Shown piece after piece: positions 1 to 64,000 of a stretch of 64,000 bases of DNA. Made by a program: the position numbers and the translations under genes. The notes beneath the pieces were generated by a model. The model searched no databases. It had not been told where the DNA came from and was given only the letters and a program-made list of their open reading frames with translations. The first letter of the stretch is position 1. Every line of letters begins with the position of its first letter. The DNA comes from an uncultured Clostridia bacterium (GTDB taxonomy: Bacteria; Bacillota; Clostridia; Oscillospirales; Ruminococcaceae): contig CAMVNQ010000006.1 in NCBI GenBank assembly GCA_947168885.1, positions 62,001 to 126,000 of the forward strand, given 5' to 3'.

Positions 1-50
1 CTTCTTCCCGTGTAAGCGGACGCTCCTCGCTGTAACCGTGCAGTATCTCG

Positions 51-422
51 TCATATCTCGGCAATTGCTTCCACCTCGACAAGAACATTTTTCGGAAGCG
101 TTTTCACTGCCACACAGCTTCTTGCGGGAAGAGATGTGAAGTATCTGCCGTAGATCTCGTTGAAAGTTCCGAAATCCCCCATATCCGCGAGAAAACAGGT
201 GGTCTTCACCGCTTTTTCAAACGACGAGCCTGCGGCTTCAAGCACCGCTCCGAGGTTTTTCATCACCTGCTCGGTCTGTCCGGCGATATCTGCGGCTTCG
301 ACTGCGTTCGTTGCGGGGTCAATGGCGATCTGCCCCGATGTGAATACAAGACCTCCGCTTACTATAGCCTGTGAGTAGGGGCCTACCGCTGCGGGAGCGC
401 TGTTTGTGTGAATTTTCTGCAT
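51..422 (-). CDS. ridA: RidA family enamine/imine deaminase
   Basis: The 123-residue product has the usual length and signature of the Rid/YjgF/YER057c family. It begins with the typical N-terminus (PAAVGPYSQAI), followed by FTSGQI and the C-terminal block PARSCVAVKTLPKNVLVEVEAIA, in which the conserved Arg of PARS binds the substrate carboxylate. RidA proteins are cytosolic trimers that hydrolyse reactive 2-aminoacrylate and related enamines released by pyridoxal-phosphate enzymes. The gene is last of three on the minus strand, after a GNAT acetyltransferase and a cysteine desulfurase, itself a PLP enzyme, so a protective role would fit. The start ATG at 420-422 follows a GGAG-like site. Family assignment is secure; the physiological substrate is inferred. 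Confidence 0.93.
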   Translation of the reverse strand: MQKIHTNSAPAAVGPYSQAIVSGGLVFTSGQIAIDPATNAVEAADIAGQTEQVMKNLGAVLEAAGSSFEKAVKTTCFLADMGDFGTFNEIYGRYFTSLPARSCVAVKTLPKNVLVEVEAIAEI

Positions 423-440
423 AGTTTTGTCCTCCAGGAA

Positions 441-1007
441 TTATTTATTTACGACCCAATATCCGTTATATGCGTACTTGTCGTTTGTTCCGATGAGAAG
501 CTCGTTCGACTGCCAAAAGCCGTATTTTTTCAGTGCTTCGATACGCTCTATCGTATAACAGGGGGCTTTTGTGATTATCCTGCTGCAATCGAACAGTTCA
601 AACGCCGGCGGAACGATCAGCGACAAAATATCGAACAGCACATATTCTTTTTCATATCCGCTTTTTACGTCAAGCCGAAGAACTCCGACGCCGTTGAAGG
701 AGTCATTGGCTTTGCGGTGAAACAGCTCGGTTGTGCCTATCGCCTTTGAAGAAGCTTTGTCGATTATTGTGAACCTTACGAACCATTTCGTGTCATAAGA
801 CCTGAGCCAGAAATCTATCGCACTCTGCATTTTTTCTTTCGTAGGATAATAGAAATTATCTCCGTCGCAGTTGTCGCTGTTGAAAAACGGCAAGGCGTTC
901 TTATCGGCATAAACTTCCATCAGATCATCTGCATCATTGGCATCAACTAAGCGAATCAGATACTTCTCGTTTTCAAAACTCGGGCATTCTTTGTAAACAT
1001 CTGTCAT
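441..1007 (-). CDS. GNAT family N-acetyltransferase
   Basis: The 188-residue protein has the pattern of the GNAT acetyltransferase fold of the ribosomal-protein-acetylating (RimJ/RimL) type: an N-terminal strand (YLIRLVDANDADDLMEVY), a central strand (FVRFTIIDKASSKAIGTTEL), a beta-bulge region and a C-terminal helix ending KYGFWQSNELL. The acetyl-CoA pyrophosphate loop (Q/RxxGxG/A) is poorly conserved, so activity is uncertain. The ATG is preceded by CGGAGG about 8 bases upstream. It lies 18 bases before ridA and 15 bases after the desulfurase, so the three are probably co-transcribed. The acceptor substrate cannot be told from the sequence. Confidence 0.75.
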   Translation of the reverse strand: MTDVYKECPSFENEKYLIRLVDANDADDLMEVYADKNALPFFNSDNCDGDNFYYPTKEKMQSAIDFWLRSYDTKWFVRFTIIDKASSKAIGTTELFHRKANDSFNGVGVLRLDVKSGYEKEYVLFDILSLIVPPAFELFDCSRIITKAPCYTIERIEALKKYGFWQSNELLIGTNDKYAYNGYWVVNK

Positions 1008-1022
1008 GTCGGTATCCTCCGT

Positions 1023-2009
1023 TTATTTTGCATTTGTTTCGATGATCTCACGAAGAGCTTTGAGAAATTCACCGACTTCTTCCTCTGTTGTAAGATGGCT
1101 CAGGCTCACACGGAACGAACTCAGCGCGTTTTTCCGGTCGTGAGATACCGCGAAAACAGGACGCGACGGTGTATTCGGCACTGAGCAGGCAGACTTCACG
1201 GAAATACAGATTCCGCGCTCGTCCATAAGCTCCCGCATTTCCTCGCCCTTGATACCGTCAACGGAAATATTCAGTATGTGCGGTACAGCGTCGGCGGGAC
1301 TGTTTATACGGACTTTCGGCATTTTCGTGAGCTCTGCTCTTACACGGTCATTCAGCGTTTTCACATAGTCATACCGCTCTTGCTGCTCGTTTACCGCAAT
1401 ACCAAGAGCTGTGCTTAACGCCGCGATCGCCGAGGTATCCGGAGTTCCGCTGCGATATATCGTCGTGCTCGCGCCGCCGTGTATCAGCGGTTCAAGAACA
1501 CACCCGTCGCGCTTGTACAGCACCCCGCAGCCTTTCAGTCCGTAGAATTTGTGCGGAGCAAAGCTGACGGTGTCGGCTCCCGCGAATGAGAACGCGGTCT
1601 TCCCAATCGCTTGTGTTGCGTCAACGTGCAGCTTGCAGTTCGGATATCCTTTCATAATTTCCGCTATTTCGGTTATCGGCTGTACCGTGCCGAGCTCGCT
1701 GTCAACGGCACACACTGCACACAATATTGTGTCGGGACGCAGCAAGCTCCGTAGGTTATCGAGGTCAATCTTACCGTCGGGATGAATGTTCACAAGGTCG
1801 ATCTCATAGCCCTGTTCCTGTAAAAATGTGAGTGCGCCGCTGACCGAAGAATGTTCGAGAAACGTAGAAATAATGTGCTTCCCCTTGCGGCGGTTCGTGA
1901 ATGCAAGTCCCTTTACCGCGAGGTTATTTGCTTCGCTTGCACCGCTTGTGAAGATAAGCTCGTCCGGCTGCACACCGAGCATTCCGGCAATATCGGATAT
2001 TGTACGAGC
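1023..2009 (-). CDS. cysteine desulfurase (NifS/IscS-like), 5' truncated
   Basis: This is a class V aminotransferase-fold cysteine desulfurase. The PLP lysine lies in SFAPHKFYGLKG, the catalytic cysteine in SVKSACSVPN, and FTSGASEANNLAVKG is the classic cofactor-binding block. The recognisable frame starts at about 2009 (ARTISDIAGMLGVQ) and meets an in-frame TGA at 2013-2015. A full enzyme needs roughly 55-60 further residues, including the N-terminal substrate and PLP contacts (NAATTKP region), which are absent. An internal ATG exists at 1982. The 5' part is replaced by the 5'-truncated kinase on the other strand, so this is either a genomic deletion scar or an assembly join. The product is probably inactive as it stands. 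Confidence 0.85.
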   Translation of the reverse strand, partial: ARTISDIAGMLGVQPDELIFTSGASEANNLAVKGLAFTNRRKGKHIISTFLEHSSVSGALTFLQEQGYEIDLVNIHPDGKIDLDNLRSLLRPDTILCAVCAVDSELGTVQPITEIAEIMKGYPNCKLHVDATQAIGKTAFSFAGADTVSFAPHKFYGLKGCGVLYKRDGCVLEPLIHGGASTTIYRSGTPDTSAIAALSTALGIAVNEQQERYDYVKTLNDRVRAELTKMPKVRINSPADAVPHILNISVDGIKGEEMRELMDERGICISVKSACSVPNTPSRPVFAVSHDRKNALSSFRVSLSHLTTEEEVGEFLKALREIIETNAK

Positions 2010-2677
2010 AGATCAAAGCCGCACAGCGCCGCGAGAAGGAGACTGCCATGCTTTCGGTGCAGACTGACAATATCCGCGACTATATCAGCGGCGCGGAGAG
2101 CCTGTACCGCGACATTCGCGCGATACGTCACGATATGCGAAATCACCTTGCTGTCCTTGAAAGTCTGCACGAACACGGAGAAAACGAAGCGTTTGAAACA
2201 TATCTCACGGAGGCGCGGGAACGTATCGGTAGAGACAGCGGTATTGCAAGCGGCGACCCTGTAACCGATGTTATCCTGACCGAGAAGCAGTCCGAAGCCG
2301 CAAAGCATGGAATAACGTTCGACTGTGATTTTCACTATCCTACGGACTTCTCCGGCGCTGCGCTGGATATGAGCATAATCCTCAATAACGCGCTTAACAA
2401 TGCTATTGAAGCGGCGGAGAAATGCCCCGAAAACGAGCGGAGAATAGCAATAACCTCGCTGAAAAAGAAGAACGCGTTTGTGATTACCGTCACGAACACC
2501 TGCACAGGCGACTGCACCGCTGCGGACGGGGAGCTTCCCGAAACGACAAAACCCGACCGCTCCGAACACGGCTTCGGGCTTGTGAATATCAAAAATACCG
2601 CCGAAAAATACGGCGGCGGGATAGATATTTCCTGCAAGGGCGGCGAGTTCACGCTGACCGTTATGCTGATGATGTGA
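2000..2677 (+). CDS. sensor histidine kinase GHKL domain, 5' truncated
   Basis: This is the cytoplasmic part of an AgrC/LytS-like (HPK10-type) sensor kinase. The H-box IRHDMRNHLAVLESL carries the phospho-accepting His, LNNALNNAIEAAE is the N-box, and HGFGLVNIKNTAEKYGGG is the G-box of the HATPase_c fold. The N-terminal membrane sensor, normally about 200 residues, is missing, and the frame begins at a TTG at 2000 without a ribosome site. The preceding bases belong to the desulfurase gene on the other strand. No response regulator lies next to it. If the truncation is real the protein could not sense a membrane ligand; if it is an assembly join the rest of the gene lies elsewhere. Confidence 0.85.
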   Translation: MYEQIKAAQRREKETAMLSVQTDNIRDYISGAESLYRDIRAIRHDMRNHLAVLESLHEHGENEAFETYLTEARERIGRDSGIASGDPVTDVILTEKQSEAAKHGITFDCDFHYPTDFSGAALDMSIILNNALNNAIEAAEKCPENERRIAITSLKKKNAFVITVTNTCTGDCTAADGELPETTKPDRSEHGFGLVNIKNTAEKYGGGIDISCKGGEFTLTVMLMM

Positions 2678-2713
2678 TTCGCGTCGTAAAAAGGTCGTTT
2701 CACGGTATTTCGC

Positions 2714-2743
2714 TTGATTTCATACGGTTTCGTACGATATAAT
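2714..2743 (+). promoter_or_regulatory. sigma-A promoter for the unknown gene cluster
   Basis: TTGATT at 2714-2719 and TATAAT at 2738-2743 are 18 bases apart. Transcription would begin near 2750, so the in-frame ATG at 2746 cannot be the start of the next gene. Confidence 0.7.
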
Positions 2744-2820
2744 AAATGCAGGCGAAACGCCCACGGCATGGAGTTGCCAATATTTCACAGAAAGGATTTG
2801 ATAGTATAATCACAAACACA

Positions 2821-3285
2821 ATGTCAGCGCTGATGTCGGCAGGCACCACGCTCAAACAGGCTCAGGTGCAGCAGCACGCTATCAAAAAGGACGAGGGACG
2901 CGCGGGTGTACTGAAAGCAGAGATCGAGCACTCCGTCAAGACTGATACCAGCGCGAAACAAGCAGAGCTCGAAGAGACTACGGCTCATGCAGACGATCTA
3001 AGATCGAGGCAGACTGACACGCTCGAAACCGCGGCAGCCGAACTTCGGGATAACATTGACCGCGCTCGTGAAGCCGACCGTGAAGAAGAGAAGGAAGCTG
3101 CGAAAACGACGGAGAAGAAGGCTGCGGACAAGACCGAAAAGACTGACTACTTCGGTAACGCTCCAAAGGCAGACGAAAAGGAGAGCGCAGACGCGGAGAA
3201 GTCCGGCGAGACTGCGGAAACTGCTGTGCAGGTTGTTATTCCCGACCCGATACGCGCTCCGAAGCCTATGGACGTAAAAGCGTAA
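2821..3285 (+). CDS. uncharacterised charged coiled-coil protein
   Basis: I do not recognise this protein. From ATG 2821 it has 154 residues: a short Ala/Ser N-terminus (MSALMSAGTTLKQAQ), a long stretch rich in Lys, Glu, Asp and Ala that should form helix or coiled coil (about 20-120), and a tail with VVIPDPIRAPKP. There is no signal peptide or membrane segment. The start is uncertain: AAAGGA at 2791-2796 is far from ATG 2821, and ATG 2833 is another option. It opens a run of four unknown plus-strand genes directly after the kinase fragment, with its own promoter. Low-complexity composition makes homology-based guesses unsafe. Confidence 0.5.
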   Translation: MSALMSAGTTLKQAQVQQHAIKKDEGRAGVLKAEIEHSVKTDTSAKQAELEETTAHADDLRSRQTDTLETAAAELRDNIDRAREADREEEKEAAKTTEKKAADKTEKTDYFGNAPKADEKESADAEKSGETAETAVQVVIPDPIRAPKPMDVKA

Positions 3286-3301
3286 GACAGGATGTCTTGT
3301 A

Positions 3302-3348
3302 GAATGTTTCCAAAAGCGCGCACGATGCGCGCAAAACCAAAAACATTC
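3302..3348 (+). repeat. nested palindrome between unknown genes
   Basis: Outer arms GAATGTTT (3302-3309) and AAACATTC (3341-3348) enclose inner arms GCGCGC (3316-3321 and 3327-3332) around the loop ACGAT. There is no T-tract, so it is more likely a processing or stability structure than a terminator. It sits just before the ribosome site of the next gene. Confidence 0.6.
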
Positions 3349-3365
3349 CAAAGGGAGGTGAGCGT

Positions 3366-4262
3366 ATGGCAGTCAACGGTATAGGTGCTTTGCAGTACCG
3401 GAACATTTACAATCAAGCGAACAGCCGCGTTGAAAGCAACAGCGAGCAGCCCGAAAAAGCCGCTGTACAGGACAAGATCGAGTTCTCCGCTGACAGCCTC
3501 GCGCAGTCGGCAGCACTCAGGAGTTTTCGCGGTAAATATCCCGCGTTGAGCATTTCGGTAGGCTCCGAAATGAATTACAGCAAGGACAGGAAAACCGGCA
3601 CGGTCGCTGTAAATGAGCACTTTCTGAACAAAGCAATGAACGACCCCGAAGCCGCGAAAACCATGTCCGACTTGATATACGGTATCGACAAAGCCGAGAA
3701 AACAGTCGCAGCGTATTACAATTCTCTCGGCGGCGTGACAGAAAGAACAAGTCATTGGTACATCGACGAAAACGGGAATTGCTATAATTTCAGCTACACT
3801 CGCAGAGACGACAAGCTGAACAAAAAGCTACGCGAAGAAGCTGCGAAAGACACACAGGAGCGGATAGAGCGCAGTATTGAAAAATCCCGGGACGCGGAGG
3901 AAGTTCGGCTGGAAGAAGCCGCTGAGGATGAAGAAACCGTCGAAGATGAAGACGCTGCCGAGAGCGACGAAGAGATCGAGTCGGAGTCTGTCGGAAAGAG
4001 CATGGGCATAAACGCCGCGAAACTCGCGCGAATGCTCGCCGCCGCAAAAACACGGTCGCAGGTGCAGGCGGTAATGGACATGATACAGTCAGATCTCCGC
4101 GAGTGCGACGCGGGCAAGGAGCAGGGATATGATGTTGATGAGGCGTCGGTGTCGGCAACCGAAAACCTGCTTGAAGAAGCAAAATCCCGCATGAGCAGCG
4201 CCGAAGACCGCGAGCCGACCCCGCAGGAAGAAATGGCGACAGCGCTTGCATCGCTTATGTAA
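3366..4262 (+). CDS. uncharacterised protein, cluster member 2
   Basis: This 298-residue protein has no confidently known function. Residues 1-45 are polar and Gln/Asn-rich. Residues about 50-160 look like a folded domain (IEFSADSLAQSAALRSF, VAVNEHFLNKAMNDPEAAKT, SHWYIDENGNCYNFSYTRR). Residues about 160-215 are extremely acidic and coiled-coil-like (EEAAEDEETVEDEDAAESD), followed by an Ala-rich helical tail. The ATG follows AAGGGAGGTG by 6 bases, so the start is good. The segment around NEHFLNKAMNDPEAA resembles SDAGYKRMQEDPDYEKW in the next gene, suggesting a shared small domain. It may belong to one of the DUF families of gut Firmicutes, but I cannot name it with certainty. Confidence 0.65.
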   Translation: MAVNGIGALQYRNIYNQANSRVESNSEQPEKAAVQDKIEFSADSLAQSAALRSFRGKYPALSISVGSEMNYSKDRKTGTVAVNEHFLNKAMNDPEAAKTMSDLIYGIDKAEKTVAAYYNSLGGVTERTSHWYIDENGNCYNFSYTRRDDKLNKKLREEAAKDTQERIERSIEKSRDAEEVRLEEAAEDEETVEDEDAAESDEEIESESVGKSMGINAAKLARMLAAAKTRSQVQAVMDMIQSDLRECDAGKEQGYDVDEASVSATENLLEEAKSRMSSAEDREPTPQEEMATALASLM

Positions 4263-4269
4263 ATAATAC

Positions 4270-4300
4270 GTCCTGTCCCCGCCGAAGGCGGGGACAGGAC
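4270..4300 (+). repeat. 14-bp perfect hairpin in intergenic spacer
   Basis: Arms 4270-4283 and 4287-4300 pair perfectly around a GAA loop; each arm contains CCTGTCCCCGCC or its complement. No T-run follows. It lies between cluster genes 2 and 3, like the palindrome at 3302, and may block exonucleases or partially terminate transcription. Confidence 0.65.
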
Positions 4301-4353
4301 AGCATAATAAGGCGTGGAAACGGCACAATAAAGGCAAACAAGGAGAAGCAACC

Positions 4354-5037
4354 ATGAATAACACGATCTACATATCCTCGCAGACCGCGTATATGAAAGC
4401 ATTTGCGGACAGCATAGCGCCAACACCGTCAGACAACGGGTTTGCAGCTGCACTCGAAAACTGCATAACCGAAAAAGAGCAGTCTCTCGATGACTACAAA
4501 GCGTACATCAAAGATCGCATTTCCTCGCTTGCCCTGCACCCGTCGCAGTTCGGTGATACTTACGCCGTGAGCATTTCCGACGCAGGGTATAAGCGAATGC
4601 AGGAAGACCCGGATTACGAGAAGTGGGTTTTGGAACAGATCCACGGCGCATTCTCTACAGCTGTACCGCCGGGAATACGGCAGTTAAGCGGAAATCAGCA
4701 CCACAACCTGCAATTCGGCAGCAAGCCGGAGCATTTCCGGCAGGATTCATTTTCCACCGGCGAGGGTAAACTGACAAAAGAAGAAAAAGAGGACTATTGG
4801 AAGCAGCTCAAGGAACTGCGGGACAAGCGCCGCGAGGATTTTGAGAAGCTTCTGAAAAAGAAGAAGATAGCCCTTGCGCAGGCCCAGGCTCTGTCGATCG
4901 AACGGCGGCTCGCGTTTGCATCAATGATCGACGCGGAAACGGAAATTCCTGATGCTATGAGCTATGCGGCAGCGAATGTGAGCGAAGTATCTCCTGTTAT
5001 CTTCCTTGACATTTCCGAATTGCTTGCAATGATGTGA
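4354..5037 (+). CDS. uncharacterised protein, cluster member 3
   Basis: The function of this 227-residue protein is unknown. It has an N-terminal helix (SSQTAYMKAFADSI), a central motif YAVSISDAGYKRMQEDPDYE shared in outline with the preceding protein, a His/Gln-rich linker, and a strongly charged helix (KEEKEDYWKQLKELRDKRRE...LLKKKKIALAQAQ). The C-terminus is hydrophobic (VIFLDISELLAMM). ATG 4354 has AAGGAGAAGC just upstream. It ends within the ribosome site of the next gene, so the two are co-translated. The absence of a signal sequence suggests a cytosolic protein or one exported by a non-Sec route. Confidence 0.65.
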   Translation: MNNTIYISSQTAYMKAFADSIAPTPSDNGFAAALENCITEKEQSLDDYKAYIKDRISSLALHPSQFGDTYAVSISDAGYKRMQEDPDYEKWVLEQIHGAFSTAVPPGIRQLSGNQHHNLQFGSKPEHFRQDSFSTGEGKLTKEEKEDYWKQLKELRDKRREDFEKLLKKKKIALAQAQALSIERRLAFASMIDAETEIPDAMSYAAANVSEVSPVIFLDISELLAMM

Positions 5038-5051
5038 GAGGAGGTGAGATA

Positions 5052-5614
5052 ATGAGAAGTTATGGATTGAGCCGTTATGCGCCTTACAGGCATTCGTCGC
5101 TCTACAACCGCACCCGATTAAGCGTGAACAAGCAGTTTTTGACGAAATCGAACAGCGCAAATGCCGCTCGCAAAATCTATCAGACCGCATCAGGCACCGC
5201 AGCTACATCGGGCAGTCTGAAAAACACGGTGTCCGGTATTGCGTCATCGGTCTCCGAGCTGAGCAAAGCTATGTCCGGCACAGACCGTGAGAAGCAGTAT
5301 GATGCGGCGAAGAGTTTTGTTGACAGCTACAATGACCTGTATTCATCGGTGAAGAACTCCCGAAATGCCTTTGTTTCCGGCAGAACCACGGTTATGGCAA
5401 ATACGGCGGAAGCATATTCGGACATTCGTCTTCATTCACGGGTTCCGCTGTATCACAGGCTGTCAGCGTTTCACGCTATGCCGACAGCGAAAGCTTTTCC
5501 GGTTTTGGCGGATATAACTGCTATGGCGGTTACTCGAAGAACAATCTGTTCGGATATGCGGGTTCGTCGCGCAGCGGTGTACTTGCAGGTTATCTGCTAA
5601 ATCAGTGGATATAA
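5052..5614 (+). CDS. uncharacterised protein, cluster member 4, probable frameshift
   Basis: The gene starts at ATG 5052 after GAGGAGGTGAG. The first 110 or so residues are Ser/Ala/Lys-rich helices (SVSELSKAMSGTDREK, FVDSYNDLYSSVKNSR). In this frame the last 60 residues look unnatural and end at 5600. The -1/+2 frame instead gives a coherent Gly/Tyr/Ser-rich tail (SGFGGYNCYGGYSKNN, SGVLAGYLLNQWI) ending at 5614, and that frame has no start or ribosome site of its own. A single frameshift between about 5340 and 5420 would join the two. The alternative is a sequencing error. Function unknown. Confidence 0.55.
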
Positions 5615-5642
5615 GATTACCTTGACAAAGCACAGACACATC

Positions 5643-5671
5643 AACGCCCGCCGTAAATCCCTGCGGGCGTT
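5643..5671 (+). terminator. hairpin terminator after the unknown cluster
   Basis: AACGCCCGC (5643-5651) pairs with GCGGGCGTT (5663-5671) around an 11-base loop, followed by TGTATTAAT. It closes the cluster 2.8-5.6 kb. Confidence 0.8.
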
Positions 5672-5689
5672 GTATTAATAAACCAACAA

Positions 5690-6260
5690 ACAGCATACAT
5701 TTTTAGAGATGATTGTTTCGCATTTTCTCCTTTATATAGCTTCGATTTTTAATATTTGCTAGATTGAATTACGATAAAATAATTATTTTAACAGACAATA
5801 TATGTAAATAATTTATCCTTTACATATTCAAGAGAGCTAATATCAAATTTTGTTATTAGGTAAGATTTTAAATCATCATAAATAATTATTTTATCCATCA
5901 TAATAACATTATGAGTCTGATAAAGTATTAGTGTAACTTTTTAGGAAGTTCCGATTGCTTGGATATATTATTATAACTTACTACAGCATCCAGTAAAGAC
6001 GAGAAAAACTCGTCATATTGGCGGAATTTTTTCCTTTATATTTTTGCTTTTGAAATGTATTGAATTATAACAAATATTGAATCCGATCAATAACTCACCT
6101 CTGTTTCTGGCAGAGGTGAGTTTTGTGCTTTTGTCGCGGATATGTGCCGGAATTGTTGTGCTGTAGCCCAATTTTTGCAAGAAAGATATATTAAAAATTC
6201 ATAGTTCGGAGAGTTTTTATAGTTGCCAACTAAATGATTTTAGTTATATGTCACATAAAT
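5690..6260. other. AT-rich gene-free stretch
   Basis: About 570 bases without a convincing reading frame and clearly richer in A/T than the flanking coding DNA. It holds a small hairpin (GACGAG/CTCGTC, 5998-6014) and the terminator-like hairpin at 6093. No tRNA, small-protein gene or repeat could be recognised; it may be a decayed remnant or carry an unseen small RNA ending at the terminator. Confidence 0.5.
6093..6126 (+). terminator. orphan intrinsic terminator
   Basis: ACTCACCTCTG (6093-6103) pairs with CAGAGGTGAGT (6111-6121) around a 7-base loop and is followed by a T-rich run (TTTTGTGCTTTT). No plus-strand gene precedes it within 450 bases, so it may end an unannotated small RNA. Confidence 0.7.
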
Positions 6261-6271
6261 AATAGCGCATA

Positions 6272-6301
6272 TTGACAGTACATGCGTGCATCTGCTATAA
6301 T
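6272..6301 (+). promoter_or_regulatory. sigma-A promoter of the pyrimidine-catabolism operon
   Basis: Perfect TTGACA (6272-6277) and TATAAT (6296-6301) with an 18-base spacer. The expected transcript starts near 6308, only a few bases before the ribosome site of the leader ORF. Confidence 0.9.
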
Positions 6302-6319
6302 ACAAGCATAGAAGGAGAG

Positions 6320-6350
6320 CAGACAATGGAGTCAATAATTTCATTGTCTG
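6320..6350 (+). promoter_or_regulatory. leader hairpin followed by T-run (possible attenuator)
   Basis: CAGACAATG (6320-6328) pairs with CATTGTCTG (6342-6350), followed by TTTTGCAATTTT. The hairpin overlaps the start codon of the leader ORF, so translation of that ORF and formation of the hairpin exclude each other. Confidence 0.55.
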
Positions 6351-6373
6351 TTTTGCAATTTTACAGAAGGTGA
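6326..6373 (+). CDS. 15-residue leader peptide MESIISLSVLQFYRR
   Basis: A short ORF with its own ribosome site (AAGGAG, 6312-6317) directly behind the promoter. Its stop codon TGA (6371-6373) overlaps the ribosome site AGAAGGTGA of the ABC ATPase gene, whose ATG comes 6 bases later. This arrangement favours translational coupling. The start codon lies in the arm of a hairpin followed by a T-run, as in attenuated operons. I infer a regulatory leader; no known leader-peptide family is matched, and the effector (perhaps a pyrimidine) is a guess. Confidence 0.6.
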   Translation: MESIISLSVLQFYRR

Positions 6374-6379
6374 TATGCA

Positions 6380-7168
6380 ATGATCGGAGCAAAAGAAAAG
6401 AACAACATAGAAATAATGCTCGATAATGTTGGCATGACATACGACGCAGCGGACGGGAAAAAAGTTCAGGCTCTCACAAGCGTCACAATGGACATACACA
6501 AAGGCGAGTTCATTTCGCTGCTTGGTCCTTCCGGCTGCGGAAAGACAACGCTTCTACGCATCATTGCTGATCTGTTGCAGCCAACTTCCGGCAAGGTGCT
6601 GATAGGCGGTGAGACACCGAAGGAAGCGCGTCTCAAACGCAAATACGGAATGGTATTCCAGAGCGCGGTTCTGTACGACTGGCGCACAGTTATAAAGAAT
6701 ATCGAGCTTCCGTTGGAGATAATCCACGAAAGCAAGGCGGAGCGACGTGAACGTGCAGTAAAAATGCTCGATCTTGTCGGACTTTCGGAATTCGCCGATC
6801 ATTACCCGAGACAGCTTTCGGGTGGTATGCAGCAGAGAGTCGGTATTGCAAGAGCGCTCGCGTTACAGCCCGAGATACTTCTTATGGACGAGCCGTTTTC
6901 GGCGCTTGATGAGTTCACAAGAGAGAAGCTGCACATAGACCTGCTCAAGATCTGGCGCAAGACAAACAAGACTATTATTTTCGTAACACACAACATCTCC
7001 GAATCCGTATTTCTTTCCGATAGAGTGTGCGTACTGTCGCCCCACCCGGGAAGGCTCTCGGCAGTGATCGACATCGACCTGCCGCGTCCGAGAGCGATGG
7101 AGATAAGAGATACACCCGAATTTACCGCTCTCGTTTCAAAGGTCAGAAACAGCTTTGAGGGAGTTTGA
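6380..7168 (+). CDS. ABC transporter ATP-binding protein (NitT/TauT/SsuB type)
   Basis: This 262-residue nucleotide-binding subunit belongs to the nitrate/taurine/sulfonate/hydroxymethylpyrimidine importer class. Walker A is GPSGCGKTTL, the Q-loop lies in MVFQSAVLYDW, the ABC signature is QLSGGMQQRVGIARAL, Walker B is ILLMDEPFSALD, and the switch His is in IFVTHNISES. It powers uptake through the two permeases encoded downstream. It is the first structural gene of the operon, coupled to the leader ORF. A 92-base spacer separates it from the first permease. Given the catabolic genes behind it, the cargo is probably a pyrimidine base, dihydropyrimidine or hydantoin-like compound; that is inference. 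Confidence 0.92.
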   Translation: MIGAKEKNNIEIMLDNVGMTYDAADGKKVQALTSVTMDIHKGEFISLLGPSGCGKTTLLRIIADLLQPTSGKVLIGGETPKEARLKRKYGMVFQSAVLYDWRTVIKNIELPLEIIHESKAERRERAVKMLDLVGLSEFADHYPRQLSGGMQQRVGIARALALQPEILLMDEPFSALDEFTREKLHIDLLKIWRKTNKTIIFVTHNISESVFLSDRVCVLSPHPGRLSAVIDIDLPRPRAMEIRDTPEFTALVSKVRNSFEGV

Positions 7169-7260
7169 ATAATGCACAGTTCAGTTGCCGCCCGCGGCGA
7201 TGTTTCTGAATCGTGACGAGAACCGTAATTTGGGTACAATTAATATAGGAGCTGATTTCT

Positions 7261-8082
7261 ATGAAGGTCATAAAAAAGATCATAGGCTCAAAGCTTTTTA
7301 TAACACTTGTATGGATAGCGGTTATAATCGTTATCTGGGAAGTCCTCGCGTTCCGTGTTGCAGAAGTTAAGCGCACACCAGAAAACGTTCTGCCGCATCT
7401 CACGGGCGTGGTCGATTCGCTCACAAGCAGCAAGACGATAAATGGTTCGCAGACCGCGCTTGAAATGGTACTTGAAAACGCGGGAGCAACACTCTCCCGT
7501 GCCGCTCTCGGATATGTCATTGGTATAGCATCGGGATTTGTACTTGCACTGCTGATGAGCCTGTCCGGAATCATAGAGAAGATAGCGTTCCCGTATCTTA
7601 TGCTGATACAGCTTATCCCGATACTCGGAATGGCTCCGATAATAAACGCGATAACCGGAGACATAGCGATAAGCCGCATCGTGATAGCCGCTATCCTCAC
7701 ATTCTACCCGGTCGCAGCAAACACGCTCGCCGGATTCAAGGCGGTAAGGCGTGAGGCGCACGAGCTTATGTACTCCTATGCGGCAAACAAGTTCCAGCTT
7801 TACACAAAAACGATGATACCCGCTTGTATCCCATATTTCTTCACAGGTCTGAAAATATCGGCACCTATGGCGATAACGGCATCTATCCTTGTTGACACAT
7901 TGCAGGGCGGAATCGGGCTCGGGTGTCTGCTGTCGCAGTCGCTCAAAGGCGCGATGACAAGATATGTGTTCTGGGACATAGTATTTTTCAGCGCGGTGAT
8001 CGGTATTCTCAGCTTCTATCTTATGGGAGTTCTCGAAATACTTCTTTGTCCGTACAAACGACTTGAAAAGAAAGGAAGATGA
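7261..8082 (+). CDS. ABC transporter permease (BPD_transp_1)
   Basis: The 273-residue inner-membrane permease has about six predicted helices, beginning with LVWIAVIIVIWEVLAF. The EAA-like cytoplasmic loop that contacts the ATPase lies around GFKAVRREAHELMYSYAANKF. It belongs to the same importer class as the ATPase upstream. The ATG follows TATAGGAGCTGATTTCT. The stop is only 3 bases from the start of the second permease, so the two subunits should assemble as a heterodimer. The two permeases differ enough to be distinct subunits rather than a recent duplication. Confidence 0.9.
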   Translation: MKVIKKIIGSKLFITLVWIAVIIVIWEVLAFRVAEVKRTPENVLPHLTGVVDSLTSSKTINGSQTALEMVLENAGATLSRAALGYVIGIASGFVLALLMSLSGIIEKIAFPYLMLIQLIPILGMAPIINAITGDIAISRIVIAAILTFYPVAANTLAGFKAVRREAHELMYSYAANKFQLYTKTMIPACIPYFFTGLKISAPMAITASILVDTLQGGIGLGCLLSQSLKGAMTRYVFWDIVFFSAVIGILSFYLMGVLEILLCPYKRLEKKGR

Positions 8083-8085
8083 TCT

Positions 8086-8892
8086 ATGGCTGTAAAAAGC
8101 ATAAGCAAACGACGAAGCGCAGTGCAGTCGGTCGTTCTTCCTCTGATATTCGGAGCGGCACTTATCACCGCATGGCAGACCGGGCTGCTGCACATCCTGC
8201 TCAACACCGATGAATACGTTCTTCCGTACCCGACAAGGATAATCACCATTATAAGCGAGAATACCGACAAGATAATGGTGAATGTGTGGGCTTCGGTGCA
8301 GGTCGCGGTGCTCGGGTTGCTGCTCGGGTCGCTGCTCGGATACCTGATAGCGATATTTGCGGCGACATTCCCGAAATTCGGAAGCGGTGGACTTACGATA
8401 GTCTCGGCGTTCAATGCGATACCGATAGTGGCGCTCGCGCCGGTAATAATCAACTGGACAAAGGACGTAAGCTCCGAAGCGGAAGTCAGGAGCACATTCG
8501 CTAAGATCATAGTTGTGACGGTCGTAAGCATGGCATCTATGAGTGTCAACGCCTACCGCGGGCTTACAGAGCTTCCCGTATTCTCTGACGATCTGATGAA
8601 AACGTACGCGGCGGGCAGGTTGACGGAATTTACAAAGCTCCGGCTCCCGAACAGCGTTCCGTACATCTTCACAGCTCTGCGTGTGAGCGTACCGGGAAGC
8701 GTCATAAGCGCACTTGTCAGTGAGTATTTTGCCGAATATGTCATCGGCGTGGGTCGGCAGATACGCGAAAACATACTGATAGCGCAGTATTCTACCGCAT
8801 GGGCGTATATCGTCACTGCCTGTATCGTCGGCATAGTGATGTACGCGATACTTATGGTGATCGAAGCGCTGGTCATGAAAAAGAGAAAATAA
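8086..8892 (+). CDS. ABC transporter permease, second subunit
   Basis: The 268-residue membrane protein of the BPD_transp_1 family has about six helices. The start is at 8086 after AAAGGAAG. The loop YRGLTELPVFSDDLMKTYAAG is the ATPase-contact (EAA) region. With the preceding permease it forms the channel of the importer. A 78-base gap with AAGGAGGC separates it from the binding-protein gene, a common place for extra processing that raises binding-protein levels. Confidence 0.9.
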   Translation: MAVKSISKRRSAVQSVVLPLIFGAALITAWQTGLLHILLNTDEYVLPYPTRIITIISENTDKIMVNVWASVQVAVLGLLLGSLLGYLIAIFAATFPKFGSGGLTIVSAFNAIPIVALAPVIINWTKDVSSEAEVRSTFAKIIVVTVVSMASMSVNAYRGLTELPVFSDDLMKTYAAGRLTEFTKLRLPNSVPYIFTALRVSVPGSVISALVSEYFAEYVIGVGRQIRENILIAQYSTAWAYIVTACIVGIVMYAILMVIEALVMKKRK

Positions 8893-8970
8893 ACAGTAAA
8901 AGCGCGGGGGACCGCTCTTTATAGAAAAACAAAAACAATGTGCAGAAAAAACTGAAGGAGGCAAAATTCT

Positions 8971-10116
8971 ATGAGATTTTCCAAAAAAACAATGGCAGCT
9001 ATGCTTGCTGCAGCAATGATCGTATCGGCAGTTTCCGCGTGCGGATCTTCTTCCGGAAGCACCGGAACAACAGCAGCCGCAGCAACATCGGCAGCGGCGA
9101 CAACAGCCGCTGCAACAGCTGGTTCGTCTGACAGCGGTGCCGCAATGAGCGACAGTGACCGCATAATAGCAGCTGCACAGGCAGGAAAAGTCGGCAACTG
9201 GGGTCTCGGTAACGAGTATGAGATCTTCGCACTTCTGACAAAGTACGGTCAGGAAAACAAGTTCCTGTCACAGGCTTTCGACATGGATGGTTTCGACGAT
9301 GATTCGATCACTCTCGCGTCAGCTATGACCTACAACGAGCTCGGCCTTGTGAAGAACAGCTATGAGGGCGGTTACGGCTACGGCGACACCGTTGACATAA
9401 TAGATATGAACAACGAGGGCGTTGCGATGCTTGAAGACAATCTCTTCACAACAAAGGCATTTGCGGAAGCAAACCCCAACACAGTAAAAGCGTTCGTTTC
9501 TGCATCCATGAAGGGCTGGAAGTACGCTTGTGAGAATCCCGAAGAAGCGGCGCAGATAGTATTTGAGGCAGGTTCGTCAGTATCGTCCGATCACCAGGCA
9601 TATATGGCTTCAGAAGTAAAGAAGCTCTGTGAGACAGATACAAACGGCAATAAAGTCACAGACTATGGCAAAATGGACGAGAACGCGATGCAGCAGACTC
9701 TCGACCTTGCAAAGCAGTACATAAAGCTTGATGACAGCACTGCCGCCGAGAAGCTCAAGTCGCTTACTCTTGATGACATTCGCAGTACAGCATACTGGAC
9801 AGATGCATCGGTAGGAAAATTCGATGCTCCCGAAAAGAAGGACGTTTCCATTCAGCTCAAATGGCTCCCGCAGGCGCAGTTCATGGGATATTTCGTTGCA
9901 AAGGCAAAGGGCTATTACGATGAAGTCGGTCTGAACGTTACTATCGTCTCGGGCGGCGGTGACATCGGTGAAACAACAGCCGTAAACAACGGCACGGTCG
10001 ATTTCGGCGTAACATGGGTGTCAAACCTTATCTCCGCAAACGCCGGCGGTATGGATCTCCTCGAAATAGCGCAGGTATATCAGCGCTCGGGACTTGTACT
10101 TGTTTACAAGAAGTAA
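8971..10116 (+). CDS. NMT1/THI5-like solute-binding lipoprotein, apparently circularly permuted
   Basis: The protein has a signal peptide and lipobox (VSAC, Cys24) and an Ala/Thr/Ser linker to about residue 70. Residues 72-276 match what is normally the second part of NMT1/THI5-like binding proteins (GKVGNWGLGNEYEIF, SAMTYNELGLV, DMNNEGVAMLEDNLF). Residues 291-381 carry what is normally the first part (IQLKWLPQAQFMGYFVAKAK, YYDEVGLNVTI, GTVDFGVTWVSNLI, IAQVYQRSGLVLVYK). The order is therefore swapped relative to the family, with a new linker at 277-290. All pieces appear present once, so the protein may fold as a circular permutant. It should capture the operon's substrate at the membrane. 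The ligand is unknown, probably a pyrimidine or a breakdown product. Confidence 0.85.
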   Translation: MRFSKKTMAAMLAAAMIVSAVSACGSSSGSTGTTAAAATSAAATTAAATAGSSDSGAAMSDSDRIIAAAQAGKVGNWGLGNEYEIFALLTKYGQENKFLSQAFDMDGFDDDSITLASAMTYNELGLVKNSYEGGYGYGDTVDIIDMNNEGVAMLEDNLFTTKAFAEANPNTVKAFVSASMKGWKYACENPEEAAQIVFEAGSSVSSDHQAYMASEVKKLCETDTNGNKVTDYGKMDENAMQQTLDLAKQYIKLDDSTAAEKLKSLTLDDIRSTAYWTDASVGKFDAPEKKDVSIQLKWLPQAQFMGYFVAKAKGYYDEVGLNVTIVSGGGDIGETTAVNNGTVDFGVTWVSNLISANAGGMDLLEIAQVYQRSGLVLVYKK

Positions 10117-10128
10117 GTGTAATGAGAA

Positions 10129-10158
10129 CAGCTTTCCTCGTGGTCACGGGGAAAGCTG
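10129..10158 (+). repeat. intra-operon hairpin after the binding-protein gene
   Basis: CAGCTTTCC/CGTG arms (10129-10142) pair with CACG/GGAAAGCTG (10145-10158) with one bulge. No T-run follows. Such hairpins behind binding-protein genes often protect the upstream mRNA or cause partial termination. Confidence 0.6.
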
Positions 10159-10185
10159 CAAAAAATACTTGAAAAGGAGCAGCTT

Positions 10186-11541
10186 ATGGATATGATAATC
10201 AAAAACGGAACGATCGTAAACGCGTCTGGCAGTTTCAAAGCCGATGTCGCTGTAAAGGACGGTAAGATCGTCTGCATTGCGGACAGCATTCCCGCCGGAG
10301 ACTGTGAAAACATAGTTGACGCAAGCGGAAAGCTGGTGCTGCCCGGCGCGATAGACGCACACACGCACCTTGCGATGCCATTCGGCGGCACGGTATCATC
10401 TGACGACTATTTTGCCGGAACGAGGGCGGCTGCCTGCGGCGGTACGACAACGGTGTTTGACTTCGCGTTACAGAATTTCAACGAGAAGATGACAGATACC
10501 GTTAAAAGACGCGATGCTCTTTGCGCTCCGAACGCGGCGGTCGATTACTCGTTCCACGTTGCGGTAAAGGATGTTGAGAACGGTCTGATCGACGGCATCG
10601 GCGAATGCGTCGAGATCGGTGTTCCGTCATTTAAGGTGTTTATGGTCTACGATTTCGGAGTTACCGACGGAGTTTTCTTCCAGGTGCTCCAGAAAGCAAA
10701 GGAAGCCGGAGCTCTTATCGAGGTACACGCCGAGAACAACGAGCTCGTGAATATGCTCACAAAGAAGTATCTCTCCGAGGGCAATACGAGCGCGTGGTAT
10801 CACTATATGTCCCGTCCGGAATTTGTTGAGGGTGAAGCGGACGAGCGAGCTATCCAGTGGGCAAAGGCGAGCGGCGCTCCGCTCTACATCGTGCATCTCG
10901 CCAACAAGCAGGGTGTCGAGGCTGTTACAAAGGCTAAGGACGAGGGCTACGAGATATACGCCGAGACCTGTCCGCAGTACCTCGAATTCACGAACGAAGT
11001 CTATAAGCGCGAAGACGGCAGAAACTTCGTATGCTCACCGCCTATGAAGGGCAAAGAAAGTCAGGATGCTCTGTGGGAAGCAATAAAGCGCGGCGACATC
11101 GATACGATAGCTACCGATCACTGTCCGTTCCAGTCGTATGAAAAAGACTGGGGCAAGGATGATTTCACGAAGATTCCGAACGGCTGCGCGGGCATCGAGA
11201 ATATGTATCCGTATATGCTTTCCGCAGCGAATACCGGAAAGATCACATTCGAGAAAGCGGTCGCGCTCTGCTCCGAAAATCCCGCAAAGATATTCGGCTG
11301 TAAGGATAAAGGCGTTATCGCAATAGGAAAGGATGCGGATATTGTCATTTACGACCCGGCTATCGACTTCGCAATAACCAACGAAAAGATGCACTCTGAC
11401 TGCGACCATACGATCTGGGAAGGCGTGACTGTACACGGCTATCCTGTTCAGACCTACTGCCGCGGCAGACTTGTTTACGACAACGGCGAGTTCGTCGGAG
11501 AAAGGGGTTACGGAAAGTTCGTCAGATGCAGCTTGAAGTAA
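10186..11541 (+). CDS. dihydropyrimidinase (D-hydantoinase family)
   Basis: This 451-residue amidohydrolase-fold enzyme opens the ring of dihydrouracil or dihydrothymine to N-carbamoyl-beta-amino acids in the cytosol. The metal site is complete: DAHTHLAMPFGG supplies the first two His, SFKVFMVY the carboxylated Lys, VHAENN and YIVHLA two more His, and ATDHCPF the catalytic Asp. Length fits the dihydropyrimidinase/hydantoinase family. The start follows AAGGAGCAGCTT. It is followed 9 bases later by the PreA-type dehydrogenase that makes its substrate, so the assignment to pyrimidine rather than hydantoin breakdown rests on context. Confidence 0.92.
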   Translation: MDMIIKNGTIVNASGSFKADVAVKDGKIVCIADSIPAGDCENIVDASGKLVLPGAIDAHTHLAMPFGGTVSSDDYFAGTRAAACGGTTTVFDFALQNFNEKMTDTVKRRDALCAPNAAVDYSFHVAVKDVENGLIDGIGECVEIGVPSFKVFMVYDFGVTDGVFFQVLQKAKEAGALIEVHAENNELVNMLTKKYLSEGNTSAWYHYMSRPEFVEGEADERAIQWAKASGAPLYIVHLANKQGVEAVTKAKDEGYEIYAETCPQYLEFTNEVYKREDGRNFVCSPPMKGKESQDALWEAIKRGDIDTIATDHCPFQSYEKDWGKDDFTKIPNGCAGIENMYPYMLSAANTGKITFEKAVALCSENPAKIFGCKDKGVIAIGKDADIVIYDPAIDFAITNEKMHSDCDHTIWEGVTVHGYPVQTYCRGRLVYDNGEFVGERGYGKFVRCSLK

Positions 11542-11550
11542 GGTGATAAA

Positions 11551-13020
11551 ATGCTGAAAATCAGAGAAGAAGCCGCACGCTGTATGTTGTGCGGCAACGC
11601 GAAATGTACGCTCGTCTGTCCGAAAGAATATGACCCCGCGAGAGCGGTAAGAGCGGTAAGATTTGAAAACGAAAATATCGCAGGCAGCTTCGTTGACACG
11701 GCTGTCTGCGCCGAATGTGACGGCGTATGCGAGAAAGCCTGCATACACTACGACCGCCCGATAAGGATACGGGAGATTTTCTCTGAGCTGCCGGAACAGA
11801 TAAAGACCGGCGATCCGGACCTGTCTATAGAATTCTGTGGAGTTAAGTGCGAGAATCCGTTCTTCCTCTCTTCCTCGATAGTCGCGGGCGATTACGAAAT
11901 GATCGCACGGGCGTTTGACATGGGCTGGGGCGGCGCGGTGTTCAAGACGATAGGCTTTCTGATCCCCGACGAGGTCTCGCCGCGTTTCGGCGCTATCGGA
12001 AAAGAGGGAACGCCGTTCATCGGCTTTAAGAATCTCGAACAGATCTCCGATCACGAAACTCAGTATAATCTTGATGTGATTAAGCGGCTCAAAGCCGAAT
12101 ATCCGACAAAAGTCATAGTTGCGTCAATAATGGGACAGAACGACGAGGAATGGGTGCAGCTCTCAAAGCTCGTGACCGAAGCCGGCGCGGACATCATAGA
12201 ATGTAATTTCAGCTGTCCTCACATGAGCGGGAACGGGCTCGGCTCCGATGTAGGACAGAACCCGGAACTTGTGAACCGCTATACTGAACTGGTCAAAGGC
12301 GCAACGCACCTTCCCGTTCTAGCAAAGATGACACCGAACATAGGAAATATGGAGATACCCGCGATCGCGGCGGCAGAAGCCGGTGCAAACGGTATCGCGG
12401 CGATAAACACGATAAAGTCCATTCTCGGGATAGATGTCGAAACGCTTGAAAGCAGTCCGTCTGTCGGCGGGAAATGTTCCGTATCCGGCTACTCGGGAAA
12501 AGCGGTCAAGCCGATAGCTCTGCGGTTCATACACGATCTAGCAAAATGCGGCAGGCTGTCGGGTGTGGAGCTTTCCGGAATGGGCGGTATCGAAACATGG
12601 CATGATGCGTTGGAATTCATATTGCTCGGCTGCAGGAATATTCAGGTGACGACCGCCGTGATGCAGTACGGATACCGCATTATAGACGATATGACAGCGG
12701 GAATGAAAGCGTATATGACCGCTCACGGCATAAAGAGTATATCCGAGCTTGTGGGCGCCGCACTGCCGAAAATGGTACCCGCCGATATGCTCGACCGTTC
12801 GACCGTTGTTTATCCGTCTTTTGACAGCGGGAAATGTCTCGGCTGCGGCAGATGTTCTATTTCATGCAGTGACGCGGGTCATCAGGCGATCGTAATGAAG
12901 GACGGAAAAGCGAGACTTCAAGCGGCGAAATGCGTCGGCTGTCACCTGTGTATGCTTGTCTGTCCCGCGGGAGCGATAGTAAACAGAAATAAGCGTGTTA
13001 CAAAGCCCAAGAGAGGTTGA
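11551..13020 (+). CDS. preA: dihydropyrimidine dehydrogenase PreA with N-terminal PreT-like Fe-S domain
   Basis: This 489-residue protein reduces uracil or thymine to the 5,6-dihydro form. Residues 1-85 resemble the N-terminal Fe-S domain of PreT and of mammalian DPD: C11, C14, C19, C23 and C53, C56, C60, C64. Residues about 95-400 are the FMN/pyrimidine TIM barrel (NFSCPHMSGNGLGS, AKMTPNIGNMEIPA, INTIKSI, LSGMGGIETW). Residues 428-472 hold two ferredoxin-type [4Fe-4S] motifs (CLGCGRCSISC, CVGCHLCMLVCP). The FAD and NAD(P)H domains that lie between these parts in DPD, and in separate PreT in E. coli, are absent here and elsewhere in the window. Electrons may thus come from ferredoxin or another partner. 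Usual PreA is about 410 residues. Confidence 0.9.
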   Translation: MLKIREEAARCMLCGNAKCTLVCPKEYDPARAVRAVRFENENIAGSFVDTAVCAECDGVCEKACIHYDRPIRIREIFSELPEQIKTGDPDLSIEFCGVKCENPFFLSSSIVAGDYEMIARAFDMGWGGAVFKTIGFLIPDEVSPRFGAIGKEGTPFIGFKNLEQISDHETQYNLDVIKRLKAEYPTKVIVASIMGQNDEEWVQLSKLVTEAGADIIECNFSCPHMSGNGLGSDVGQNPELVNRYTELVKGATHLPVLAKMTPNIGNMEIPAIAAAEAGANGIAAINTIKSILGIDVETLESSPSVGGKCSVSGYSGKAVKPIALRFIHDLAKCGRLSGVELSGMGGIETWHDALEFILLGCRNIQVTTAVMQYGYRIIDDMTAGMKAYMTAHGIKSISELVGAALPKMVPADMLDRSTVVYPSFDSGKCLGCGRCSISCSDAGHQAIVMKDGKARLQAAKCVGCHLCMLVCPAGAIVNRNKRVTKPKRG

Positions 13021-14207
13021 TGCTTATGGCAATTTCACTTTCACAGCTTTGCGAGAATACCGAAAGAAGCTATTCAATGAGACTGATAGCAGGTTCGGGC
13101 GGTATGGAAAACACGGTGCGGTGGGTCCATATCGTTGAGGACAGCGAGGTACCGGATTTCCTGCATGGGAATGAACTGATATTCACGACAGGCATAGCTC
13201 ACAGCGGCAATGAGTGGCTAAAGGATTTTGTCATAAGCCTGAAAGCCAAGGGCGCTGTGGGACTTGTGGTTAATATCGGACCGTATATCACGGCTGTTCC
13301 GTCGCCTGTGATCGTGTTCTGCGAGCAGAACGACTTCCCGCTGTTCACTATACCGTGGGCATCCCGGATAGTCGATATATCCTACGAATTCTGCCGCAGT
13401 ATAATAGGAAACGAAAAGCGTGAAAGCACGATCGGAGAAGCATTCAGAGCTATTATCAAGGATCCCGCCGCGCTGAAAAACTATGGCGATCTGTTCAGTC
13501 GGGCAGAATTCGGTGAAAAGAGCCGGTACACGGTCATTTCTTTAACCGTGTTATCGAACGGAACAAACGTAACAAAGTCGGCGGTGCAGTCAATGGATAT
13601 GAGCATCTGGCGGACGATAAAACACTCAAACTTCCATTCGTCACTGTTCATGCATAACGGGTCATTCATCGCGGTGCGTCAGAATTGCAGCAGCGAGGAG
13701 ATAGACCGGTTCTGCGGCGAGCTTGAAAGAGTCACCGGCGGCACGGGCAGAGGCGTATATATGGGTATCTCGCATACCGTGAACGGACTTGCCGAGGCAG
13801 GTGAAGCCTACGAACAGGCGGATGCGGCGATGCTGATGTCGATGCTTCACGGACAGCCACGGACACATTACCGTGAACTCGGTATAATGAAGCTCGTTTT
13901 CGCGGTGAAGAACCAGAATGTGCTGCGTGAGTTCGTGAGAGAAAACTTAGGGACGCTCCGCAGGTTCGACGTTGAACGCAATGCCGATTACTGCGATACG
14001 CTGAGGCTGTACCTTACCCACAGCGGAAGCGTGAGCGAGGTTGCGGAATCAACAGGAGTCCATCGTAACACGATAAACATAAAAATGCGTGCTATTCGCG
14101 AGATCGTCGGCAAGGAGCTTGACGACAACGATAAAAGCTCGCTTATACTTGCGTTTCTCATTGAGGAAGTGCTTGATATGTACGATAAAAGGAGTGATAT
14201 TCAATGA
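13020..14207 (+). CDS. PucR family transcriptional regulator
   Basis: The start ATG overlaps the preA stop codon (TGATG); ATG 13026 is an alternative. The N-terminal half is the PucR purine-catabolism-regulator-like domain (LCENTERSYSMRLIAG, VRWVHIVEDSEVPDF, NELIFTTG, GAVGLVVN), and the C-terminus is the HTH_30 DNA-binding domain (LTHSGSVSEVAESTGVHRNT, LRLYLTH). PucR-type proteins respond to nitrogen compounds or nucleobases and control their catabolic genes. Its place inside the operon, coupled to both neighbours, points to local control of this pathway, perhaps at the 6272 promoter. No defined operator could be recognised. Confidence 0.9.
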   Translation: MLMAISLSQLCENTERSYSMRLIAGSGGMENTVRWVHIVEDSEVPDFLHGNELIFTTGIAHSGNEWLKDFVISLKAKGAVGLVVNIGPYITAVPSPVIVFCEQNDFPLFTIPWASRIVDISYEFCRSIIGNEKRESTIGEAFRAIIKDPAALKNYGDLFSRAEFGEKSRYTVISLTVLSNGTNVTKSAVQSMDMSIWRTIKHSNFHSSLFMHNGSFIAVRQNCSSEEIDRFCGELERVTGGTGRGVYMGISHTVNGLAEAGEAYEQADAAMLMSMLHGQPRTHYRELGIMKLVFAVKNQNVLREFVRENLGTLRRFDVERNADYCDTLRLYLTHSGSVSEVAESTGVHRNTINIKMRAIREIVGKELDDNDKSSLILAFLIEEVLDMYDKRSDIQ

Positions 14208-15541
14208 GCACGGAAAAAATTTCCGAAAAGATCAGATACGAACACTGCACCTACAATATGCAGTCGTGGTCAAAGCAGAAGGGTCTGAACCCGATCCCGA
14301 TAGAGAAAGCTGACGGCATCTATATGTGGGATTTCGACGGCAACCGCTACACGGATATGTCGTCACAGCTTGTAAACCTTAATGTCGGTCACGGCAACCG
14401 TGACATTATTGACGCGATCAAGGATCAGGCTGAAAAATACTGCTATCTCTCGCCCGGTTACGGAAGTGAGCCCCGCGGTCAGCTTGCGAAGATGATAATA
14501 GAGCTTATGCCCGACAATATGGGCAAGGTGTTCTTCACCAACGGCGGCGCGGACGCGAACGAGAACGCGGTCAAGATCGCACGTATGTTCACCGGCCGTC
14601 CGAAAGTGATGTCCCGCTACCGCAGCTATCACGGCTCGACCTTCGGTGCGGGCAGCCTGACCGGTGAGCCCAGAAGGCAGCCGCTCGAACCGGGCGTTCC
14701 GGGATTTGTGAAGTTCTTCGACCCGTACATCTACCGCGACGATCTTCCGTTCTTGACAGAAGAGGAAGCCTCGGCATACTATGTTAAAAAGCTCCGTGAG
14801 CAGGTCATTTACGAAGGCGCGGATACGATAGCTGCGATAGTTATGGAGACGATCACAGGTTCAAACGGCGTTATCATACCTCCAAAAGGCTATCTGCCCG
14901 GAGTCCGCAAAATATGCGACGAGTTCGGTATCATGATGATCTGTGATGAGGTCATGGCGGGCTTCGGACGAACAGGAAAGATGTTCGCGTTCGAGAATTT
15001 CGATGTCAAGCCCGATATCGTGAGTTTTGCAAAGGGAGTTACCTGCGGTTATGTACAGCTCGGAGGGGTAGTTGTAAGCAAGAAGATCGCGGAATATTTC
15101 GACGATCATCTTCTTTCCTGCGGACTTACCTACAGCGGTCATCCGCTCGCCTGTGCTGCTGGTGTGGCGTGTCTGAACTTCTACAAAAAGGCAAACATTC
15201 TGGATAATGTCGCGGCTGCGGGCGCGGAGCTCGGCAAGTGTCTTGAAGCAATAAAGATGAAGCACAGGAGTGTCGGTGATGTACGATATATCGGACTGTT
15301 CTCGGCGGTCGAACTCGTAAAGGACCGCGAGACCAGAGAGCCGCTCGTTCCCTATGGAAAAGACCCCGACGGAATCATGGGAAAACTGATCGGCGCACTC
15401 AAAAAGAAAGGCTTTATGACATATTCCCATGAAAATATGATACTCATTTCGCCGCCGCTCATAATCACACCCGAACAGGTGCGCGAGGAAATGACAAAGC
15501 TCGATGAAGTGCTTGACGAAGCGGATAAGCTCGTCGGATAA
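14204..15541 (+). CDS. class III PLP-dependent aminotransferase (probable beta-alanine aminotransferase)
   Basis: This 445-residue fold-type I aminotransferase of the omega-amino-acid class overlaps the regulator stop by 4 bases (ATGA). It shows the cofactor-binding FTNGGADANENAVKIAR, the aromatic/His block YRSYHGSTFGAG, the Asp motif ICDEVMAGFGRTGK and the Schiff-base lysine in SFAKGVTCGYVQLGG. In this operon the logical reaction is transfer of the amino group of beta-alanine (or 3-aminoisobutyrate) to a 2-oxo acid, giving malonate semialdehyde. That step follows carbamoyl removal and precedes the reductase encoded downstream. Taurine or other omega-amino acids are possible alternative substrates. 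Confidence 0.87.
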   Translation: MSTEKISEKIRYEHCTYNMQSWSKQKGLNPIPIEKADGIYMWDFDGNRYTDMSSQLVNLNVGHGNRDIIDAIKDQAEKYCYLSPGYGSEPRGQLAKMIIELMPDNMGKVFFTNGGADANENAVKIARMFTGRPKVMSRYRSYHGSTFGAGSLTGEPRRQPLEPGVPGFVKFFDPYIYRDDLPFLTEEEASAYYVKKLREQVIYEGADTIAAIVMETITGSNGVIIPPKGYLPGVRKICDEFGIMMICDEVMAGFGRTGKMFAFENFDVKPDIVSFAKGVTCGYVQLGGVVVSKKIAEYFDDHLLSCGLTYSGHPLACAAGVACLNFYKKANILDNVAAAGAELGKCLEAIKMKHRSVGDVRYIGLFSAVELVKDRETREPLVPYGKDPDGIMGKLIGALKKKGFMTYSHENMILISPPLIITPEQVREEMTKLDEVLDEADKLVG

Positions 15542-15561
15542 ATGAGAGGAAGTGACGCCGT

Positions 15562-15984
15562 ATGGCTGAAAATCATTATCGGGACGCTGTACCCTGCAAA
15601 CTGTCCGACTACATAACGCCCGACAAATTCAGGACGGTTATGTATGACCAGCTTAAAATCCCCGGCGGTATCACCGAGATACCCGTCGAGATAATGCTGA
15701 AAAAGGAGACCGCGAAAAAGCTCAGCTTTAAAGTCCCGCGTGACGGTATGGTGTACGGCTTCGCACGGATAAAGCCGAAGGTAAAGGAGATTTTCGCGGC
15801 TGAGGACGCAAAGCTGTTCATCAACGACTGGGATGACAAGTTCGTTATGGTATTTGAACTTGACGGAAAAAGTGAAAAAGCGTTCTTCATCACCGCAGAT
15901 GAGATCGTGTATCTGCTGGAGAACTGTATGAGAGTACCGCAGCAGAAGCCGCCCTATAAAGCAAAGTTTAATTTTTCAAGTTAA
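15562..15984 (+). CDS. uncharacterised 140-residue protein of the pyrimidine operon
   Basis: I do not recognise this family. The protein is soluble, with no signal or membrane segment, and mixed alpha/beta in pattern: an N-terminal DAVPCKLSDYITPDKFRTV, alternating strands (GGITEIPVEIMLKK, KKLSFKVPRDGMVYGFARI, FVMVFELDGKSEKAFFITA) and a short C-terminal helix (EIVYLLENCM). It sits between the aminotransferase and the carbamoylase, spaced 20 and 58 bases from them, so it should be made with the pathway enzymes. It could be an accessory or ligand-binding protein; nothing catalytic is evident. Confidence 0.75.
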   Translation: MAENHYRDAVPCKLSDYITPDKFRTVMYDQLKIPGGITEIPVEIMLKKETAKKLSFKVPRDGMVYGFARIKPKVKEIFAAEDAKLFINDWDDKFVMVFELDGKSEKAFFITADEIVYLLENCMRVPQQKPPYKAKFNFSS

Positions 15985-15991
15985 TATTTAT

Positions 15992-16028
15992 TGCGTTCTT
16001 CCCGGGCCGGATTCATGGGAAGAACGCA
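15992..16028 (+). repeat. 12-bp intra-operon hairpin
   Basis: TGCGTTCTTCCC (15992-16003) pairs perfectly with GGGAAGAACGCA (16017-16028), loop 13 bases, no T-run. The ribosome site of the next gene follows at once, so it probably tunes mRNA stability or translation. Confidence 0.65.
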
Positions 16029-16042
16029 GAAAGGACTAAAAT

Positions 16043-17305
16043 ATGTATAAATGCAGCGAAACAAGAATGGAAGACAAGATAAAGACATTCAGCAAATTCG
16101 GTGATGCGGGACACGGCGGCATCACAAGATACTCGCTCTCCGAGGAAGCCATAATGGCGAGAAAGGAGTTCATCGACCGTATGCTCGCAATAGGAGCAAA
16201 GATCGAAACGGACGATGTTGCGAACCTTTACGCGACTATCCCCGGAAGCGACCCTGATGCGAAGCGCATAGTCATGGCTTCTCACTGTGATTCGGTCAAG
16301 AACGGCGGCAACTACGACGGCATACTCGGCGTAATGAGCGCTATGGAAGTCCTTGAGACTGTTGTTGAGCAGAACATACCGCATAAGCACCCGCTCACCG
16401 CTATGATCTGGACGAACGAGGAAGGCTCGCTCTACCCGCCAGCTATGATGTGCTCCGGTATTGTGTGCTATGACTACCTGCCCGAAGACATCAGAAGCAA
16501 GTTTAAATACGAGGATATGATGCAGTCGAAGAGCATTCTCGACCCCACAAAGACGTTCGGTGAGGCTCTCGAAAGATCTGGCTTCAAGGGGGACAAGAAG
16601 TTCAGACTTGATCCTGACAGATATATGTATATGTTTGAAACGCATATCGAGCAGGGCCCGATCCTTGAAGACGCGGGCAACGACATCGGCGTTGTTGACT
16701 GTGTTCTCGGAATGTTCAACTATCGTCTGAAATTCTTCGGTCAGACGACCCATGCGGGAACATTCCCGATGCCGAAGCGCAAGGACGCATTTTACGCGGC
16801 TTCGCAGGCGCTCTGCTATCTTCACACCGAAATTGACAGGCTTGGTTATCCGGAGCTCGTTTATACCACGGGCGAGGTCGTATGTCATCCCTGCGTGCAT
16901 ACCTGCGTTCCCGATTACTTCGACTTCTCGTTTGATGCGAGACACGAAAAGCCGGAGGTACTTGAAAAAGTTCTCGATATCGTAAAGAGCTGTGCGGAAA
17001 AAGACTGGTCGGGCTGTACCTGTACCGTCGAAAAAGCATGGAACCGCGACACTGTTTATTGGGACAAGAAGCTTGTCGGATACGTAAAGGCTGCTGCCGA
17101 GGAGACCGGCGTATCGCATCAGTATATCCATTCCGGCGCGGGTCATGACGCACAGTTCGCTTCGTATATGCTTCCGACAACTATGATATTTGTACAGTCA
17201 AAGGACGGACTTTCTCACTGTGAGCCTGAGTTCTCGTCGGTAAAACACTGCACAGAGGGCGCGACCGTTATGCTGAATGCGGTGCTCAAAGCTGACAACG
17301 ATTAA
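16043..17305 (+). CDS. M20-family N-carbamoyl-beta-alanine/amino acid amidohydrolase
   Basis: This 420-residue Zn-dependent hydrolase belongs to the hydantoinase/carbamoylase group of peptidase family M20. The di-metal ligands are in place: MASHCDSVKNGGNYDGILGV (His, Asp), TNEEGSLYPPAM (Glu-Glu), HIEQGPILED (His, Glu) and DGLSHCEPE (His). FGQTTHAGTFPM and HSGAGHDAQF are the substrate-binding blocks of carbamoylases. It should release CO2 and ammonia from N-carbamoyl-beta-alanine made by dihydropyrimidinase, giving beta-alanine. Allantoate amidohydrolase belongs to the same family but no allantoin genes are present. A shortened relative lies at 19735. Confidence 0.9.
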   Translation: MYKCSETRMEDKIKTFSKFGDAGHGGITRYSLSEEAIMARKEFIDRMLAIGAKIETDDVANLYATIPGSDPDAKRIVMASHCDSVKNGGNYDGILGVMSAMEVLETVVEQNIPHKHPLTAMIWTNEEGSLYPPAMMCSGIVCYDYLPEDIRSKFKYEDMMQSKSILDPTKTFGEALERSGFKGDKKFRLDPDRYMYMFETHIEQGPILEDAGNDIGVVDCVLGMFNYRLKFFGQTTHAGTFPMPKRKDAFYAASQALCYLHTEIDRLGYPELVYTTGEVVCHPCVHTCVPDYFDFSFDARHEKPEVLEKVLDIVKSCAEKDWSGCTCTVEKAWNRDTVYWDKKLVGYVKAAAEETGVSHQYIHSGAGHDAQFASYMLPTTMIFVQSKDGLSHCEPEFSSVKHCTEGATVMLNAVLKADND

Positions 17306-17315
17306 GGAGTTTTTT

Positions 17316-18470
17316 ATGGGCAGAGAATTTATCGTACCTTCCCGCATTATAACGGGAGAAAACAGTCTGGCATTCGCTGCGAAGGAACTTTGCAGAATGG
17401 GCGACAGAGCACTGATAGTGACCGACCCTGTCGTAATAAAGCTGAAATGCTTTGAGCGGCTTACGCAGCTTCTTTCCGAAAACCGCGTTTCTTACGCGAT
17501 CTATTCCGATGTTACCGGGGAGCCTACTGATGCTATTGTGAATGCAGGACTGTGTAAATACGAGGTAGAGGACTGCGATCATCTTATCGCAGTCGGCGGC
17601 GGAAGCCCGATAGACACGATGAAGGCAATTGCAGCGCTCTCCGTGAACGGCGGTAAGATAGCCGATTATATGGGCAAAGTGATAAAAGGCAGGATGCCGC
17701 CTATGGCAGCGATACCGACAACAGCCGGTACAGGCTCCGAGGCGACAAAGTTCACAGTTATCACCGACAGTGCGACAAGCATAAAGATGCTTCTGAAGGG
17801 TGACTGTCTGATACCGTCGCTTGCGATCATCGATCCCGCATTTTCGATGTCATCACCAAAAAGCGTCACAGCTTCGACGGGTCTCGATGCACTCACTCAT
17901 GCGGTGGAATCTTACACCTCGCGTCTCGCCCAGCCGCTTACCGACGCCGTTGCAATATCTGCTGTCAAACGTATTTTCAGGTATCTTCCGACCGCATACA
18001 GCGACGGAACAAATACCGAAGCAAGGACGCAGATGTCGATCGCTGCGCTCGAAGCGGGTATCGCGATAAACAATGCGTCCGTTACGATAGTTCACGGGAT
18101 GAGCAGACCCATAGGTGCGCTGTTCCATGTTCCGCACGGGCTGTCTAATGCCATGCTTCTCGAAAAGTGCATAGGCTTTGCGCTTGACGGGGCTTATGGG
18201 CGTTTTGCCGATCTCGGACGTGCTATAGGCGCAGCGGAGACTTCCGACAGCGATAAGTCAGCCGCCGAAAAGTTTCTTGGAAAGCTCGGAGAGATATGCA
18301 GGATATGCGAAGTTCCGACTCTCGGCGGATTCGGTATAGACAAGGAAGATTTCCTGTCACAGACGGACAAAATGGCTGAGGATGCGCTCGCAAGCGGCAG
18401 TCCGGGCAATACGTTAAAACCTGTGACAAAAGATGATATTATCGGAATATACAAGTCACTGTGGGACTGA
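17316..18470 (+). CDS. iron-containing alcohol dehydrogenase (putative malonate-semialdehyde reductase)
   Basis: A 384-residue group III Fe-dependent alcohol dehydrogenase. The NAD(P)-binding block is VGGGSPIDTMKAIA and PTTAGTGSEATKF is the family signature. Metal ligands fit STGLDALTHAVES, VTIVHGMSRPIGALFHVPHG. ATG 17316 follows AAGGAG, 10 bases after the carbamoylase stop. As the last operon gene it can reduce the malonate semialdehyde formed from beta-alanine to 3-hydroxypropionate, recycling reduced cofactor in an anaerobe. The substrate is inferred from position; lactaldehyde or other short aldehydes cannot be excluded. Confidence 0.88.
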   Translation: MGREFIVPSRIITGENSLAFAAKELCRMGDRALIVTDPVVIKLKCFERLTQLLSENRVSYAIYSDVTGEPTDAIVNAGLCKYEVEDCDHLIAVGGGSPIDTMKAIAALSVNGGKIADYMGKVIKGRMPPMAAIPTTAGTGSEATKFTVITDSATSIKMLLKGDCLIPSLAIIDPAFSMSSPKSVTASTGLDALTHAVESYTSRLAQPLTDAVAISAVKRIFRYLPTAYSDGTNTEARTQMSIAALEAGIAINNASVTIVHGMSRPIGALFHVPHGLSNAMLLEKCIGFALDGAYGRFADLGRAIGAAETSDSDKSAAEKFLGKLGEICRICEVPTLGGFGIDKEDFLSQTDKMAEDALASGSPGNTLKPVTKDDIIGIYKSLWD

Positions 18471-18502
18471 TTTTTTACACATTCATATTTCTTTTTTTGG
18501 AT

Positions 18503-18530
18503 AAGGCGATATACGTTTGTATATCGCCTT
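18503..18530 (+). terminator. 12-bp hairpin after the pyrimidine operon
   Basis: AAGGCGATATAC (18503-18514) pairs perfectly with GTATATCGCCTT (18519-18530) around a 4-base loop. No clear T-run follows, so it is a probable but atypical end of the operon. Confidence 0.6.
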
Positions 18531-18636
18531 GCCTGAAATCTATCGGAGCAGACAATTCACATTCACCGGTGGCTGCACTGTAAAACGCGTTAATTCCGGC
18601 AAATATGAATAGCCGCGTAACTTGCAATGCAAATTG

Positions 18637-18665
18637 TTGACAATCATTCATTTTTCTGTTATACT
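18637..18665 (+). promoter_or_regulatory. sigma-A promoter of the alarmone synthetase gene
   Basis: TTGACA (18637-18642), 17-base spacer, TATACT (18660-18665). Confidence 0.85.
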
Positions 18666-18681
18666 ATCATCAATATAAAGC

Positions 18682-18714
18682 AAAGGCGCTTATCGTAACG
18701 ATAAGTGCCTTTTT
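18682..18714 (+). promoter_or_regulatory. leader hairpin with T-run before the alarmone synthetase gene
   Basis: AAAGGCGCTTATCG pairs with CGATAAGTGCCTTT (18698-18712, one G-T pair) and runs into TTTTT. It lies between promoter and ribosome site, so it would act as an attenuator unless it is opened; the trigger is unknown. Confidence 0.65.
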
Positions 18715-18732
18715 GTGTCAGGAGGGTGTGTC

Positions 18733-19722
18733 ATGATAACATTGAACGACTATTTATATTCCGGCGATACTGTATTTAAGATACTGCATCAGTACGCAGG
18801 TGATCTCCGCGAGAACGCGAGGCTTACCCGTAATTCCATAGATACAGCGCACAGCAATTTTCTTGTACAGATAACGGAAATGCTCGAACACAACGACTTC
18901 CTGACATCGCAGTCAAACCGCATAAAGGAACTGTACAAGTATATGACCGTGCAGTACCCTTACCTTGCGTTCACATTCAAGGGCAGAATAAAGTCACTGA
19001 TACGAGCGGAGGAAAAATTCAACGGATATATCGTTGAGTACATCTATGACCATTACATAGAAAACGGAAAGCTCCCGACCGAGGCGGAGATAAAAAACAA
19101 GCTCCAGTGCTTCCGTGATCTTGTTGCGTATCGCATCGTTATCTCACTCCCGAAATGTCATCTGAAAAAAGGGGAGGACAGAGAATCGGAAGAGCTGAAG
19201 TTACTGTATGAGGTGGCGGAGATGCTGCCGGAATTCCTCGAAGAGCGTGGATTTACCGCAGAGCTCTCGGGACTTCCGGATAAAGAGCAGTCACTCCGAC
19301 TCTCGGAGAAAGTGCGCCCGTACTACCGAGACTATATCGCGAATGTGCGTCCTTTCGGCTATCAGTCACTGCACATAACCCTTTACGACAACTTTGCAAG
19401 ATGCTATGTCGAAGTGCAGCTCCGCACAAAGGATATGGACGACAACGCGGAGATCGGTGAAGCAAATCACTTCGGCTATGAACAGCGGCAGGAGCTTTCA
19501 CGCACACGCCGTGAGGCAATTCCCGAAGGCGAATGTTTATGGTTCGATGAGGCTTATGAGCGGGTGTGCAGACTGAAAAACATCGAACTTTCGGAGATAG
19601 ATGTCAATATGTTCCGCGCAGTGGATAATTACCTGATAAACGACGGCTGCGGTCTGTTCCGCGGACGGCAGATCCTTCCGTTTGAACATTTGTCGAGATT
19701 CCAGAACAACCTTATAGATTAG
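18733..19722 (+). CDS. RelA/SpoT-domain protein (small alarmone synthetase-like)
   Basis: This 329-residue protein carries the RelA/SpoT nucleotidyltransferase core. RFKGRIKSLIRAEEKF-like AFTFKGRIKSLIRAEEKFNG, CFRDLVAYRIVISL and FGYQSLHITLYDNF followed by VEVQLRTKDMDDNAEIGEANH match the synthetase motifs (KxxSxxxK/R, RDxxGxR, Y-S-H, ExQxRT-H). No HD hydrolase or TGS/ACT domains are present, so it should make (p)ppGpp only, if active; the central RDLVAYR and EVQLRT are well kept. The start ATG 18733 follows AGGAGG. Transcription would have to pass the leader hairpin at 18682. It is followed 12 bases later by a degenerate M20 paralogue, an unexpected partner. Confidence 0.85.
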   Translation: MITLNDYLYSGDTVFKILHQYAGDLRENARLTRNSIDTAHSNFLVQITEMLEHNDFLTSQSNRIKELYKYMTVQYPYLAFTFKGRIKSLIRAEEKFNGYIVEYIYDHYIENGKLPTEAEIKNKLQCFRDLVAYRIVISLPKCHLKKGEDRESEELKLLYEVAEMLPEFLEERGFTAELSGLPDKEQSLRLSEKVRPYYRDYIANVRPFGYQSLHITLYDNFARCYVEVQLRTKDMDDNAEIGEANHFGYEQRQELSRTRREAIPEGECLWFDEAYERVCRLKNIELSEIDVNMFRAVDNYLINDGCGLFRGRQILPFEHLSRFQNNLID

Positions 19723-19734
19723 GAGTGACTTCTT

Positions 19735-20529
19735 ATGTATAAAGGAGATACGCTGTACAAGTGCAGCGAAGAAAGAATAAAAGTGCTTTTTGACGTATTT
19801 TCGGCGTGCGCAGACAGAAAAGCCGTGTCAAAAGTGTTTTCGGAAAAGATGAAAACGTTAGGTGCGCAGATCGTGACCGATGATCTCGGAAATACTTATG
19901 CTTCGCTGAATGGCAGTGTTGCCGACAGCAAAAAGACAGTCATATCCTGCCCCGACAGTGAAGATATAACAAGTCTCGCTTCCGCGCTTGAAGTGTGTGA
20001 AACGCTTGTTAATTCTGAGAACGAACTCAAGCATACATTGTCCGTACTGCTCTGGAATGATGAGCCTGCGTCCGATCGTCCGCAGCTCGTGCCCGCAATG
20101 GGACTTTTATGCGAAGACTATCTTCCGGAAGAGATACGCCGTGATTACACCGGCATTCAAACGGAAAAAGCGTCAGACAACGGCATAATACACCGGCTTA
20201 ACACAAGCGGGTACGGCCCTTTGTTTGAAGTTCATGCAAATCACGCGGGGATAGACTGTATAGGAATCGCGGACATTGTTCCCGCAGTAAAGTCGAGAAT
20301 GCGCGGAGAGCTGCGTTATAACGAAAAGCTTATGAAGCTGACCGAGGACGCAATCGCCGGCTGTGGTATGAAATATGAAACGCTGCATTATGCTCCTAAA
20401 CGCGATACATGGATAGCGGCACATATGATGCCTTCCGCGGTTATACTTGCTGGCTCGGACGACACACGAAAATGTGCGGATGCGGCGACTGTTCTGCTTA
20501 GCGCAGTATTGCTGGCGGACAAGATGTAA
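19735..20529 (+). CDS. shortened M20 carbamoylase paralogue, probable pseudoenzyme
   Basis: The 264-residue protein is homologous to the carbamoylase at 16043 along its length: LYKCSEERIKVLFDVF against the N-terminus, QIVTDDLGNTYASL, LSVLLWNDEPASD, LCEDYLPEEIRRDY, GLFEVHANHAG-like PLFEVHANHAGIDCIG, and MKYETLHYAP...AAHMMPSAVI. The metal ligands are mostly lost (SHCDSV has become SCPDSE; TNEEG has become WNDEP; HIEQGP has become HANHAG) and the dimerisation/lid insert is missing. The reading frame is intact with a good ribosome site, so it is maintained as a protein rather than a plain pseudogene. It is co-transcribed with the alarmone synthetase. A binding or regulatory role is possible but unproven. 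Confidence 0.7.
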   Translation: MYKGDTLYKCSEERIKVLFDVFSACADRKAVSKVFSEKMKTLGAQIVTDDLGNTYASLNGSVADSKKTVISCPDSEDITSLASALEVCETLVNSENELKHTLSVLLWNDEPASDRPQLVPAMGLLCEDYLPEEIRRDYTGIQTEKASDNGIIHRLNTSGYGPLFEVHANHAGIDCIGIADIVPAVKSRMRGELRYNEKLMKLTEDAIAGCGMKYETLHYAPKRDTWIAAHMMPSAVILAGSDDTRKCADAATVLLSAVLLADKM

Positions 20530-20581
20530 AATCATTTTTAGGGACATGAGTGGAACAATAGAATCTGACACGAATGAAAAA

Positions 20582-20620
20582 AGGCTATAGGTCGCTGAAG
20601 TGCGGTTTATAGCCTGTTTT
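20582..20620 (+). terminator. intrinsic terminator after the alarmone/M20-like pair
   Basis: AGGCTATA (20582-20589) pairs with TATAGCCT (20608-20615), followed by GTTTTGTT. Confidence 0.75.
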
Positions 20621-20639
20621 GTTATTGTATTCCGAAAAC

Positions 20640-20785
20640 CCCCGGCTGTGCCGGGGATTCAAAAGAGCTTTAGCGTTGAACAAAAACCTCCAACGTGGTA
20701 AAATAGAAATGCGGTCTGGCAACTGCATTAATCCACGAAGGAGGCATGTCAAGTGAATGACAATAATAGTTTAGCACATACAACT
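20640..20785 (+). mobile_element. IS200/IS605 left-end remnant with start of tnpA
   Basis: The subterminal hairpin CCCCGGC-TGT-GCCGGGG (20640-20656), then about 80 bases of untranslated leader, the ribosome site AAGGAGG and a GTG-initiated frame at 20753 reading MNDNNSLAHTT. This is the N-terminus typical of IS200-type Y1 transposases (NSLAHTxWxCKYH). Homology stops at about 20785, where the end of the GH42 gene begins on the other strand. The rest of the element is gone, so this is a deletion scar. Confidence 0.75.
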
Positions 20786-22716
20786 CTTATCTTCATCTCA
20801 AACGGAGCAATGCTGATCTCCTCTCCGTCAAGAGCGAATACCTTTTCTTCGTCGGAATTGTTGAATATGAACTTCGCGGTCACACCGTTTCCAGTGCGCG
20901 TTGTGATCTCTACATTCTCCGGAAGTGCGGGGATATACGATATCCCGTTTTTATCGAGAATATGCTTTGCAAGCTTTTCGTACATTCTGCGCTCGCCTAT
21001 CGTCCCGATGTAATATGCTGAACCTTTGCCGTAACGGTTGACTGTAACAGCGGGACTTCCTTTGCAGAAATCGCATTCATATCTCGCAAGCACTTCCGCA
21101 GTATCGGGTTCGATAATATCGCACCACTGCTTGCAGCCGAAGATCTCGCCGTCTGTGAAACGGATGCTGTTTGTTCCCCAGCCTATCGGATCATACTCCG
21201 AAATATGGCAGCCGACGAGCTCCCTGTAAACTGTCGGCAGCTGCTCCATAATGCAGTTGTTGTGCTTGTCCTTGACTCCGCTCCGGACGGTCAGTATCAC
21301 AGTGCCGCCGTTGCGTGTGAAGTCATGGAGCTTATCGGAAACGGCTTTGTCTGTGATGTATAATTCCGGCGCACATACTGCCTTATACTGCGAAATATCC
21401 GCATATTCGGATATGATATCCACATTGAGTCCGTACCGTGCGAACGCCTGATGCAGCAGTTTTATCTGCTCCATATAGCTGTATCCGTCTGTCTGCGGCT
21501 GGAGTTTGAACGCGGCTTCGCTATCGGTCGAAAAGAGTATTGCCACATCGGAAAGTATTTCCGTACCCCGCAGAGATTCGAGTGCTTCGGCTTCCTTACA
21601 AAGCTCCGCAAATTCGGCAAACCGCCTTCCGGGAACGTTGCTGTGATCTATCAGTCCGTGCCAGTGCATTTCGGCGCCGATGTTCGCGGTACGCCAGCGG
21701 AAATGGACGACTGTATCCGCTCCGTGAGCGAATGCCTGAAGCGCATACCCTTTTATCATACCCGGGCGCGTTGTCTTCTGCATCGGCATCCAGCAGCCCA
21801 TACTTCCGCTGAGCTGCTCCATTACCCAGAAGGGTTGACGTTTTATCCCCCGCATCATGTCAAGATGCACCGCGTGGGTGTAGATATCCTCACTGTCATG
21901 CGGAATATTGGTTGTCGGATAATTGTCGTAAGCCACGAAATCAAGATCTGCGAAGAGATCGTAAAAATCAGGTGCGTTATCACAGAACCATGTGTTTGTC
22001 GTTATCTTCGCGTCGGGAATGTAAGAACGGATAATATCGGCCTGAAAGTGCGCAAATTCCGTCAGATCCTCGGCGGCACGGCGGCGGAAGTCCAGCATAT
22101 ACGCGGGATTGAGCCATGCGGTATTATATCTTCCGAATGGCGGATCTATCTGTTCCCACGAGGAATATTCTCCGCTCCAGACCACATTTCCGTAAGCCTT
22201 GTTGAGAGCTTCGAGAGTCCCGTACCGCTTTCTGAGCCATTCCCGGTGTTTGTTGCTGCAAACGTCACAACAGCAGATATTAGCTTCAAGCTCGTTGTCT
22301 ATCTGCCATGCAATTACTCTTTTGCAGTTTCTGTAATGCTCTGCGAGCCTTTCAACGATACGGCCTGCGTATTTCCGCAGCGTCGGTGAGTTGTAACAAC
22401 GGTGACCGCGTATGCCTATGGGGTTCGGCATTCCTGTATCTCCCACCGGCAGTATATCCGGGTGCTTTTCACAAAGCCACCTCGGCGGGCAGTTTGTAGG
22501 AGTTCCGATAACAACATCTATCCCGTTTTCCGCGAATATCCCTATTGCTTTATCCAGCCACGCAAAGTCGAACTGACCGTCCGAAGGCTCAAGCCTGCAC
22601 CACGCAAATTCCGCAAGCCGCACGAGCTTCACGCCTGTCCGTGCCATAAGCTGTGCGTCCTTTGGCCATAATTCCTCGTCCCAATGTTCGGGATAATAAT
22701 CAACACCTATCTTCAT
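20749..22716 (-). CDS. GH42 beta-galactosidase, C-terminus rewritten by IS scar
   Basis: This 655-residue glycoside hydrolase family 42 enzyme starts MKIGVDYYPEHWDEELW, carries the acid/base Glu in VIAWQIDNELEANICC (with the zinc-binding cysteines of GH42, CCCDVC) and the nucleophile Glu in PFWVMEQLSG, followed by the trimerisation (GATase-like) domain and a small C-terminal beta domain. It is cytosolic and cleaves terminal beta-galactosides. The ATG is preceded by AAAAGGAG. It follows the AraC regulator by 19 bases and is co-transcribed with it. The last 11 residues (ending LLLSFT) are encoded by the IS200 remnant, so the native stop has been lost; the catalytic part is untouched. Confidence 0.9.
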   Translation of the reverse strand: MKIGVDYYPEHWDEELWPKDAQLMARTGVKLVRLAEFAWCRLEPSDGQFDFAWLDKAIGIFAENGIDVVIGTPTNCPPRWLCEKHPDILPVGDTGMPNPIGIRGHRCYNSPTLRKYAGRIVERLAEHYRNCKRVIAWQIDNELEANICCCDVCSNKHREWLRKRYGTLEALNKAYGNVVWSGEYSSWEQIDPPFGRYNTAWLNPAYMLDFRRRAAEDLTEFAHFQADIIRSYIPDAKITTNTWFCDNAPDFYDLFADLDFVAYDNYPTTNIPHDSEDIYTHAVHLDMMRGIKRQPFWVMEQLSGSMGCWMPMQKTTRPGMIKGYALQAFAHGADTVVHFRWRTANIGAEMHWHGLIDHSNVPGRRFAEFAELCKEAEALESLRGTEILSDVAILFSTDSEAAFKLQPQTDGYSYMEQIKLLHQAFARYGLNVDIISEYADISQYKAVCAPELYITDKAVSDKLHDFTRNGGTVILTVRSGVKDKHNNCIMEQLPTVYRELVGCHISEYDPIGWGTNSIRFTDGEIFGCKQWCDIIEPDTAEVLARYECDFCKGSPAVTVNRYGKGSAYYIGTIGERRMYEKLAKHILDKNGISYIPALPENVEITTRTGNGVTAKFIFNNSDEEKVFALDGEEISIAPFEMKIRVVCAKLLLSFT

Positions 22717-22735
22717 TTTTTCTCCTTTTAGTCAA

Positions 22736-23560
22736 CTATGGTCTGCCTTTTCTGAACGCGGCGGGTGAAATACCGGTTTGTTTTTTGAATACAGTGCTGA
22801 AATAACACGGGTCGCGGAACCCGCAGACTTCTGCTATCTCCGCTGCCGACAGTATATTTTCGTTCAGCAGTCTCTTCGCTTCATCTATCCTTCTTCCGGT
22901 CAGATAATCACTGGGGCGCATATTCATCGCGCTGCGGAAAAGACGACAGAAGTGCTGGTGCGTAACGCCGGTGAGCTGTGCAAGATAAGTCATCGGGATA
23001 TCCTCGGCATAGTTGTCGTGCATATATTTCAGAGCGGGCAGAAGAAGCGATATCTGCCTGCTCTTTCTGTTGTCCGCGTCGGTTGAGAACAGCCTGCGGA
23101 ACCCGATGATATAGTCATAGACAAGCCCGGAGCAGGTGTACCCGCTGTACAGGATATCGGTTTTCTGTGAAGAGATCATTTTTAGGAATATATCTTCCAG
23201 GTACGCGGTGTCATCTGCTTCAGCGACTATTATGCCGGTCATTCCGAGCGCGGCAAGCGTATTGTCACAATCATTTCCCTCAAAGGCTATCCAGTTCACT
23301 TCCCATTGCCGGGTCACAGGGTAGTATGCGTGAGGTTTGTTTCTGGGAAGGAATACGAAAGTGTCCTTGTGCAGCTCCTCGGTTTTGCCGTCGTATTCAA
23401 GCACGCCCTCGCCGTCGGCACAGTAAAGTATCTGATGCCAGCGGTAGCCGTCCGGACGTGAGATGTGGCTCTGATAACGGCTCCCACCTATACCTGCAAG
23501 CAGAAACGGCAGTCCCGCAAGTTCGGGATTATATGGGTATATACTTTGCTCTGTTTTCAA
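22736..23560 (-). CDS. AraC family transcriptional regulator, TTG start
   Basis: The protein has an N-terminal cupin-like sugar-sensing domain (DGYRWHQILYCADGEGVLEYDG, FVFLPRNKPHAYYPV) and a C-terminal pair of helix-turn-helices (IPMTYLAQLTGVTHQHFCRL, SAAEIAEVCGFRDPCYFSTV). The upstream ATG at 23596 lies inside the spacer of a perfect promoter and cannot be translated from that transcript. TTG at 23558-23560 has AGAGGTGA 6 bases upstream and gives 274 residues beginning MKTEQSIYPYN. It presumably controls the GH42 gene behind it and the divergent mannanase, with the repeats at 23668-23727 as candidate sites. Confidence 0.88.
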   Translation of the reverse strand: MKTEQSIYPYNPELAGLPFLLAGIGGSRYQSHISRPDGYRWHQILYCADGEGVLEYDGKTEELHKDTFVFLPRNKPHAYYPVTRQWEVNWIAFEGNDCDNTLAALGMTGIIVAEADDTAYLEDIFLKMISSQKTDILYSGYTCSGLVYDYIIGFRRLFSTDADNRKSRQISLLLPALKYMHDNYAEDIPMTYLAQLTGVTHQHFCRLFRSAMNMRPSDYLTGRRIDEAKRLLNENILSAAEIAEVCGFRDPCYFSTVFKKQTGISPAAFRKGRP

Positions 23561-23578
23561 AATTTTCACCTCTGCTTC

Positions 23579-23607
23579 ATTATAAACGAAAAGCATAATT
23601 ATGTCAA
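23579..23607 (-). promoter_or_regulatory. sigma-A promoter of the AraC-GH42 operon
   Basis: On the minus strand TTGACA (23602-23607), 17-base spacer, TATAAT (23579-23584). Confidence 0.9.
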
Positions 23608-23667
23608 GATGAATTTTTAAAGGCTTTGATTTGGGACGATGATAAAGGCTGTAAAGACAAAACTTTC

Positions 23668-23727
23668 AAAATCTGAACATTTCGGACTGCTGAAAATTTC
23701 AAATTCTTATATTGAAAATCTGAACAT
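23668..23727 (+). repeat. 13-bp direct repeat, candidate AraC operator
   Basis: AAAATCTGAACAT occurs at 23668-23680 and 23715-23727, 47 bases apart start to start. The second copy overlaps the -35/spacer region of the mannanase promoter and the pair lies between the divergent genes. Confidence 0.6.
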
Positions 23728-23740
23728 CCGGTGGTATGAT
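23712..23740 (+). promoter_or_regulatory. sigma-A promoter of the mannanase gene
   Basis: TTGAAA (23712-23717), 17-base spacer, TATGAT (23735-23740). Confidence 0.75.
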
Positions 23741-23779
23741 ATAAGCATAGGTTCACAATGAAGATATGGAGGACATTAT

Positions 23780-25690
23780 ATGAATAAAAATATACCCGCT
23801 GCAATAATCCTTGCAGCAGCTGTTGTTTTGTCGTCAGCCTGCAGTACGGGAGCCGTACCGCAGACAGAAAACACTGAAAGTATATCTGCTGCGCAGGAGG
23901 CAGGAAATTCGGCGATTGTATCTGAAGCGGATGCACAGGCAAGGGAAGAAGCCCGGCGCGAGGGAATGTCCGAAAAGACGCAGAGAGTGTACGAATATAT
24001 CTGCGGCAATTTCGGAAAACAGATGCTGAGCTGTCAGCAGGAATCGACGTGGATGGGCTCGCCGGACTATGAAATGGATTATATCAGGGAGAGTACCGGA
24101 AAGCTACCCGCAATGCGCGGACTTGATTTTATGAACAATGACTTTGCCGGAGTAGTGAAGCGTTCTGAGGAATGGGACGAGAAAGGCGGTCTTGTGACGA
24201 TATGCTGGCACACGGGGGTAAACGGCAGCGGTTATCAGGAGAGCCTTGATGACAATCCGGATTTCGACAGGCTGCTCACAGAGGGTACGGACGAGTACAA
24301 CGCTATGATGAAGAGCTGGGACGATGCCGCTAAAGCATTGCAGAAACTGCGCGACGCAGATGTTCCCGTGCTGTGGAGACCCTTCCATGAATTTGACGGG
24401 CAGTGGTTCTGGTGGGGCAAGGGAGGAGCCGATAATTTCATAAAGCTGTGGCGGCTCATGCATGACAAATTCACGAAAGAATACGGACTGAACAATCTTA
24501 TATGGGTGCTCGGGTATTCCGGTGAAGTCAGGGACGGCTGGTATCCCGGAGACGAATATGTAGATATCATCGGTTCCGATACTTATGACAACAGTACGAA
24601 CAAAGCCGCGTGGGAAAAGCTGAAAAAGATCACAGACAAGCCTATGGCGTTTCACGAATGCGGGAAGGTTCCTCCGATAAGCCGGTTTGAGAATGACGGC
24701 GATATGTGGTCATGGTTCATGATATGGCATACCGATTACATAAAGGCAAATTCCCCGGAAAACCTTACCGCCGTTTATACATCCGACAAGGTAATTACCC
24801 TCGATGAACTGCCGGATTTTGGCGAAAAAAAAGATACAGCAGAGACACCTGTGCCGGAAAAGGAGAACAGAATGGGAAAATACGCAGATATGATAGTTGA
24901 ACTGCCCCCGGACGGTTATGACGCGTCACGCGAGGGTGTGACGTATCCGGAGTTTAAGAAATACACATATTATTCGAAAACCGCGGAGCGCGACACGAAT
25001 GTCAATGTCCTGCTGCCGGCGGATTATTCCGAAGACAAGAAATATCCGGTGCTGTACATACTCCACGGATTCTACGACAATGAGGACTGGATGGCGCGGA
25101 AGACTGTTGCACTCAGCCGGATACTTACCAATTTACAGCTTGACGGTGAAGCGGAAGAAATGATAGTCGTACTGCCGTACATCTTTTGCTGCAAGGAACT
25201 GCCGTACTGCACCGGAATGGATGCCGAAAACTGCCTTGCATACGACAATTTCATAAACGATCTGACCACCGATCTTATGCCGTTCATCAGTAAGAATTTC
25301 TCTGTTGGGGAAGGCAGGGAGAATACCGCGATCACCGGATTTTCAATGGGAGGAAGGGAATCGCTGTTCATAGGATTCAGTCATCCCGAGCTTTTCGGAT
25401 ATATCGGCGCAGTATGCCCGGCACCGGGACTCGTGAAAATAAACGGGTCCGCGATGCATCCGGGACAGATGTCCGCGGAGAATATGAGATTTGAAGCCGA
25501 AAAGCCTGCCGCGCTGCTGATAAGCTCGTCAAAAGCCGACGGCGTTGTCGGCGGATCCCCCGACAGTTACCGTACGATACTTGACGGAAACGGAGAGGAA
25601 TATCTGTCGCATATCCTGACTTCAACGGGACACGACCATACAAGTGTCAGACCGCACCTGTACAACTATTTCAGGATAATATTCAGATAA
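23780..25690 (+). CDS. GH26 beta-mannanase - CE1-type esterase fusion lipoprotein
   Basis: The 636-residue protein is exported and lipid-anchored (lipobox LSSAC, Cys21). Residues about 65-360 form a GH26 catalytic barrel with acid/base Glu204 in WRPFHEFDGQWFWWG and nucleophile Glu293 in AFHECGKV. After a short linker, residues about 390-636 form an alpha/beta-hydrolase of the esterase D/CE1 type with YPVLYILHGFYDNEDW, nucleophile Ser522 in GFSMGGRES and a His in STGHDHTSVRPH. Together they would cut the backbone and remove acetyl (or other acyl) groups of beta-mannan at the cell surface. It is divergent from the AraC-GH42 operon, so the three likely form one mannoside-utilisation locus. The acyl group cleaved is inferred. 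Confidence 0.9.
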   Translation: MNKNIPAAIILAAAVVLSSACSTGAVPQTENTESISAAQEAGNSAIVSEADAQAREEARREGMSEKTQRVYEYICGNFGKQMLSCQQESTWMGSPDYEMDYIRESTGKLPAMRGLDFMNNDFAGVVKRSEEWDEKGGLVTICWHTGVNGSGYQESLDDNPDFDRLLTEGTDEYNAMMKSWDDAAKALQKLRDADVPVLWRPFHEFDGQWFWWGKGGADNFIKLWRLMHDKFTKEYGLNNLIWVLGYSGEVRDGWYPGDEYVDIIGSDTYDNSTNKAAWEKLKKITDKPMAFHECGKVPPISRFENDGDMWSWFMIWHTDYIKANSPENLTAVYTSDKVITLDELPDFGEKKDTAETPVPEKENRMGKYADMIVELPPDGYDASREGVTYPEFKKYTYYSKTAERDTNVNVLLPADYSEDKKYPVLYILHGFYDNEDWMARKTVALSRILTNLQLDGEAEEMIVVLPYIFCCKELPYCTGMDAENCLAYDNFINDLTTDLMPFISKNFSVGEGRENTAITGFSMGGRESLFIGFSHPELFGYIGAVCPAPGLVKINGSAMHPGQMSAENMRFEAEKPAALLISSSKADGVVGGSPDSYRTILDGNGEEYLSHILTSTGHDHTSVRPHLYNYFRIIFR

Positions 25691-25718
25691 GCTACTGTTT
25701 ATGAACACATAAAGAAAG

Positions 25719-25760
25719 GGGCATACGCTCTACATATTTCTGTAGAATGTATGCCCTTAT
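25719..25760 (+). terminator. intrinsic terminator after the mannanase gene
   Basis: GGGCATAC (25719-25726) pairs with GTATGCCC (25749-25756); an inner stem TCTACA/TGTAGA extends it. TTAT follows. Confidence 0.75.
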
Positions 25761-25898
25761 ACTATTCGGATACAAATTCTGTTTATGCCTTATTATTCTG
25801 TTCAGACTGATGAACCTCACCGTTTTATCCACTTGTTTCCTGCTCATTTTGCTTAGCTGAACTTCTTCCTTATCGGTAATGGCGTTCCTGCCGTGTTG

Positions 25899-26459
25899 TC
25901 ACGGTTCTTCCCGCTTTCCGACAGATGCGCCGAGAGAAAATGCGGCTTCACAGCCGTGGATATTCTGTATATCCATATCATCGGTATGCAGCAGAGCCGC
26001 CTTGCCGAGATTCTTCCAGGCAAGCCGATTCATCATATAATCGAAATGTTCATAAATGAGTCCGGGATGGCTGCCGCCGGCCGCAACCAACAATGCGCCG
26101 CTTCTGCTCCTGCCGATAAGCTCACAGCGATCATATTCTGCCAATGCCCACAGCCTGTCGATGACATTTTTGAGCAGACCGCTGTAAGACCAGAAGAATA
26201 AAGGCGTTGCAAACACGATCACATCTGCTGTGCGGAACTCCGCATAGACGATATCCATATCGTCACGCTGTACGCAGGGGTGTTCCTTGTTCCTGCCGCC
26301 GTTCAGACAGCCTGTACAGCTGTGGATATCAAGCTTGTACAAGTCAACGACCGTGACTGTATGACCGACCGACTCCGCACCGGCGCGGAATGCTTTTATC
26401 ATCGCCGCCGTGAAAGCGTTTGGCCTTGCAGATCCATTCAGAACGAGAATACGGGACAT
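25899..26459 (-). CDS. NADPH-dependent FMN reductase / flavodoxin-fold oxidoreductase
   Basis: This 186-residue flavoprotein has the N-terminal phosphate loop ILVLNGSARPNAFTAAMI, the Cys-containing CTGCLNGG and the FMN-binding TPLFFWSYSGLLKNVIDR, characteristic of the NADPH-dependent FMN reductase family of clostridia, often iron-sulfur-flavoprotein-like. ATG at 26457-26459 follows GGAGG; the longer frame to 26501 lacks a ribosome site. The C-terminus after LGASVGK appears cut slightly short. It is a single gene and its substrate (quinone, flavin or nitro compound) is unknown. Confidence 0.85.
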   Translation of the reverse strand: MSRILVLNGSARPNAFTAAMIKAFRAGAESVGHTVTVVDLYKLDIHSCTGCLNGGRNKEHPCVQRDDMDIVYAEFRTADVIVFATPLFFWSYSGLLKNVIDRLWALAEYDRCELIGRSRSGALLVAAGGSHPGLIYEHFDYMMNRLAWKNLGKAALLHTDDMDIQNIHGCEAAFSLGASVGKREEP

Positions 26460-26624
26460 TGCAGCACCTCCGGTCGGATCGTATTTTTGATGTTTGCACA
26501 TTTATTGATGTCAGACTCATTTCGTCCTGCAGACAATAATTATATCATTTCCCGATATTACTTGTCAAGCATTTCTCTGCCCTGACTATTTGCTGTCCTG
26601 CTGAAATGGAATTGAAACAAACTA

Positions 26625-26653
26625 TTGAAAAAGCGGGAGAGATATGATATAAT
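26625..26653 (+). promoter_or_regulatory. sigma-A promoter of the DUF5131 gene
   Basis: TTGAAA (26625-26630), 17-base spacer, TATAAT (26648-26653). Confidence 0.85.
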
Positions 26654-26761
26654 GTGGTAGTCATTGAGAAATCGGTACACATCGTGTAACGAATTGAGCT
26701 GTCGCATTATCGTGTACTTCCGCGGATTGCGTTCAGCTGTCGCCGGAAAACGAGGTTGAGT

Positions 26762-27877
26762 ATGAACGATATATGGAATCCGTGGCACGGCTGTCATAAA
26801 ATAAGTCCCGGGTGCGCCAACTGTTATGTTTACAGGCGGGACGAGAGCATTGGAAAAGATGCGTCTGTTGTGACAAAGACCGGCGATTACGATCTTCCGA
26901 TAAGAAAGAACAGGCAGGGACAGTATAAGCTTACTGCCGCGGACGGTGTGATCTACACCTGTATGACCTCGGATTTCTTTTTAGAAGATGCAGATGAATG
27001 GCGTCAGGGCTGTTGGGATATGATCCGTATGCGGAGTGATCTGCGTTTTTATATCATAACAAAACGGATAGACCGCTTTGAGCAATGCGCTCCGTCCGAC
27101 TGGAACGACGGCTGGGAGAATGTAACGATATGTTCCACATGTGAAAATCAGGACAGAGCCGACTATCGGCTGCCTATTCTTCTGAAACTGCCGATAAAGC
27201 ACAGGGAGATCATCTGTGAACCTATGCTCGGAGAAACAGATATCGAAAAGTATCTTGCGTCAGGTCTTATTGACCATGTCACTTGCGGCGGCGAGTCCGG
27301 AAGCAGCGCCCGTCCGTGTGAATTGAGGTGGATACAGGATGTGCGCAGGCAGTGTATTCGTCACGCGGTACCGTTTTATTTCAAACAGACCGGTGCGGTT
27401 TTCGTCAAAGACGGTAAAACCTATCACATCGAGCGCAGTATGCAGATACCGCAGGCGAAAAAATCCGGATACAGCTACATTCCCGGAGCGGGAAGCGCGG
27501 AAAACATTGTGTATAAGTTGCCGGAACGAGGGGAGCTTTTTGCGGGACTGCGCAAATCGGCGTTCAGAAGCCGCTTTCATCTTTCGGCAAAGGACAAGGA
27601 ATATGCAGCGGAGAAAGGTGTTGATACTATCCGAAGTCATGCCCGTGATTTCGTTGAGAAACGTCTTTCGGCGGAAAATCCCGAAAACGACGGAAAACAG
27701 ACACCGATGAAGGGACATCCCGTATTTATCGCTCAGCACGCAACCGCCTGCTGCTGCCGGAGCTGCCTTGAAAAATGGCATCATATACCCGCCGGAAAGA
27801 TCCTTAACGAGCAGGAACAGGAGTATATCGTCAATGTTATTATGGAATGGATAGAAACAGAAATTAAAGATTTATAA
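26762..27877 (+). CDS. DUF5131-DUF4186 fusion protein
   Basis: The first 240 residues match the phage Gp37/Gp68-like DUF5131 family: NDIWNPWHGCHKISPGCANCYV contains the family's Cys motif GCxKxSxGCxxCY, followed by CMTSDFFLEDADEW, FYIITKRIDRF and CGGESGSSARPCELRW. The last 100 residues match DUF4186 (RFHLSAKDKEYAAEKGVDTI, MKGHPVFIAQHATACCCRSC). Both are of unknown function; the three closely spaced cysteines in the first suggest a metal or Fe-S site. ATG 26762 has ACGAGG 6 bases upstream. The following HAD-like gene is 22 bases away and probably co-transcribed. The fusion suggests that the two DUFs work together. Confidence 0.82.
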   Translation: MNDIWNPWHGCHKISPGCANCYVYRRDESIGKDASVVTKTGDYDLPIRKNRQGQYKLTAADGVIYTCMTSDFFLEDADEWRQGCWDMIRMRSDLRFYIITKRIDRFEQCAPSDWNDGWENVTICSTCENQDRADYRLPILLKLPIKHREIICEPMLGETDIEKYLASGLIDHVTCGGESGSSARPCELRWIQDVRRQCIRHAVPFYFKQTGAVFVKDGKTYHIERSMQIPQAKKSGYSYIPGAGSAENIVYKLPERGELFAGLRKSAFRSRFHLSAKDKEYAAEKGVDTIRSHARDFVEKRLSAENPENDGKQTPMKGHPVFIAQHATACCCRSCLEKWHHIPAGKILNEQEQEYIVNVIMEWIETEIKDL

Positions 27878-27899
27878 ATTGTGATACAGAGGTAAGCAA

Positions 27900-28391
27900 A
27901 TGAACAAAGTATGGGAACTGCTTCAGGAGCGCGACACCGTTGTACTTTTCGATGTTGACGGTACGCTCACGAGCTACAATTACGGAGAATATCATGCACA
28001 TCACGAACTTGATTTCACACCCGGATTCAGGGATGTGAATATTTATGCTGATTGCAGAAGGCTGATGCCGATGTATAACTACATACAAAAACACGGAATC
28101 GACAGAGTTTTCTGTATCTCGAAAGAACCTCACGGGCATGAAGCGTGGAAATCAGAAATGCTTGAAAGACTGTACGGAATACCGGGAAACCATTGTTATT
28201 ATACTCTTGAATACGATGAAAAGCCGGCACTTGCAAAGAAAATAGTCGGAGAACATTTTGGGGAGATCTCTCCGAAAAAAGTTGTCTGCATTGATGACAG
28301 CGACTTGACACTTGCGATGTATATGAAAGAGACGGAATTCTGCACCGCACACCCGATGATATTTATGGAGCATATTGAAGAGATAATATAA
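27900..28391 (+). CDS. HAD-like hydrolase
   Basis: This 163-residue protein has motif I of the haloacid dehalogenase superfamily (VVLFDVDGTLTSYNYGE) and a motif IV-like acidic cluster (VVCIDDSDLTLAMY). The middle contains an unusual His-rich loop (EYHAHHELDFTP) instead of a large cap, and a Lys in ISKEPHG or LAKKIVG could serve as motif III. Phosphatase activity on a small molecule is likely; the substrate is unknown. It is the second gene of the operon with the DUF5131-DUF4186 fusion. Confidence 0.8.
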   Translation: MNKVWELLQERDTVVLFDVDGTLTSYNYGEYHAHHELDFTPGFRDVNIYADCRRLMPMYNYIQKHGIDRVFCISKEPHGHEAWKSEMLERLYGIPGNHCYYTLEYDEKPALAKKIVGEHFGEISPKKVVCIDDSDLTLAMYMKETEFCTAHPMIFMEHIEEII

Positions 28392-28406
28392 ATGAAGTAG
28401 GATAAC

Positions 28407-28607
28407 ATAACCAAATCCGTATTCATCAACCGCCCCAACCGCTTTATTGCAGTGGTGGAGGTAAACGGTCACCGCGAGATTGTTCATGTGTAAAATACCG
28501 GCAGGTGCAAGGAGCTTCTGATACCGGGCAGCGAGGTTTGGCTGACAGCATCGGAAAACTCCGCGAGAAAGACCAGATACGATCTTGTTGCGGTAAGAAA
28601 AAACACA
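28407..28607 (+). pseudogene. sfsA: sfsA fragment with internal stop
   Basis: The translated frame reads TKSVFINRPNRFIAVVEVNG, HREIVHV, a TAA stop (28491-28493), then NTGRCKELLIPGSEVW, ENSARKTRYDLVAVRK. This is the N-terminal third of SfsA (sugar fermentation stimulation/nuclease family), where the stop replaces a Lys codon in the HVxNTGR motif. There is no start codon and homology ends at about 28607; the catalytic PD-ExK region is missing. Clearly a decayed gene. Confidence 0.85.
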
Positions 28608-28872
28608 GTGGAATACCGATTATCGGCAAAAGATTATCATGAAATGCCGCTTCCGGTGCGCTCGCAAAAAGGGCATGTCATATATTATTTCATGGCGATA
28701 GATAAGATACGCCCTCTTGTGTATAATTCCTGCAAAACATCATACTGTAATTGGTTGGCTGTTTTTATGACTTATAGTGACATTTCAAAACACAATTGCC
28801 CTGAAACGGATTTAACACTGTTCGTGGCGATTCGCCCGGAGCTATATTATTGATTGTGGGGAGGAACGATAT

Positions 28873-31350
28873 ATGAGATTATTTAGAATTAAGACAAGTC
28901 GCTTTATAAACCGGTTTTACAGGTTTACGGAAGGCCCGGCATCAGGATCAAAAAAGACGGCTGACGACAAAGAATGCGAGCAGCAAAAGAGCTCATCCGA
29001 TATTTATGTGTTCAGCGCGGGCGAGTTTATCGGGAAAAATATGTCGGAAAAGCCGAAAACTGCTGGTTCGCGCATGAAAAAGCTGTCAGAAAAACTTGCT
29101 TCAGCATTTCTGGCGGCAGCCGTCTTTTCCGCGGCAGTGCCTGTGTCTGTCAGCGCCGCAGCGAAAACCGGAGTTGCTGTAAACGAAAAAAACTTCCCCG
29201 ACCCGATATTCAGAAACTGTATCAGGAAAGCATTTGACGAAGACGGCAACGGATATCTTGACAGCGACGAGCTTTTTCTTGCACGAAACGTTCACTGCGA
29301 AAACCTCGGCATCCGTTCGATAAAAGGGATAGAGCATTTCCCTTACCTTACGGGTCTGTGGTGTAAGGGCAACCACCTTACGGAAATGGATCTTTCACAT
29401 AATCCGGGACTTGTCGGTATATGGTGTTCGTTCAATGATTTTACCGATCTGGATTTTTCCGACTGTCCTGATCTTGAATGGGTATATTGCTTCAACTGCA
29501 ATCTCAGGAGTCTGAATGTGAGAAACAATCCGAAGCTTGCATATCTTGAATGCAACGCAAATCCTGATCTGAAAGAACTCGATCTGTCACAGAACCGTCT
29601 GCTTGAGAATCTGTTCGCGAGCGAATGCGGACTTACATCCCTTGACCTGTCAAACAATCCCGAATTATGTGATCTCACGGCATTCTACAATGATCTCGAA
29701 TATGTTGATGTTTCAAAAAACACAAAGATGAAGAGGCTGGATATCTGGCATAATGAGCGTCTGAAAAATATAGATGTCAGCAATATGAAGGATCTTGAAT
29801 ATCTCAACGTTGCTTGGACCGATATGACCGAGATAGATGTAAGCCGTAATCATAACCTTTATGAACTTGTCTGCGGGTACAACAAGAGCGGGAAACTCAG
29901 ATCCGTTGATCTTTCTCATAATCCGGAGCTTTCATATCTCGGCGTCGAATGCAATACCGAGCTCGAATCTCTCGATCTTTCGCATAACCCGAAGCTGTAT
30001 TATCTCATGGCGTTCGGACTCACACAGATAGATCATATAGATATAAGCAAGAACTACCGTCTCTGCAAAGCGTACAATGAAGGCGAATATGTTCATGAGA
30101 CCGAAAATCTCGGCTATGTGTATTCCATGACGCTTGATTACGGCGGAAGCGGCGATCCGTTCGATCAGCTCAGATATTGCGTTGCTTTCGATGATGATAC
30201 AAAGATAACCGCAAAGTTCAAAGGAAAGAATGTTCCCGACAGCATCACCGATACAGATGACGGTCATTCCGATTCGGATAAGTTCGTTACAAGATACGGG
30301 GCGGTACAGACCTTGTATGAGCTTGCCGGAAAGCCGGCAGTAAGCGGCGCTTCGCGATTTGCCGACGTTCCGTCCGACTGCCCTTATGCAGACGCGGTAA
30401 GGTGGGGCGAAGCGAATAATATCTGCTTCGGTTATCCGATCCTTGCAGGGAACACTTTCTCGGGCAATTCCCCCATTACAAGGCAGGATTTCGGACTTAT
30501 GGCGCACAGATTTGCGACGTGCATGGGACTTGGTACTGCCTTTGACTACGGCAGGACAGACTGGTTCGACGACTTCGCCGATATAGATTTCTACGCGTGG
30601 GGACCATTCACGTGGTCGGTGCAGTTCGGAGTGGTTTGTATTGAGGAAGGCGTTAACAGATGCTACCCTCACGGAAGGATAACATACAGTGAGTTTCAGT
30701 CAGGACTTGATAATCTGATGGATCTTGACGAGGCCGCGTCTTATTCCGCGAGAGTCGGTGGAAACTTCGGCGCCGATTACGTTGCGGATAACAATGACAG
30801 CACTCCGTCGTCGGTCGTCAAAGCCGACAAGATCGGCCAGAACAGCGTAAAGCTTGTGTGGAGCGCGCTTTCCGGTGCCGACGGCTATATTGTACAGATG
30901 CTTGACGACGGAAAATGGAAAAACGTAAAGATCATCAAAGACAGAAACAAAACATCGGCTACTATCACAGGTCTTGAAGCCGGAACAAAGTACACGTACA
31001 GAGTCCGGTCGTTTACGGTACAGAACGGAAAAAGGAAAACCCAAAACTACTGCGGCGCGACAGATGTCACGACCGGACCGCGCTCAGTCGGCAAGTTCAG
31101 CGCAGCAGTCAGCGGCAATGATATAAGTCTGAGCTGGAACAGAGTAAAAAATGCCGCAGGATACCAGTTACAGATGTATAAAAACGGCAAGTGGTATGTT
31201 ATAAAGGACTACAGCTCAAACAGGTATGTCGGAAAGACTGTCAGAGGTCTTGATACCGGAACATACAAGTTTCGGATACGCACATACATAGTCGCTGACG
31301 GCGAGCGTATATACAGCGGATATAAGACAATAACAGCGAAAATCAAATAG
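28873..31350 (+). CDS. surface protein with LRR, SLH-like and fibronectin type III domains
   Basis: The 825-residue protein has an unusual 66-residue basic and polar N-terminal extension before a Sec signal sequence (KLSEKLASAFLAAAVFSAAV, cleavage near SAA). An EF-hand/dockerin-like loop (FDEDGNGYLDSDE) follows, then about 13 leucine-rich repeats of the LxxLDLSxNPxL kind (about 130-420), two SLH-like segments (SRFADVPSDCPYADAVRWGE, FADIDFYAWGPFTWSVQFGV) and two FN3 domains (about 640-825). SLH segments suggest attachment to cell-wall polymers, and LRR/FN3 suggest adhesion or substrate binding. The start has GGGGAGG 8 bases upstream; ATG 29041 is an alternative that would shorten the extension. 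The ligand is unknown. Confidence 0.85.
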   Translation: MRLFRIKTSRFINRFYRFTEGPASGSKKTADDKECEQQKSSSDIYVFSAGEFIGKNMSEKPKTAGSRMKKLSEKLASAFLAAAVFSAAVPVSVSAAAKTGVAVNEKNFPDPIFRNCIRKAFDEDGNGYLDSDELFLARNVHCENLGIRSIKGIEHFPYLTGLWCKGNHLTEMDLSHNPGLVGIWCSFNDFTDLDFSDCPDLEWVYCFNCNLRSLNVRNNPKLAYLECNANPDLKELDLSQNRLLENLFASECGLTSLDLSNNPELCDLTAFYNDLEYVDVSKNTKMKRLDIWHNERLKNIDVSNMKDLEYLNVAWTDMTEIDVSRNHNLYELVCGYNKSGKLRSVDLSHNPELSYLGVECNTELESLDLSHNPKLYYLMAFGLTQIDHIDISKNYRLCKAYNEGEYVHETENLGYVYSMTLDYGGSGDPFDQLRYCVAFDDDTKITAKFKGKNVPDSITDTDDGHSDSDKFVTRYGAVQTLYELAGKPAVSGASRFADVPSDCPYADAVRWGEANNICFGYPILAGNTFSGNSPITRQDFGLMAHRFATCMGLGTAFDYGRTDWFDDFADIDFYAWGPFTWSVQFGVVCIEEGVNRCYPHGRITYSEFQSGLDNLMDLDEAASYSARVGGNFGADYVADNNDSTPSSVVKADKIGQNSVKLVWSALSGADGYIVQMLDDGKWKNVKIIKDRNKTSATITGLEAGTKYTYRVRSFTVQNGKRKTQNYCGATDVTTGPRSVGKFSAAVSGNDISLSWNRVKNAAGYQLQMYKNGKWYVIKDYSSNRYVGKTVRGLDTGTYKFRIRTYIVADGERIYSGYKTITAKIK

Positions 31351-31356
31351 AAACAG

Positions 31357-31397
31357 ACATCCCGACCCGTGAGATTATCCGGTGCCGGGATGTTTTT
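31357..31397 (+). terminator. intrinsic terminator after the LRR gene
   Basis: ACATCCCG (31357-31364) pairs with CGGGATGT (31386-31393), followed by TTTTG. Confidence 0.8.
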
Positions 31398-31544
31398 GCA
31401 ATGTATTGCCTGACCAGTTCATCTGCTATACCAGGCAGTGAAAAAAGAGTAGTTTATGGAATAGCATTGTAGGTGCGGGAAATATTGCGGGCGTAGATAT
31501 TTCGTGGATCTGCGGTATTTACGTAAAATTTTTTTCACAGCCTA

Positions 31545-31573
31545 TTGACAAAAACAGAAAAATATGTTATTAT
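31545..31573 (+). promoter_or_regulatory. sigma-A promoter of the DUF3793-flavodoxin operon
   Basis: TTGACA (31545-31550), 17-base spacer, TATTAT (31568-31573). Confidence 0.85.
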
Positions 31574-31581
31574 ATGTTTGA

Positions 31582-31622
31582 GTTAGCAAAGGCTTACTGC
31601 ACAACAGTTAGCAGCAGCTTAC
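31582..31622 (+). promoter_or_regulatory. tandem imperfect palindromes, candidate metalloregulator operator
   Basis: GTTAGC-N4-GCTTAC occurs at 31582-31597 and again at 31607-31622, 25 bases apart. The boxes cover the transcription start and leader just behind the -10 element. The half-site resembles TTAGGTTAGC-type boxes of DtxR/MntR regulators, which suits an iron- or metal-responsive flavodoxin operon; the regulator itself is not in the window. Confidence 0.55.
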
Positions 31623-31651
31623 TTATTGACCGTTATGAAAGGCTGGAGATT

Positions 31652-32221
31652 ATGTCAACGGAAGAATATCACAGTTTCGGCAGAAAGCTTGCATTCCATA
31701 CAGCACCGACGCTTCTCGGGATAAAGTGCGCAAGCCTTGTCTCGCTGTCGCGTCTCGAATTCGATCTCGGTGTTCATATGTGTATATTCAATCGCCGCGC
31801 GTCGGAGAAAGGTCTTAAGATCCGTATTATGCACGTCTGCGATACACGTTGTGTTATGCTCGTTTACAACGAGAAAAAGCTGTACGAACGGCTGCACGAA
31901 AAGCAGACGGCGGCGATGCTGCGGAGCGAGGGATATGATCTTAACAGCAGGCTTGATACGATGCTCAACAGGTTGTCGAGACGAATGAGAGACTGTACAT
32001 TCCCGCACGAGATCGGTCTGTTTCTCGATTATCCCGCCGAGGACGTGAAAGGCTTTATCGAAAATAACGGCGGGAACTACAAACTGTGCGGGTGCTGGAA
32101 GGTTTATGGTTCGGAGGAATGCGCCAGACGCAAGTTTGAAAATTACGAAAAGTGCAGAAAATTTCTGTGCGATAAATTAAGCGAGGGTCTTGATATTTAT
32201 ACTGCCCTCAGAATATCATAG
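31652..32221 (+). CDS. DUF3793 family protein
   Basis: The 189-residue product matches the clostridial DUF3793 family: LAFHTAPTLLGIKCASLVSL, LYNEKKL-like MLVYNEKKLYERL, FPHEIGLFLDYPAEDVKGFI and GCWKVYGSEECARRKFENY are its typical blocks. Function is unknown; in many clostridia the gene stands beside flavodoxin and Feo iron-transport genes. ATG 31652 follows GGAGATT; the frame open to 31574 would begin before the transcript start and is not used. Five conserved-looking Cys residues may be functional. The operon continues with flavodoxin and DUF2325. Confidence 0.85.
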   Translation: MSTEEYHSFGRKLAFHTAPTLLGIKCASLVSLSRLEFDLGVHMCIFNRRASEKGLKIRIMHVCDTRCVMLVYNEKKLYERLHEKQTAAMLRSEGYDLNSRLDTMLNRLSRRMRDCTFPHEIGLFLDYPAEDVKGFIENNGGNYKLCGCWKVYGSEECARRKFENYEKCRKFLCDKLSEGLDIYTALRIS

Positions 32222-32234
32222 GAGGACATTTTTT

Positions 32235-32642
32235 ATGGCAGCAGCAGTTATTTACTGGAGCGGTACAGGAAATACCGAAAAAATGGCAAAGGCGGTAGCC
32301 GAAGGCGCGGGTGTTGAGGCAATAAGCGTTTCTGATTTCAACGGGAATATCGCTGATTTCGACGCACTTGGTCTCGGCAGTCCCGCAATGGGCGACGAGG
32401 TACTTGAGGAATCGGAATTTGAGCCGTTCTTTGCCGGTATCGAGGATAAGATAAGCGGCAAAAAAATCGTTCTGTTCGGCTCGTACGACTGGGGCGACGG
32501 ACAGTTTATGAGAACGTGGGAAGACCGTGTAAAAGCAGCCGGAGCAACCATCATCAATGATGCCGGATTTACCGCAAATCTCGAACCTAACGATACAGAG
32601 CTCGCCGAGCTGCGTAAGCTTGGTGAAGCACTTGTAAGCTAA
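32235..32642 (+). CDS. flavodoxin
   Basis: The 135-residue short-chain flavodoxin has the FMN phosphate loop WSGTGNTEKMA, the 60s loop SPAMGDEVLEE and the 90s loop GSYDWGDGQFMRTWE. It carries single electrons in place of ferredoxin, typically when iron is short. The start follows AGGAGG; it begins 13 bases after the DUF3793 stop and ends 4 bases before DUF2325, so the three are one operon under the 31545 promoter and the tandem boxes. Confidence 0.95.
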   Translation: MAAAVIYWSGTGNTEKMAKAVAEGAGVEAISVSDFNGNIADFDALGLGSPAMGDEVLEESEFEPFFAGIEDKISGKKIVLFGSYDWGDGQFMRTWEDRVKAAGATIINDAGFTANLEPNDTELAELRKLGEALVS

Positions 32643-32646
32643 GACC

Positions 32647-32934
32647 ATGAGCGTGGTTGTAGTTGGCGGCAATGACCGCATGGCGACAAAATACAAAGAG
32701 ATCTGCGGCAACTTCAAATGCAAGGCTAAAGTTTTTACGCAGATGCCCGCGGACTTTGAGAATAAGCTCGGCAATCCCGACCTTGTTGTGCTTTTTACGA
32801 ATACCTGTTCGCATAAAATGGCTCATACGGTGGATCGTCGTGCCGAAAAACAGAGTTTCCGGGTCGCAAAGATACACAACGCAAGTGCGAACGCGCTGAA
32901 AAGCGTCTTGCGTCAGTACTGTGTATCATCATAG
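32647..32934 (+). CDS. DUF2325 family protein
   Basis: The 95-residue protein has the DUF2325 layout: MSVVVVGGNDRMATKYKEI, a central VVLFTNTCSHKMAHTVDR and RVAKIHNASANALKSVL. The family has conserved Cys/Ser and Lys near the SHKM segment and no settled function, although it recurs next to iron- and redox-related genes. Only 4 bases separate it from flavodoxin, so translation is probably coupled. A bidirectional terminator follows at 33036. Confidence 0.85.
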   Translation: MSVVVVGGNDRMATKYKEICGNFKCKAKVFTQMPADFENKLGNPDLVVLFTNTCSHKMAHTVDRRAEKQSFRVAKIHNASANALKSVLRQYCVSS

Positions 32935-33035
32935 ATCAGAGTTCAAGCCTACGGCGGATGCCGTAAAGAGGGTTTCCTGAAGTACTTATCAGCACATTAT
33001 TGAAACCTTCAATATTCCTCTCCATTTTATTGAGA

Positions 33036-33075
33036 TTTCTCCGTCAGACCAAGATGCCTGACGGAGAAATTTTTC
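33036..33075. terminator. bidirectional terminator
   Basis: TTTCTCCGTCAG (33036-33047) pairs with CTGACGGAGAAA (33058-33069); T-runs fit both directions. It separates the convergent DUF2325 and EamA genes. Confidence 0.85.
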
Positions 33076-33158
33076 GTTTGACCTGTAATTATGAATGCTT
33101 TCCTTCGGGATTTTTTCAGTCTGTCACTGTCACAGGCTTTTCATGTTGTACAGGGACA

Positions 33159-34007
33159 TCATATCATTCCGACGATCTGGAATCCGAGTATGCCGGCAAT
33201 GCATACTATACTTCCCACGAGGTTGAGACCGGTCGGGCGAGTGCTCCTGCTGAACAGTCCGACAATAAAGATCACTATCAGTATCATCGGAGGTATGAAT
33301 GAGAAGTTCGTAAGGCTCTCGGCTGCCACAGCGTTCTCGCCGAGAAGTCCGAGCGCATTCGGGAGCTTGCACAGCAGTACGATGATAACGCCCTTAATAC
33401 CTTCCGGACTTGATTTTGCGACAGACCACGGCTTCGCTGACGGCAGCATCACGAGTGCAAGCACAATAAGCGCGAACAGAAGCGTCATCGTCGATGAGAT
33501 GATGCCCTCGGCGGCATTCATGACGAAGCCGTACATAAACCGCGCCGCAAGATAAAGCAGCATAGGAAGGGCGATCTTTCTGTAGTTCACCTTTTCACGC
33601 CCCGATACCGCTATCATTACAAGTCCTGCCATTGTAAGCGCTATGAAAAGCAGCTTCATAACGCTGATCGTCTGGCTGTATATTATCACGTCGGTGAAAT
33701 AAGAAACGAAGAGAAGGATCCCGACCCACGCTTTGAGTTCAAACGCCGACATATATTCAAGTATCTTCGCGCTCATATCAAATTCGAGGTATTTTGAAAG
33801 TGCTATAAGGAGCACGAATACCGGAGCAAGCCAGTTCGCTGTGACTGTCGTGTCTGCGAACGGAAGCAGCGGGAGCAGAAACAAAACCGTTCCCGCAGCC
33901 ATAAAGAAAGTTAGCTGTGAGCCGTTGTATTTTGCCTTGCTTACCGCATATTTGTCATTCAGAGAAGTGATAGTGTATAGTCCGACGACCGCAAGCATAA
34001 GTAACAT
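33159..34007 (-). CDS. EamA/DMT-family transporter
   Basis: The 282-residue integral membrane protein has about ten helices in two repeats, as in the drug/metabolite transporter superfamily. The first block is MLLMLAVVGLYTITSLNDKY and the second repeat ends with IVCIAGILGFQIVGM. No soluble domain is present. ATG 34005-34007 follows AAGGCGG 8 bases upstream, with a promoter at 34040. The direction of transport and the substrate (amino acids, nucleosides or drugs) cannot be told. It stands alone between two terminators. Confidence 0.78.
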   Translation of the reverse strand: MLLMLAVVGLYTITSLNDKYAVSKAKYNGSQLTFFMAAGTVLFLLPLLPFADTTVTANWLAPVFVLLIALSKYLEFDMSAKILEYMSAFELKAWVGILLFVSYFTDVIIYSQTISVMKLLFIALTMAGLVMIAVSGREKVNYRKIALPMLLYLAARFMYGFVMNAAEGIISSTMTLLFALIVLALVMLPSAKPWSVAKSSPEGIKGVIIVLLCKLPNALGLLGENAVAAESLTNFSFIPPMILIVIFIVGLFSRSTRPTGLNLVGSIVCIAGILGFQIVGMI

Positions 34008-34039
34008 ATATCATTCCGCCTTTTTCAATGTCGAGGAAT

Positions 34040-34068
34040 ATTATAACACAGCGGCCGTAAATTTTCAA
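34040..34068 (-). promoter_or_regulatory. sigma-A promoter of the EamA gene
   Basis: Minus strand TTGAAA (34063-34068), 17-base spacer, TATAAT (34040-34045). Confidence 0.8.
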
Positions 34069-34153
34069 GAGTTTTTTGCTAAGGTTCGGTATTTGTTTTA
34101 TTAACAATGGTTATTATTGACTCTTATTTATGTTCATCGACAAATCGGCCGGA

Positions 34154-34298
34154 CTGTACGCATACTTGTGAAGCGCAGACAGCACACAGCGGAACTGCGT
34201 ACAGGACTGAGCGGGAACAGAAAAGTGCTCATCTTCCGGAATTTTATCGGATAAGCTCCGGTAAGCCGATAAGCCCCCTTGTGATGCAAGGGGGCTGA
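34154..34298. repeat. structured intergenic stretch with inverted repeats
   Basis: The 317-base gap between the lactate dehydrogenase stop and the EamA promoter holds CTGTACGCA (34154-34162) facing TGCGTACAG (34196-34204), and a perfect 10-bp hairpin AGCCCCCTTG/CAAGGGGGCT (34272-34296). The latter may terminate the minus-strand dehydrogenase transcript, though the T-run is weak. It may be a small dispersed repeat; no gene is supported. Confidence 0.55.
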
Positions 34299-34324
34299 TG
34301 GATCTCGTTGTTTTCGGTGAATTG

Positions 34325-35362
34325 TCAGAAGCACCTTTCCTTGCGTGCTTTCTTGCAGTTCTCAATATTACCGCAGCGGTAACACAGCTCATTGTCGCAG
34401 ATCCCGTCATTGTCAAAATACGATCTGATATTGTTTACCGTAGTTTCTGCTATGTTGTTAAGCGCTTCTTCTGTCAGGAAAGCCTGATGAGAGGTCACGA
34501 TGACATTCGGCATGGATATGAGCCTTGACAGAAGTTCGTCGTTGAGAATATGACCCGATCTGTCCTCAAAGAATATATCGGCTTCCTCCTCGTAAACATC
34601 AAGGCATGCGGCTCCTATCTTTCTCGCCTTGATACCTTCGAGAAGTGCTTCCGCGTCGATAAGCGCACCTCTTGAGGTGTTCAGTATAACGACACCTTTC
34701 TTCATCTTTCCGATCGTATCGGCGTTTATCATGTGCTTTGTATCGCCGGTAAGCGGACAGTGCAGAGAGATGATGTCGCTTCTTTCAAAAAGCTCGTCCA
34801 GCGAAACATAGGTTATATCGCTGTCCTTGGCCGGATATGCGTCGTATGCTATTACATTCATTCCGAAGCCGTGGCAGATGCCGATAAAAATCTTTCCGAT
34901 CTTTCCCGTGCCGATAACTCCTACCGTTTTTCCGTGAAGGTCGAAACCTGTAAGTCCGTTCAGTGAGAAGTTGAAATCCCTTGTGCGGTTGTATGCTTTA
35001 TGTATGCGGCGTATCGAAGTGAGAAGCAGAGCTGCGGTGTGTTCCGCGACTGCATAGGGCGAGTATGCCGGAACGTGGGCTGCGTGTATCTTGCCGTAAG
35101 CGTGTTCAAGATCGACGTTGTTATATCCCGCACAACGTAAAGCGATCATTTTTACGCCGTATCCGTACAGCTTGTCTATTACTGCAGCATTTACGCTGTC
35201 GTTCACGAAAACACATACCACATCACAGCCCTTGGCAAGTTCGGCGGTATCTTCAGTCAGCTTGGTTTCAAAGAATTTGAATTCAAGATCACCGGTTTTT
35301 TCATACTTCTGAAATGATGCCTTATCATACTCTTTGGTGTCGAAAAAAGCAGTTTTTATCAT
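34325..35362 (-). CDS. D-lactate dehydrogenase (D-2-hydroxyacid dehydrogenase family)
   Basis: The 345-residue enzyme reduces pyruvate to D-lactate with NADH. The nucleotide-binding loop is GVIGTGKIGKIFIG, the substrate Arg lies in NTSRGALID, the Glu in CLDVYEEEAD and the catalytic His in VIVTSHQAFLTEEAL; LRCAGYNNVDLEHA is the catalytic-domain hallmark of the LdhA group. The C-terminal tail contains four Cys (DNELCYRCGNIENCKKARKE), an odd addition that could bind metal. It is a single gene with its own promoter at 35393, consistent with mixed-acid fermentation. Confidence 0.92.
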   Translation of the reverse strand: MIKTAFFDTKEYDKASFQKYEKTGDLEFKFFETKLTEDTAELAKGCDVVCVFVNDSVNAAVIDKLYGYGVKMIALRCAGYNNVDLEHAYGKIHAAHVPAYSPYAVAEHTAALLLTSIRRIHKAYNRTRDFNFSLNGLTGFDLHGKTVGVIGTGKIGKIFIGICHGFGMNVIAYDAYPAKDSDITYVSLDELFERSDIISLHCPLTGDTKHMINADTIGKMKKGVVILNTSRGALIDAEALLEGIKARKIGAACLDVYEEEADIFFEDRSGHILNDELLSRLISMPNVIVTSHQAFLTEEALNNIAETTVNNIRSYFDNDGICDNELCYRCGNIENCKKARKERCF

Positions 35363-35392
35363 ATATCTGACCTCCTTGAGACTTTTTATTTC

Positions 35393-35421
35393 ATTATATC
35401 AAATAGTCTTTTGAATGTCAA
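35393..35421 (-). promoter_or_regulatory. sigma-A promoter of the D-lactate dehydrogenase gene
   Basis: Minus strand TTGACA (35416-35421), 17-base spacer, TATAAT (35393-35398). Confidence 0.9.
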
Positions 35422-35483
35422 TCCTTTGTTAAGTCGATACTGCACAAACTTCCCCGGGCTGTCGGATAATAAGCGATCAGGTA

Positions 35484-35512
35484 TTGACTATAGTGCCGGA
35501 AAATGATATACT
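35484..35512 (+). promoter_or_regulatory. sigma-A promoter of the ketopantoate-reductase-like gene
   Basis: TTGACT (35484-35489), 17-base spacer, TATACT (35507-35512). Confidence 0.8.
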
Positions 35513-35561
35513 GATTGGTAAAATCAGGAATATGATTTCCGGCATGACGGGGTGAAGAGTT

Positions 35562-36536
35562 ATGAGAATAGCGATCTTAGGATCGGGAGTAATAGGAACA
35601 ACATACGCATACGCTTTTCAGAAAGCAGGACATGAGACATTCCATATTCTGCGGGAAGAGAAGATAGCGGCGGCTCCGGCGAAAATAACGGTACATCTTC
35701 TTGACGGACGCTATAACCCGAAAGGTGAAGAAAAGGACGATGAATACAGGGTTTCGCTGGCAGAAGCGGGAGATACGTTTGATTTTATTATCATAAGTGT
35801 TGCCGGAGGTAAACTGTCTGATGCCATAAAAACGATAAAAAGCAGGGATATAAAAGGCCCGCTTATACTCTTCTGCAATTTCTGGAATGAGAGAAAACAA
35901 GTTGAAGAAATACTCGGAGACTCTGAATATGTAACAGCCTTTCCTACTGCGGGAGGTCATATTCAGGACGGAAAACTGAACTGCGTTCTGTTCGATCATA
36001 TCATGCTTGAAAGCGGATCCAAGGCAAGGATCTCAGATTACGCCGCATTGGTATCTTTATTGAACTCCGCTGATATTAAGCAGGAGATCCCTCATGATAT
36101 GTTTGAATGGATATGGATACACATGGCGATAAATGCCGGCGTAACGTCAACGGCAGCCCGAGAAGGCGTGATAGACGACCCGAATCGGCTTGCGCGCGAA
36201 CTAATGGGCGACTCAAAAGCCCTGACGATCGCAGTAAGGGCTATCCGTGAAACCGTCAAGGTCGTCGAAGCTCGCGGAGCAGATCTTCGTCTTTATAAGA
36301 ACGAGCTCCTGCCGTACAGAATTCCCGCCGGTATTGCCGGAATAGCGATGAAGAAGCTTTTTGCCGGTAATGAGCTTACGTCGCGTATCATGACACTGCA
36401 CAACGATGTCAATGACATAATGTACGGCTGTAAATGTGTTTATGATGAAGGGAAAAAGCGCGGTCTTGAGCTTCCGCTGTTCTATGGAAATATGGAACGT
36501 ATATTCGCGAATATTGATGGCCGAAAGCCGGTCTGA
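35562..36536 (+). CDS. ketopantoate reductase (ApbA/PanE)-like dehydrogenase
   Basis: The 324-residue protein has an N-terminal Rossmann fold (MRIAILGSGVIGTTYAYAF) and a C-terminal helical domain with NAGVTSTAAREGVI and NELLPYRIPAG, as in the ApbA/PanE family. The conserved catalytic Lys/Glu pair of true PanE is not clearly placed, and the middle (FCNFWNERKQVEEIL, FPTAGGHIQDGKL) differs, so it probably reduces another 2-oxo acid or aldehyde. ATG 35562 has GGGGTGAAG upstream. It stands alone, with no coenzyme A synthesis genes near. Confidence 0.75.
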   Translation: MRIAILGSGVIGTTYAYAFQKAGHETFHILREEKIAAAPAKITVHLLDGRYNPKGEEKDDEYRVSLAEAGDTFDFIIISVAGGKLSDAIKTIKSRDIKGPLILFCNFWNERKQVEEILGDSEYVTAFPTAGGHIQDGKLNCVLFDHIMLESGSKARISDYAALVSLLNSADIKQEIPHDMFEWIWIHMAINAGVTSTAAREGVIDDPNRLARELMGDSKALTIAVRAIRETVKVVEARGADLRLYKNELLPYRIPAGIAGIAMKKLFAGNELTSRIMTLHNDVNDIMYGCKCVYDEGKKRGLELPLFYGNMERIFANIDGRKPV

Positions 36537-36579
36537 TTCATTAATTGGTTTTGTACCACGTAAAATTTTTCGCTGCTTA

Positions 36580-36608
36580 TTGACAAATCGGGAAATTTAT
36601 GCTATTAT
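36580..36608 (+). promoter_or_regulatory. sigma-A promoter of the ABC-F leader
   Basis: TTGACA (36580-36585), 17-base spacer, TATTAT (36603-36608). Confidence 0.9.
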
Positions 36609-36617
36609 AACAGCGTG

Positions 36618-36780
36618 AAAACACACAGATCAACACGAGAGAGGTGGAAAAATGAGAATATAACCTGCTTCTGATAACATTGATAAGTCTTGACAGCAAG
36701 CTTTTGTGTGCTGTTTTATCGTGTTGCCGTAAGCAGATCATGTTCTCATTGACCTCTCTTTTTTGTGTGTTTTTTGTTTT
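36618..36780 (+). promoter_or_regulatory. long-range attenuator in the ABC-F leader
   Basis: Three blocks of the early leader pair in antiparallel order with three blocks further down: AAAACACACA (36618-36627) with TGTGTGTTTT (36764-36773), AGAGAGGT (36638-36645) with ACCTCTCT (36752-36759), and ATGAGAA (36652-36658) with TTCTCAT (36743-36749). The stem runs into TTTTTGTTTT. A separate inner hairpin ACAGCA/TGCTGT (36693-36714) lies in the loop. The 5' arm holds the ribosome site and start of the three-codon leader ORF, so a ribosome there would prevent the stem from forming and let transcription continue. Confidence 0.8.
36652..36663 (+). CDS. three-codon leader ORF (MRI)
   Basis: ATG AGA ATA TAA preceded by GAGAGGTGG 6-7 bases upstream. 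It lies inside the 5' arm of the attenuator, the usual position for a ribosome-sensing upstream ORF of antibiotic-inducible ABC-F genes. The assignment rests on position and the ribosome site, since three codons carry no other signal. Confidence 0.65.
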   Translation: MRI

Positions 36781-36852
36781 GCGGCACACATCGAACAGTC
36801 GGTTTGAACACCTCCTGCTGCGCGGCACCGAACGTAAAGGAGGAATGAGTAT

Positions 36853-38376
36853 ATGTCACAGATAAGTGTGAATGGGCTCACTTTCGGTTACGACGGGAGC
36901 TCAGACAATATATTCGAGAACGTGTCGTTCTCGGTGGATACCGACTGGCGGCTCGGATTTATCGGACGCAACGGTAAGGGAAAAACTACATTTCTGCGGC
37001 TTCTGCTCGGGGAATATGAGTACAGAGGTTCTATAAGCTCGTCCGTGCGCTTCGGGTATTTTCCGTACCGCGTCACCGGCGAAATGCTCGAAAAATGTGC
37101 TGCGGACTTCATCTGCGAGCTTCGCCCCGACTGTGAGGAATGGCAGGTCATCTGCGAGCTGTCACTGCTCGGCGAGGAGGCGGATGTGCTTTACCGTAAA
37201 TTCGGACTGCTTAGTCTCGGTCAGCGCACCAAGATACTTCTGGCAGTTCTGTTTTCCGGCGGAAGCGAGTTTCTGCTGATAGATGAGCCGACCAATCATC
37301 TCGACATCGCAGCCCGTGAAAAAGTGAAGGAATACCTCGCTCAAAAAAGCGGATTTATACTTGTTTCCCACGACCGCGACCTGCTTGATGCCTGTACTGA
37401 CCATGTCCTTGTGCTCAACCGTCAGAGCATCGAGGTACAGAACGGTAATTTCTCAAGCTGGTGGGAAAACAAACAGCGTGCCGACAAGTTCGCCAAGGCA
37501 CAGAACGAAAAGTTCAGCAAGGAGATAAAGAAGCTGAAACTGGCGGCAAAGCGAGCCTCCGACTGGGCGGATAAAAATGAGCGTACCAAGATAGGCTTCG
37601 ACCCGATAAAAGAAAACGACCGATCGATAAGCACCCGCTCGATCATCGGCGCAAAAACCAAGAAGATGCAGAGCCGCGCGGCAAACATCGAGAAACGTAT
37701 AGAACGCGAGATAGCCGAAAAGGAGGGTCTGCTCAACGATATAGAGGAAATACGGGAGCTTAAGCTGACCATGCTGACTCACCACAAGAACGTTCTCGTG
37801 AGTGTCAGAGACTTTGGCCTGCGTTACGCGGACGCAGAGACTCCTGTGCTGAACGGTGTTACGTTTGAACTTCATCAGGGTGACCGTATTGCACTTGTCG
37901 GCGGAAACGGCTGCGGAAAATCAACGCTGATACGGCGGATATTGAAAAGCACGGGAGCCGGTATGGCGGCTGAAACGGAGGAGCGCGGAGTATGTGAAAC
38001 CGCATCGGGACTTGTCGTGTCGTATGTGGATCAGGACACCTCGTGGCTGCGCGGGAATATGCCCGATTTCTGCGACGAACGCGGCATAGACCGCACGCTG
38101 TTCTGCACGATACTCCGTCAGCTCGGTCTTGAGCGTGAGCAGTTCGTGAAGGATATTGCCGATCTGTCGGAAGGGCAGAAGAAAAAGGTGCTCATATCGG
38201 CAAGTCTCTGTACACCTGCTCATCTGTATATCTGGGATGAGCCGCTCAACTTCATTGATGTGTTCTCCCGTATGCAGCTCGAAACACTTCTGCTCGGCTG
38301 TACGCCGACAATGCTTTTCGTAGAGCACGATATGCGTTTCCGTGACGCAGTCGCTACAAGAACGGTCATGCTTTGA
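36853..38376 (+). CDS. ABC-F type ribosomal protection ATPase
   Basis: The 507-residue protein holds two ATPase domains and no membrane segment. The first has GRNGKGKTTFL (Walker A), LSLGQRTK (signature) and FLLIDEPTNHLD (Walker B); the second has VGGNGCGKSTLI, LSEGQKKK and LYIWDEPLNFID. Between them lies a long charged linker (ASDWADKNERTKIGFDPIK...) of the kind that reaches into the ribosome exit site in Lsa/Vga/Msr-type factors. Such proteins dislodge antibiotics (lincosamides, streptogramins A, pleuromutilins or macrolides) from the 50S subunit. The leader attenuator at 36618 supports inducible expression. The antibiotic range cannot be read from sequence. Confidence 0.9.
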   Translation: MSQISVNGLTFGYDGSSDNIFENVSFSVDTDWRLGFIGRNGKGKTTFLRLLLGEYEYRGSISSSVRFGYFPYRVTGEMLEKCAADFICELRPDCEEWQVICELSLLGEEADVLYRKFGLLSLGQRTKILLAVLFSGGSEFLLIDEPTNHLDIAAREKVKEYLAQKSGFILVSHDRDLLDACTDHVLVLNRQSIEVQNGNFSSWWENKQRADKFAKAQNEKFSKEIKKLKLAAKRASDWADKNERTKIGFDPIKENDRSISTRSIIGAKTKKMQSRAANIEKRIEREIAEKEGLLNDIEEIRELKLTMLTHHKNVLVSVRDFGLRYADAETPVLNGVTFELHQGDRIALVGGNGCGKSTLIRRILKSTGAGMAAETEERGVCETASGLVVSYVDQDTSWLRGNMPDFCDERGIDRTLFCTILRQLGLEREQFVKDIADLSEGQKKKVLISASLCTPAHLYIWDEPLNFIDVFSRMQLETLLLGCTPTMLFVEHDMRFRDAVATRTVML

Positions 38377-38450
38377 GAGAAAAAGGCAGATTTCGCGGTT
38401 TCGTGCGCGTGGTCATTTATGATGAGAATGGTATGTCAGGCTATGTTTTA

Positions 38451-38485
38451 AAGTAATACCGCACATTTTTTGTGCGGTATTACTT
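38451..38485. terminator. perfect 15-bp hairpin after the ABC-F gene
   Basis: AAGTAATACCGCACA (38451-38465) pairs with TGTGCGGTATTACTT (38471-38485) around a T5 loop. Confidence 0.8.
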
Positions 38486-38530
38486 ATATAAAACTTTTGT
38501 GAAAATTGGTCAAAATGTTGCATAGATATA

Positions 38531-38559
38531 TTGAAATGTTGTGCGTTTTGTGCTATAAT
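38531..38559 (+). promoter_or_regulatory. sigma-A promoter of Nif11 precursor 1
   Basis: TTGAAA (38531-38536), 17-base spacer, TATAAT (38554-38559). The sequence around the -10 matches that of precursor 2 (44642). Confidence 0.85.
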
Positions 38560-38653
38560 TAATTAGTAATTAAATCTTATATACGGCATAACCGACCCCG
38601 CGCAGCTTGTTAAAGCCGCCGTTGATGCTGGATATGACATTACTGCGGAGGAA

Positions 38654-38917
38654 ATGATCGCAGCCGAAAAGAAGTTCAGATCGGGAAAAACGAAGAAGAC
38701 AAAGCTCTCCGTTGAAGAACTTGATGCTGTTGCGGGCGGCGATATGTGGCAGGGTGAGGACGCACCCGATGGTCATGAAATGGGATGCTGGGCTTCTTAT
38801 CATGATTATGATTATCAGGAAGAGACGGGTATCTGGTGCGGAAAAGACTGGTACTGCCAGGGGAATAACATGGATAAACCCACTTACCCTTCGATGTGCA
38901 GTCGTCATGATATGTAA
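38654..38917 (+). CDS. Nif11-type leader peptide / NHLM-exported precursor 1, leader shortened
   Basis: From ATG 38654, with GGAGG four bases upstream, the product is 87 residues: leader remnant ending LSVEELDAVAGG (cleavage expected after Gly29) and a 58-residue core rich in Cys, Trp, Tyr, His and Asp (DAPDGHE, SYHDYDYQ, GIWCGKDWYCQGNN). In-frame sequence back to 38570 encodes more Nif11 leader (GITDPAQLVKAAVDAGYDIT) but no start codon; the first about 25 leader codons and the ribosome site seen in precursor 2 are deleted. The core aligns without gaps to precursor 2. It precedes the NHLM exporter, whose C39 domain would cut at the double glycine. The product may be a disulfide-bonded or otherwise modified secreted peptide; activity unknown. 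Confidence 0.8.
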   Translation: MIAAEKKFRSGKTKKTKLSVEELDAVAGGDMWQGEDAPDGHEMGCWASYHDYDYQEETGIWCGKDWYCQGNNMDKPTYPSMCSRHDM

Positions 38918-39051
38918 AAAATTACAGGCAAATCAGTATCCGGAAATTTCAAAGGAAACCGTAAAGAAGAGCCTGACACGGCAGCCGGCATCTGTGCAGC
39001 AGCCATTCGCGGCAGTTGCCGGTTTGCTGTGTGTATCGGCACCGCTGCCTA

Positions 39052-39080
39052 TTGACGTTTATATTGAATTGTGATACAAT
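39052..39080 (+). promoter_or_regulatory. sigma-A promoter of the NHLM export operon
   Basis: TTGACG (39052-39057), 17-base spacer, TACAAT (39075-39080). A leader of about 135 bases follows, containing GTCGGC...GCTGAC and a T5 run (39184-39188) before the ribosome site; no known riboswitch is recognised. Confidence 0.75.
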
Positions 39081-39223
39081 AAAATAGTATTTCACAAAGC
39101 ATATTGATAATAATATAGAAGAGATAAGGTATGTTCTCTCATGGTCGGCTGTTAAGGCTGACTTGAACGAATGACGGGCGTTTTTATTGTAAGCATACAT
39201 CTTATACACCGGAAGGAGAAAAA

Positions 39224-39637
39224 ATGGATAACAAATTATTCCGGCAGAGCAGTATTGACAGTATTTCCTCTCCCGAACAGTTAGAGGATTATATGCGCGT
39301 CACAAATCCGGGTGTATGGTTCGTGTTCGGGGCTGTTATCGTGCTTCTTGCGGGGTTCCTGATAGCTTGTGTATTCGGCAGTATAGAAAGCACGATAGAT
39401 GTGACGGCAAATATCGAAAATGGCGTGGCGGTATTTGAAGCCGAAGGTTCCGATGCCGATTCTCTCAGCGAGGGTATGGTAATGCGCATCAAAGGCACGG
39501 AAACAAGGATCGAGAACGTCCGTTGGGTCACATCCGGGTCCGTGGAGGCTGTAGCGTCTGTTGATCTTCCCGACGGAACTTATCCTGCAATTATCGTGAC
39601 GGAGGTAATTACTCCGATACGCTTCCTGACAAACTGA
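39224..39637 (+). CDS. NHLM bacteriocin-system secretion adaptor, compact form
   Basis: This 137-residue protein has the N-terminus of NHLM/HlyD-type adaptors (LFRQSSIDSISSPEQLEDYM), one membrane helix at about 31-52 (VWFVFGAVIVLLAGFLIACV) and a short outside domain ending TEVITPIRFL. Typical relatives are about 400 residues with a long coiled coil and barrel-sandwich hybrid; both are absent here, leaving only a minimal beta domain. In a single-membrane host the long periplasmic arm is not needed. It is the first gene of the export operon, 18 bases before the peptidase-exporter. Start follows GGAAGGAG. Confidence 0.75.
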   Translation: MDNKLFRQSSIDSISSPEQLEDYMRVTNPGVWFVFGAVIVLLAGFLIACVFGSIESTIDVTANIENGVAVFEAEGSDADSLSEGMVMRIKGTETRIENVRWVTSGSVEAVASVDLPDGTYPAIIVTEVITPIRFLTN

Positions 39638-39655
39638 TGAAAGGAGCGTTCGTTC

Positions 39656-41848
39656 ATGAGTGAAAAGCCTTCGGGAAAGAGGATCAGGACCCCGCTTACT
39701 AAAGGCGTGGCAAAAGTACCGGTCGTAATGCAGCTTGAATCGCTTGAATGCGGAGCGGCATGCCTTACGATGATAATGGCGTACTATAAAAAGTGGATAC
39801 CTCTTGAACAGGTCCGCCTTGACTGCGGTGTAAGCCGCGACGGAAGCAAGGCGAGCAATATTGTGGTCGCAGGTCGGAGTTACGGCTTTGAAGTTGACGG
39901 TTACAGCATGGATCTGGATTCGATAAAGAACGATATGACATTTCCGTGCATAATACACTGGAATTTCAATCACTTTGTCGTGCTGTGCGGTTTCAGAGGT
40001 GATAAAGCGATCATCAATGACCCGGCGCGTGGTATAGTGAAGATACCGATGAAGGAATTTGACACCGCCTTCACCGGTATAGCTATCCAGTTCGCGCCGG
40101 GCAAGGATTTTGTACCGTCAGGAAAACAGCGCAGCACGCTGGAATTTGCGAAGAATCGTCTGCACGGTGCGGGATCCGCAGTGGCATTCGTCATGCTCAC
40201 AACGGTCATTTCTTATCTGTTCGGACTTATCAATCCCGCAATGACCCGTGTTTTCTATGAAAGACTATTAAGCGGAAAGGATGTCGATTGGCTGTACCCG
40301 TTCATAGGGATAATGACCGGTTTGTGTATAGCCCAGCTTATAGTCCAGCTGGTGAATACGATCTATTCTCTCAGGATCAACGGCAAAATGGCAGTCCTGG
40401 GCAATGCGGGCTATATGTGGAAGATCCTCCGGCTTCCGATAGAATTCTTTACTCAGCGCATGACCGGAGATATTGTTGAGCGGCAGAAAACGAACGCGTC
40501 AATAGCGGGAGTTATAGTAGGGACTCTTTCACCGCTGTTGCTGAATACCATAATGATGCTCGTATATCTGGTATTCATGATACGTTACAGTCTTATGCTT
40601 ACACTGGTCGGTATTACAAGTGTATTTTTTAATCTTGCGGTAGCTCAGGCCATGAGCAAAAAGCGTGTAAATCTGACGCGTGTTCAGATGCGCGATGAGG
40701 CGAAGCTCGCCTCTGCCACAATGGCAGGAATAAGTATGGCGGAAACTATCAAGGCAACCGGCGCAGAAAGCGGATTTTTCCGTAAATGGGCGGGCTATCA
40801 GGCTTCTGTCAACACAGCGAAAAGAAAGTATGAGAAAATGAATGCGGAGCTTGGGCTTATACCCTCGCTTATCGGAAAAATTGCAAGCTATGTTGTCCTT
40901 TTTCTCGGTGTCGTGTACACGATGAACGGTGATTTCACGATAGGTATGATAACCGTTTTCCAAGGGTATCTCGGTGCTTTTGTAAGTCCCGCTATGACGC
41001 TTATCGGGGCAGGGCAGACGATACAGGAGATGCGCACGCAGATGGAGCGCGTCGAAGATGTAATGCGGTATCCCGACGACCCTTATGTGAAGGACGAACC
41101 TATCTCGGACGATATAGACTACTCCAAGCTTCTTGGCGGGGTAGAACTGAAAAACGTGACATTCGGCTATTCAAGACTCGATAAGCCGCTTATCAAAGAC
41201 TTTTCCATCAAGCTTGAGCCGGGAAGACGCATTGCGATAGTCGGTGACAGCGGATGCGGAAAAAGCACGATCTCAAAGCTGATCATGGGGCTTTACCGCC
41301 CGTGGAGCGGTGAGGTGCTTTTCGACGGCAAGCCGATAGCGGATATACCGCGAGGCGTTTTTACAAGCTCTGTCGCCGTTGTAGATCAGGATATTACTTT
41401 GTTTGAGGACTCCGTTGCCGACAATATCAGAATGTGGGACGGTTCCATAGCAGATTTTGAGATATATATGGCTGCCCGCGACGCGCAGATCCATGACGAT
41501 ATTCTGAAGCGCCCCGGAGGTTATCGGGGAATACTGAGTGAGGACGGAAACGATCTGTCCGGCGGTCAGAGACAGCGTCTTGAGATAGCCCGTGTGCTGG
41601 CGCAGGATCCTTCTGTCATCATTCTTGATGAAGCCACGAGCGCTCTTGATGCAAGCACGGAATATGATGTCGTCAACGCTATAAAGCGCCGCGGCATAAC
41701 CTGTGTAGTGATAGCTCACCGCCTTTCCACCATACGCGACTGTGATGAGATCATAGTTATGAAAAAAGGTGTGATAGTGGAGCGCGGTACACATGATGAA
41801 TTATACTCCAAAGGCGGATATTACACCGAGCTGATAACGTCGGAATAA
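39656..41848 (+). CDS. NHLM-type C39 peptidase ABC exporter
   Basis: The 730-residue protein has an N-terminal C39 double-glycine peptidase (Cys32 in LESLECGAACLTMIM, His in NFNHFVVLCGF, Asp in INDPARG), a six-helix ABC exporter membrane domain (about 155-440) and a C-terminal ATPase (VGDSGCGKSTISKL, LSGGQRQRLEIARVL, VIILDEATSALD). It cuts the Nif11 leader after Gly-Gly and pumps the peptide out. The neighbouring Nif11-leader precursors are the obvious cargo. The second exporter gene follows after 16 bases. Confidence 0.92.
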   Translation: MSEKPSGKRIRTPLTKGVAKVPVVMQLESLECGAACLTMIMAYYKKWIPLEQVRLDCGVSRDGSKASNIVVAGRSYGFEVDGYSMDLDSIKNDMTFPCIIHWNFNHFVVLCGFRGDKAIINDPARGIVKIPMKEFDTAFTGIAIQFAPGKDFVPSGKQRSTLEFAKNRLHGAGSAVAFVMLTTVISYLFGLINPAMTRVFYERLLSGKDVDWLYPFIGIMTGLCIAQLIVQLVNTIYSLRINGKMAVLGNAGYMWKILRLPIEFFTQRMTGDIVERQKTNASIAGVIVGTLSPLLLNTIMMLVYLVFMIRYSLMLTLVGITSVFFNLAVAQAMSKKRVNLTRVQMRDEAKLASATMAGISMAETIKATGAESGFFRKWAGYQASVNTAKRKYEKMNAELGLIPSLIGKIASYVVLFLGVVYTMNGDFTIGMITVFQGYLGAFVSPAMTLIGAGQTIQEMRTQMERVEDVMRYPDDPYVKDEPISDDIDYSKLLGGVELKNVTFGYSRLDKPLIKDFSIKLEPGRRIAIVGDSGCGKSTISKLIMGLYRPWSGEVLFDGKPIADIPRGVFTSSVAVVDQDITLFEDSVADNIRMWDGSIADFEIYMAARDAQIHDDILKRPGGYRGILSEDGNDLSGGQRQRLEIARVLAQDPSVIILDEATSALDASTEYDVVNAIKRRGITCVVIAHRLSTIRDCDEIIVMKKGVIVERGTHDELYSKGGYYTELITSE

Positions 41849-41864
41849 AGGAAAGGTATGCAGA

Positions 41865-44048
41865 ATGGGCTGGTTCGACAAACAAATCAGACAAAGAATG
41901 AAAAGCGACCGCGATGTTCTTGAAGACTCATTCGTAAGACTTGCCGGCGCCGTGCTTGGCGGAAGATCTGCGAAGCGGCTTGAGGATCGTTTTCTTGTTG
42001 CGCGTGAAGAGCTTGATGAGATACTGAAATATTATCACTGTAAAGCGCCCGACGTGCCCGATAATATAAAGAATACCGACGATCAGCTTGAATACATATT
42101 AAGACCCCTGGGGATAATGACACGTCCCGTAAAGCTTGAGGAAGGCTGGTATAAAGATGCCTTTGGACCCATGATGGGGTTTCTGAAGGACGGCGGTACG
42201 CCCATGGCTCTTCTTCCGCACCCTCTGCACGGATACCGTTTCAGAGATGTATCAACTGGACGAAGTGTGTCGCTTGACAAAAAAACAGCCGCGCTGTTCG
42301 ATGATGAGGCGGTATGTTTCTATAAGCCTCTGCCGCAGAAGAAGCTTGGTATCCCCGATCTTCTGGTCTATATGAAAAACTGCCTTTCCGGCCGAGATTA
42401 TGTTATGATAGCCTTAGCATCTTTTGCGGTAACACTTGTGGGAATGATAGAGCCTGTAATATCCAAAGCGATAACCGGTCCCGTAATGCAAAGCAGGAAC
42501 ATGACGATTCTGATAAGTATGATGATCTTCCTTTTGTCGGCGGCGATCTCGTCGCAATTGTTCGGGGTCGTCAGACAACTGCTTCTGAGCAGGATAACTA
42601 CCAAGACCTCGGTGCAGGTGGAATCCGCCGTGATGATGAGGGTACTTTCCCTGCCTGTCAGCTTTTTCAGAAAGTACGCATCGGGTGATCTCTCGTCACG
42701 TGTGGGGTCGGTAAACTCGCTTTGCAATATGCTCGTATCTCAGATACTGTCAACGGGTCTCCTGTCTCTCGTATCTCTGCTGTACATCGGTCAGATCTTT
42801 TCATTTGCTCCTATGCTTGTATGGCCTTCCGTCATTATAATTCTTTCTACGGTCATACTGGGTATAGTCTCCTCTGTTATGCAGATAAAGCGCTCGGAAA
42901 AGATGATGAAGCTTTCTGCAAAAGAAACAGGTATGGCATACGCGACCGTAAGCGGAATACAGAAGATCAGATTATCCGGCTCGGAAAAACGCGCATTCTC
43001 ACGCTGGGCAAATCTGTATGCCGAAAATGCTGAGATGCAGTATAATCCGCCTGTATTCCTCAAGCTGAACAGTGTGTTACTGTCTGCCATAGCCCTTATC
43101 GGCAACATTGTTCTGTATTTCTTTGCGGTAGAAAGCGGTGTGGATGAATCGAGCTATTTTGCATTTACGATAGCGTACGGTCAGGTCTCGGGAGCGTTTG
43201 CATCGCTCGCGTCGATCGCATCTTCGGTGGCGTCATTCAAACCGATACTGAAAATGGCGGAACCGATACTGAAAACCGAGCCTGAGATCACGGGGGACAA
43301 GGAAGTTATCACTCTCGTGTCGGGCGCGATAGAGCTCGAACACATATATTTCCGTTATAGTGATGATACCCCGTATATTCTTAAAGACCTGTCGCTGAAA
43401 ATAGAAGCCGGTGAGTACATAGCGATCGTAGGACGCACTGGCTGCGGCAAATCGACACTTATAAAGCTGCTCCTCGGATTTGAAAAACCGGAAAGGGGCT
43501 CTATATATTACGACAGAAAAGACCTTGCGCGTATTGATCCGAAATCCCTGCGAAAGAAAATGGGGGTCGTTACACAAAACGGCAAGCTGTTTCAGGGCGA
43601 TATTTTCTCAAATATAGTTATCTCCGCGCCGCAGCTGACATTGGAGGACGCGTGGGAAGCCGCCGAGACAGCGGGCATAGCCGGGGATATACGCGAAATG
43701 CCTATGGGAATGCAGACGGTGATCTCCGAAGGTCAGGGCGGTATCTCCGGCGGTCAGAAGCAGCGTCTCATGATCGCGCGCGCTATTGCGCCGAAGCCGA
43801 ATATACTGATCTTTGACGAAGCTACGTCCGCCCTCGATAACAAGACGCAAAAGAAGGTGTCTGATGCTCTTGATGCTCTTGAATGCACACGTATCGTTGT
43901 GGCACACCGCCTTTCGACCATCAGGAACTGTGACCGCATACTTGTGCTTGACGACGGAGCTATAATTGAGGACGGGACATACGACGAACTTATAGCGAAG
44001 GGCGGGACTTTTGCGCAGCTTGTGGAACGGCAGCGTCTTGACAGATAA
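41865..44048 (+). CDS. NHLM bacteriocin export ABC transporter permease/ATPase (second subunit)
   Basis: The 727-residue partner exporter has no C39 domain. It carries instead a 180-residue N-terminal region (VREELDEILKYYHCKAP-like AREELDEILKYYHCKAPDVP, FRDVSTGRSVSLDKK) typical of the second NHLM ABC protein, then six helices and an ATPase (VGRTGCGKSTLIKL, ISGGQKQRLMIARAI, ILIFDEATSALD). It probably forms a heterodimer with the peptidase-bearing subunit. The start follows GAAAGGTATGCAG. Downstream, 26 bases away, lies a STAS protein. Confidence 0.9.
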   Translation: MGWFDKQIRQRMKSDRDVLEDSFVRLAGAVLGGRSAKRLEDRFLVAREELDEILKYYHCKAPDVPDNIKNTDDQLEYILRPLGIMTRPVKLEEGWYKDAFGPMMGFLKDGGTPMALLPHPLHGYRFRDVSTGRSVSLDKKTAALFDDEAVCFYKPLPQKKLGIPDLLVYMKNCLSGRDYVMIALASFAVTLVGMIEPVISKAITGPVMQSRNMTILISMMIFLLSAAISSQLFGVVRQLLLSRITTKTSVQVESAVMMRVLSLPVSFFRKYASGDLSSRVGSVNSLCNMLVSQILSTGLLSLVSLLYIGQIFSFAPMLVWPSVIIILSTVILGIVSSVMQIKRSEKMMKLSAKETGMAYATVSGIQKIRLSGSEKRAFSRWANLYAENAEMQYNPPVFLKLNSVLLSAIALIGNIVLYFFAVESGVDESSYFAFTIAYGQVSGAFASLASIASSVASFKPILKMAEPILKTEPEITGDKEVITLVSGAIELEHIYFRYSDDTPYILKDLSLKIEAGEYIAIVGRTGCGKSTLIKLLLGFEKPERGSIYYDRKDLARIDPKSLRKKMGVVTQNGKLFQGDIFSNIVISAPQLTLEDAWEAAETAGIAGDIREMPMGMQTVISEGQGGISGGQKQRLMIARAIAPKPNILIFDEATSALDNKTQKKVSDALDALECTRIVVAHRLSTIRNCDRILVLDDGAIIEDGTYDELIAKGGTFAQLVERQRLDR

Positions 44049-44074
44049 AACGAGAAAATGAGAGGAAATGGAAT

Positions 44075-44374
44075 ATGACTGTAAAAACAGAAAAAGATGG
44101 TCACCGGCTGAAACTGATCCTTGAAGGAGACCTGAATACACTTGCCGCGCCCGCATTTGAAAGAGCGTATGACTCTGGGAAAGACGGTGCGACAGAGATA
44201 GTGCTTGACTGCGAGAAGCTGACTTATATCACATCGGCAGGTCTGCGTGTGATACTTTTCATAAAGCAGGAAATGGACGATAAAGGCGGCTCCCTTACAG
44301 TGTGCAATGTGAACAAAGCGATTATGGACGTGTTCAATTTCTCAGGGTTCGTTCAGTTCCTGAAAATAGAATAA
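44075..44374 (+). CDS. STAS domain protein (anti-sigma factor antagonist-like)
   Basis: The 99-residue single-domain STAS protein resembles SpoIIAA/RsbV: LEGDLNTLAAPAFERA, VLDCEKLTYITSAGLRVILF contains the phosphorylatable Ser, and FNFSGFVQFLKI is the usual end. No anti-sigma kinase or sigma factor gene is near. It is the last gene of the NHLM operon. STAS proteins are not a standard part of peptide exporters, so a link between export and stress or sporulation signalling is possible. Confidence 0.88.
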   Translation: MTVKTEKDGHRLKLILEGDLNTLAAPAFERAYDSGKDGATEIVLDCEKLTYITSAGLRVILFIKQEMDDKGGSLTVCNVNKAIMDVFNFSGFVQFLKIE

Positions 44375-44508
44375 TAGAATGTGAGCCCGGTTTGATACCT
44401 GAATTCGCTGCACTGGCTTTCTGAGCGGCGAAATGGATAGACAGACTAAGATATTGTACAGGCAATACCGCACAAATAGTCGCGCGCAACCTTTGCATCG
44501 CTGCTTAT

Positions 44509-44525
44509 AAGAGCATCGTGCTCTT
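44509..44525 (+). terminator. short hairpin downstream of the STAS gene
   Basis: AAGAGCA (44509-44515) pairs with TGCTCTT (44519-44525), no strong T-run. It is the only stem-loop noticed in the 330 bases after the export operon. Confidence 0.4.
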
Positions 44526-44618
44526 GCTTGCATATTATTCCGTCATCTTGCACGGAAATTCCTTGACTTGCGTATATTCAACATATTTTTACAGTCAATA
44601 TAATTTTGTTTATAAATA

Positions 44619-44647
44619 TTGTGTTTCTATCAGTATTGTGTTATAAT
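44619..44647 (+). promoter_or_regulatory. promoter of Nif11 precursor 2
   Basis: TTGTGT (44619-44624), 17-base spacer, TATAAT (44642-44647), followed by TAGTTAG as in precursor 1. Confidence 0.7.
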
Positions 44648-44711
44648 TAGTTAGCGAAATACTTTTATTCGCACGATTAATGGTATTGGTTGCGAAAAAG
44701 AGGATGATACC

Positions 44712-45089
44712 ATGTCAAAGGAAACGGCAAAGAAGCTTATAGCCGAGCTTCAGGCAAATTAAGAACTCAAAGCAAAGGTAAACGGCATCACCGACCCGAC
44801 AGAACTCGTCAAAAAAGCCGTTGAAGCCGGATATGACGTTACTCTTGACGAAGTCGCCGAGGCAGAGAAATAGCTCAGATCCGAACAGGCTGACGATACT
44901 GTGCTGTCTGTTGAAGAGCCTGAAAGTGCAGCGGGCGGTATATGGGGGAACAGTGACGATGCGCCCGACGGTCATGAGTTTGACTGTGATTTGTCATATC
45001 ACGGTTACAGCTGTCAGGCTGAAAACAATAACTGGTGCAGCAAGACGTACCGGTGCCGGGGAATGAATTACAGACGAAATGGCGGATAA
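44712..45089 (+). pseudogene. Nif11-type leader peptide / NHLM precursor 2 with two in-frame stops
   Basis: The frame from ATG 44712 reads MSKETAKKLIAELQAN, TAA (44760), ELKAKVNGITDPTELVKKAV, GYDVTLDEVAEAEK, TAG (44871), then TVLSVEEPESAAGG and a core IWGNSDDAPDGHEFDCDLSY, CQAENNNWCSKTYRCRG. Promoter, start codon and full Nif11 leader are present, but both stops fall in the leader. The core shares DAPDGHExxC, SYHxY, WCxK and CxGxN with precursor 1, without gaps. A GTG at 44901 could restart but lacks a ribosome site. Most likely an inactivated duplicate of precursor 1 on the other side of the export operon. Confidence 0.82.
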
Positions 45090-45097
45090 TAAAATGA

Positions 45098-45138
45098 TAC
45101 CCCGCACTGCTGAAGAATCGCAGTGCGGGGTAGTTTAT
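45098..45138. terminator. bidirectional terminator
   Basis: TACCCCGCACTGC (45098-45110) pairs perfectly with GCAGTGCGGGGTA (45120-45132), followed by GTTTATTT. It serves precursor 2 and the convergent binding-protein gene. Confidence 0.85.
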
Positions 45139-45162
45139 TTGTGCTGAAGTGTATCGTGCCTG

Positions 45163-46737
45163 TCAGCCTGCCATCTTACTCCTGTATTCGTCGAGTATAG
45201 ATTCAACAACAAACTCGTTTTCACTCAGAATATGGTTATAGGTATCTCCGTCAACTATCGGCGCATTGAATATCGTATCTATCGTATCGATCATATCCTG
45301 ACCGAAGCCGCCGTGACATGAGAAGATATAGGTGAACTTTGACGGGTCAACGAGGTCATCATAGACCTGCATCTGCTCGGGCGTATAGGTCAGCTTCCAT
45401 TTTGGTTTTCTTGCTGCACCGCATTCGGGGCAGGTCGCACCTTCCACGTCACGTTCACTGTCGAATTTATGCTTACATTCGGGGCACTTGATGTAGTAGT
45501 AACCGCCATTGTAAAGGAGCTGTTCACGGTTCGCCTCGACGATCTCGGGGTCGCTTGCGTACATTCTCGAAGTGAGTATGAAGGCTGTTGCTCCCTGGAT
45601 ATTGTTTGATCCGGCGGGAACGCAGTAACCGGAAGCAGCACCGGTCATATAATACTTGTCGGAGTCAGGGTCGCGCGGCATAGGAACTGTTCTTATCTCG
45701 CCCTCGTAATTGTTCTGGAACCATCTTTCCTGACCGCATGGCAGCGCCCAGTCAAGCGGCATTACGAAGAAAAGTGTGCCTGACCATGAATCGAGCATAT
45801 CGGGTCCGTGCCAGCCCTGCCAGAAAATATCCTCGCGGTAGAGCTTTTCGATGAACTCCATTGCTCTTACGACGTTTGCGTTCTTGAGGTTGTTGATGAT
45901 CTCGTTCCCCTTCAGCTCGATGACGGGTGTGCCGGTAGTGGCGGCGAGCTGACAGCCGAATGTTCCCGGCCACGCCATAGGGTATTTATCGGGGTTAGAG
46001 CTCTTCCAGCGAAGCATTATTTCCTCAAAGGCGTTCCAGTCCCAGTCACCTGCAAAGTAAAGATCCATAGGGTCGGTCATGCCGATCTCCTCTATCTCCT
46101 TTGTGCAGTATGTTACGCCGTATTCAGTTGCCGTGAGCGCGTAAGGGAAGAAATAGTGCTTGCCGTTATATTCAAAGCGGTCGATTATCTCGCCCATGTC
46201 GGACCATACGGGGCTGTCCTTGTCGAGCCAGTCATCGAGCGGAGCTATACGGTTGTTGATGAAATAGCTCGGCAGGAACGCATCAGAGTATCGCATAATA
46301 TCGGGTGAATTGCCGGACGCCATGAGAACGCCGAGCCTGTCGGTTATCTCAAGAGAGCTTACTATCTCTGTCTCGACGGTGCCGCCGAAGCGTTCGGCGA
46401 AAAGTGCAGCTATCTTGCTTTCCGGTTCAACGTTATGGAAATCGAACCAGCAGAGAACATGAACGGTATCAGCGGTTTTTCCGGACTCATATAGTTTGCC
46501 CGTACCCAGTTCGTACTTCGGGTCAACAGCTCCTATATCTGCCATCTGGTCGTAATCCACCTGAATATCGATCTCCTTGTTCGGATCCTCGGTGGTGGTC
46601 ACAGGTGCAGCTGTTGTCGTTTCCGCCGTTGTGGTGTTTGCCGCTGTATTATCTCGCGGACTGCCGCCGCATCCTGCAGCGGTGATAATAAGTGTCGCGG
46701 CAAGAGCTGCTGTCAAAGCTTTTTGTGATGTTTTCAT
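45163..46737 (-). CDS. family 1 solute-binding lipoprotein with inserted zinc ribbon (paralogue 1)
   Basis: This 524-residue ABC sugar-binding lipoprotein starts at the ATG after AAGGAGCGC (lipobox TAAGC, Cys23), followed by a Thr-rich linker and a family 1 binding fold (VHVLCWFDFHNVEPESKIAA, LAPLDDWLD-like IAPLDDWLDKDSPVW, YFFPYALTATEYGVTYC). Near the end it carries CPECKHKF (C418, C421) and CPECGAAR (C436, C439), a zinc-ribbon knuckle pair with 14 residues between them, which is foreign to this family. A paralogue with the same insert lies at 49414. Permeases are not encoded nearby. It is under a promoter with a perfect cre-like palindrome at 46864. Confidence 0.88.
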   Translation of the reverse strand: MKTSQKALTAALAATLIITAAGCGGSPRDNTAANTTTAETTTAAPVTTTEDPNKEIDIQVDYDQMADIGAVDPKYELGTGKLYESGKTADTVHVLCWFDFHNVEPESKIAALFAERFGGTVETEIVSSLEITDRLGVLMASGNSPDIMRYSDAFLPSYFINNRIAPLDDWLDKDSPVWSDMGEIIDRFEYNGKHYFFPYALTATEYGVTYCTKEIEEIGMTDPMDLYFAGDWDWNAFEEIMLRWKSSNPDKYPMAWPGTFGCQLAATTGTPVIELKGNEIINNLKNANVVRAMEFIEKLYREDIFWQGWHGPDMLDSWSGTLFFVMPLDWALPCGQERWFQNNYEGEIRTVPMPRDPDSDKYYMTGAASGYCVPAGSNNIQGATAFILTSRMYASDPEIVEANREQLLYNGGYYYIKCPECKHKFDSERDVEGATCPECGAARKPKWKLTYTPEQMQVYDDLVDPSKFTYIFSCHGGFGQDMIDTIDTIFNAPIVDGDTYNHILSENEFVVESILDEYRSKMAG

Positions 46738-46863
46738 CAAAGATGCGCTCCTTTCCGAAGTTTTCCTTTTATGCACTGCGTCCGTGCGGTGCTTTGGAAA
46801 ATTTCATTGTGACATCCGTGCCTTTCGACATGATTGTTTTATACTATATAAAATACCATACTT

Positions 46864-46879
46864 GTGTAAACGTTTACAC
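46864..46879. promoter_or_regulatory. cre-like operator upstream of binding protein 1
   Basis: GTGTAAACGTTTACAC is a perfect 16-bp palindrome that fits the CcpA cre consensus TGWAANCGNTNWCA. It lies 10 bases downstream of the -10 element of the minus-strand promoter, a roadblock position. A LacI-family regulator other than CcpA could also use it. Confidence 0.75.
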
Positions 46880-46888
46880 GTTATTCAT

Positions 46889-46917
46889 ATTATACCACAA
46901 ACCGGATAATTTGTCAA
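46889..46917 (-). promoter_or_regulatory. sigma-A promoter of binding protein 1
   Basis: Minus strand TTGACA (46912-46917), 17-base spacer, TATAAT (46889-46894). Confidence 0.9.
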
Positions 46918-47012
46918 TACCAAAAATAATTTTCCTGATAGATTTTGTTATTCCGGTTTATTCAGAGGTAAAAAAAGAGAAAATTCCATGACTTTCACGT
47001 TAAAACGCGACA

Positions 47013-47819
47013 TCAGTTGTCCCTGAAACGGGTAGGGGATATGCCCTCATAGCGCTTGAATATCTTGCAGAAGTAGCTGCTTGACCCGAAACCCACAGTT
47101 TCTGCGATCTCTTCCGTGGTCATATCGGTGCCGAGAAGCAGCTCCTTAGCGGCCTGTATGCGCCGTTTGGCTATGTACTCGGTAGGCCGCGCATCAAGAG
47201 CGCTCCTGAAAAGCCGGCAGATGTGCTGCCTTGACATTCCCGAGACGTCACAAAGCTCATCAAGCGGGATATTTCGCCGGTATTCGCGGTCGATAAGCTC
47301 TACGCACTTCCTGACCGCAGGATTGGTCTTCTCGGAGCTTCCGACGTGTGACATTGATCTGTCAAATTCGATAAGAAGATCATACAGCATACCTGACGCC
47401 CTGATATTGCCGTAGATACTGTCATGCTGGAGAGTGTCGTGCATCTCGGCGAAAATCCGGTCAAGACGTGCTGTACTGCCGAGACTGAACACTTTAGGTC
47501 TGTCGAGCCCCATTTCTGACAGAAGCCGCTCACAGGCATAACCTCCGGGGATTATCCAGTGATTGTCCCAGACATCACCAAGAGGATAGTAGTGGTGCGG
47601 GTGCTCGGCAGGCATAAAGAAACCCATTCCTGCTTTTATCTCGGTCTTAGTACCGTCGCAGCAAAGCATGCCGCTTCCTTTCGTACAGTAGAACAGCTGA
47701 GGATAGCCGAACTCTGTTCCTCGTTTTGTCAAGGGCTGACAATCGTGTTGTCCTATGCTTATGAGATATATCGGGAACCGGCTCTCGCGTCCGATTATAG
47801 GATAATGGTAAAAAAACAT
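47013..47819 (-). CDS. AraC family transcriptional regulator
   Basis: The 268-residue product from the ATG at 47817-47819 (CGGAGG 7 bases upstream) has a cupin sensing domain (LFYCTKGSGMLCCDGTKTEI, FMPAEHPHHYYPL) and two helix-turn-helices (IPLDELCDVSGMSRQHICRL, MTTEEIAETVGFGSSSYFCKI). It resembles the regulator at 22736 and stands between binding protein 1 and the divergent fucosidase operon, which it probably controls in response to a glycan. The longer frame to 47855 has no ribosome site. Confidence 0.88.
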   Translation of the reverse strand: MFFYHYPIIGRESRFPIYLISIGQHDCQPLTKRGTEFGYPQLFYCTKGSGMLCCDGTKTEIKAGMGFFMPAEHPHHYYPLGDVWDNHWIIPGGYACERLLSEMGLDRPKVFSLGSTARLDRIFAEMHDTLQHDSIYGNIRASGMLYDLLIEFDRSMSHVGSSEKTNPAVRKCVELIDREYRRNIPLDELCDVSGMSRQHICRLFRSALDARPTEYIAKRRIQAAKELLLGTDMTTEEIAETVGFGSSSYFCKIFKRYEGISPTRFRDN

Positions 47820-47882
47820 TACGACCTCCGAAAAAAGTTGCAAGGAAATGTTCATATTGTTACATCATAATAATATCATCTA

Positions 47883-47911
47883 TTGATTTATTTGTCAATA
47901 TCGTTTATAAT
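47883..47911 (+). promoter_or_regulatory. sigma-A promoter of the fucosidase operon
   Basis: TTGATT (47883-47888), 17-base spacer, TATAAT (47906-47911). Confidence 0.8.
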
Positions 47912-47917
47912 ATAAAA

Positions 47918-47957
47918 TGAAAACGTTATCATACATCACTTTGTGAAAACGTTATCA
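47918..47957. promoter_or_regulatory. two cre-like operators before the fucosidase gene
   Basis: TGAAAACGTTATCA occurs at 47918-47931 and 47944-47957, 26 bases apart. Both copies fit TGWAANCGNTNWCA and lie just behind the -10 element, so binding would block the polymerase. Confidence 0.78.
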
Positions 47958-47972
47958 CAAAGGAGGTAATTT

Positions 47973-49397
47973 ATGGAGCCCGACAGAAGACTCATAAAGA
48001 TCGTTCCGTCAGAAAGACAGGTCAGATTTCAGCAGATCGAATTTTATGCGTTCATTCATTTCACCGTCAATACGTTTACTGACAAAGAGTGGGGCGACGG
48101 AACGGAAACTCCGGATATATTCGCTCCTATGAAGCTTGACGCAAAGCAGTGGGTGGATGCCGTTAAGTCTGCGGGTATGCGGGGGCTGATACTTACCTGC
48201 AAGCATCACGACGGTTTTTGTCTCTGGGACACAAGGACGACGGGGCATAACGTTATGAACAGCCCTTATGGGAAGGACGTAGTGCGCGAAGTCTCGGAAG
48301 CCTGCAAAGAGGGTGGCATAGCATTCGGCGTGTATCTCTCGCCGTGGGACAGGAACAGTCCCCTTTACGGCAGCGGCAAGGCTTATGACGACTTTTTCGT
48401 GAACCAGCTCACAGAGCTCCTTACCGACTATGGAGATGTGTTTTCGGTATGGTTCGACGGAGCCTGCGGAGAAGGTCCGGACGGCAGAAAACAGTATTAC
48501 GACTGGGAGCGCTATTATGCTGTGATACGTCTGTTACAGCCCGAAGCCTGCATCTCGGTCTGCGGTCCCGATGTCCGATGGTGCGGCAATGAGGCGGGTC
48601 ATACACGCAGAGCCGAATGGAGCGTTGTTCCGCTCCGCGCGAGGGACAGCGAGATAATCTCCGGAAAGAGCCAGCATGAGGACAATGACAGCTTCCGTCG
48701 GCGCCGCGTAGATGCCCGTGACGAGGATCTTGGAAGCAGGATAGCGCTTATGAACGAGCCGGAGCTTATATGGTACCCCGCCGAGGTCAATACTTCAATA
48801 CGCCCGGGGTGGTTCTGGCACGAGAGCGAGAACGACAAAGTCCGTCCGCTGAATGAGCTTATTGACATATACATACGGTCTGTCGGCGGCAATGCCACAT
48901 TCCTGCTGAATATCCCGCCGACAAAAGACGGGCTGCTGCACGAAAACGATGTTGAGCGGCTCGCGGAGTTCGGGAAGTTCCTGAAAAGCGCTTTCGCGGA
49001 GAATATCGTCCCGGAATCGAAACTTACCTGCGAGAGTTCACAGCCGGATCACGGCATAGAATGTGTCGTTGACGACAGCTATGAGAGCAGCTATATCCCG
49101 ACTTCAAGCAATGCCGACATACAGATAGCATTTACCCGAAAAGAGAAGCTCGGCTATCTCGTCATCAAGGAAAACATACTGAAAAGTCAGCGCGTAGAAA
49201 GCTTTGCGGTGGATATATCGGAAAATGGCTGCTTCCGTGAGGTGTTACGCGGAACAACGATAGGATATAAGCGCATTGTCCCGCTCGGCGGAATTGCCAC
49301 CGACACACTGCGCATAAGAATAACCGATTCAAGAGTCGTACCGGTGATCTCGTTCATAGGGGCATATCGGTCGGCTTACACATCAGAGGAAATATGA
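47973..49397 (+). CDS. GH29 alpha-L-fucosidase
   Basis: The 474-residue intracellular enzyme (no signal peptide) has the GH29 blocks FYAFIHFTVNTFTDKEWG, LTCKHHDGFCLWDTR, and the nucleophile Asp162 in SVWFDGACGEG. The layout and the C-terminal carbohydrate-binding-like beta domain fit the subfamily acting on alpha-1,3/1,4-fucosyl linkages (Lewis structures) rather than broad alpha-fucosidases; the acid/base residue is not certain. It is the first gene of an operon with a binding protein and a GH2 beta-galactosidase, suited to fucosylated milk or mucin glycans. Confidence 0.88.
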   Translation: MEPDRRLIKIVPSERQVRFQQIEFYAFIHFTVNTFTDKEWGDGTETPDIFAPMKLDAKQWVDAVKSAGMRGLILTCKHHDGFCLWDTRTTGHNVMNSPYGKDVVREVSEACKEGGIAFGVYLSPWDRNSPLYGSGKAYDDFFVNQLTELLTDYGDVFSVWFDGACGEGPDGRKQYYDWERYYAVIRLLQPEACISVCGPDVRWCGNEAGHTRRAEWSVVPLRARDSEIISGKSQHEDNDSFRRRRVDARDEDLGSRIALMNEPELIWYPAEVNTSIRPGWFWHESENDKVRPLNELIDIYIRSVGGNATFLLNIPPTKDGLLHENDVERLAEFGKFLKSAFAENIVPESKLTCESSQPDHGIECVVDDSYESSYIPTSSNADIQIAFTRKEKLGYLVIKENILKSQRVESFAVDISENGCFREVLRGTTIGYKRIVPLGGIATDTLRIRITDSRVVPVISFIGAYRSAYTSEEI

Positions 49398-49413
49398 AAG
49401 GGGAAATCTCATT

Positions 49414-50940
49414 ATGAAGAAAACAAAGATCAGAGCAGCACTTTTATCTGCGGCTGTACTGCTTGTGTCAGGCTGCGGCGGCGGAAGAGCTCCGGCGGCG
49501 ACAGAAGCTGGTCAGACCACGGCGCAGGCATCACAGACGGAAAAGGCGGAGACCACTGTAAACGCCGCGAACATGGAGTTCGAAGAAGCCGAGATAAAGG
49601 AGATAGACAAGGATCAGCCTACCGGAACGATAAAGCTGCTGATATACTATGACTTATGCAGTTCCGCAGCGGATCTTGTCGATCTGTTTGAATCACGCTA
49701 CGGCGGCACGATAGATCAGGAGATCTGCGGAAGCGGCACCGCGTATTTTGAGAGGCTCGGAACGCTCGTTGCTGCGGATTCGTCACCTGATATAACCCGC
49801 TATGAGTGGGCTTCGTTCCCGCACGGAATTTCGCGTAATATGTACACGCCCATAGATACCTACATCGACCTTGACAGCGACCTCTGGGTCGGAATGAAGG
49901 ATATTGCCGAACAGTTCGCATACAGCGGCAAGCATTATTACGTTCCTTATATGCTTTCCTCGAACTTTGCGATAAATTACAACAAGTGCGTTCTTGAAGA
50001 GCACGGTCTCGAAGACCCTATGGAGCTTTATAAGAACGGTGAGTGGACATGGGATTCGTTCCGTGACCTTCTGCGCAAGTGGTGTGACATCTCGCCCGAT
50101 CACATCGGCTACACCGGCGTCGGAGCTATGAGCTTTATCGCAACGACCGGTACCAAAGTCATCGACGTTCAGAACACCGAGATAATCAACAACCTTAATT
50201 CCGATAAGATCGTACGCTGTATGGAGTTCCTTGAAGACCTCTACAGACAGGGTCTCACAGGAACAGGTTATGTCGATCCGGGCGAGGCTTTCGTTGACGG
50301 TAAGACTCTGTTCCTCGGAATGGAACCGGTATGGTCATACGGTGCTGCGTGCGAGTCGCTTTTCAGAAAGAATCTCGATTATGATATGGCGTTCGTTCCT
50401 TTCCCGCGCGACCCGAATGCGGACAACTACTATATAGCATACGATTCCTTCGGATATATGATACCCGCCGGTGCGAAGAACATCAAGGGTGCGGTTGACT
50501 GGATCACGCTCAACCGTGAGGAGAAAATGGATCCCGACAATATAGCGAAGGAAAAGGCGGAGCAGACCGACCCGAGCACCAAGTATTACGGTAAGTGCCC
50601 CGAGTGCAAATACAACTATATCGAGAACAATACCGACGATCTCACGGAATGCCCGAACTGCGGCGCCCCGCGCAAGGTACGCTTCAACGCATATTACATT
50701 GAGGAGCAGTATGATCTGCTTCAGGATATGATAACCCCGGAGAATGGCAAGTTCGTGATGCTGTTCGATAACGTGAACGGATTCAACGCCGATCTTTCAG
50801 CTATGTTCCAGGGAAGCGAGGAATCGCTTCTTGACGGTCCGATATTCGCAGGAGCATCGTTTGCACAGCTTCGTGAATCGTATTACTTCTCGATAGAATC
50901 CATACTTGACGATTACAGAGAAAAGCTTAAGAACGCATAA
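49414..50940 (+). CDS. family 1 solute-binding lipoprotein with inserted zinc ribbon (paralogue 2)
   Basis: This 508-residue lipoprotein (lipobox VSGC, Cys21) is homologous to the protein at 45163 over its whole length (LFESRYGGTIDQEICG, KHYYVPYMLSSNFAINYN, TGTKVIDVQNTEIINNLN). It has the same zinc ribbon: C395, C398 in CPECKYNY and C413, C416 in CPNCGAPR, with the same 14-residue spacing. It lies between the fucosidase and beta-galactosidase genes in one operon, so it should bind the glycan fragments that they cut. ABC permeases must be encoded elsewhere. The zinc ribbon outside the cell membrane is unusual. Confidence 0.88.
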   Translation: MKKTKIRAALLSAAVLLVSGCGGGRAPAATEAGQTTAQASQTEKAETTVNAANMEFEEAEIKEIDKDQPTGTIKLLIYYDLCSSAADLVDLFESRYGGTIDQEICGSGTAYFERLGTLVAADSSPDITRYEWASFPHGISRNMYTPIDTYIDLDSDLWVGMKDIAEQFAYSGKHYYVPYMLSSNFAINYNKCVLEEHGLEDPMELYKNGEWTWDSFRDLLRKWCDISPDHIGYTGVGAMSFIATTGTKVIDVQNTEIINNLNSDKIVRCMEFLEDLYRQGLTGTGYVDPGEAFVDGKTLFLGMEPVWSYGAACESLFRKNLDYDMAFVPFPRDPNADNYYIAYDSFGYMIPAGAKNIKGAVDWITLNREEKMDPDNIAKEKAEQTDPSTKYYGKCPECKYNYIENNTDDLTECPNCGAPRKVRFNAYYIEEQYDLLQDMITPENGKFVMLFDNVNGFNADLSAMFQGSEESLLDGPIFAGASFAQLRESYYFSIESILDDYREKLKNA

Positions 50941-53955
<3,015 letters not shown>

Positions 53956-53981
53956 AACATGGTGATTCTGTCCGGATACAA

Positions 53982-54020
53982 AACACCCCGTTTCTCGCTG
54001 ATAAGAAACGGGGTGTTATT
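53982..54020. terminator. bidirectional terminator
   Basis: AACACCCCGTTTCT (53982-53995) pairs with AGAAACGGGGTGTT (54004-54017), with ATT after it. It separates convergent lacZ and cyclase genes. Confidence 0.88.
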
Positions 54021-54037
54021 CTGTTCTTCGGCCGCGG

Positions 54038-54625
54038 TCAGCGGTCGCTCATAAGATATGCGCGGCAGGGTGCTCCGTCGCAGCCGCCGAGGTTCAGCGG
54101 TGCGGCGCTGAGAAAATACCGCCCTTCGGAGACACCGTCGAGTACAATGCCTTCAAGAAGGACTATACCTGCGCCGAGAAGGATAAGATGCACTTCCTTC
54201 GGTGCATCTTCGGGACCTACCGTCTGGCTTTCATTGCCGACAAGAAGCACACCGGACACTGCGAAAGCTCGTGCCGCATCAGCGGTGACAGTGACTTTTC
54301 CGGCTATGAGGATACGCTTTGCAGCATCAACTGCTCTGGCGGATTCCATGATCTCTATTACATCTTCCGAAGTGAGATCCCCCTCGCGGCGTGCAACATA
54401 GCAGTCTCCTACAAACGGGGTCAGTCCGAGCTGATCGACTGTCTTTCCGTCGTTTATGAAATGGAACGGCGCGTCGATGTGTGTCCCGTTGTGTGCGCAC
54501 ATCGACAGGTTCGTGAGGTTATAGCTGTCGCCGTTTCCGATGCTGTTGACGCGGGTGCAGACAGGCTGTGGGTCGCCGGGGAAAACGTGGCAGGAGAATA
54601 CCTCCTGGGAAATATCTGTTATCAT
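54038..54625 (-). CDS. cyclase family protein (kynurenine formamidase-like metal hydrolase)
   Basis: The 195-residue protein has the metal-binding HNGTHIDAPFHF motif (HxGTHxDxPxHF) of the cyclase/formamidase family, plus DISQEVFSCHVFPGDP at the N-terminus and LGGCDGAPCRAYL at the C-terminus. Members hydrolyse N-formylkynurenine, cyclic amides or isatin. No tryptophan genes are near. The ATG follows GGAGAG. The 5' neighbour on this strand ends at a strong terminator (54654), so this is a separate transcript. Substrate unknown. Confidence 0.85.
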   Translation of the reverse strand: MITDISQEVFSCHVFPGDPQPVCTRVNSIGNGDSYNLTNLSMCAHNGTHIDAPFHFINDGKTVDQLGLTPFVGDCYVARREGDLTSEDVIEIMESARAVDAAKRILIAGKVTVTADAARAFAVSGVLLVGNESQTVGPEDAPKEVHLILLGAGIVLLEGIVLDGVSEGRYFLSAAPLNLGGCDGAPCRAYLMSDR

Positions 54626-54653
54626 AGTTCTCTCCTTTAACTGTCATAAAACC

Positions 54654-54696
54654 ACAGCTTCTGTCCGCAGAGATGTCACTGCGGAACAGAAGCTGT
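54654..54696 (-). terminator. intrinsic terminator after the TRAP binding-protein gene
   Basis: ACAGCTTCTGT-CCGCAG (54654-54670) pairs with CTGCGG-ACAGAAGCTGT (54679-54696, one bulge); on the minus strand GGTTTTATG follows. Confidence 0.85.
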
Positions 54697-54700
54697 TTCA

Positions 54701-55768
54701 TTACTTTATCATTGCTTTTACAGATGCGATGAGTTCTTCGCCGTAAATGCTCTCGAAAACGTCCATAACACCTGTCGTCGCTTCCTTGAACGGAGCAAGA
54801 TCAGGGTAAGTAACTTCCATTCCTTCTGCCTTGAGCTTATCGACAAAGTCAGAGGTCTGCTGCTTTACGAGCTTTCTGTCCTCGGTTTCGGCAGTCTCTG
54901 CGGCTTTGACGATTATCTGCTGATACTGCTCACCGAGACCGTCCCATATATCTTTTCTTATAACGAGAGGCATAGCGTCATAGCTGTGGTTCGTTATCGA
55001 GAGGTACTTCTGAACCTCGTAGAGCTTGTTGTTGTAAATGACCGGTATGGGGTTCTCCTGTGCGTCGAAAGTGCCGTTTCTGAGCGCGTCCTTCAACTCT
55101 GCGAACGGGAAGCTCTGCGGCTTTGCCTTAAGCGCAGACATGGTCTCCATAACTATCTGGTTCTCCGGTGTGCGTATGTTTAACCCGTTCATGTCCGCAA
55201 CCGAATTAATGGACTTTGACGTTGTTGTGACGCAGCGGAACCCATTGTCGAAATACGCAAGAACGTGCATATTGAACGGCTCGAGATCGGCGTTGATGCT
55301 CTGCATTGTATCGGAATCAATAAATTCCCACGCAGATTCAAAATCTGAGAACAGGAACGGAAGCGCAGATACACCTATCTTTGTGGCGTACTGTGCGAAG
55401 TTTCCCGCGCTTGATACCGTCATATCAACGTTGCCTTCGATAACGCCCTTTATGAGTTCAGCGTCACTTCCGAGCTCGCCGGACGGGTGTATCTCGATTA
55501 TGACATCGCCGTTTGTCTCTTTCTCGACAGTCTCCTTGAATGCCTTGAGCACTATTCCGCGGGGATCTTCCTCACTTGTCGAGTATCCTGCCTTGATGGT
55601 CACGGGAAATGTTATCGAGCCGGAAGGTGCTGCTGCAGAAGTATCTGCCGGCTTTGGCGCAGCGGTCGTGCTTTGCGAGGGTGCGTTCTGATTGCCGCAG
55701 GAAGTGCAGACGACTGTGAACACAGCAAGAAGTGCACATGCAGCTTTTCTGATACTGGATATTGTCAT
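54701..55768 (-). CDS. TRAP transporter solute-binding lipoprotein (DctP family), orphan
   Basis: This 355-residue DctP-type protein has a lipobox (CTSC, Cys24), a Pro/Ala/Thr linker, then IKAGYSTSEEDPRGIVLKAF, VIEIHPSGELGSDAELIKGV, SALPFLFSDFESAWEF, the conserved Arg in NIRTPENQIVMETMSALKA and AELKDALRNGTFDAQENPI. It binds a carboxylate-type ligand outside the membrane. No DctQ or DctM membrane subunits occur in the window. It is co-transcribed, 18 bases behind, with a membrane GGDEF protein carrying an outside sensor domain. The binding protein may therefore present its ligand to that receptor rather than feed a transporter. Confidence 0.9.
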   Translation of the reverse strand: MTISSIRKAACALLAVFTVVCTSCGNQNAPSQSTTAAPKPADTSAAAPSGSITFPVTIKAGYSTSEEDPRGIVLKAFKETVEKETNGDVIIEIHPSGELGSDAELIKGVIEGNVDMTVSSAGNFAQYATKIGVSALPFLFSDFESAWEFIDSDTMQSINADLEPFNMHVLAYFDNGFRCVTTTSKSINSVADMNGLNIRTPENQIVMETMSALKAKPQSFPFAELKDALRNGTFDAQENPIPVIYNNKLYEVQKYLSITNHSYDAMPLVIRKDIWDGLGEQYQQIIVKAAETAETEDRKLVKQQTSDFVDKLKAEGMEVTYPDLAPFKEATTGVMDVFESIYGEELIASVKAMIK

Positions 55769-55786
55769 TGTTTTTCCTCCTTGAAA

Positions 55787-57616
55787 TCAATAATTTTCAT
55801 CTGGTGAATAAATACCATACTGATCTTTTCCGTTTCTCTTGACTTTTTCAAGAGCCTTGTCCGCGTTTCTGAAAAGGGTGTTGTAATCCCTTCCGGAATA
55901 CGGATATATCGAAACGCCGACACTTGCGGTTATTGATACTTCCTTGTTCTTGGCGTGATATGTATCCGAGAGGTGGCTGCAAATCGCCTTTGCCTTGCTG
56001 TCGATGATGCTCATACCGACGTTCCTTGCCTTTGAGGGAAGATGGAGAAACGCAGCAAACTCGTCGCCGCCGACTCTTCCGACGTAATCCATGTCGCTGA
56101 ATATTATACAGAGCTTTTTTGCAACATCGGAGAGCACCTGGTCGCCCATGGCGTGACCGAGGTCATCGTTGACAGCCTTGAAATTGTCTATGTCAATGAT
56201 ATAGATAGCGAAAAGATCGCTGTCCGAAGCTGTGCGGAGATTAGTGGAAACGTGATCGTAGAAAGCGCTCTTGTTGAAAACACCGGTGAGCGTGTCGGAT
56301 TCTGCCTTTTCGATTAGCCGCATCTCTCTGTTCATCTGTTCATCGACGTTGATAAGGCTTCCTATCATTCTCTGGGCGTGACCGTCATGGCTTCTGACGA
56401 CTGTACCCCTGATCCTGAACCAGCTGTAATTGCCGTCAAGACATCTGAGCCGGAACTCGCCCTTTATCGACGTATCCTCTGTGTTTACGACATCAAGTAT
56501 CCTCATGCGCATATCCTTGTCCTCGTCGTGAATAAGCGAAAGGAAGCCGAGCGTTTCGGATTTGGTGAATTCGTCCTTTTCCGACACGGTTATGTTGTCC
56601 TTGCTTCCGTCGAGGGTAAGTATCTGCTTCTGGAAATTGTAGTCGAATATCATATCCTGCGATTCTACGGTAACGAGCTTGAATTTCTCGTTCGTGCGCA
56701 GCATATCGGAATTGCATTTCATGAGATACATTATCGAGATGAAGAGTATCACAAACGCAAAACCAATAATGATGATGAGAACTATGACATCGCGGGAAAT
56801 ATCGGAGATCTGTGCATCAACGCTGCTTTTCGGTATTATCGAAACGAAATACCAGTCATGAATACCGACAGTGGTTATCACTGCGACGCTGTTAATGCCG
56901 CCGATCATACATTCCGTAACCGAATCGGTCTTTTTCCCGGGAGGTACAACATCTGTATCGCTGAACAGGTTTGAGATGTTCATCCGATCAATGTCATAGC
57001 CTTCCGATGCCGCAAGTATGTTTCCGCTGCTGTCGAGCAGAAGGCTTGCTTCTTTGTTGGCGTGGTTCGGGATATTTATTAGTGTGTCGAGTATATCACC
57101 CGCGAAAATGCCGTAAATAATGCCAACGGTGATTCCCTTGCGCTTTATCGGAACACCTGTCAGAATGACTTTCTCGCCGTCATCGTCCACGGCAGCAGTG
57201 CTGGATAATATGATGCTGCCGTTCATAGCGGCTCTCAGGAAATCATCGGAAAGCGCATTTTCGGGGATATTTCCGCTGTGGTCAATGGCAAAGCCGTTTG
57301 TGTCGGATACGCCGACAGTCTTGAATACACCGGTGTCGCTCAGGGACATTATGGCTGATTTCATAGCTTCATGGTCGTTGAGATCAACATCTTCAAAAAA
57401 GCGCGTCTGTGACTCAAGCACGGCGATCTGGTCGTCGAGCTTGGTACCGAATACAGCTGCAAAAGCCCGTGTATTTTCTGTGAGATATGATTCGCTGGTC
57501 GCCGAAACACGCTTTCCTATGCTGCTGTTGAACCACAGAAGCGCGGTAATGAGCAGTGTCATGGCGGAAAGCACGGAGACCAGTGTAGGAAGATGATCTC
57601 TTAACCTTTTTTTCAC
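55787..57616 (-). CDS. membrane sensor diguanylate cyclase (dCache-PAS-GGDEF)
   Basis: The 609-residue protein starts with GTG (AGGAG upstream). It has a first membrane helix (LPTLVSVLSAMTLLITALLW), an extracellular double-Cache domain (about 40-275, e.g. VGVSDTNGFAIDHSGNIPE and GIHDWYFVSIIP), a second helix (IVLIIIIGFAFVILFISIMY), a PAS domain (about 310-440) and a GGDEF domain with the intact active site GRVGGDEFAAFLHLP. No RxxD inhibitory site precedes it. It should make cyclic di-GMP in response to a small-molecule ligand. First gene of a two-gene operon with the orphan DctP lipoprotein. Confidence 0.9.
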   Translation of the reverse strand: MKKRLRDHLPTLVSVLSAMTLLITALLWFNSSIGKRVSATSESYLTENTRAFAAVFGTKLDDQIAVLESQTRFFEDVDLNDHEAMKSAIMSLSDTGVFKTVGVSDTNGFAIDHSGNIPENALSDDFLRAAMNGSIILSSTAAVDDDGEKVILTGVPIKRKGITVGIIYGIFAGDILDTLINIPNHANKEASLLLDSSGNILAASEGYDIDRMNISNLFSDTDVVPPGKKTDSVTECMIGGINSVAVITTVGIHDWYFVSIIPKSSVDAQISDISRDVIVLIIIIGFAFVILFISIMYLMKCNSDMLRTNEKFKLVTVESQDMIFDYNFQKQILTLDGSKDNITVSEKDEFTKSETLGFLSLIHDEDKDMRMRILDVVNTEDTSIKGEFRLRCLDGNYSWFRIRGTVVRSHDGHAQRMIGSLINVDEQMNREMRLIEKAESDTLTGVFNKSAFYDHVSTNLRTASDSDLFAIYIIDIDNFKAVNDDLGHAMGDQVLSDVAKKLCIIFSDMDYVGRVGGDEFAAFLHLPSKARNVGMSIIDSKAKAICSHLSDTYHAKNKEVSITASVGVSIYPYSGRDYNTLFRNADKALEKVKRNGKDQYGIYSPDENY

Positions 57617-57655
57617 CTGTATTTCTCCTGCGGAATATATAATTATACACTATAT

Positions 57656-57684
57656 ATTATACAACTATAAAGCATTAAAGTCAA
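57656..57684 (-). promoter_or_regulatory. sigma-A promoter of the GGDEF-DctP operon
   Basis: Minus strand TTGACT (57679-57684), 17-base spacer, TATAAT (57656-57661). Confidence 0.85.
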
Positions 57685-57856
57685 TAGTGTATTATTGCCT
57701 TTGAAACATTTTGAACAAATTAGACAATGTTACGCAGCGTAAAATGTAATTATTATATGCGCGCGGTTACAGAAGAGTTACATATAGGACGCTAAGTGCG
57801 CGGAGTGTAAAATCCGGTAAAGAAAATAAGCAGGCTCATATACGGAAGTTTGTCGG

Positions 57857-57885
57857 TTGACATAAGCATATTAAAGTGGTATAAT
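57857..57885 (+). promoter_or_regulatory. sigma-A promoter of the CBS-MoxR operon
   Basis: TTGACA (57857-57862), 17-base spacer, TATAAT (57880-57885). Confidence 0.9.
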
Positions 57886-57929
57886 ATTATTTTGAAATAC
57901 TCTAAATCAGCCCGGAAGGAGAATGCTGA

Positions 57930-58349
57930 ATGAATCTGATATTTCTTCTTCGTCCGAAGGACGAAACTGTCTATATAAACTCCGGATCTACTGTTCGTCA
58001 GGGCCTTGAAAAGATCAGGGCACACGGTTTTACGGCTATCCCTGTTATAAATGCTTCCGACGAGTATGTCGGAACAGTGAGCGAAGGAGACTTCCTCTGG
58101 GCGCTGTGCGAAAGTGGGTCGATAAAAGCACTCGAAAAGCGAACGGTTTCGGATATAATACGCTCAAAGCGTGACAAGGCTGTGAAAGTCAGCGCGGATA
58201 TGAACGAGCTGCTGCTGCTTATTATGGAGCAGAATTTCGTTCCCGTTACCGACGACCGCGGAAAATTCATCGGTATAGTCACACGACGCGATATAATCAA
58301 GTATTTCCACGACAAGGAACAAAAAGAAGGAGATAAAAGCAATGAATGA
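57930..58349 (+). CDS. CBS domain pair protein
   Basis: The 139-residue protein has two CBS motifs forming one Bateman module: STVRQGLEKIRAHGFTAIPV...YVGTVSEGDFLWAL and VKVSADMNELLLLIMEQNFVPVTDD...FIGIVTRRDIIKYF. Such modules bind adenosine nucleotides and act as energy sensors. No catalytic domain is attached. The stop overlaps the MoxR start by 8 bases, so the two are translationally coupled and probably work together. Start follows CGGAAGGAG. Confidence 0.9.
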   Translation: MNLIFLLRPKDETVYINSGSTVRQGLEKIRAHGFTAIPVINASDEYVGTVSEGDFLWALCESGSIKALEKRTVSDIIRSKRDKAVKVSADMNELLLLIMEQNFVPVTDDRGKFIGIVTRRDIIKYFHDKEQKEGDKSNE

Positions 58350-59265
58350 AAAGATAGAACGGCTCGTCCAAAATATCGAAAGATCGATAATCGGCAAGCG
58401 AGAGGTCATTATGAAGCTCATAGCTGCGCTTCTTTCCGGCGGTCACGTCCTGATAGAGGATGTCCCGGGTGTCGGCAAGACACGTCTCGTTACAGCTCTT
58501 TCCGAAAGCGTGAGCGGCAGCTGCAGCCGTATCCAGTTCACTCCAGACCTTATGCCCTCCGATATAACGGGCTTCACTATGATTAACCCGAGAACAGGTG
58601 AGAGTGAGTTCCGTCCCGGCGCTGCTATGTGCAACTTCCTGCTCGCGGACGAGATAAACCGTGCTTCGCCGAAAGCCCAGTCCGCGCTGCTTGAGATAAT
58701 GGAGGAGCTCCAGATAAGCGCCGACGGTGCGACGTACAAACTTCCTGTGCCTTTCATGGCACTCGCAACGCAGAACCCCGTCGAGACCTATGGAACGTAT
58801 CACCTTCCGGAAGCACAGATGGACAGATTTATGATGCGTCTTTCGATAGGCTATCCCGATAAGTCGGAAGAAATACAGCTCCTCGGCGGAAATTTCGGCA
58901 AGGCTGTTAAGCTTGATCCTGTCATGACGCTCGACGATATAGCCGAACTTCGTGCGCAGGCTGCCGATATACGCATCAATGAAAGCGTGAAGCGTTACAT
59001 AGTCGATATTGTGACCGCTACCCGTGAGAGCGAATATACTCTGCTCGGCGCAAGCCCGCGCGGAAGCCTTGCGCTCTGCACGGCAGCAAAGTCTCTGGCG
59101 CTCATCAAAGGCCGCGATTTTGCAGTTCCCGAGGACGTGCGCGACATAGCCTGCGATGTTCTTTCACACAGACTTATGCTCTCGCCGAAAGGAAAATCCA
59201 CATTCGGCATACAGATAGCGGCAATGCGCTATATACTTGAAAATACACCTGTACCAGCGGAATAA
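58342..59265 (+). CDS. MoxR family AAA+ ATPase
   Basis: The 307-residue AAA+ chaperone has Walker A GVGKTRLVTAL, Walker B LLADEINRASPKAQSALLE, sensor 1 LATQNPVETYGTY and sensor 2 region GASPRGSLALCTAAKSLAL. MoxR ATPases assemble or activate target complexes, usually with a DUF58 and a VWA protein. Here it is followed at 4 bases by DUF58 and then the transglutaminase-like membrane protein. The coupled CBS protein upstream may link activity to adenylate levels. Target unknown. Confidence 0.93.
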   Translation: MNEKIERLVQNIERSIIGKREVIMKLIAALLSGGHVLIEDVPGVGKTRLVTALSESVSGSCSRIQFTPDLMPSDITGFTMINPRTGESEFRPGAAMCNFLLADEINRASPKAQSALLEIMEELQISADGATYKLPVPFMALATQNPVETYGTYHLPEAQMDRFMMRLSIGYPDKSEEIQLLGGNFGKAVKLDPVMTLDDIAELRAQAADIRINESVKRYIVDIVTATRESEYTLLGASPRGSLALCTAAKSLALIKGRDFAVPEDVRDIACDVLSHRLMLSPKGKSTFGIQIAAMRYILENTPVPAE

Positions 59266-59268
59266 GAT

Positions 59269-60414
59269 ATGTTGAATATAAAAGCATTGATCTCATACCT
59301 GCTGCTCATAGGTCTCGCGGTGCTTTATACACTGTTTCTTGAGGCTCGCGGCGGCAGTTACCTAATAACCGCCCTCTGCGCGGCTGCGGCACTCTCCGTG
59401 CTGCTGTGCTTCTATACCGCACGCAAACTGAAAGTGCAGATAGAGATAAGCGGTGATATACTTAACCGGAACGATAATGTGACGGTAAGCCTTGTTATAG
59501 TTAACGAGGGACTTCTTCCGACGGTATTCACGAACGCTGAGCTTTTCTCAAGCTATCATTTCCGGACAAGCTCGCCGCAGAAGCTTCGCACTTCCGTTTT
59601 CGGAAAAGGGAAAGTGCGTTTTACAGCCGACTATAAAGCCGAGTTTTTCGGCAAGGGCAAAGTCGGTATAAGCAGCGTTTCCGCCACAGATTTTCTCGGG
59701 CTTGTGACGATACGTCTTGATATTCCGAAAGCTGTTGCGGAGATAAAGGTCTATCCCGATATCCCGGAGGTCAACAGCCGTGAGGGTCTCGCACGAAGCC
59801 TTACCGATGCCGCCGCTTTTGACGAGAGCGAGGAGACTACCCAGTCCCTTTATGCCGTGAACGGCACCCCGGGTTATGAACACCGCAAATACGAGCCGGG
59901 TGACAGCCTTAAGCTCATAAACTGGAAAGTTTCCGCCAAGCGCGGCGAGTTCTATGTAAGGCGGCTTGAGGGCGCTTCCGGTGCCGAACAGACCTTCATT
60001 CTCGACAAGGCAGGGTCACAGTTTCCGGATAAGTACGGAGCACGCTGCGAGGAACAGCTCACAGTCGAAGCTCTGCTCGCTCTGATGATGCAGTTTGCCA
60101 AGACAGAGCTTCCGTCTAAGCTCATGATACGCTTTGACCGTGACTGGGAGACGATACCGGTCATAACTCCGACGGACGTTTCTGACATACGCTACCGTCT
60201 GACGGATTTTACGTTCTCCGACGATGAAGTGAACCGAATCCCGCGTGCCGCCGAGGGACATTCAGTTGTTTTCACGGCTCGCTGTGACGCGTTCATATCA
60301 GGGTATGTCTCCGGATATGAGAACCGCTGTGCGGCATCTCCGCGTGTACAGTCTGCTTCGGAGAATATCTGGGCTATAACTTATGATGAAGAAGATATTC
60401 GTTTTGTAAGGTGA
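59269..60414 (+). CDS. DUF58 domain protein
   Basis: The 381-residue protein has two membrane helices near the N-terminus (ISYLLLIGLAVLYTLFL, LITALCAAAALSVLLCFY) and the DUF58 core with YEPGDSLKLINWKVSAKRGEF, a VWA-like fold lacking a clear MIDAS site. DUF58 proteins are steady partners of MoxR ATPases. Overlap and spacing (4 bases before, 8 after) indicate one operon. It may anchor the complex at the membrane; its function is unknown. Confidence 0.88.
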   Translation: MLNIKALISYLLLIGLAVLYTLFLEARGGSYLITALCAAAALSVLLCFYTARKLKVQIEISGDILNRNDNVTVSLVIVNEGLLPTVFTNAELFSSYHFRTSSPQKLRTSVFGKGKVRFTADYKAEFFGKGKVGISSVSATDFLGLVTIRLDIPKAVAEIKVYPDIPEVNSREGLARSLTDAAAFDESEETTQSLYAVNGTPGYEHRKYEPGDSLKLINWKVSAKRGEFYVRRLEGASGAEQTFILDKAGSQFPDKYGARCEEQLTVEALLALMMQFAKTELPSKLMIRFDRDWETIPVITPTDVSDIRYRLTDFTFSDDEVNRIPRAAEGHSVVFTARCDAFISGYVSGYENRCAASPRVQSASENIWAITYDEEDIRFVR

Positions 60415-60421
60415 CAATATA

Positions 60422-62572
60422 ATGGAAAACGGAAAGAAAGCGGGGCTGTTCCGGACGGAAGTCCTGGCGCCGCTTCTGCTCAGCACGGTGGTTTTAAGTG
60501 CCACCGCGTATATATATGCCTGCGGGAACGCGTCAGCAGCCCTGCTGTTTCTTGTGCTGTCCGCGATATACTCATTCGCTCTTTTCGCTATGTATGAGAA
60601 GCTCCGCGCGACGGGAAAGACATGGCTCACGACAGTTATCGTTGCTCTGGTTTTCGTCGCGGTCATGACGGTCGCACCGTTTTTTTCGGATATGGACGGG
60701 CTCGGCGATTTCGGACTCTGGTTCATGGAGCCTTCACGCTATACGCAGGTACATTTCGGCAATACATACACACTCATACTTGTGTTCGGATTTCTGCTTG
60801 TTTCGTGTTTGTACTATTTTACAAGGGTAAGATACCGCGGGGTATTTGTGTTTCTGATATGCCTGTGTCCGTTTTGTCTCTTCGCAAAGACATTCACGGA
60901 TATTCCCGTTATCTTCCCGATAGTTGTGATGACGCTTTTCTTCTTCATTATGGCAGGAAATTCCGGTACAAAGACCGTTATGCCCGAATACGGCAAGGGT
61001 GTATTGAAGGCGACGCTCGCGTTCGTTCTCGCTGTAACTGTCATAGCGTCATTCTTCCCGAAAATGAAGACAGCGCCGTTCAGAGAGAACTTTGACGAGT
61101 TCATCACCGGTGTGAGCATAGGAGCCGAGGGTATAGCGGATTTCAGTGATTTCAGCGAATCATCCTCTTCTGCCACATCGAAAAAAGATGATGATGAAGT
61201 GGTTCTTACGTTCTACGGCGATAACCCGAGATATGTAAAACGCCAGTGCTTCAATCTCTATGACCGGGTGACCGGGACATGGGGGTATTACGGCGACGAC
61301 AACAACGGCAGCAGCAACTGGGAGCGCTATGCATGGTATGAAGACCCGAAGCTGCTTTACCATAACCTTGGATTTGATGAAAGCATCATAAGGTATAAAA
61401 AGAGCAGGATACGCTATGAAAGCGGTAAAGTCAGAGCAGTTTATACTGTTGACAACCTGACCGAGATCGAGCTCTACAACAGTGACAGTAAAATCTATCG
61501 CACAGAGCTTGATGAATATTTCCTGACCAGAGAGGATTCCGAAAATGTAAACTCTTACTTCATAGAATGGTCGGAATTCCCTCTTGACAACAAATACATC
61601 GCCGGTTTCACGGACGAGTACATCAAAAAGCTCGCAGAAGGAGCAGGCGAAGCCGCGGTTGACGCAGCTTCGTATATCCGCGCGGAGGAACAGGCAAAGA
61701 AGTACAACAGCTATCTCCTTTCGGACAAGGTAATGGATGAGTATTATTCCTCCGCGGAAGCGCGCAGAAAAGTAAGGGAACTCGCGGAGAGCCTGACTGA
61801 CGGCTGCGATAACGACGCACAGCGAGCCGATGCGATAGTTGCGCTCTTTCATAACGGAGATTACATCTACGACGACGAGTTCACTACCGCGAATGCTGCT
61901 CCGGACAATTTCATCTTCGGAACAAAGCGCGGTGCCTGTGCTGCTTATGCCACAGCTATGACACTGATGTGCCGCGAACTCGGAATGACCGCTCGCTACT
62001 GCGAGGGCTTCCTTGTCCAGAAGCAGGATGAATCCGGCGGTTTCTGGTATGTAACAGCCTCGGATTCCCACGCCTTTGTTCAGGTCTGGATCGACGGCTA
62101 CGGCTGGACAACGTTTGACCCGACGAGCAACGTAAGGGACGACGGGTATTTTGATGTGACATTCGTTTATGTCGGTGTCGGCGCGGCTGTTATATTCATC
62201 ATAGGTGCGCTGGTCGTTCTTCTGCGTCCGGGATTTGAAGAGTCACGCTTCGTGAGCCGCATGAAGAAGACCCGTGGAACCATGCAGTACAGCATGATAT
62301 ACAGAAAAATAAACGGTATGGTGAATGCGTACTGCGAAAGCAGGGAGAATATGCTCACGCCTTTCGGCACCGCAGATAAATGCAGAGAATTGTTCGGTTT
62401 TGATATATCCGGTTTTGTTATGGAGTACGAGAATGCGGTCTATGGCGGAAAAGGCGATGAACAGGCGGATAATTCCGATATTTATACCGGATTTGTATCT
62501 GCGTACAAAAAAGCCCGCAGGGAAGAAAGGAAGAATTTGAAAAGATGGGGATATTCTCCGCGGAAGAAGTGA
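60422..62572 (+). CDS. membrane transglutaminase-like protein (TgpA/DUF3488 type)
   Basis: The 716-residue protein has about six N-terminal helices (1-210), an extracellular region with a transglutaminase/protease-like domain (Cys in RGACAAYATAMTLMCRELGM, His in SDSHAFVQVWIDGYG, Asp in TTFDPTS), one more helix (VGVGAAVIFIIGALVVLL) and a cytosolic C-terminal region. This matches the third member of MoxR-DUF58-TgpA operons, thought to act on cell-wall or surface proteins. The catalytic triad is complete. Its end overlaps the birA start by 28 bases. Confidence 0.88.
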   Translation: MENGKKAGLFRTEVLAPLLLSTVVLSATAYIYACGNASAALLFLVLSAIYSFALFAMYEKLRATGKTWLTTVIVALVFVAVMTVAPFFSDMDGLGDFGLWFMEPSRYTQVHFGNTYTLILVFGFLLVSCLYYFTRVRYRGVFVFLICLCPFCLFAKTFTDIPVIFPIVVMTLFFFIMAGNSGTKTVMPEYGKGVLKATLAFVLAVTVIASFFPKMKTAPFRENFDEFITGVSIGAEGIADFSDFSESSSSATSKKDDDEVVLTFYGDNPRYVKRQCFNLYDRVTGTWGYYGDDNNGSSNWERYAWYEDPKLLYHNLGFDESIIRYKKSRIRYESGKVRAVYTVDNLTEIELYNSDSKIYRTELDEYFLTREDSENVNSYFIEWSEFPLDNKYIAGFTDEYIKKLAEGAGEAAVDAASYIRAEEQAKKYNSYLLSDKVMDEYYSSAEARRKVRELAESLTDGCDNDAQRADAIVALFHNGDYIYDDEFTTANAAPDNFIFGTKRGACAAYATAMTLMCRELGMTARYCEGFLVQKQDESGGFWYVTASDSHAFVQVWIDGYGWTTFDPTSNVRDDGYFDVTFVYVGVGAAVIFIIGALVVLLRPGFEESRFVSRMKKTRGTMQYSMIYRKINGMVNAYCESRENMLTPFGTADKCRELFGFDISGFVMEYENAVYGGKGDEQADNSDIYTGFVSAYKKARREERKNLKRWGYSPRKK

Positions 62573-63330
62573 CCGCGCTGATCGGTGAAAAACTTCGCGG
62601 CCGCATCAGCTTAAAGACCGCCGAAATAACCGGCTCAACCAATGACGACATAAAAGCGCTCGCGGCAGGCGGTTCTCCCGAAGGAACGGTGATGATAGCG
62701 GGCGAGCAGACCGCGGGAAAAGGGCGGCTCGGACGGAGTTTCTATTCACCGAAAGATGCGGGGCTGTATATGAGCGTCCTGCTGCGCCCGAAAATCGGCA
62801 CAGCCGACGCCCTTGCGATAACGACTGCTGCCGGAGCATCGGTCGCCGGTGCGCTTGACGCGGTTTGCGGTACGAATTCGGGTATCAAATGGGTGAATGA
62901 CATATATATTGGTGCGCGCAAGGTCTGCGGGATACTTACCGAGGCGTCGCTTGCGCCGGACGGAAGCATCAGATACGCTGTACTCGGTATCGGAGTCAAT
63001 GTCACCGACCGCGGATTTCCCGATGACATAAAGAACAAGGCGGGAGCAGTGGGCGCAGACCTTTCTCTGAGACCCGCGATAGCCGCGAAGATACTTGATT
63101 GCTTTTTCGCGTATTATGACAGTTTTCCCTCGAAAGAATACATGGACGAATACAGAAAGCGCTCTGTACTTACCGGAAAGACGATAGAGTATGAACAAAA
63201 CGGTGTGAAGCACACCGCGTTCGTTGAGGGGATTGATGATGATGCGCATCTTATCGTCCGCAGTCCCGACGGGAATCTGAAGTATCTTTCGTCGGGAGAA
63301 GTGAACATAGTGATGAACAGTAGGCAGTGA
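62545..63330 (+). CDS. birA: biotin-[acetyl-CoA-carboxylase] ligase
   Basis: The 261-residue biotin protein ligase has EITGSTNDDIKALA, the biotinyl-AMP loop GEQTAGKGRLGRSFYSP, KWVNDIYIGARKVCGILTE and a C-terminal SH3-like domain (VEGIDDDAHLIVRSPDG). The N-terminal DNA-binding domain of bifunctional BirA is absent, so it only attaches biotin to carboxylases. It begins inside the end of the transglutaminase gene (AAGGAAG upstream). The next gene is bioY, a biotin transporter, so the two share a biotin role despite the element in between. Confidence 0.93.
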   Translation: MGIFSAEEVTALIGEKLRGRISLKTAEITGSTNDDIKALAAGGSPEGTVMIAGEQTAGKGRLGRSFYSPKDAGLYMSVLLRPKIGTADALAITTAAGASVAGALDAVCGTNSGIKWVNDIYIGARKVCGILTEASLAPDGSIRYAVLGIGVNVTDRGFPDDIKNKAGAVGADLSLRPAIAAKILDCFFAYYDSFPSKEYMDEYRKRSVLTGKTIEYEQNGVKHTAFVEGIDDDAHLIVRSPDGNLKYLSSGEVNIVMNSRQ

Positions 63331-63358
63331 ACGTCTGTGGTACTGATCGCGATGTATA

Positions 63359-63582
63359 TATAGGGAACCTCTAAAAACCCATTTGAGAGAAAAAGAACTG
63401 CTTGCACCAACTGCTTCGTCAAGTCTCCTCACCTTGCGTGGTCTCCCCGGCAGCGGGGAGGTGTCGAGCTTGCGAGACAGAGGGGCTGACCGACAGACCA
63501 GCAAGCTTTCGGAGCCTTTCCTTGCATTTGGCGCAATCATCTCATTTTCTCTATTCAAAGCGGTTTTTAGAGGTACCCTATA
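63359..63582. mobile_element. MITE-like element between birA and bioY
   Basis: This 224-bp element has 21-bp terminal inverted repeats with one mismatch: TATAGGGAACCTCTAAAAACC at 63359-63379, and the complement of TATAGGGTACCTCTAAAAACC at 63562-63582. Imperfect pairing continues inward for about 20 bases. The interior holds CTCCCCGGCAGCGGGGAG and other stems but no gene. The outer TA/TATA may be the target duplication. It ends 14 bases before the bioY ribosome site. Confidence 0.75.
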
Positions 63583-63607
63583 GGTTTTTTTTCAGAAGGA
63601 GAAGAAA

Positions 63608-64000
63608 ATGGAAACAAATAAAAAGACAACCATAAAAACAGTACAGATTGTGATGTGCGCACTTTTCGCGGCAATAATTGCTGTTTCTGCGCAGGTAACG
63701 CTCCCGCTGCCGACGCAGGTGCCGATAACTCTGCATACATTCGGTGTTGCGCTGTGCGCGGCGGTAGGCGGCTCGCTTACGGGAACCGTGTCAACAGCGG
63801 TATATGTGCTCCTCGGTGCGGTCGGAGTTCCCGTTTTCGCTTCTATGCGCGGCGGGTTTGATGTTCTTCTCGGACCTACCGGCGGATTTCTTTTCGGCTT
63901 CATAGTTATGGCGTTCTTCTGCGGCATAAAGGCAAAGCATCTTTGGTCACGCACCGGATTTTCGCTTATCGGTCTTGTGGTCTGCTATCTATGCGGCGCG
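63608..64000 (+). CDS. bioY: biotin transporter BioY, partial at window end
   Basis: The first 131 residues of a BioY S-component of an ECF transporter: a helix after a short cytosolic N-terminus (VQIVMCALFAAIIAVSAQV), the family block LPLPTQVPITLHTFGVALCA, GSLTGTVSTAVYVLLGAVGV and FDVLLGPTGGFLFGFIVMAF. It takes up biotin with high affinity. The ATG follows AGAAGGAGAAGAAA. The gene runs off the window. The MITE-like element just upstream may influence its expression. Confidence 0.93.
   Translation, partial: METNKKTTIKTVQIVMCALFAAIIAVSAQVTLPLPTQVPITLHTFGVALCAAVGGSLTGTVSTAVYVLLGAVGVPVFASMRGGFDVLLGPTGGFLFGFIVMAFFCGIKAKHLWSRTGFSLIGLVVCYLCGA

Follow-up and report, generated by a model that had tools for sequence, protein, structure and literature searches.

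The question raised by this locus is whether a binding protein whose two parts stand in the reverse of the usual order is a genuine circular permutant and, if so, what it does and how its order arose. The gene is an ORF of 381 residues at positions 8971 to 10116 (+) of the window, i.e., of the whole 64,000-nucleotide stretch of DNA that was analyzed, and encodes an NMT1/THI5-type ABC solute-binding protein with its parts in circularly permuted order. The reading favored here, to which we assign a probability of about 0.88, is that the product serves an ABC importer of a reductive pyrimidine-degradation (Pyd) pathway as its substrate-binding lipoprotein, most likely with a pyrimidine as its ligand, and that the usual ancestral order was changed to the permuted one, by present data in a single event within the operon.

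Along the chain, a lipoprotein signal and an Ala/Ser/Thr linker are followed by the normally second part (approximately residues 63 to 276), a join of 14 residues, and the normally first part (residues 291 to 381). The features and the putative lobes to which the two parts belong are given in Table 1. Processing of the signal presumably occurs at Cys24. The earlier note had claimed a reversed order of parts, with each conserved block present once, boundaries at residues 72 to 276 and 291 to 381, a signal peptide, lipobox, and linker ahead of the new start, and a new linker between the old ends. All of this was borne out by the data described below, the one refinement being that the relatives, aligned by eye, suggest a slightly earlier start of the first block at about residue 63.

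Table 1. Features of the permuted gene and of its operon (positions in the window)
Feature	Position	Strand	Basis
ABC transporter ATPase	6380..7168	+	PF00005, E 4.3e-35
ABC transporter permease 1	7261..8082	+	PF00528, E 8.1e-19
ABC transporter permease 2	8086..8892	+	PF00528, E 5.8e-17
Lipoprotein signal peptide and lipobox, residues 1-24 (...SAVSA-C24)	8971..9042	+	read from the sequence
Low-complexity linker, residues 25-62	9043..9156	+	13 A, 10 S, 7 T, and 5 G in 38
Normally second part (putative lobe 2, return hinge strand, C-terminal helices), residues 63-276	9157..9798	+	hhalign to L170 156-370, E 6.4e-71; model
New join, old C terminus to old N terminus, residues 277-290	9799..9840	+	between the two hhalign blocks; 281-285 unmatched
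Normally first part (putative N-terminal part of lobe 1, first hinge strand LVLVYK), residues 291-381, and stop	9841..10116	+	hhalign to L170 48-143, E 1.2e-44; PF09084 profile 2-81
Dihydropyrimidinase (PydB)	10186..11541	+	NCBIfam TIGR02033, 495.6 bits (cut-off 393.25)
Dihydropyrimidine dehydrogenase, PreA-like, extra N-terminal Cys-rich region	11551..13020	+	NCBIfam PRK08318, 559.8 bits (cut-off 335), residues 90-481
PucR-type regulator	13017..14207	+	PF07905, E 1.7e-27
Class-III aminotransferase (PydD-like)	14204..15541	+	PF00202, E 3.7e-92; cluster role after PMC7332683
Hydantoinase/carbamoylase family amidase (PydC-like)	16043..17305	+	TIGR01879, 319 bits (cut-off 204)
Iron-type alcohol dehydrogenase (possibly a PydE-like malonic semialdehyde reductase)	17277..18470	+	iron-ADH models, below their cut-offs; role suggested by PMC7332683

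The exchanged order was seen in profile alignments, including the alignment of both halves to the NMT1/THI5-like family that had been proposed as a check; both parts matched the same unpermuted family. The Pfam NMT1 model (PF09084) was found in two stretches of the window protein (E 3.6e-27; 96.1 bits against a gathering score of 20.5), and the start of the profile (positions 2 to 81 of 216) fell at the C-terminal residues 302 to 381. In the unpermuted proteins L170 and L010, the same model was matched in a single stretch (profile 2 to 216). All 56 permuted proteins scanned matched it at an E value of 0.001. As the profile does not run along the window protein in its canonical order, the protein was assigned to a permuted branch rather than to the ordinary members. 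The best sequence match in the PDB, 4nmy_A, was likewise crossed, its residues 5 to 73 aligning with query residues 289 to 358 and its residues 89 to 259 with query residues 52 to 217.

For the profile-to-profile comparison, an alignment of 56 permuted proteins (A1; position 1 is residue 60 of the window ORF) was compared with a profile of nine unpermuted relatives headed by L170. A1 was obtained from 85 permuted ORFs by removing copies and fragments (L001, L031, L032, L044, L079, L087, L101, and L107), which left 77, and by thinning these to 56 below 90% identity; L099, which has a masked stretch, was then taken out and the window's own protein put in. Two significant matches were obtained, both off-diagonal and without overlap: A1 12-221 aligned with L170 156-370 and A1 227-322 with L170 48-143 (E values in Table 1). 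A third match was noise (E 0.54). Since the two significant matches are complementary, each part of the protein is present once. The stretch of about 12 residues left unmatched (L170 144-155) is the old crossover, and the permuted proteins start with a helix that by eye resembles it (L045 TAKDIVEDAAKKGKVGNW versus L170 SGKDITNATKVGNW). In the window protein, the join is about 14 residues long; the majority sequence of the relatives closes it with PEKxDV. Both parts are thus homologous to one protein, each occurring once, in exchanged order and with the old ends joined; as judged from these alignments, this is a true natural circular permutation of an NMT1/THI5-type binding protein.

A chimeric contig could in principle have exchanged the two parts by chance during assembly or binning. 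The genome of the window is in 32 contigs, and contigs of three other assemblies (L100, L102, and L106) end at or near the join. Set against this are the results of the search for the same order elsewhere, another of the checks proposed. A collection of 84,980 species genomes was scanned with the permuted query, and the best 80 hits gave 79 loci (L031 to L109), which by record title comprise 58 from Bacillota, 17 from Spirochaetota, and 4 unassigned. Among 109 loci, the order was permuted in 85 ORFs from many independent assemblies and canonical in 7 (5 different genes), counts that favor permuted relatives because the query was permuted and that are no census. Five more distant binding-protein ORFs matched the first part only, and three ORFs at contig ends matched the second part only. 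The 85 include the window's own ORF (L001) and a few genomes apparently fetched twice (e.g., L002/L031 and L003/L032). The order was also found in L066 (Anaerocolumna sp. AGMB13025), whose record is titled complete genome, and in strains that are cultured by title (e.g., L045, L052, L053, L061, L075, L083, L087, and L094). When eight genomes of such strains (L045, L053, L061, L066, L075, L083, L087, and L094) were searched whole, each gave a single match at an E value of 1e-8, and all eight matches were permuted. Chance is excluded because the same order is common to 85 ORFs, the window's own among them. An assembly artifact, whose probability we regard as negligible, was rejected on the occurrence of the order in the complete-genome record of another organism. 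The contig ends at or near the join in L100, L102 (L116 has the same end), and L106 may be due to chance or mark a strain-variable spot.

Many bacteria of gut, rumen, and soil carry the permuted protein. The distribution of the gene within their lineages is patchy: a match in either order was obtained in 12 of 393 genomes of the class (E 1e-12) and, among 296 Spirochaetota genomes searched at E 1e-20, in three, one with the unpermuted and two with the permuted gene (one of the latter, G827, being the chosen center); the permuted gene was obtained in 8 of 35 genomes of the same genus (E < 1e-150). Sequences of Treponema and other spirochetes lie among those of Bacillota, which suggests horizontal transfer.

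That the protein works, as the earlier note had supposed, is supported by substitution rates. In comparisons of the window gene with five relatives, dN was 0.005 to 0.14 for the normally first part and 0.05 to 0.16 for the normally second part, with dS above 1 or saturated; the corresponding dN values were 0.51 to 1.41 for linker residues 25 to 62 (five comparisons) and 0.28 to 0.57 for the new join. Positions at which 97% or more of 99 sequences (89 permuted, the window's, and nine unpermuted) agree occur in both parts. Strong purifying selection is thereby shown for both parts, with much weaker constraint on the linkers, and a decaying gene was ruled out by this selection.

Structure prediction, also proposed earlier, gave one confident model (pLDDT 94, pTM 0.92), predicted to be one compact fold with both hinge strands and putatively of the two-lobe, type II solute-binding kind. 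The order of elements in this model was that of the L170 model, rotated, and the L170 model itself fitted 4nmy and 3ix1 end to end. The permuted protein would have one covalent lobe crossover instead of two: lobe 2 would come first, lobe 1 would be completed by the C-terminal part, and the first crossover strand would form the chain end, so that the membrane tether would be on the side of lobe 2 instead of lobe 1. The conserved residues would stay in place despite the permutation. By analogy with other importers, the ligand would bind between the lobes, the lobes would close, and the closed protein would dock on the permease pair.

The proposed function comes mainly from the operon. An ATPase and two permeases lie immediately 5' of the permuted gene at 62 of 69 loci (strict rule), and the next two matched genes 3' of it encode a dihydropyrimidinase and PreA at 62 of the 71 loci with room. 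The latter two were not both seen at 10 of the 79 loci, nine of which span less than 8 kb; L091 has 12 kb without them. The lipobox, together with an operon containing an ATPase and permeases, marks the product as a putative binding lipoprotein of an ABC importer. The alternative would be a receptor or sensor domain, which we consider highly improbable. Nothing specific speaks for it, although the wider family includes L119 with an NMT1-type domain and an apparent histidine kinase, and it conflicts both with the position of the gene, which at nearly all loci with sufficient room lies 3' of an ATPase gene and a pair of permease genes, and with the absence of further Pfam domains from the 56 proteins scanned. 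In L119 (G285), the NMT1-type domain is unpermuted and is followed by the apparent kinase (by eye) in one ORF that reaches the end of the locus.

The cluster in the window looks like a full reductive pyrimidine pathway. The enzyme set downstream of the permuted gene is the same as that of the clostridial Pyd cluster with PydAc in PMC7332683, where PydD and PydE roles are described for which the aminotransferase and the iron-type alcohol dehydrogenase, respectively, are fitting candidates. The PreA-like protein resembles the ferredoxin-dependent PydAc of the same source because it has an extra Cys-rich region at its N terminus and, by eye, the ORFs neighboring positions 11551 to 13020 include no apparent PreT-type (FAD/NADPH) gene. 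In the main text of PMC7332683, the word "transporter" does not occur. From the operon and the family, the ligand is most likely uracil, thymine, or a near derivative; besides the gene neighborhood, the end-to-end fit of the model of the unpermuted sister to 3ix1 and 4nmy bears on this assignment. The true start of the alcohol dehydrogenase may be later than that tabulated. A 140-residue ORF at 15562 to 15984, for which there was no NCBIfam match, recurs in related clusters (L034 to L039, L041, L042, L049, and L108), and a second, shortened ORF of 264 residues at 19735 to 20529 is by eye similar to the carbamoylase at 16043 to 17305.

Unpermuted relatives of the same branch bear on the origin. 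The unpermuted proteins L148 and L149 and the closest ones, L170, L177, and L178 (Spirochaetota), stand at the corresponding place of the operon, likewise within a pyrimidine cluster. The branch of PF09084 that belongs to pyrimidine clusters (L170, L010, and L125) is homologous to the window protein over both parts, with the same slot and partners; the window protein differs in that its parts are exchanged, the first-crossover link is cut, and a join is added. The trees started from 94 permuted ORFs, of which 89 were retained and then reduced to 32 representatives at 82% identity. With both parts, the 32 representatives formed one clade (100/100) with L170 as its sister (100/100), and the tree of the second part alone agreed (95/97).

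The tree of the first part alone (96 to 97 columns) did not show the permuted clade when L170 was the sole sister, its starred branches forcing two changes. With three sisters, one clade was present in 0% of 200 bootstrap trees and in the best tree the sisters were placed next to a single permuted row; constraining the permuted rows together cost 0.94 log units and was not rejected (p-AU 0.461). This unsupported clade, and the better conservation of residues 291 to 381 than of the normally second part (70% versus 53% identity to L170), could be read as a fusion of halves from two paralogues rather than as the permutation of one protein. We judge such a fusion to be very unlikely, since the separate trees gave the same nearest unpermuted family for both parts, both parts match L170, and the unequal conservation is also seen against the more distant unpermuted L010 (57% and 38%). 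The objection that the halves are unrelated fails on the same trees and hhalign matches, by which a fusion of unrelated halves was rejected. Insertions are common to the sisters and the permuted proteins and are absent from the other aligned unpermuted relatives. In permease trees, made by a quick method before L170 was available, the partners of permuted and unpermuted proteins were separate (SH-aLRT 93 and 100).

By present data, these sequences point to a single permutation event, in place within the operon. The ancestral chain would have had the usual NMT1/THI5 order; it would have been opened right after the first lobe-to-lobe crossover strand (LVLVYK), and a short linker would have joined the old ends. 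Tandem gene duplication is a common route to circular permutation; here, copy 1 may then have lost its first part and copy 2 its second. A repeated half was found in 0 of 149 ORFs, and beside the gene at the 79 loci L031 to L109 only three weak stray tblastn matches (E 0.26 to 0.36) could count as remnants. As no intermediates were found among these, duplication is proposed here as the common route. A fast-evolving unpermuted paralogue in an ATPase-permease-permease-binding protein cluster was noted at L118 and L120 (G379 and G366), L155, and L156. No pyrimidine genes were matched in these four clusters, and the paralogue probably has another substrate; G366 carries both it and the permuted gene.

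Natural permutation is already known among binding proteins. TpMglB-2 (Tp0684) of Treponema pallidum was described as a natural permutant of "Type Ic / cluster Bc" in PMC4990184. Like the window protein, it is a permuted ABC binding lipoprotein with the first N-lobe strands moved to the C terminus, and it too occurs in treponemes and Gram-positive bacteria. It differs in having a type I fold and glucose as its ligand, in a permuted part hardly alignable by sequence (13% identity reported), and in that it has gained a hinge crossing whereas the window protein would have lost one. A circular-permutation family comprising glycine-betaine-binding proteins (a set with OpuAC 2B4L and ProX 1R9L and 1SW1), molybdate-binding proteins, and CysB was likewise described in PMC2395249. 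The likeness of the window protein to OpuAC is one of fold order only, the OpuAC family model not being matched and the Pfam scan at an E value of 0.001 giving only NMT1 and NMT1_2. TpMglB-2 was absent from the 50 structural matches listed, although absence from such a set proves nothing. The binding-protein rows among these 50 are presumably all type II.

For an NMT1/THI5-like protein, the permutation is apparently new; we found no report in open-licence PMC papers, and the accessible parts of PMC11036815, PMC2861598, and PMC10030565 contain nothing on permutation. The natural permutations reported for binding proteins relate remote structures; the present one relates orthologues that are 53% and 70% identical in their two parts and occupy one operon slot. 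Because permuted and unpermuted orthologues occur in the same slot, they offer matched pairs in which to test whether chain order matters for binding, closure of the lobes, tethering, and transport. Annotation by the best single profile stretch will misplace the bounds of permuted proteins.

As to why the order was kept, it is conceivable, as a speculation that we hold to be unlikely, that it is a selected design and not a frozen accident: with the chain opened at the first crossover, two contiguous lobe units on one covalent hinge may alter opening and closing or docking on the permeases, and the permuted importer may have spread with its operon across Bacillota and Spirochaetota. On this view, two-lobe binding proteins have seen permutations become fixed more than once, in TpMglB-2, in betaine-binding proteins, and in the NMT1/THI5-like permutants.

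Tethering was considered as a further cause. The topology of TpMglB-2 is possibly an adaptation to membrane anchoring according to PMC4990184, and a moved anchor, as suggested there, might likewise have eased strain on the ligand site of the present protein. A lipobox-like motif was found in 73 of the 85 different permuted ORFs by pattern, and in L161 and L165 by eye, and none was seen by eye in the nearest unpermuted sisters L170, L177, and L178. However, nine of the 85 have by eye a signal peptide without a lipobox (seven from spirochetes, L067, L069, L074, L077, L078, L081, and L091, together with L084 and L109), the 85th ORF, L101, being without its start, and the unpermuted proteins L010, L121, and L126 carry a lipobox-like motif. 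Since permuted proteins without a lipobox and unpermuted proteins with one both exist, anchoring looks neither necessary nor sufficient for the permuted order. We therefore consider an adaptation to tethering unlikely, and as a general cause it is not supported by the lipobox distribution, which provides sequence evidence against tethering as the origin of permuted binding proteins. Five of the spirochete loci without a lipobox (L067, L069, L074, L078, and L081) have a more distant dihydropyrimidinase and PreA (41 to 46% identity) on the opposite strand.
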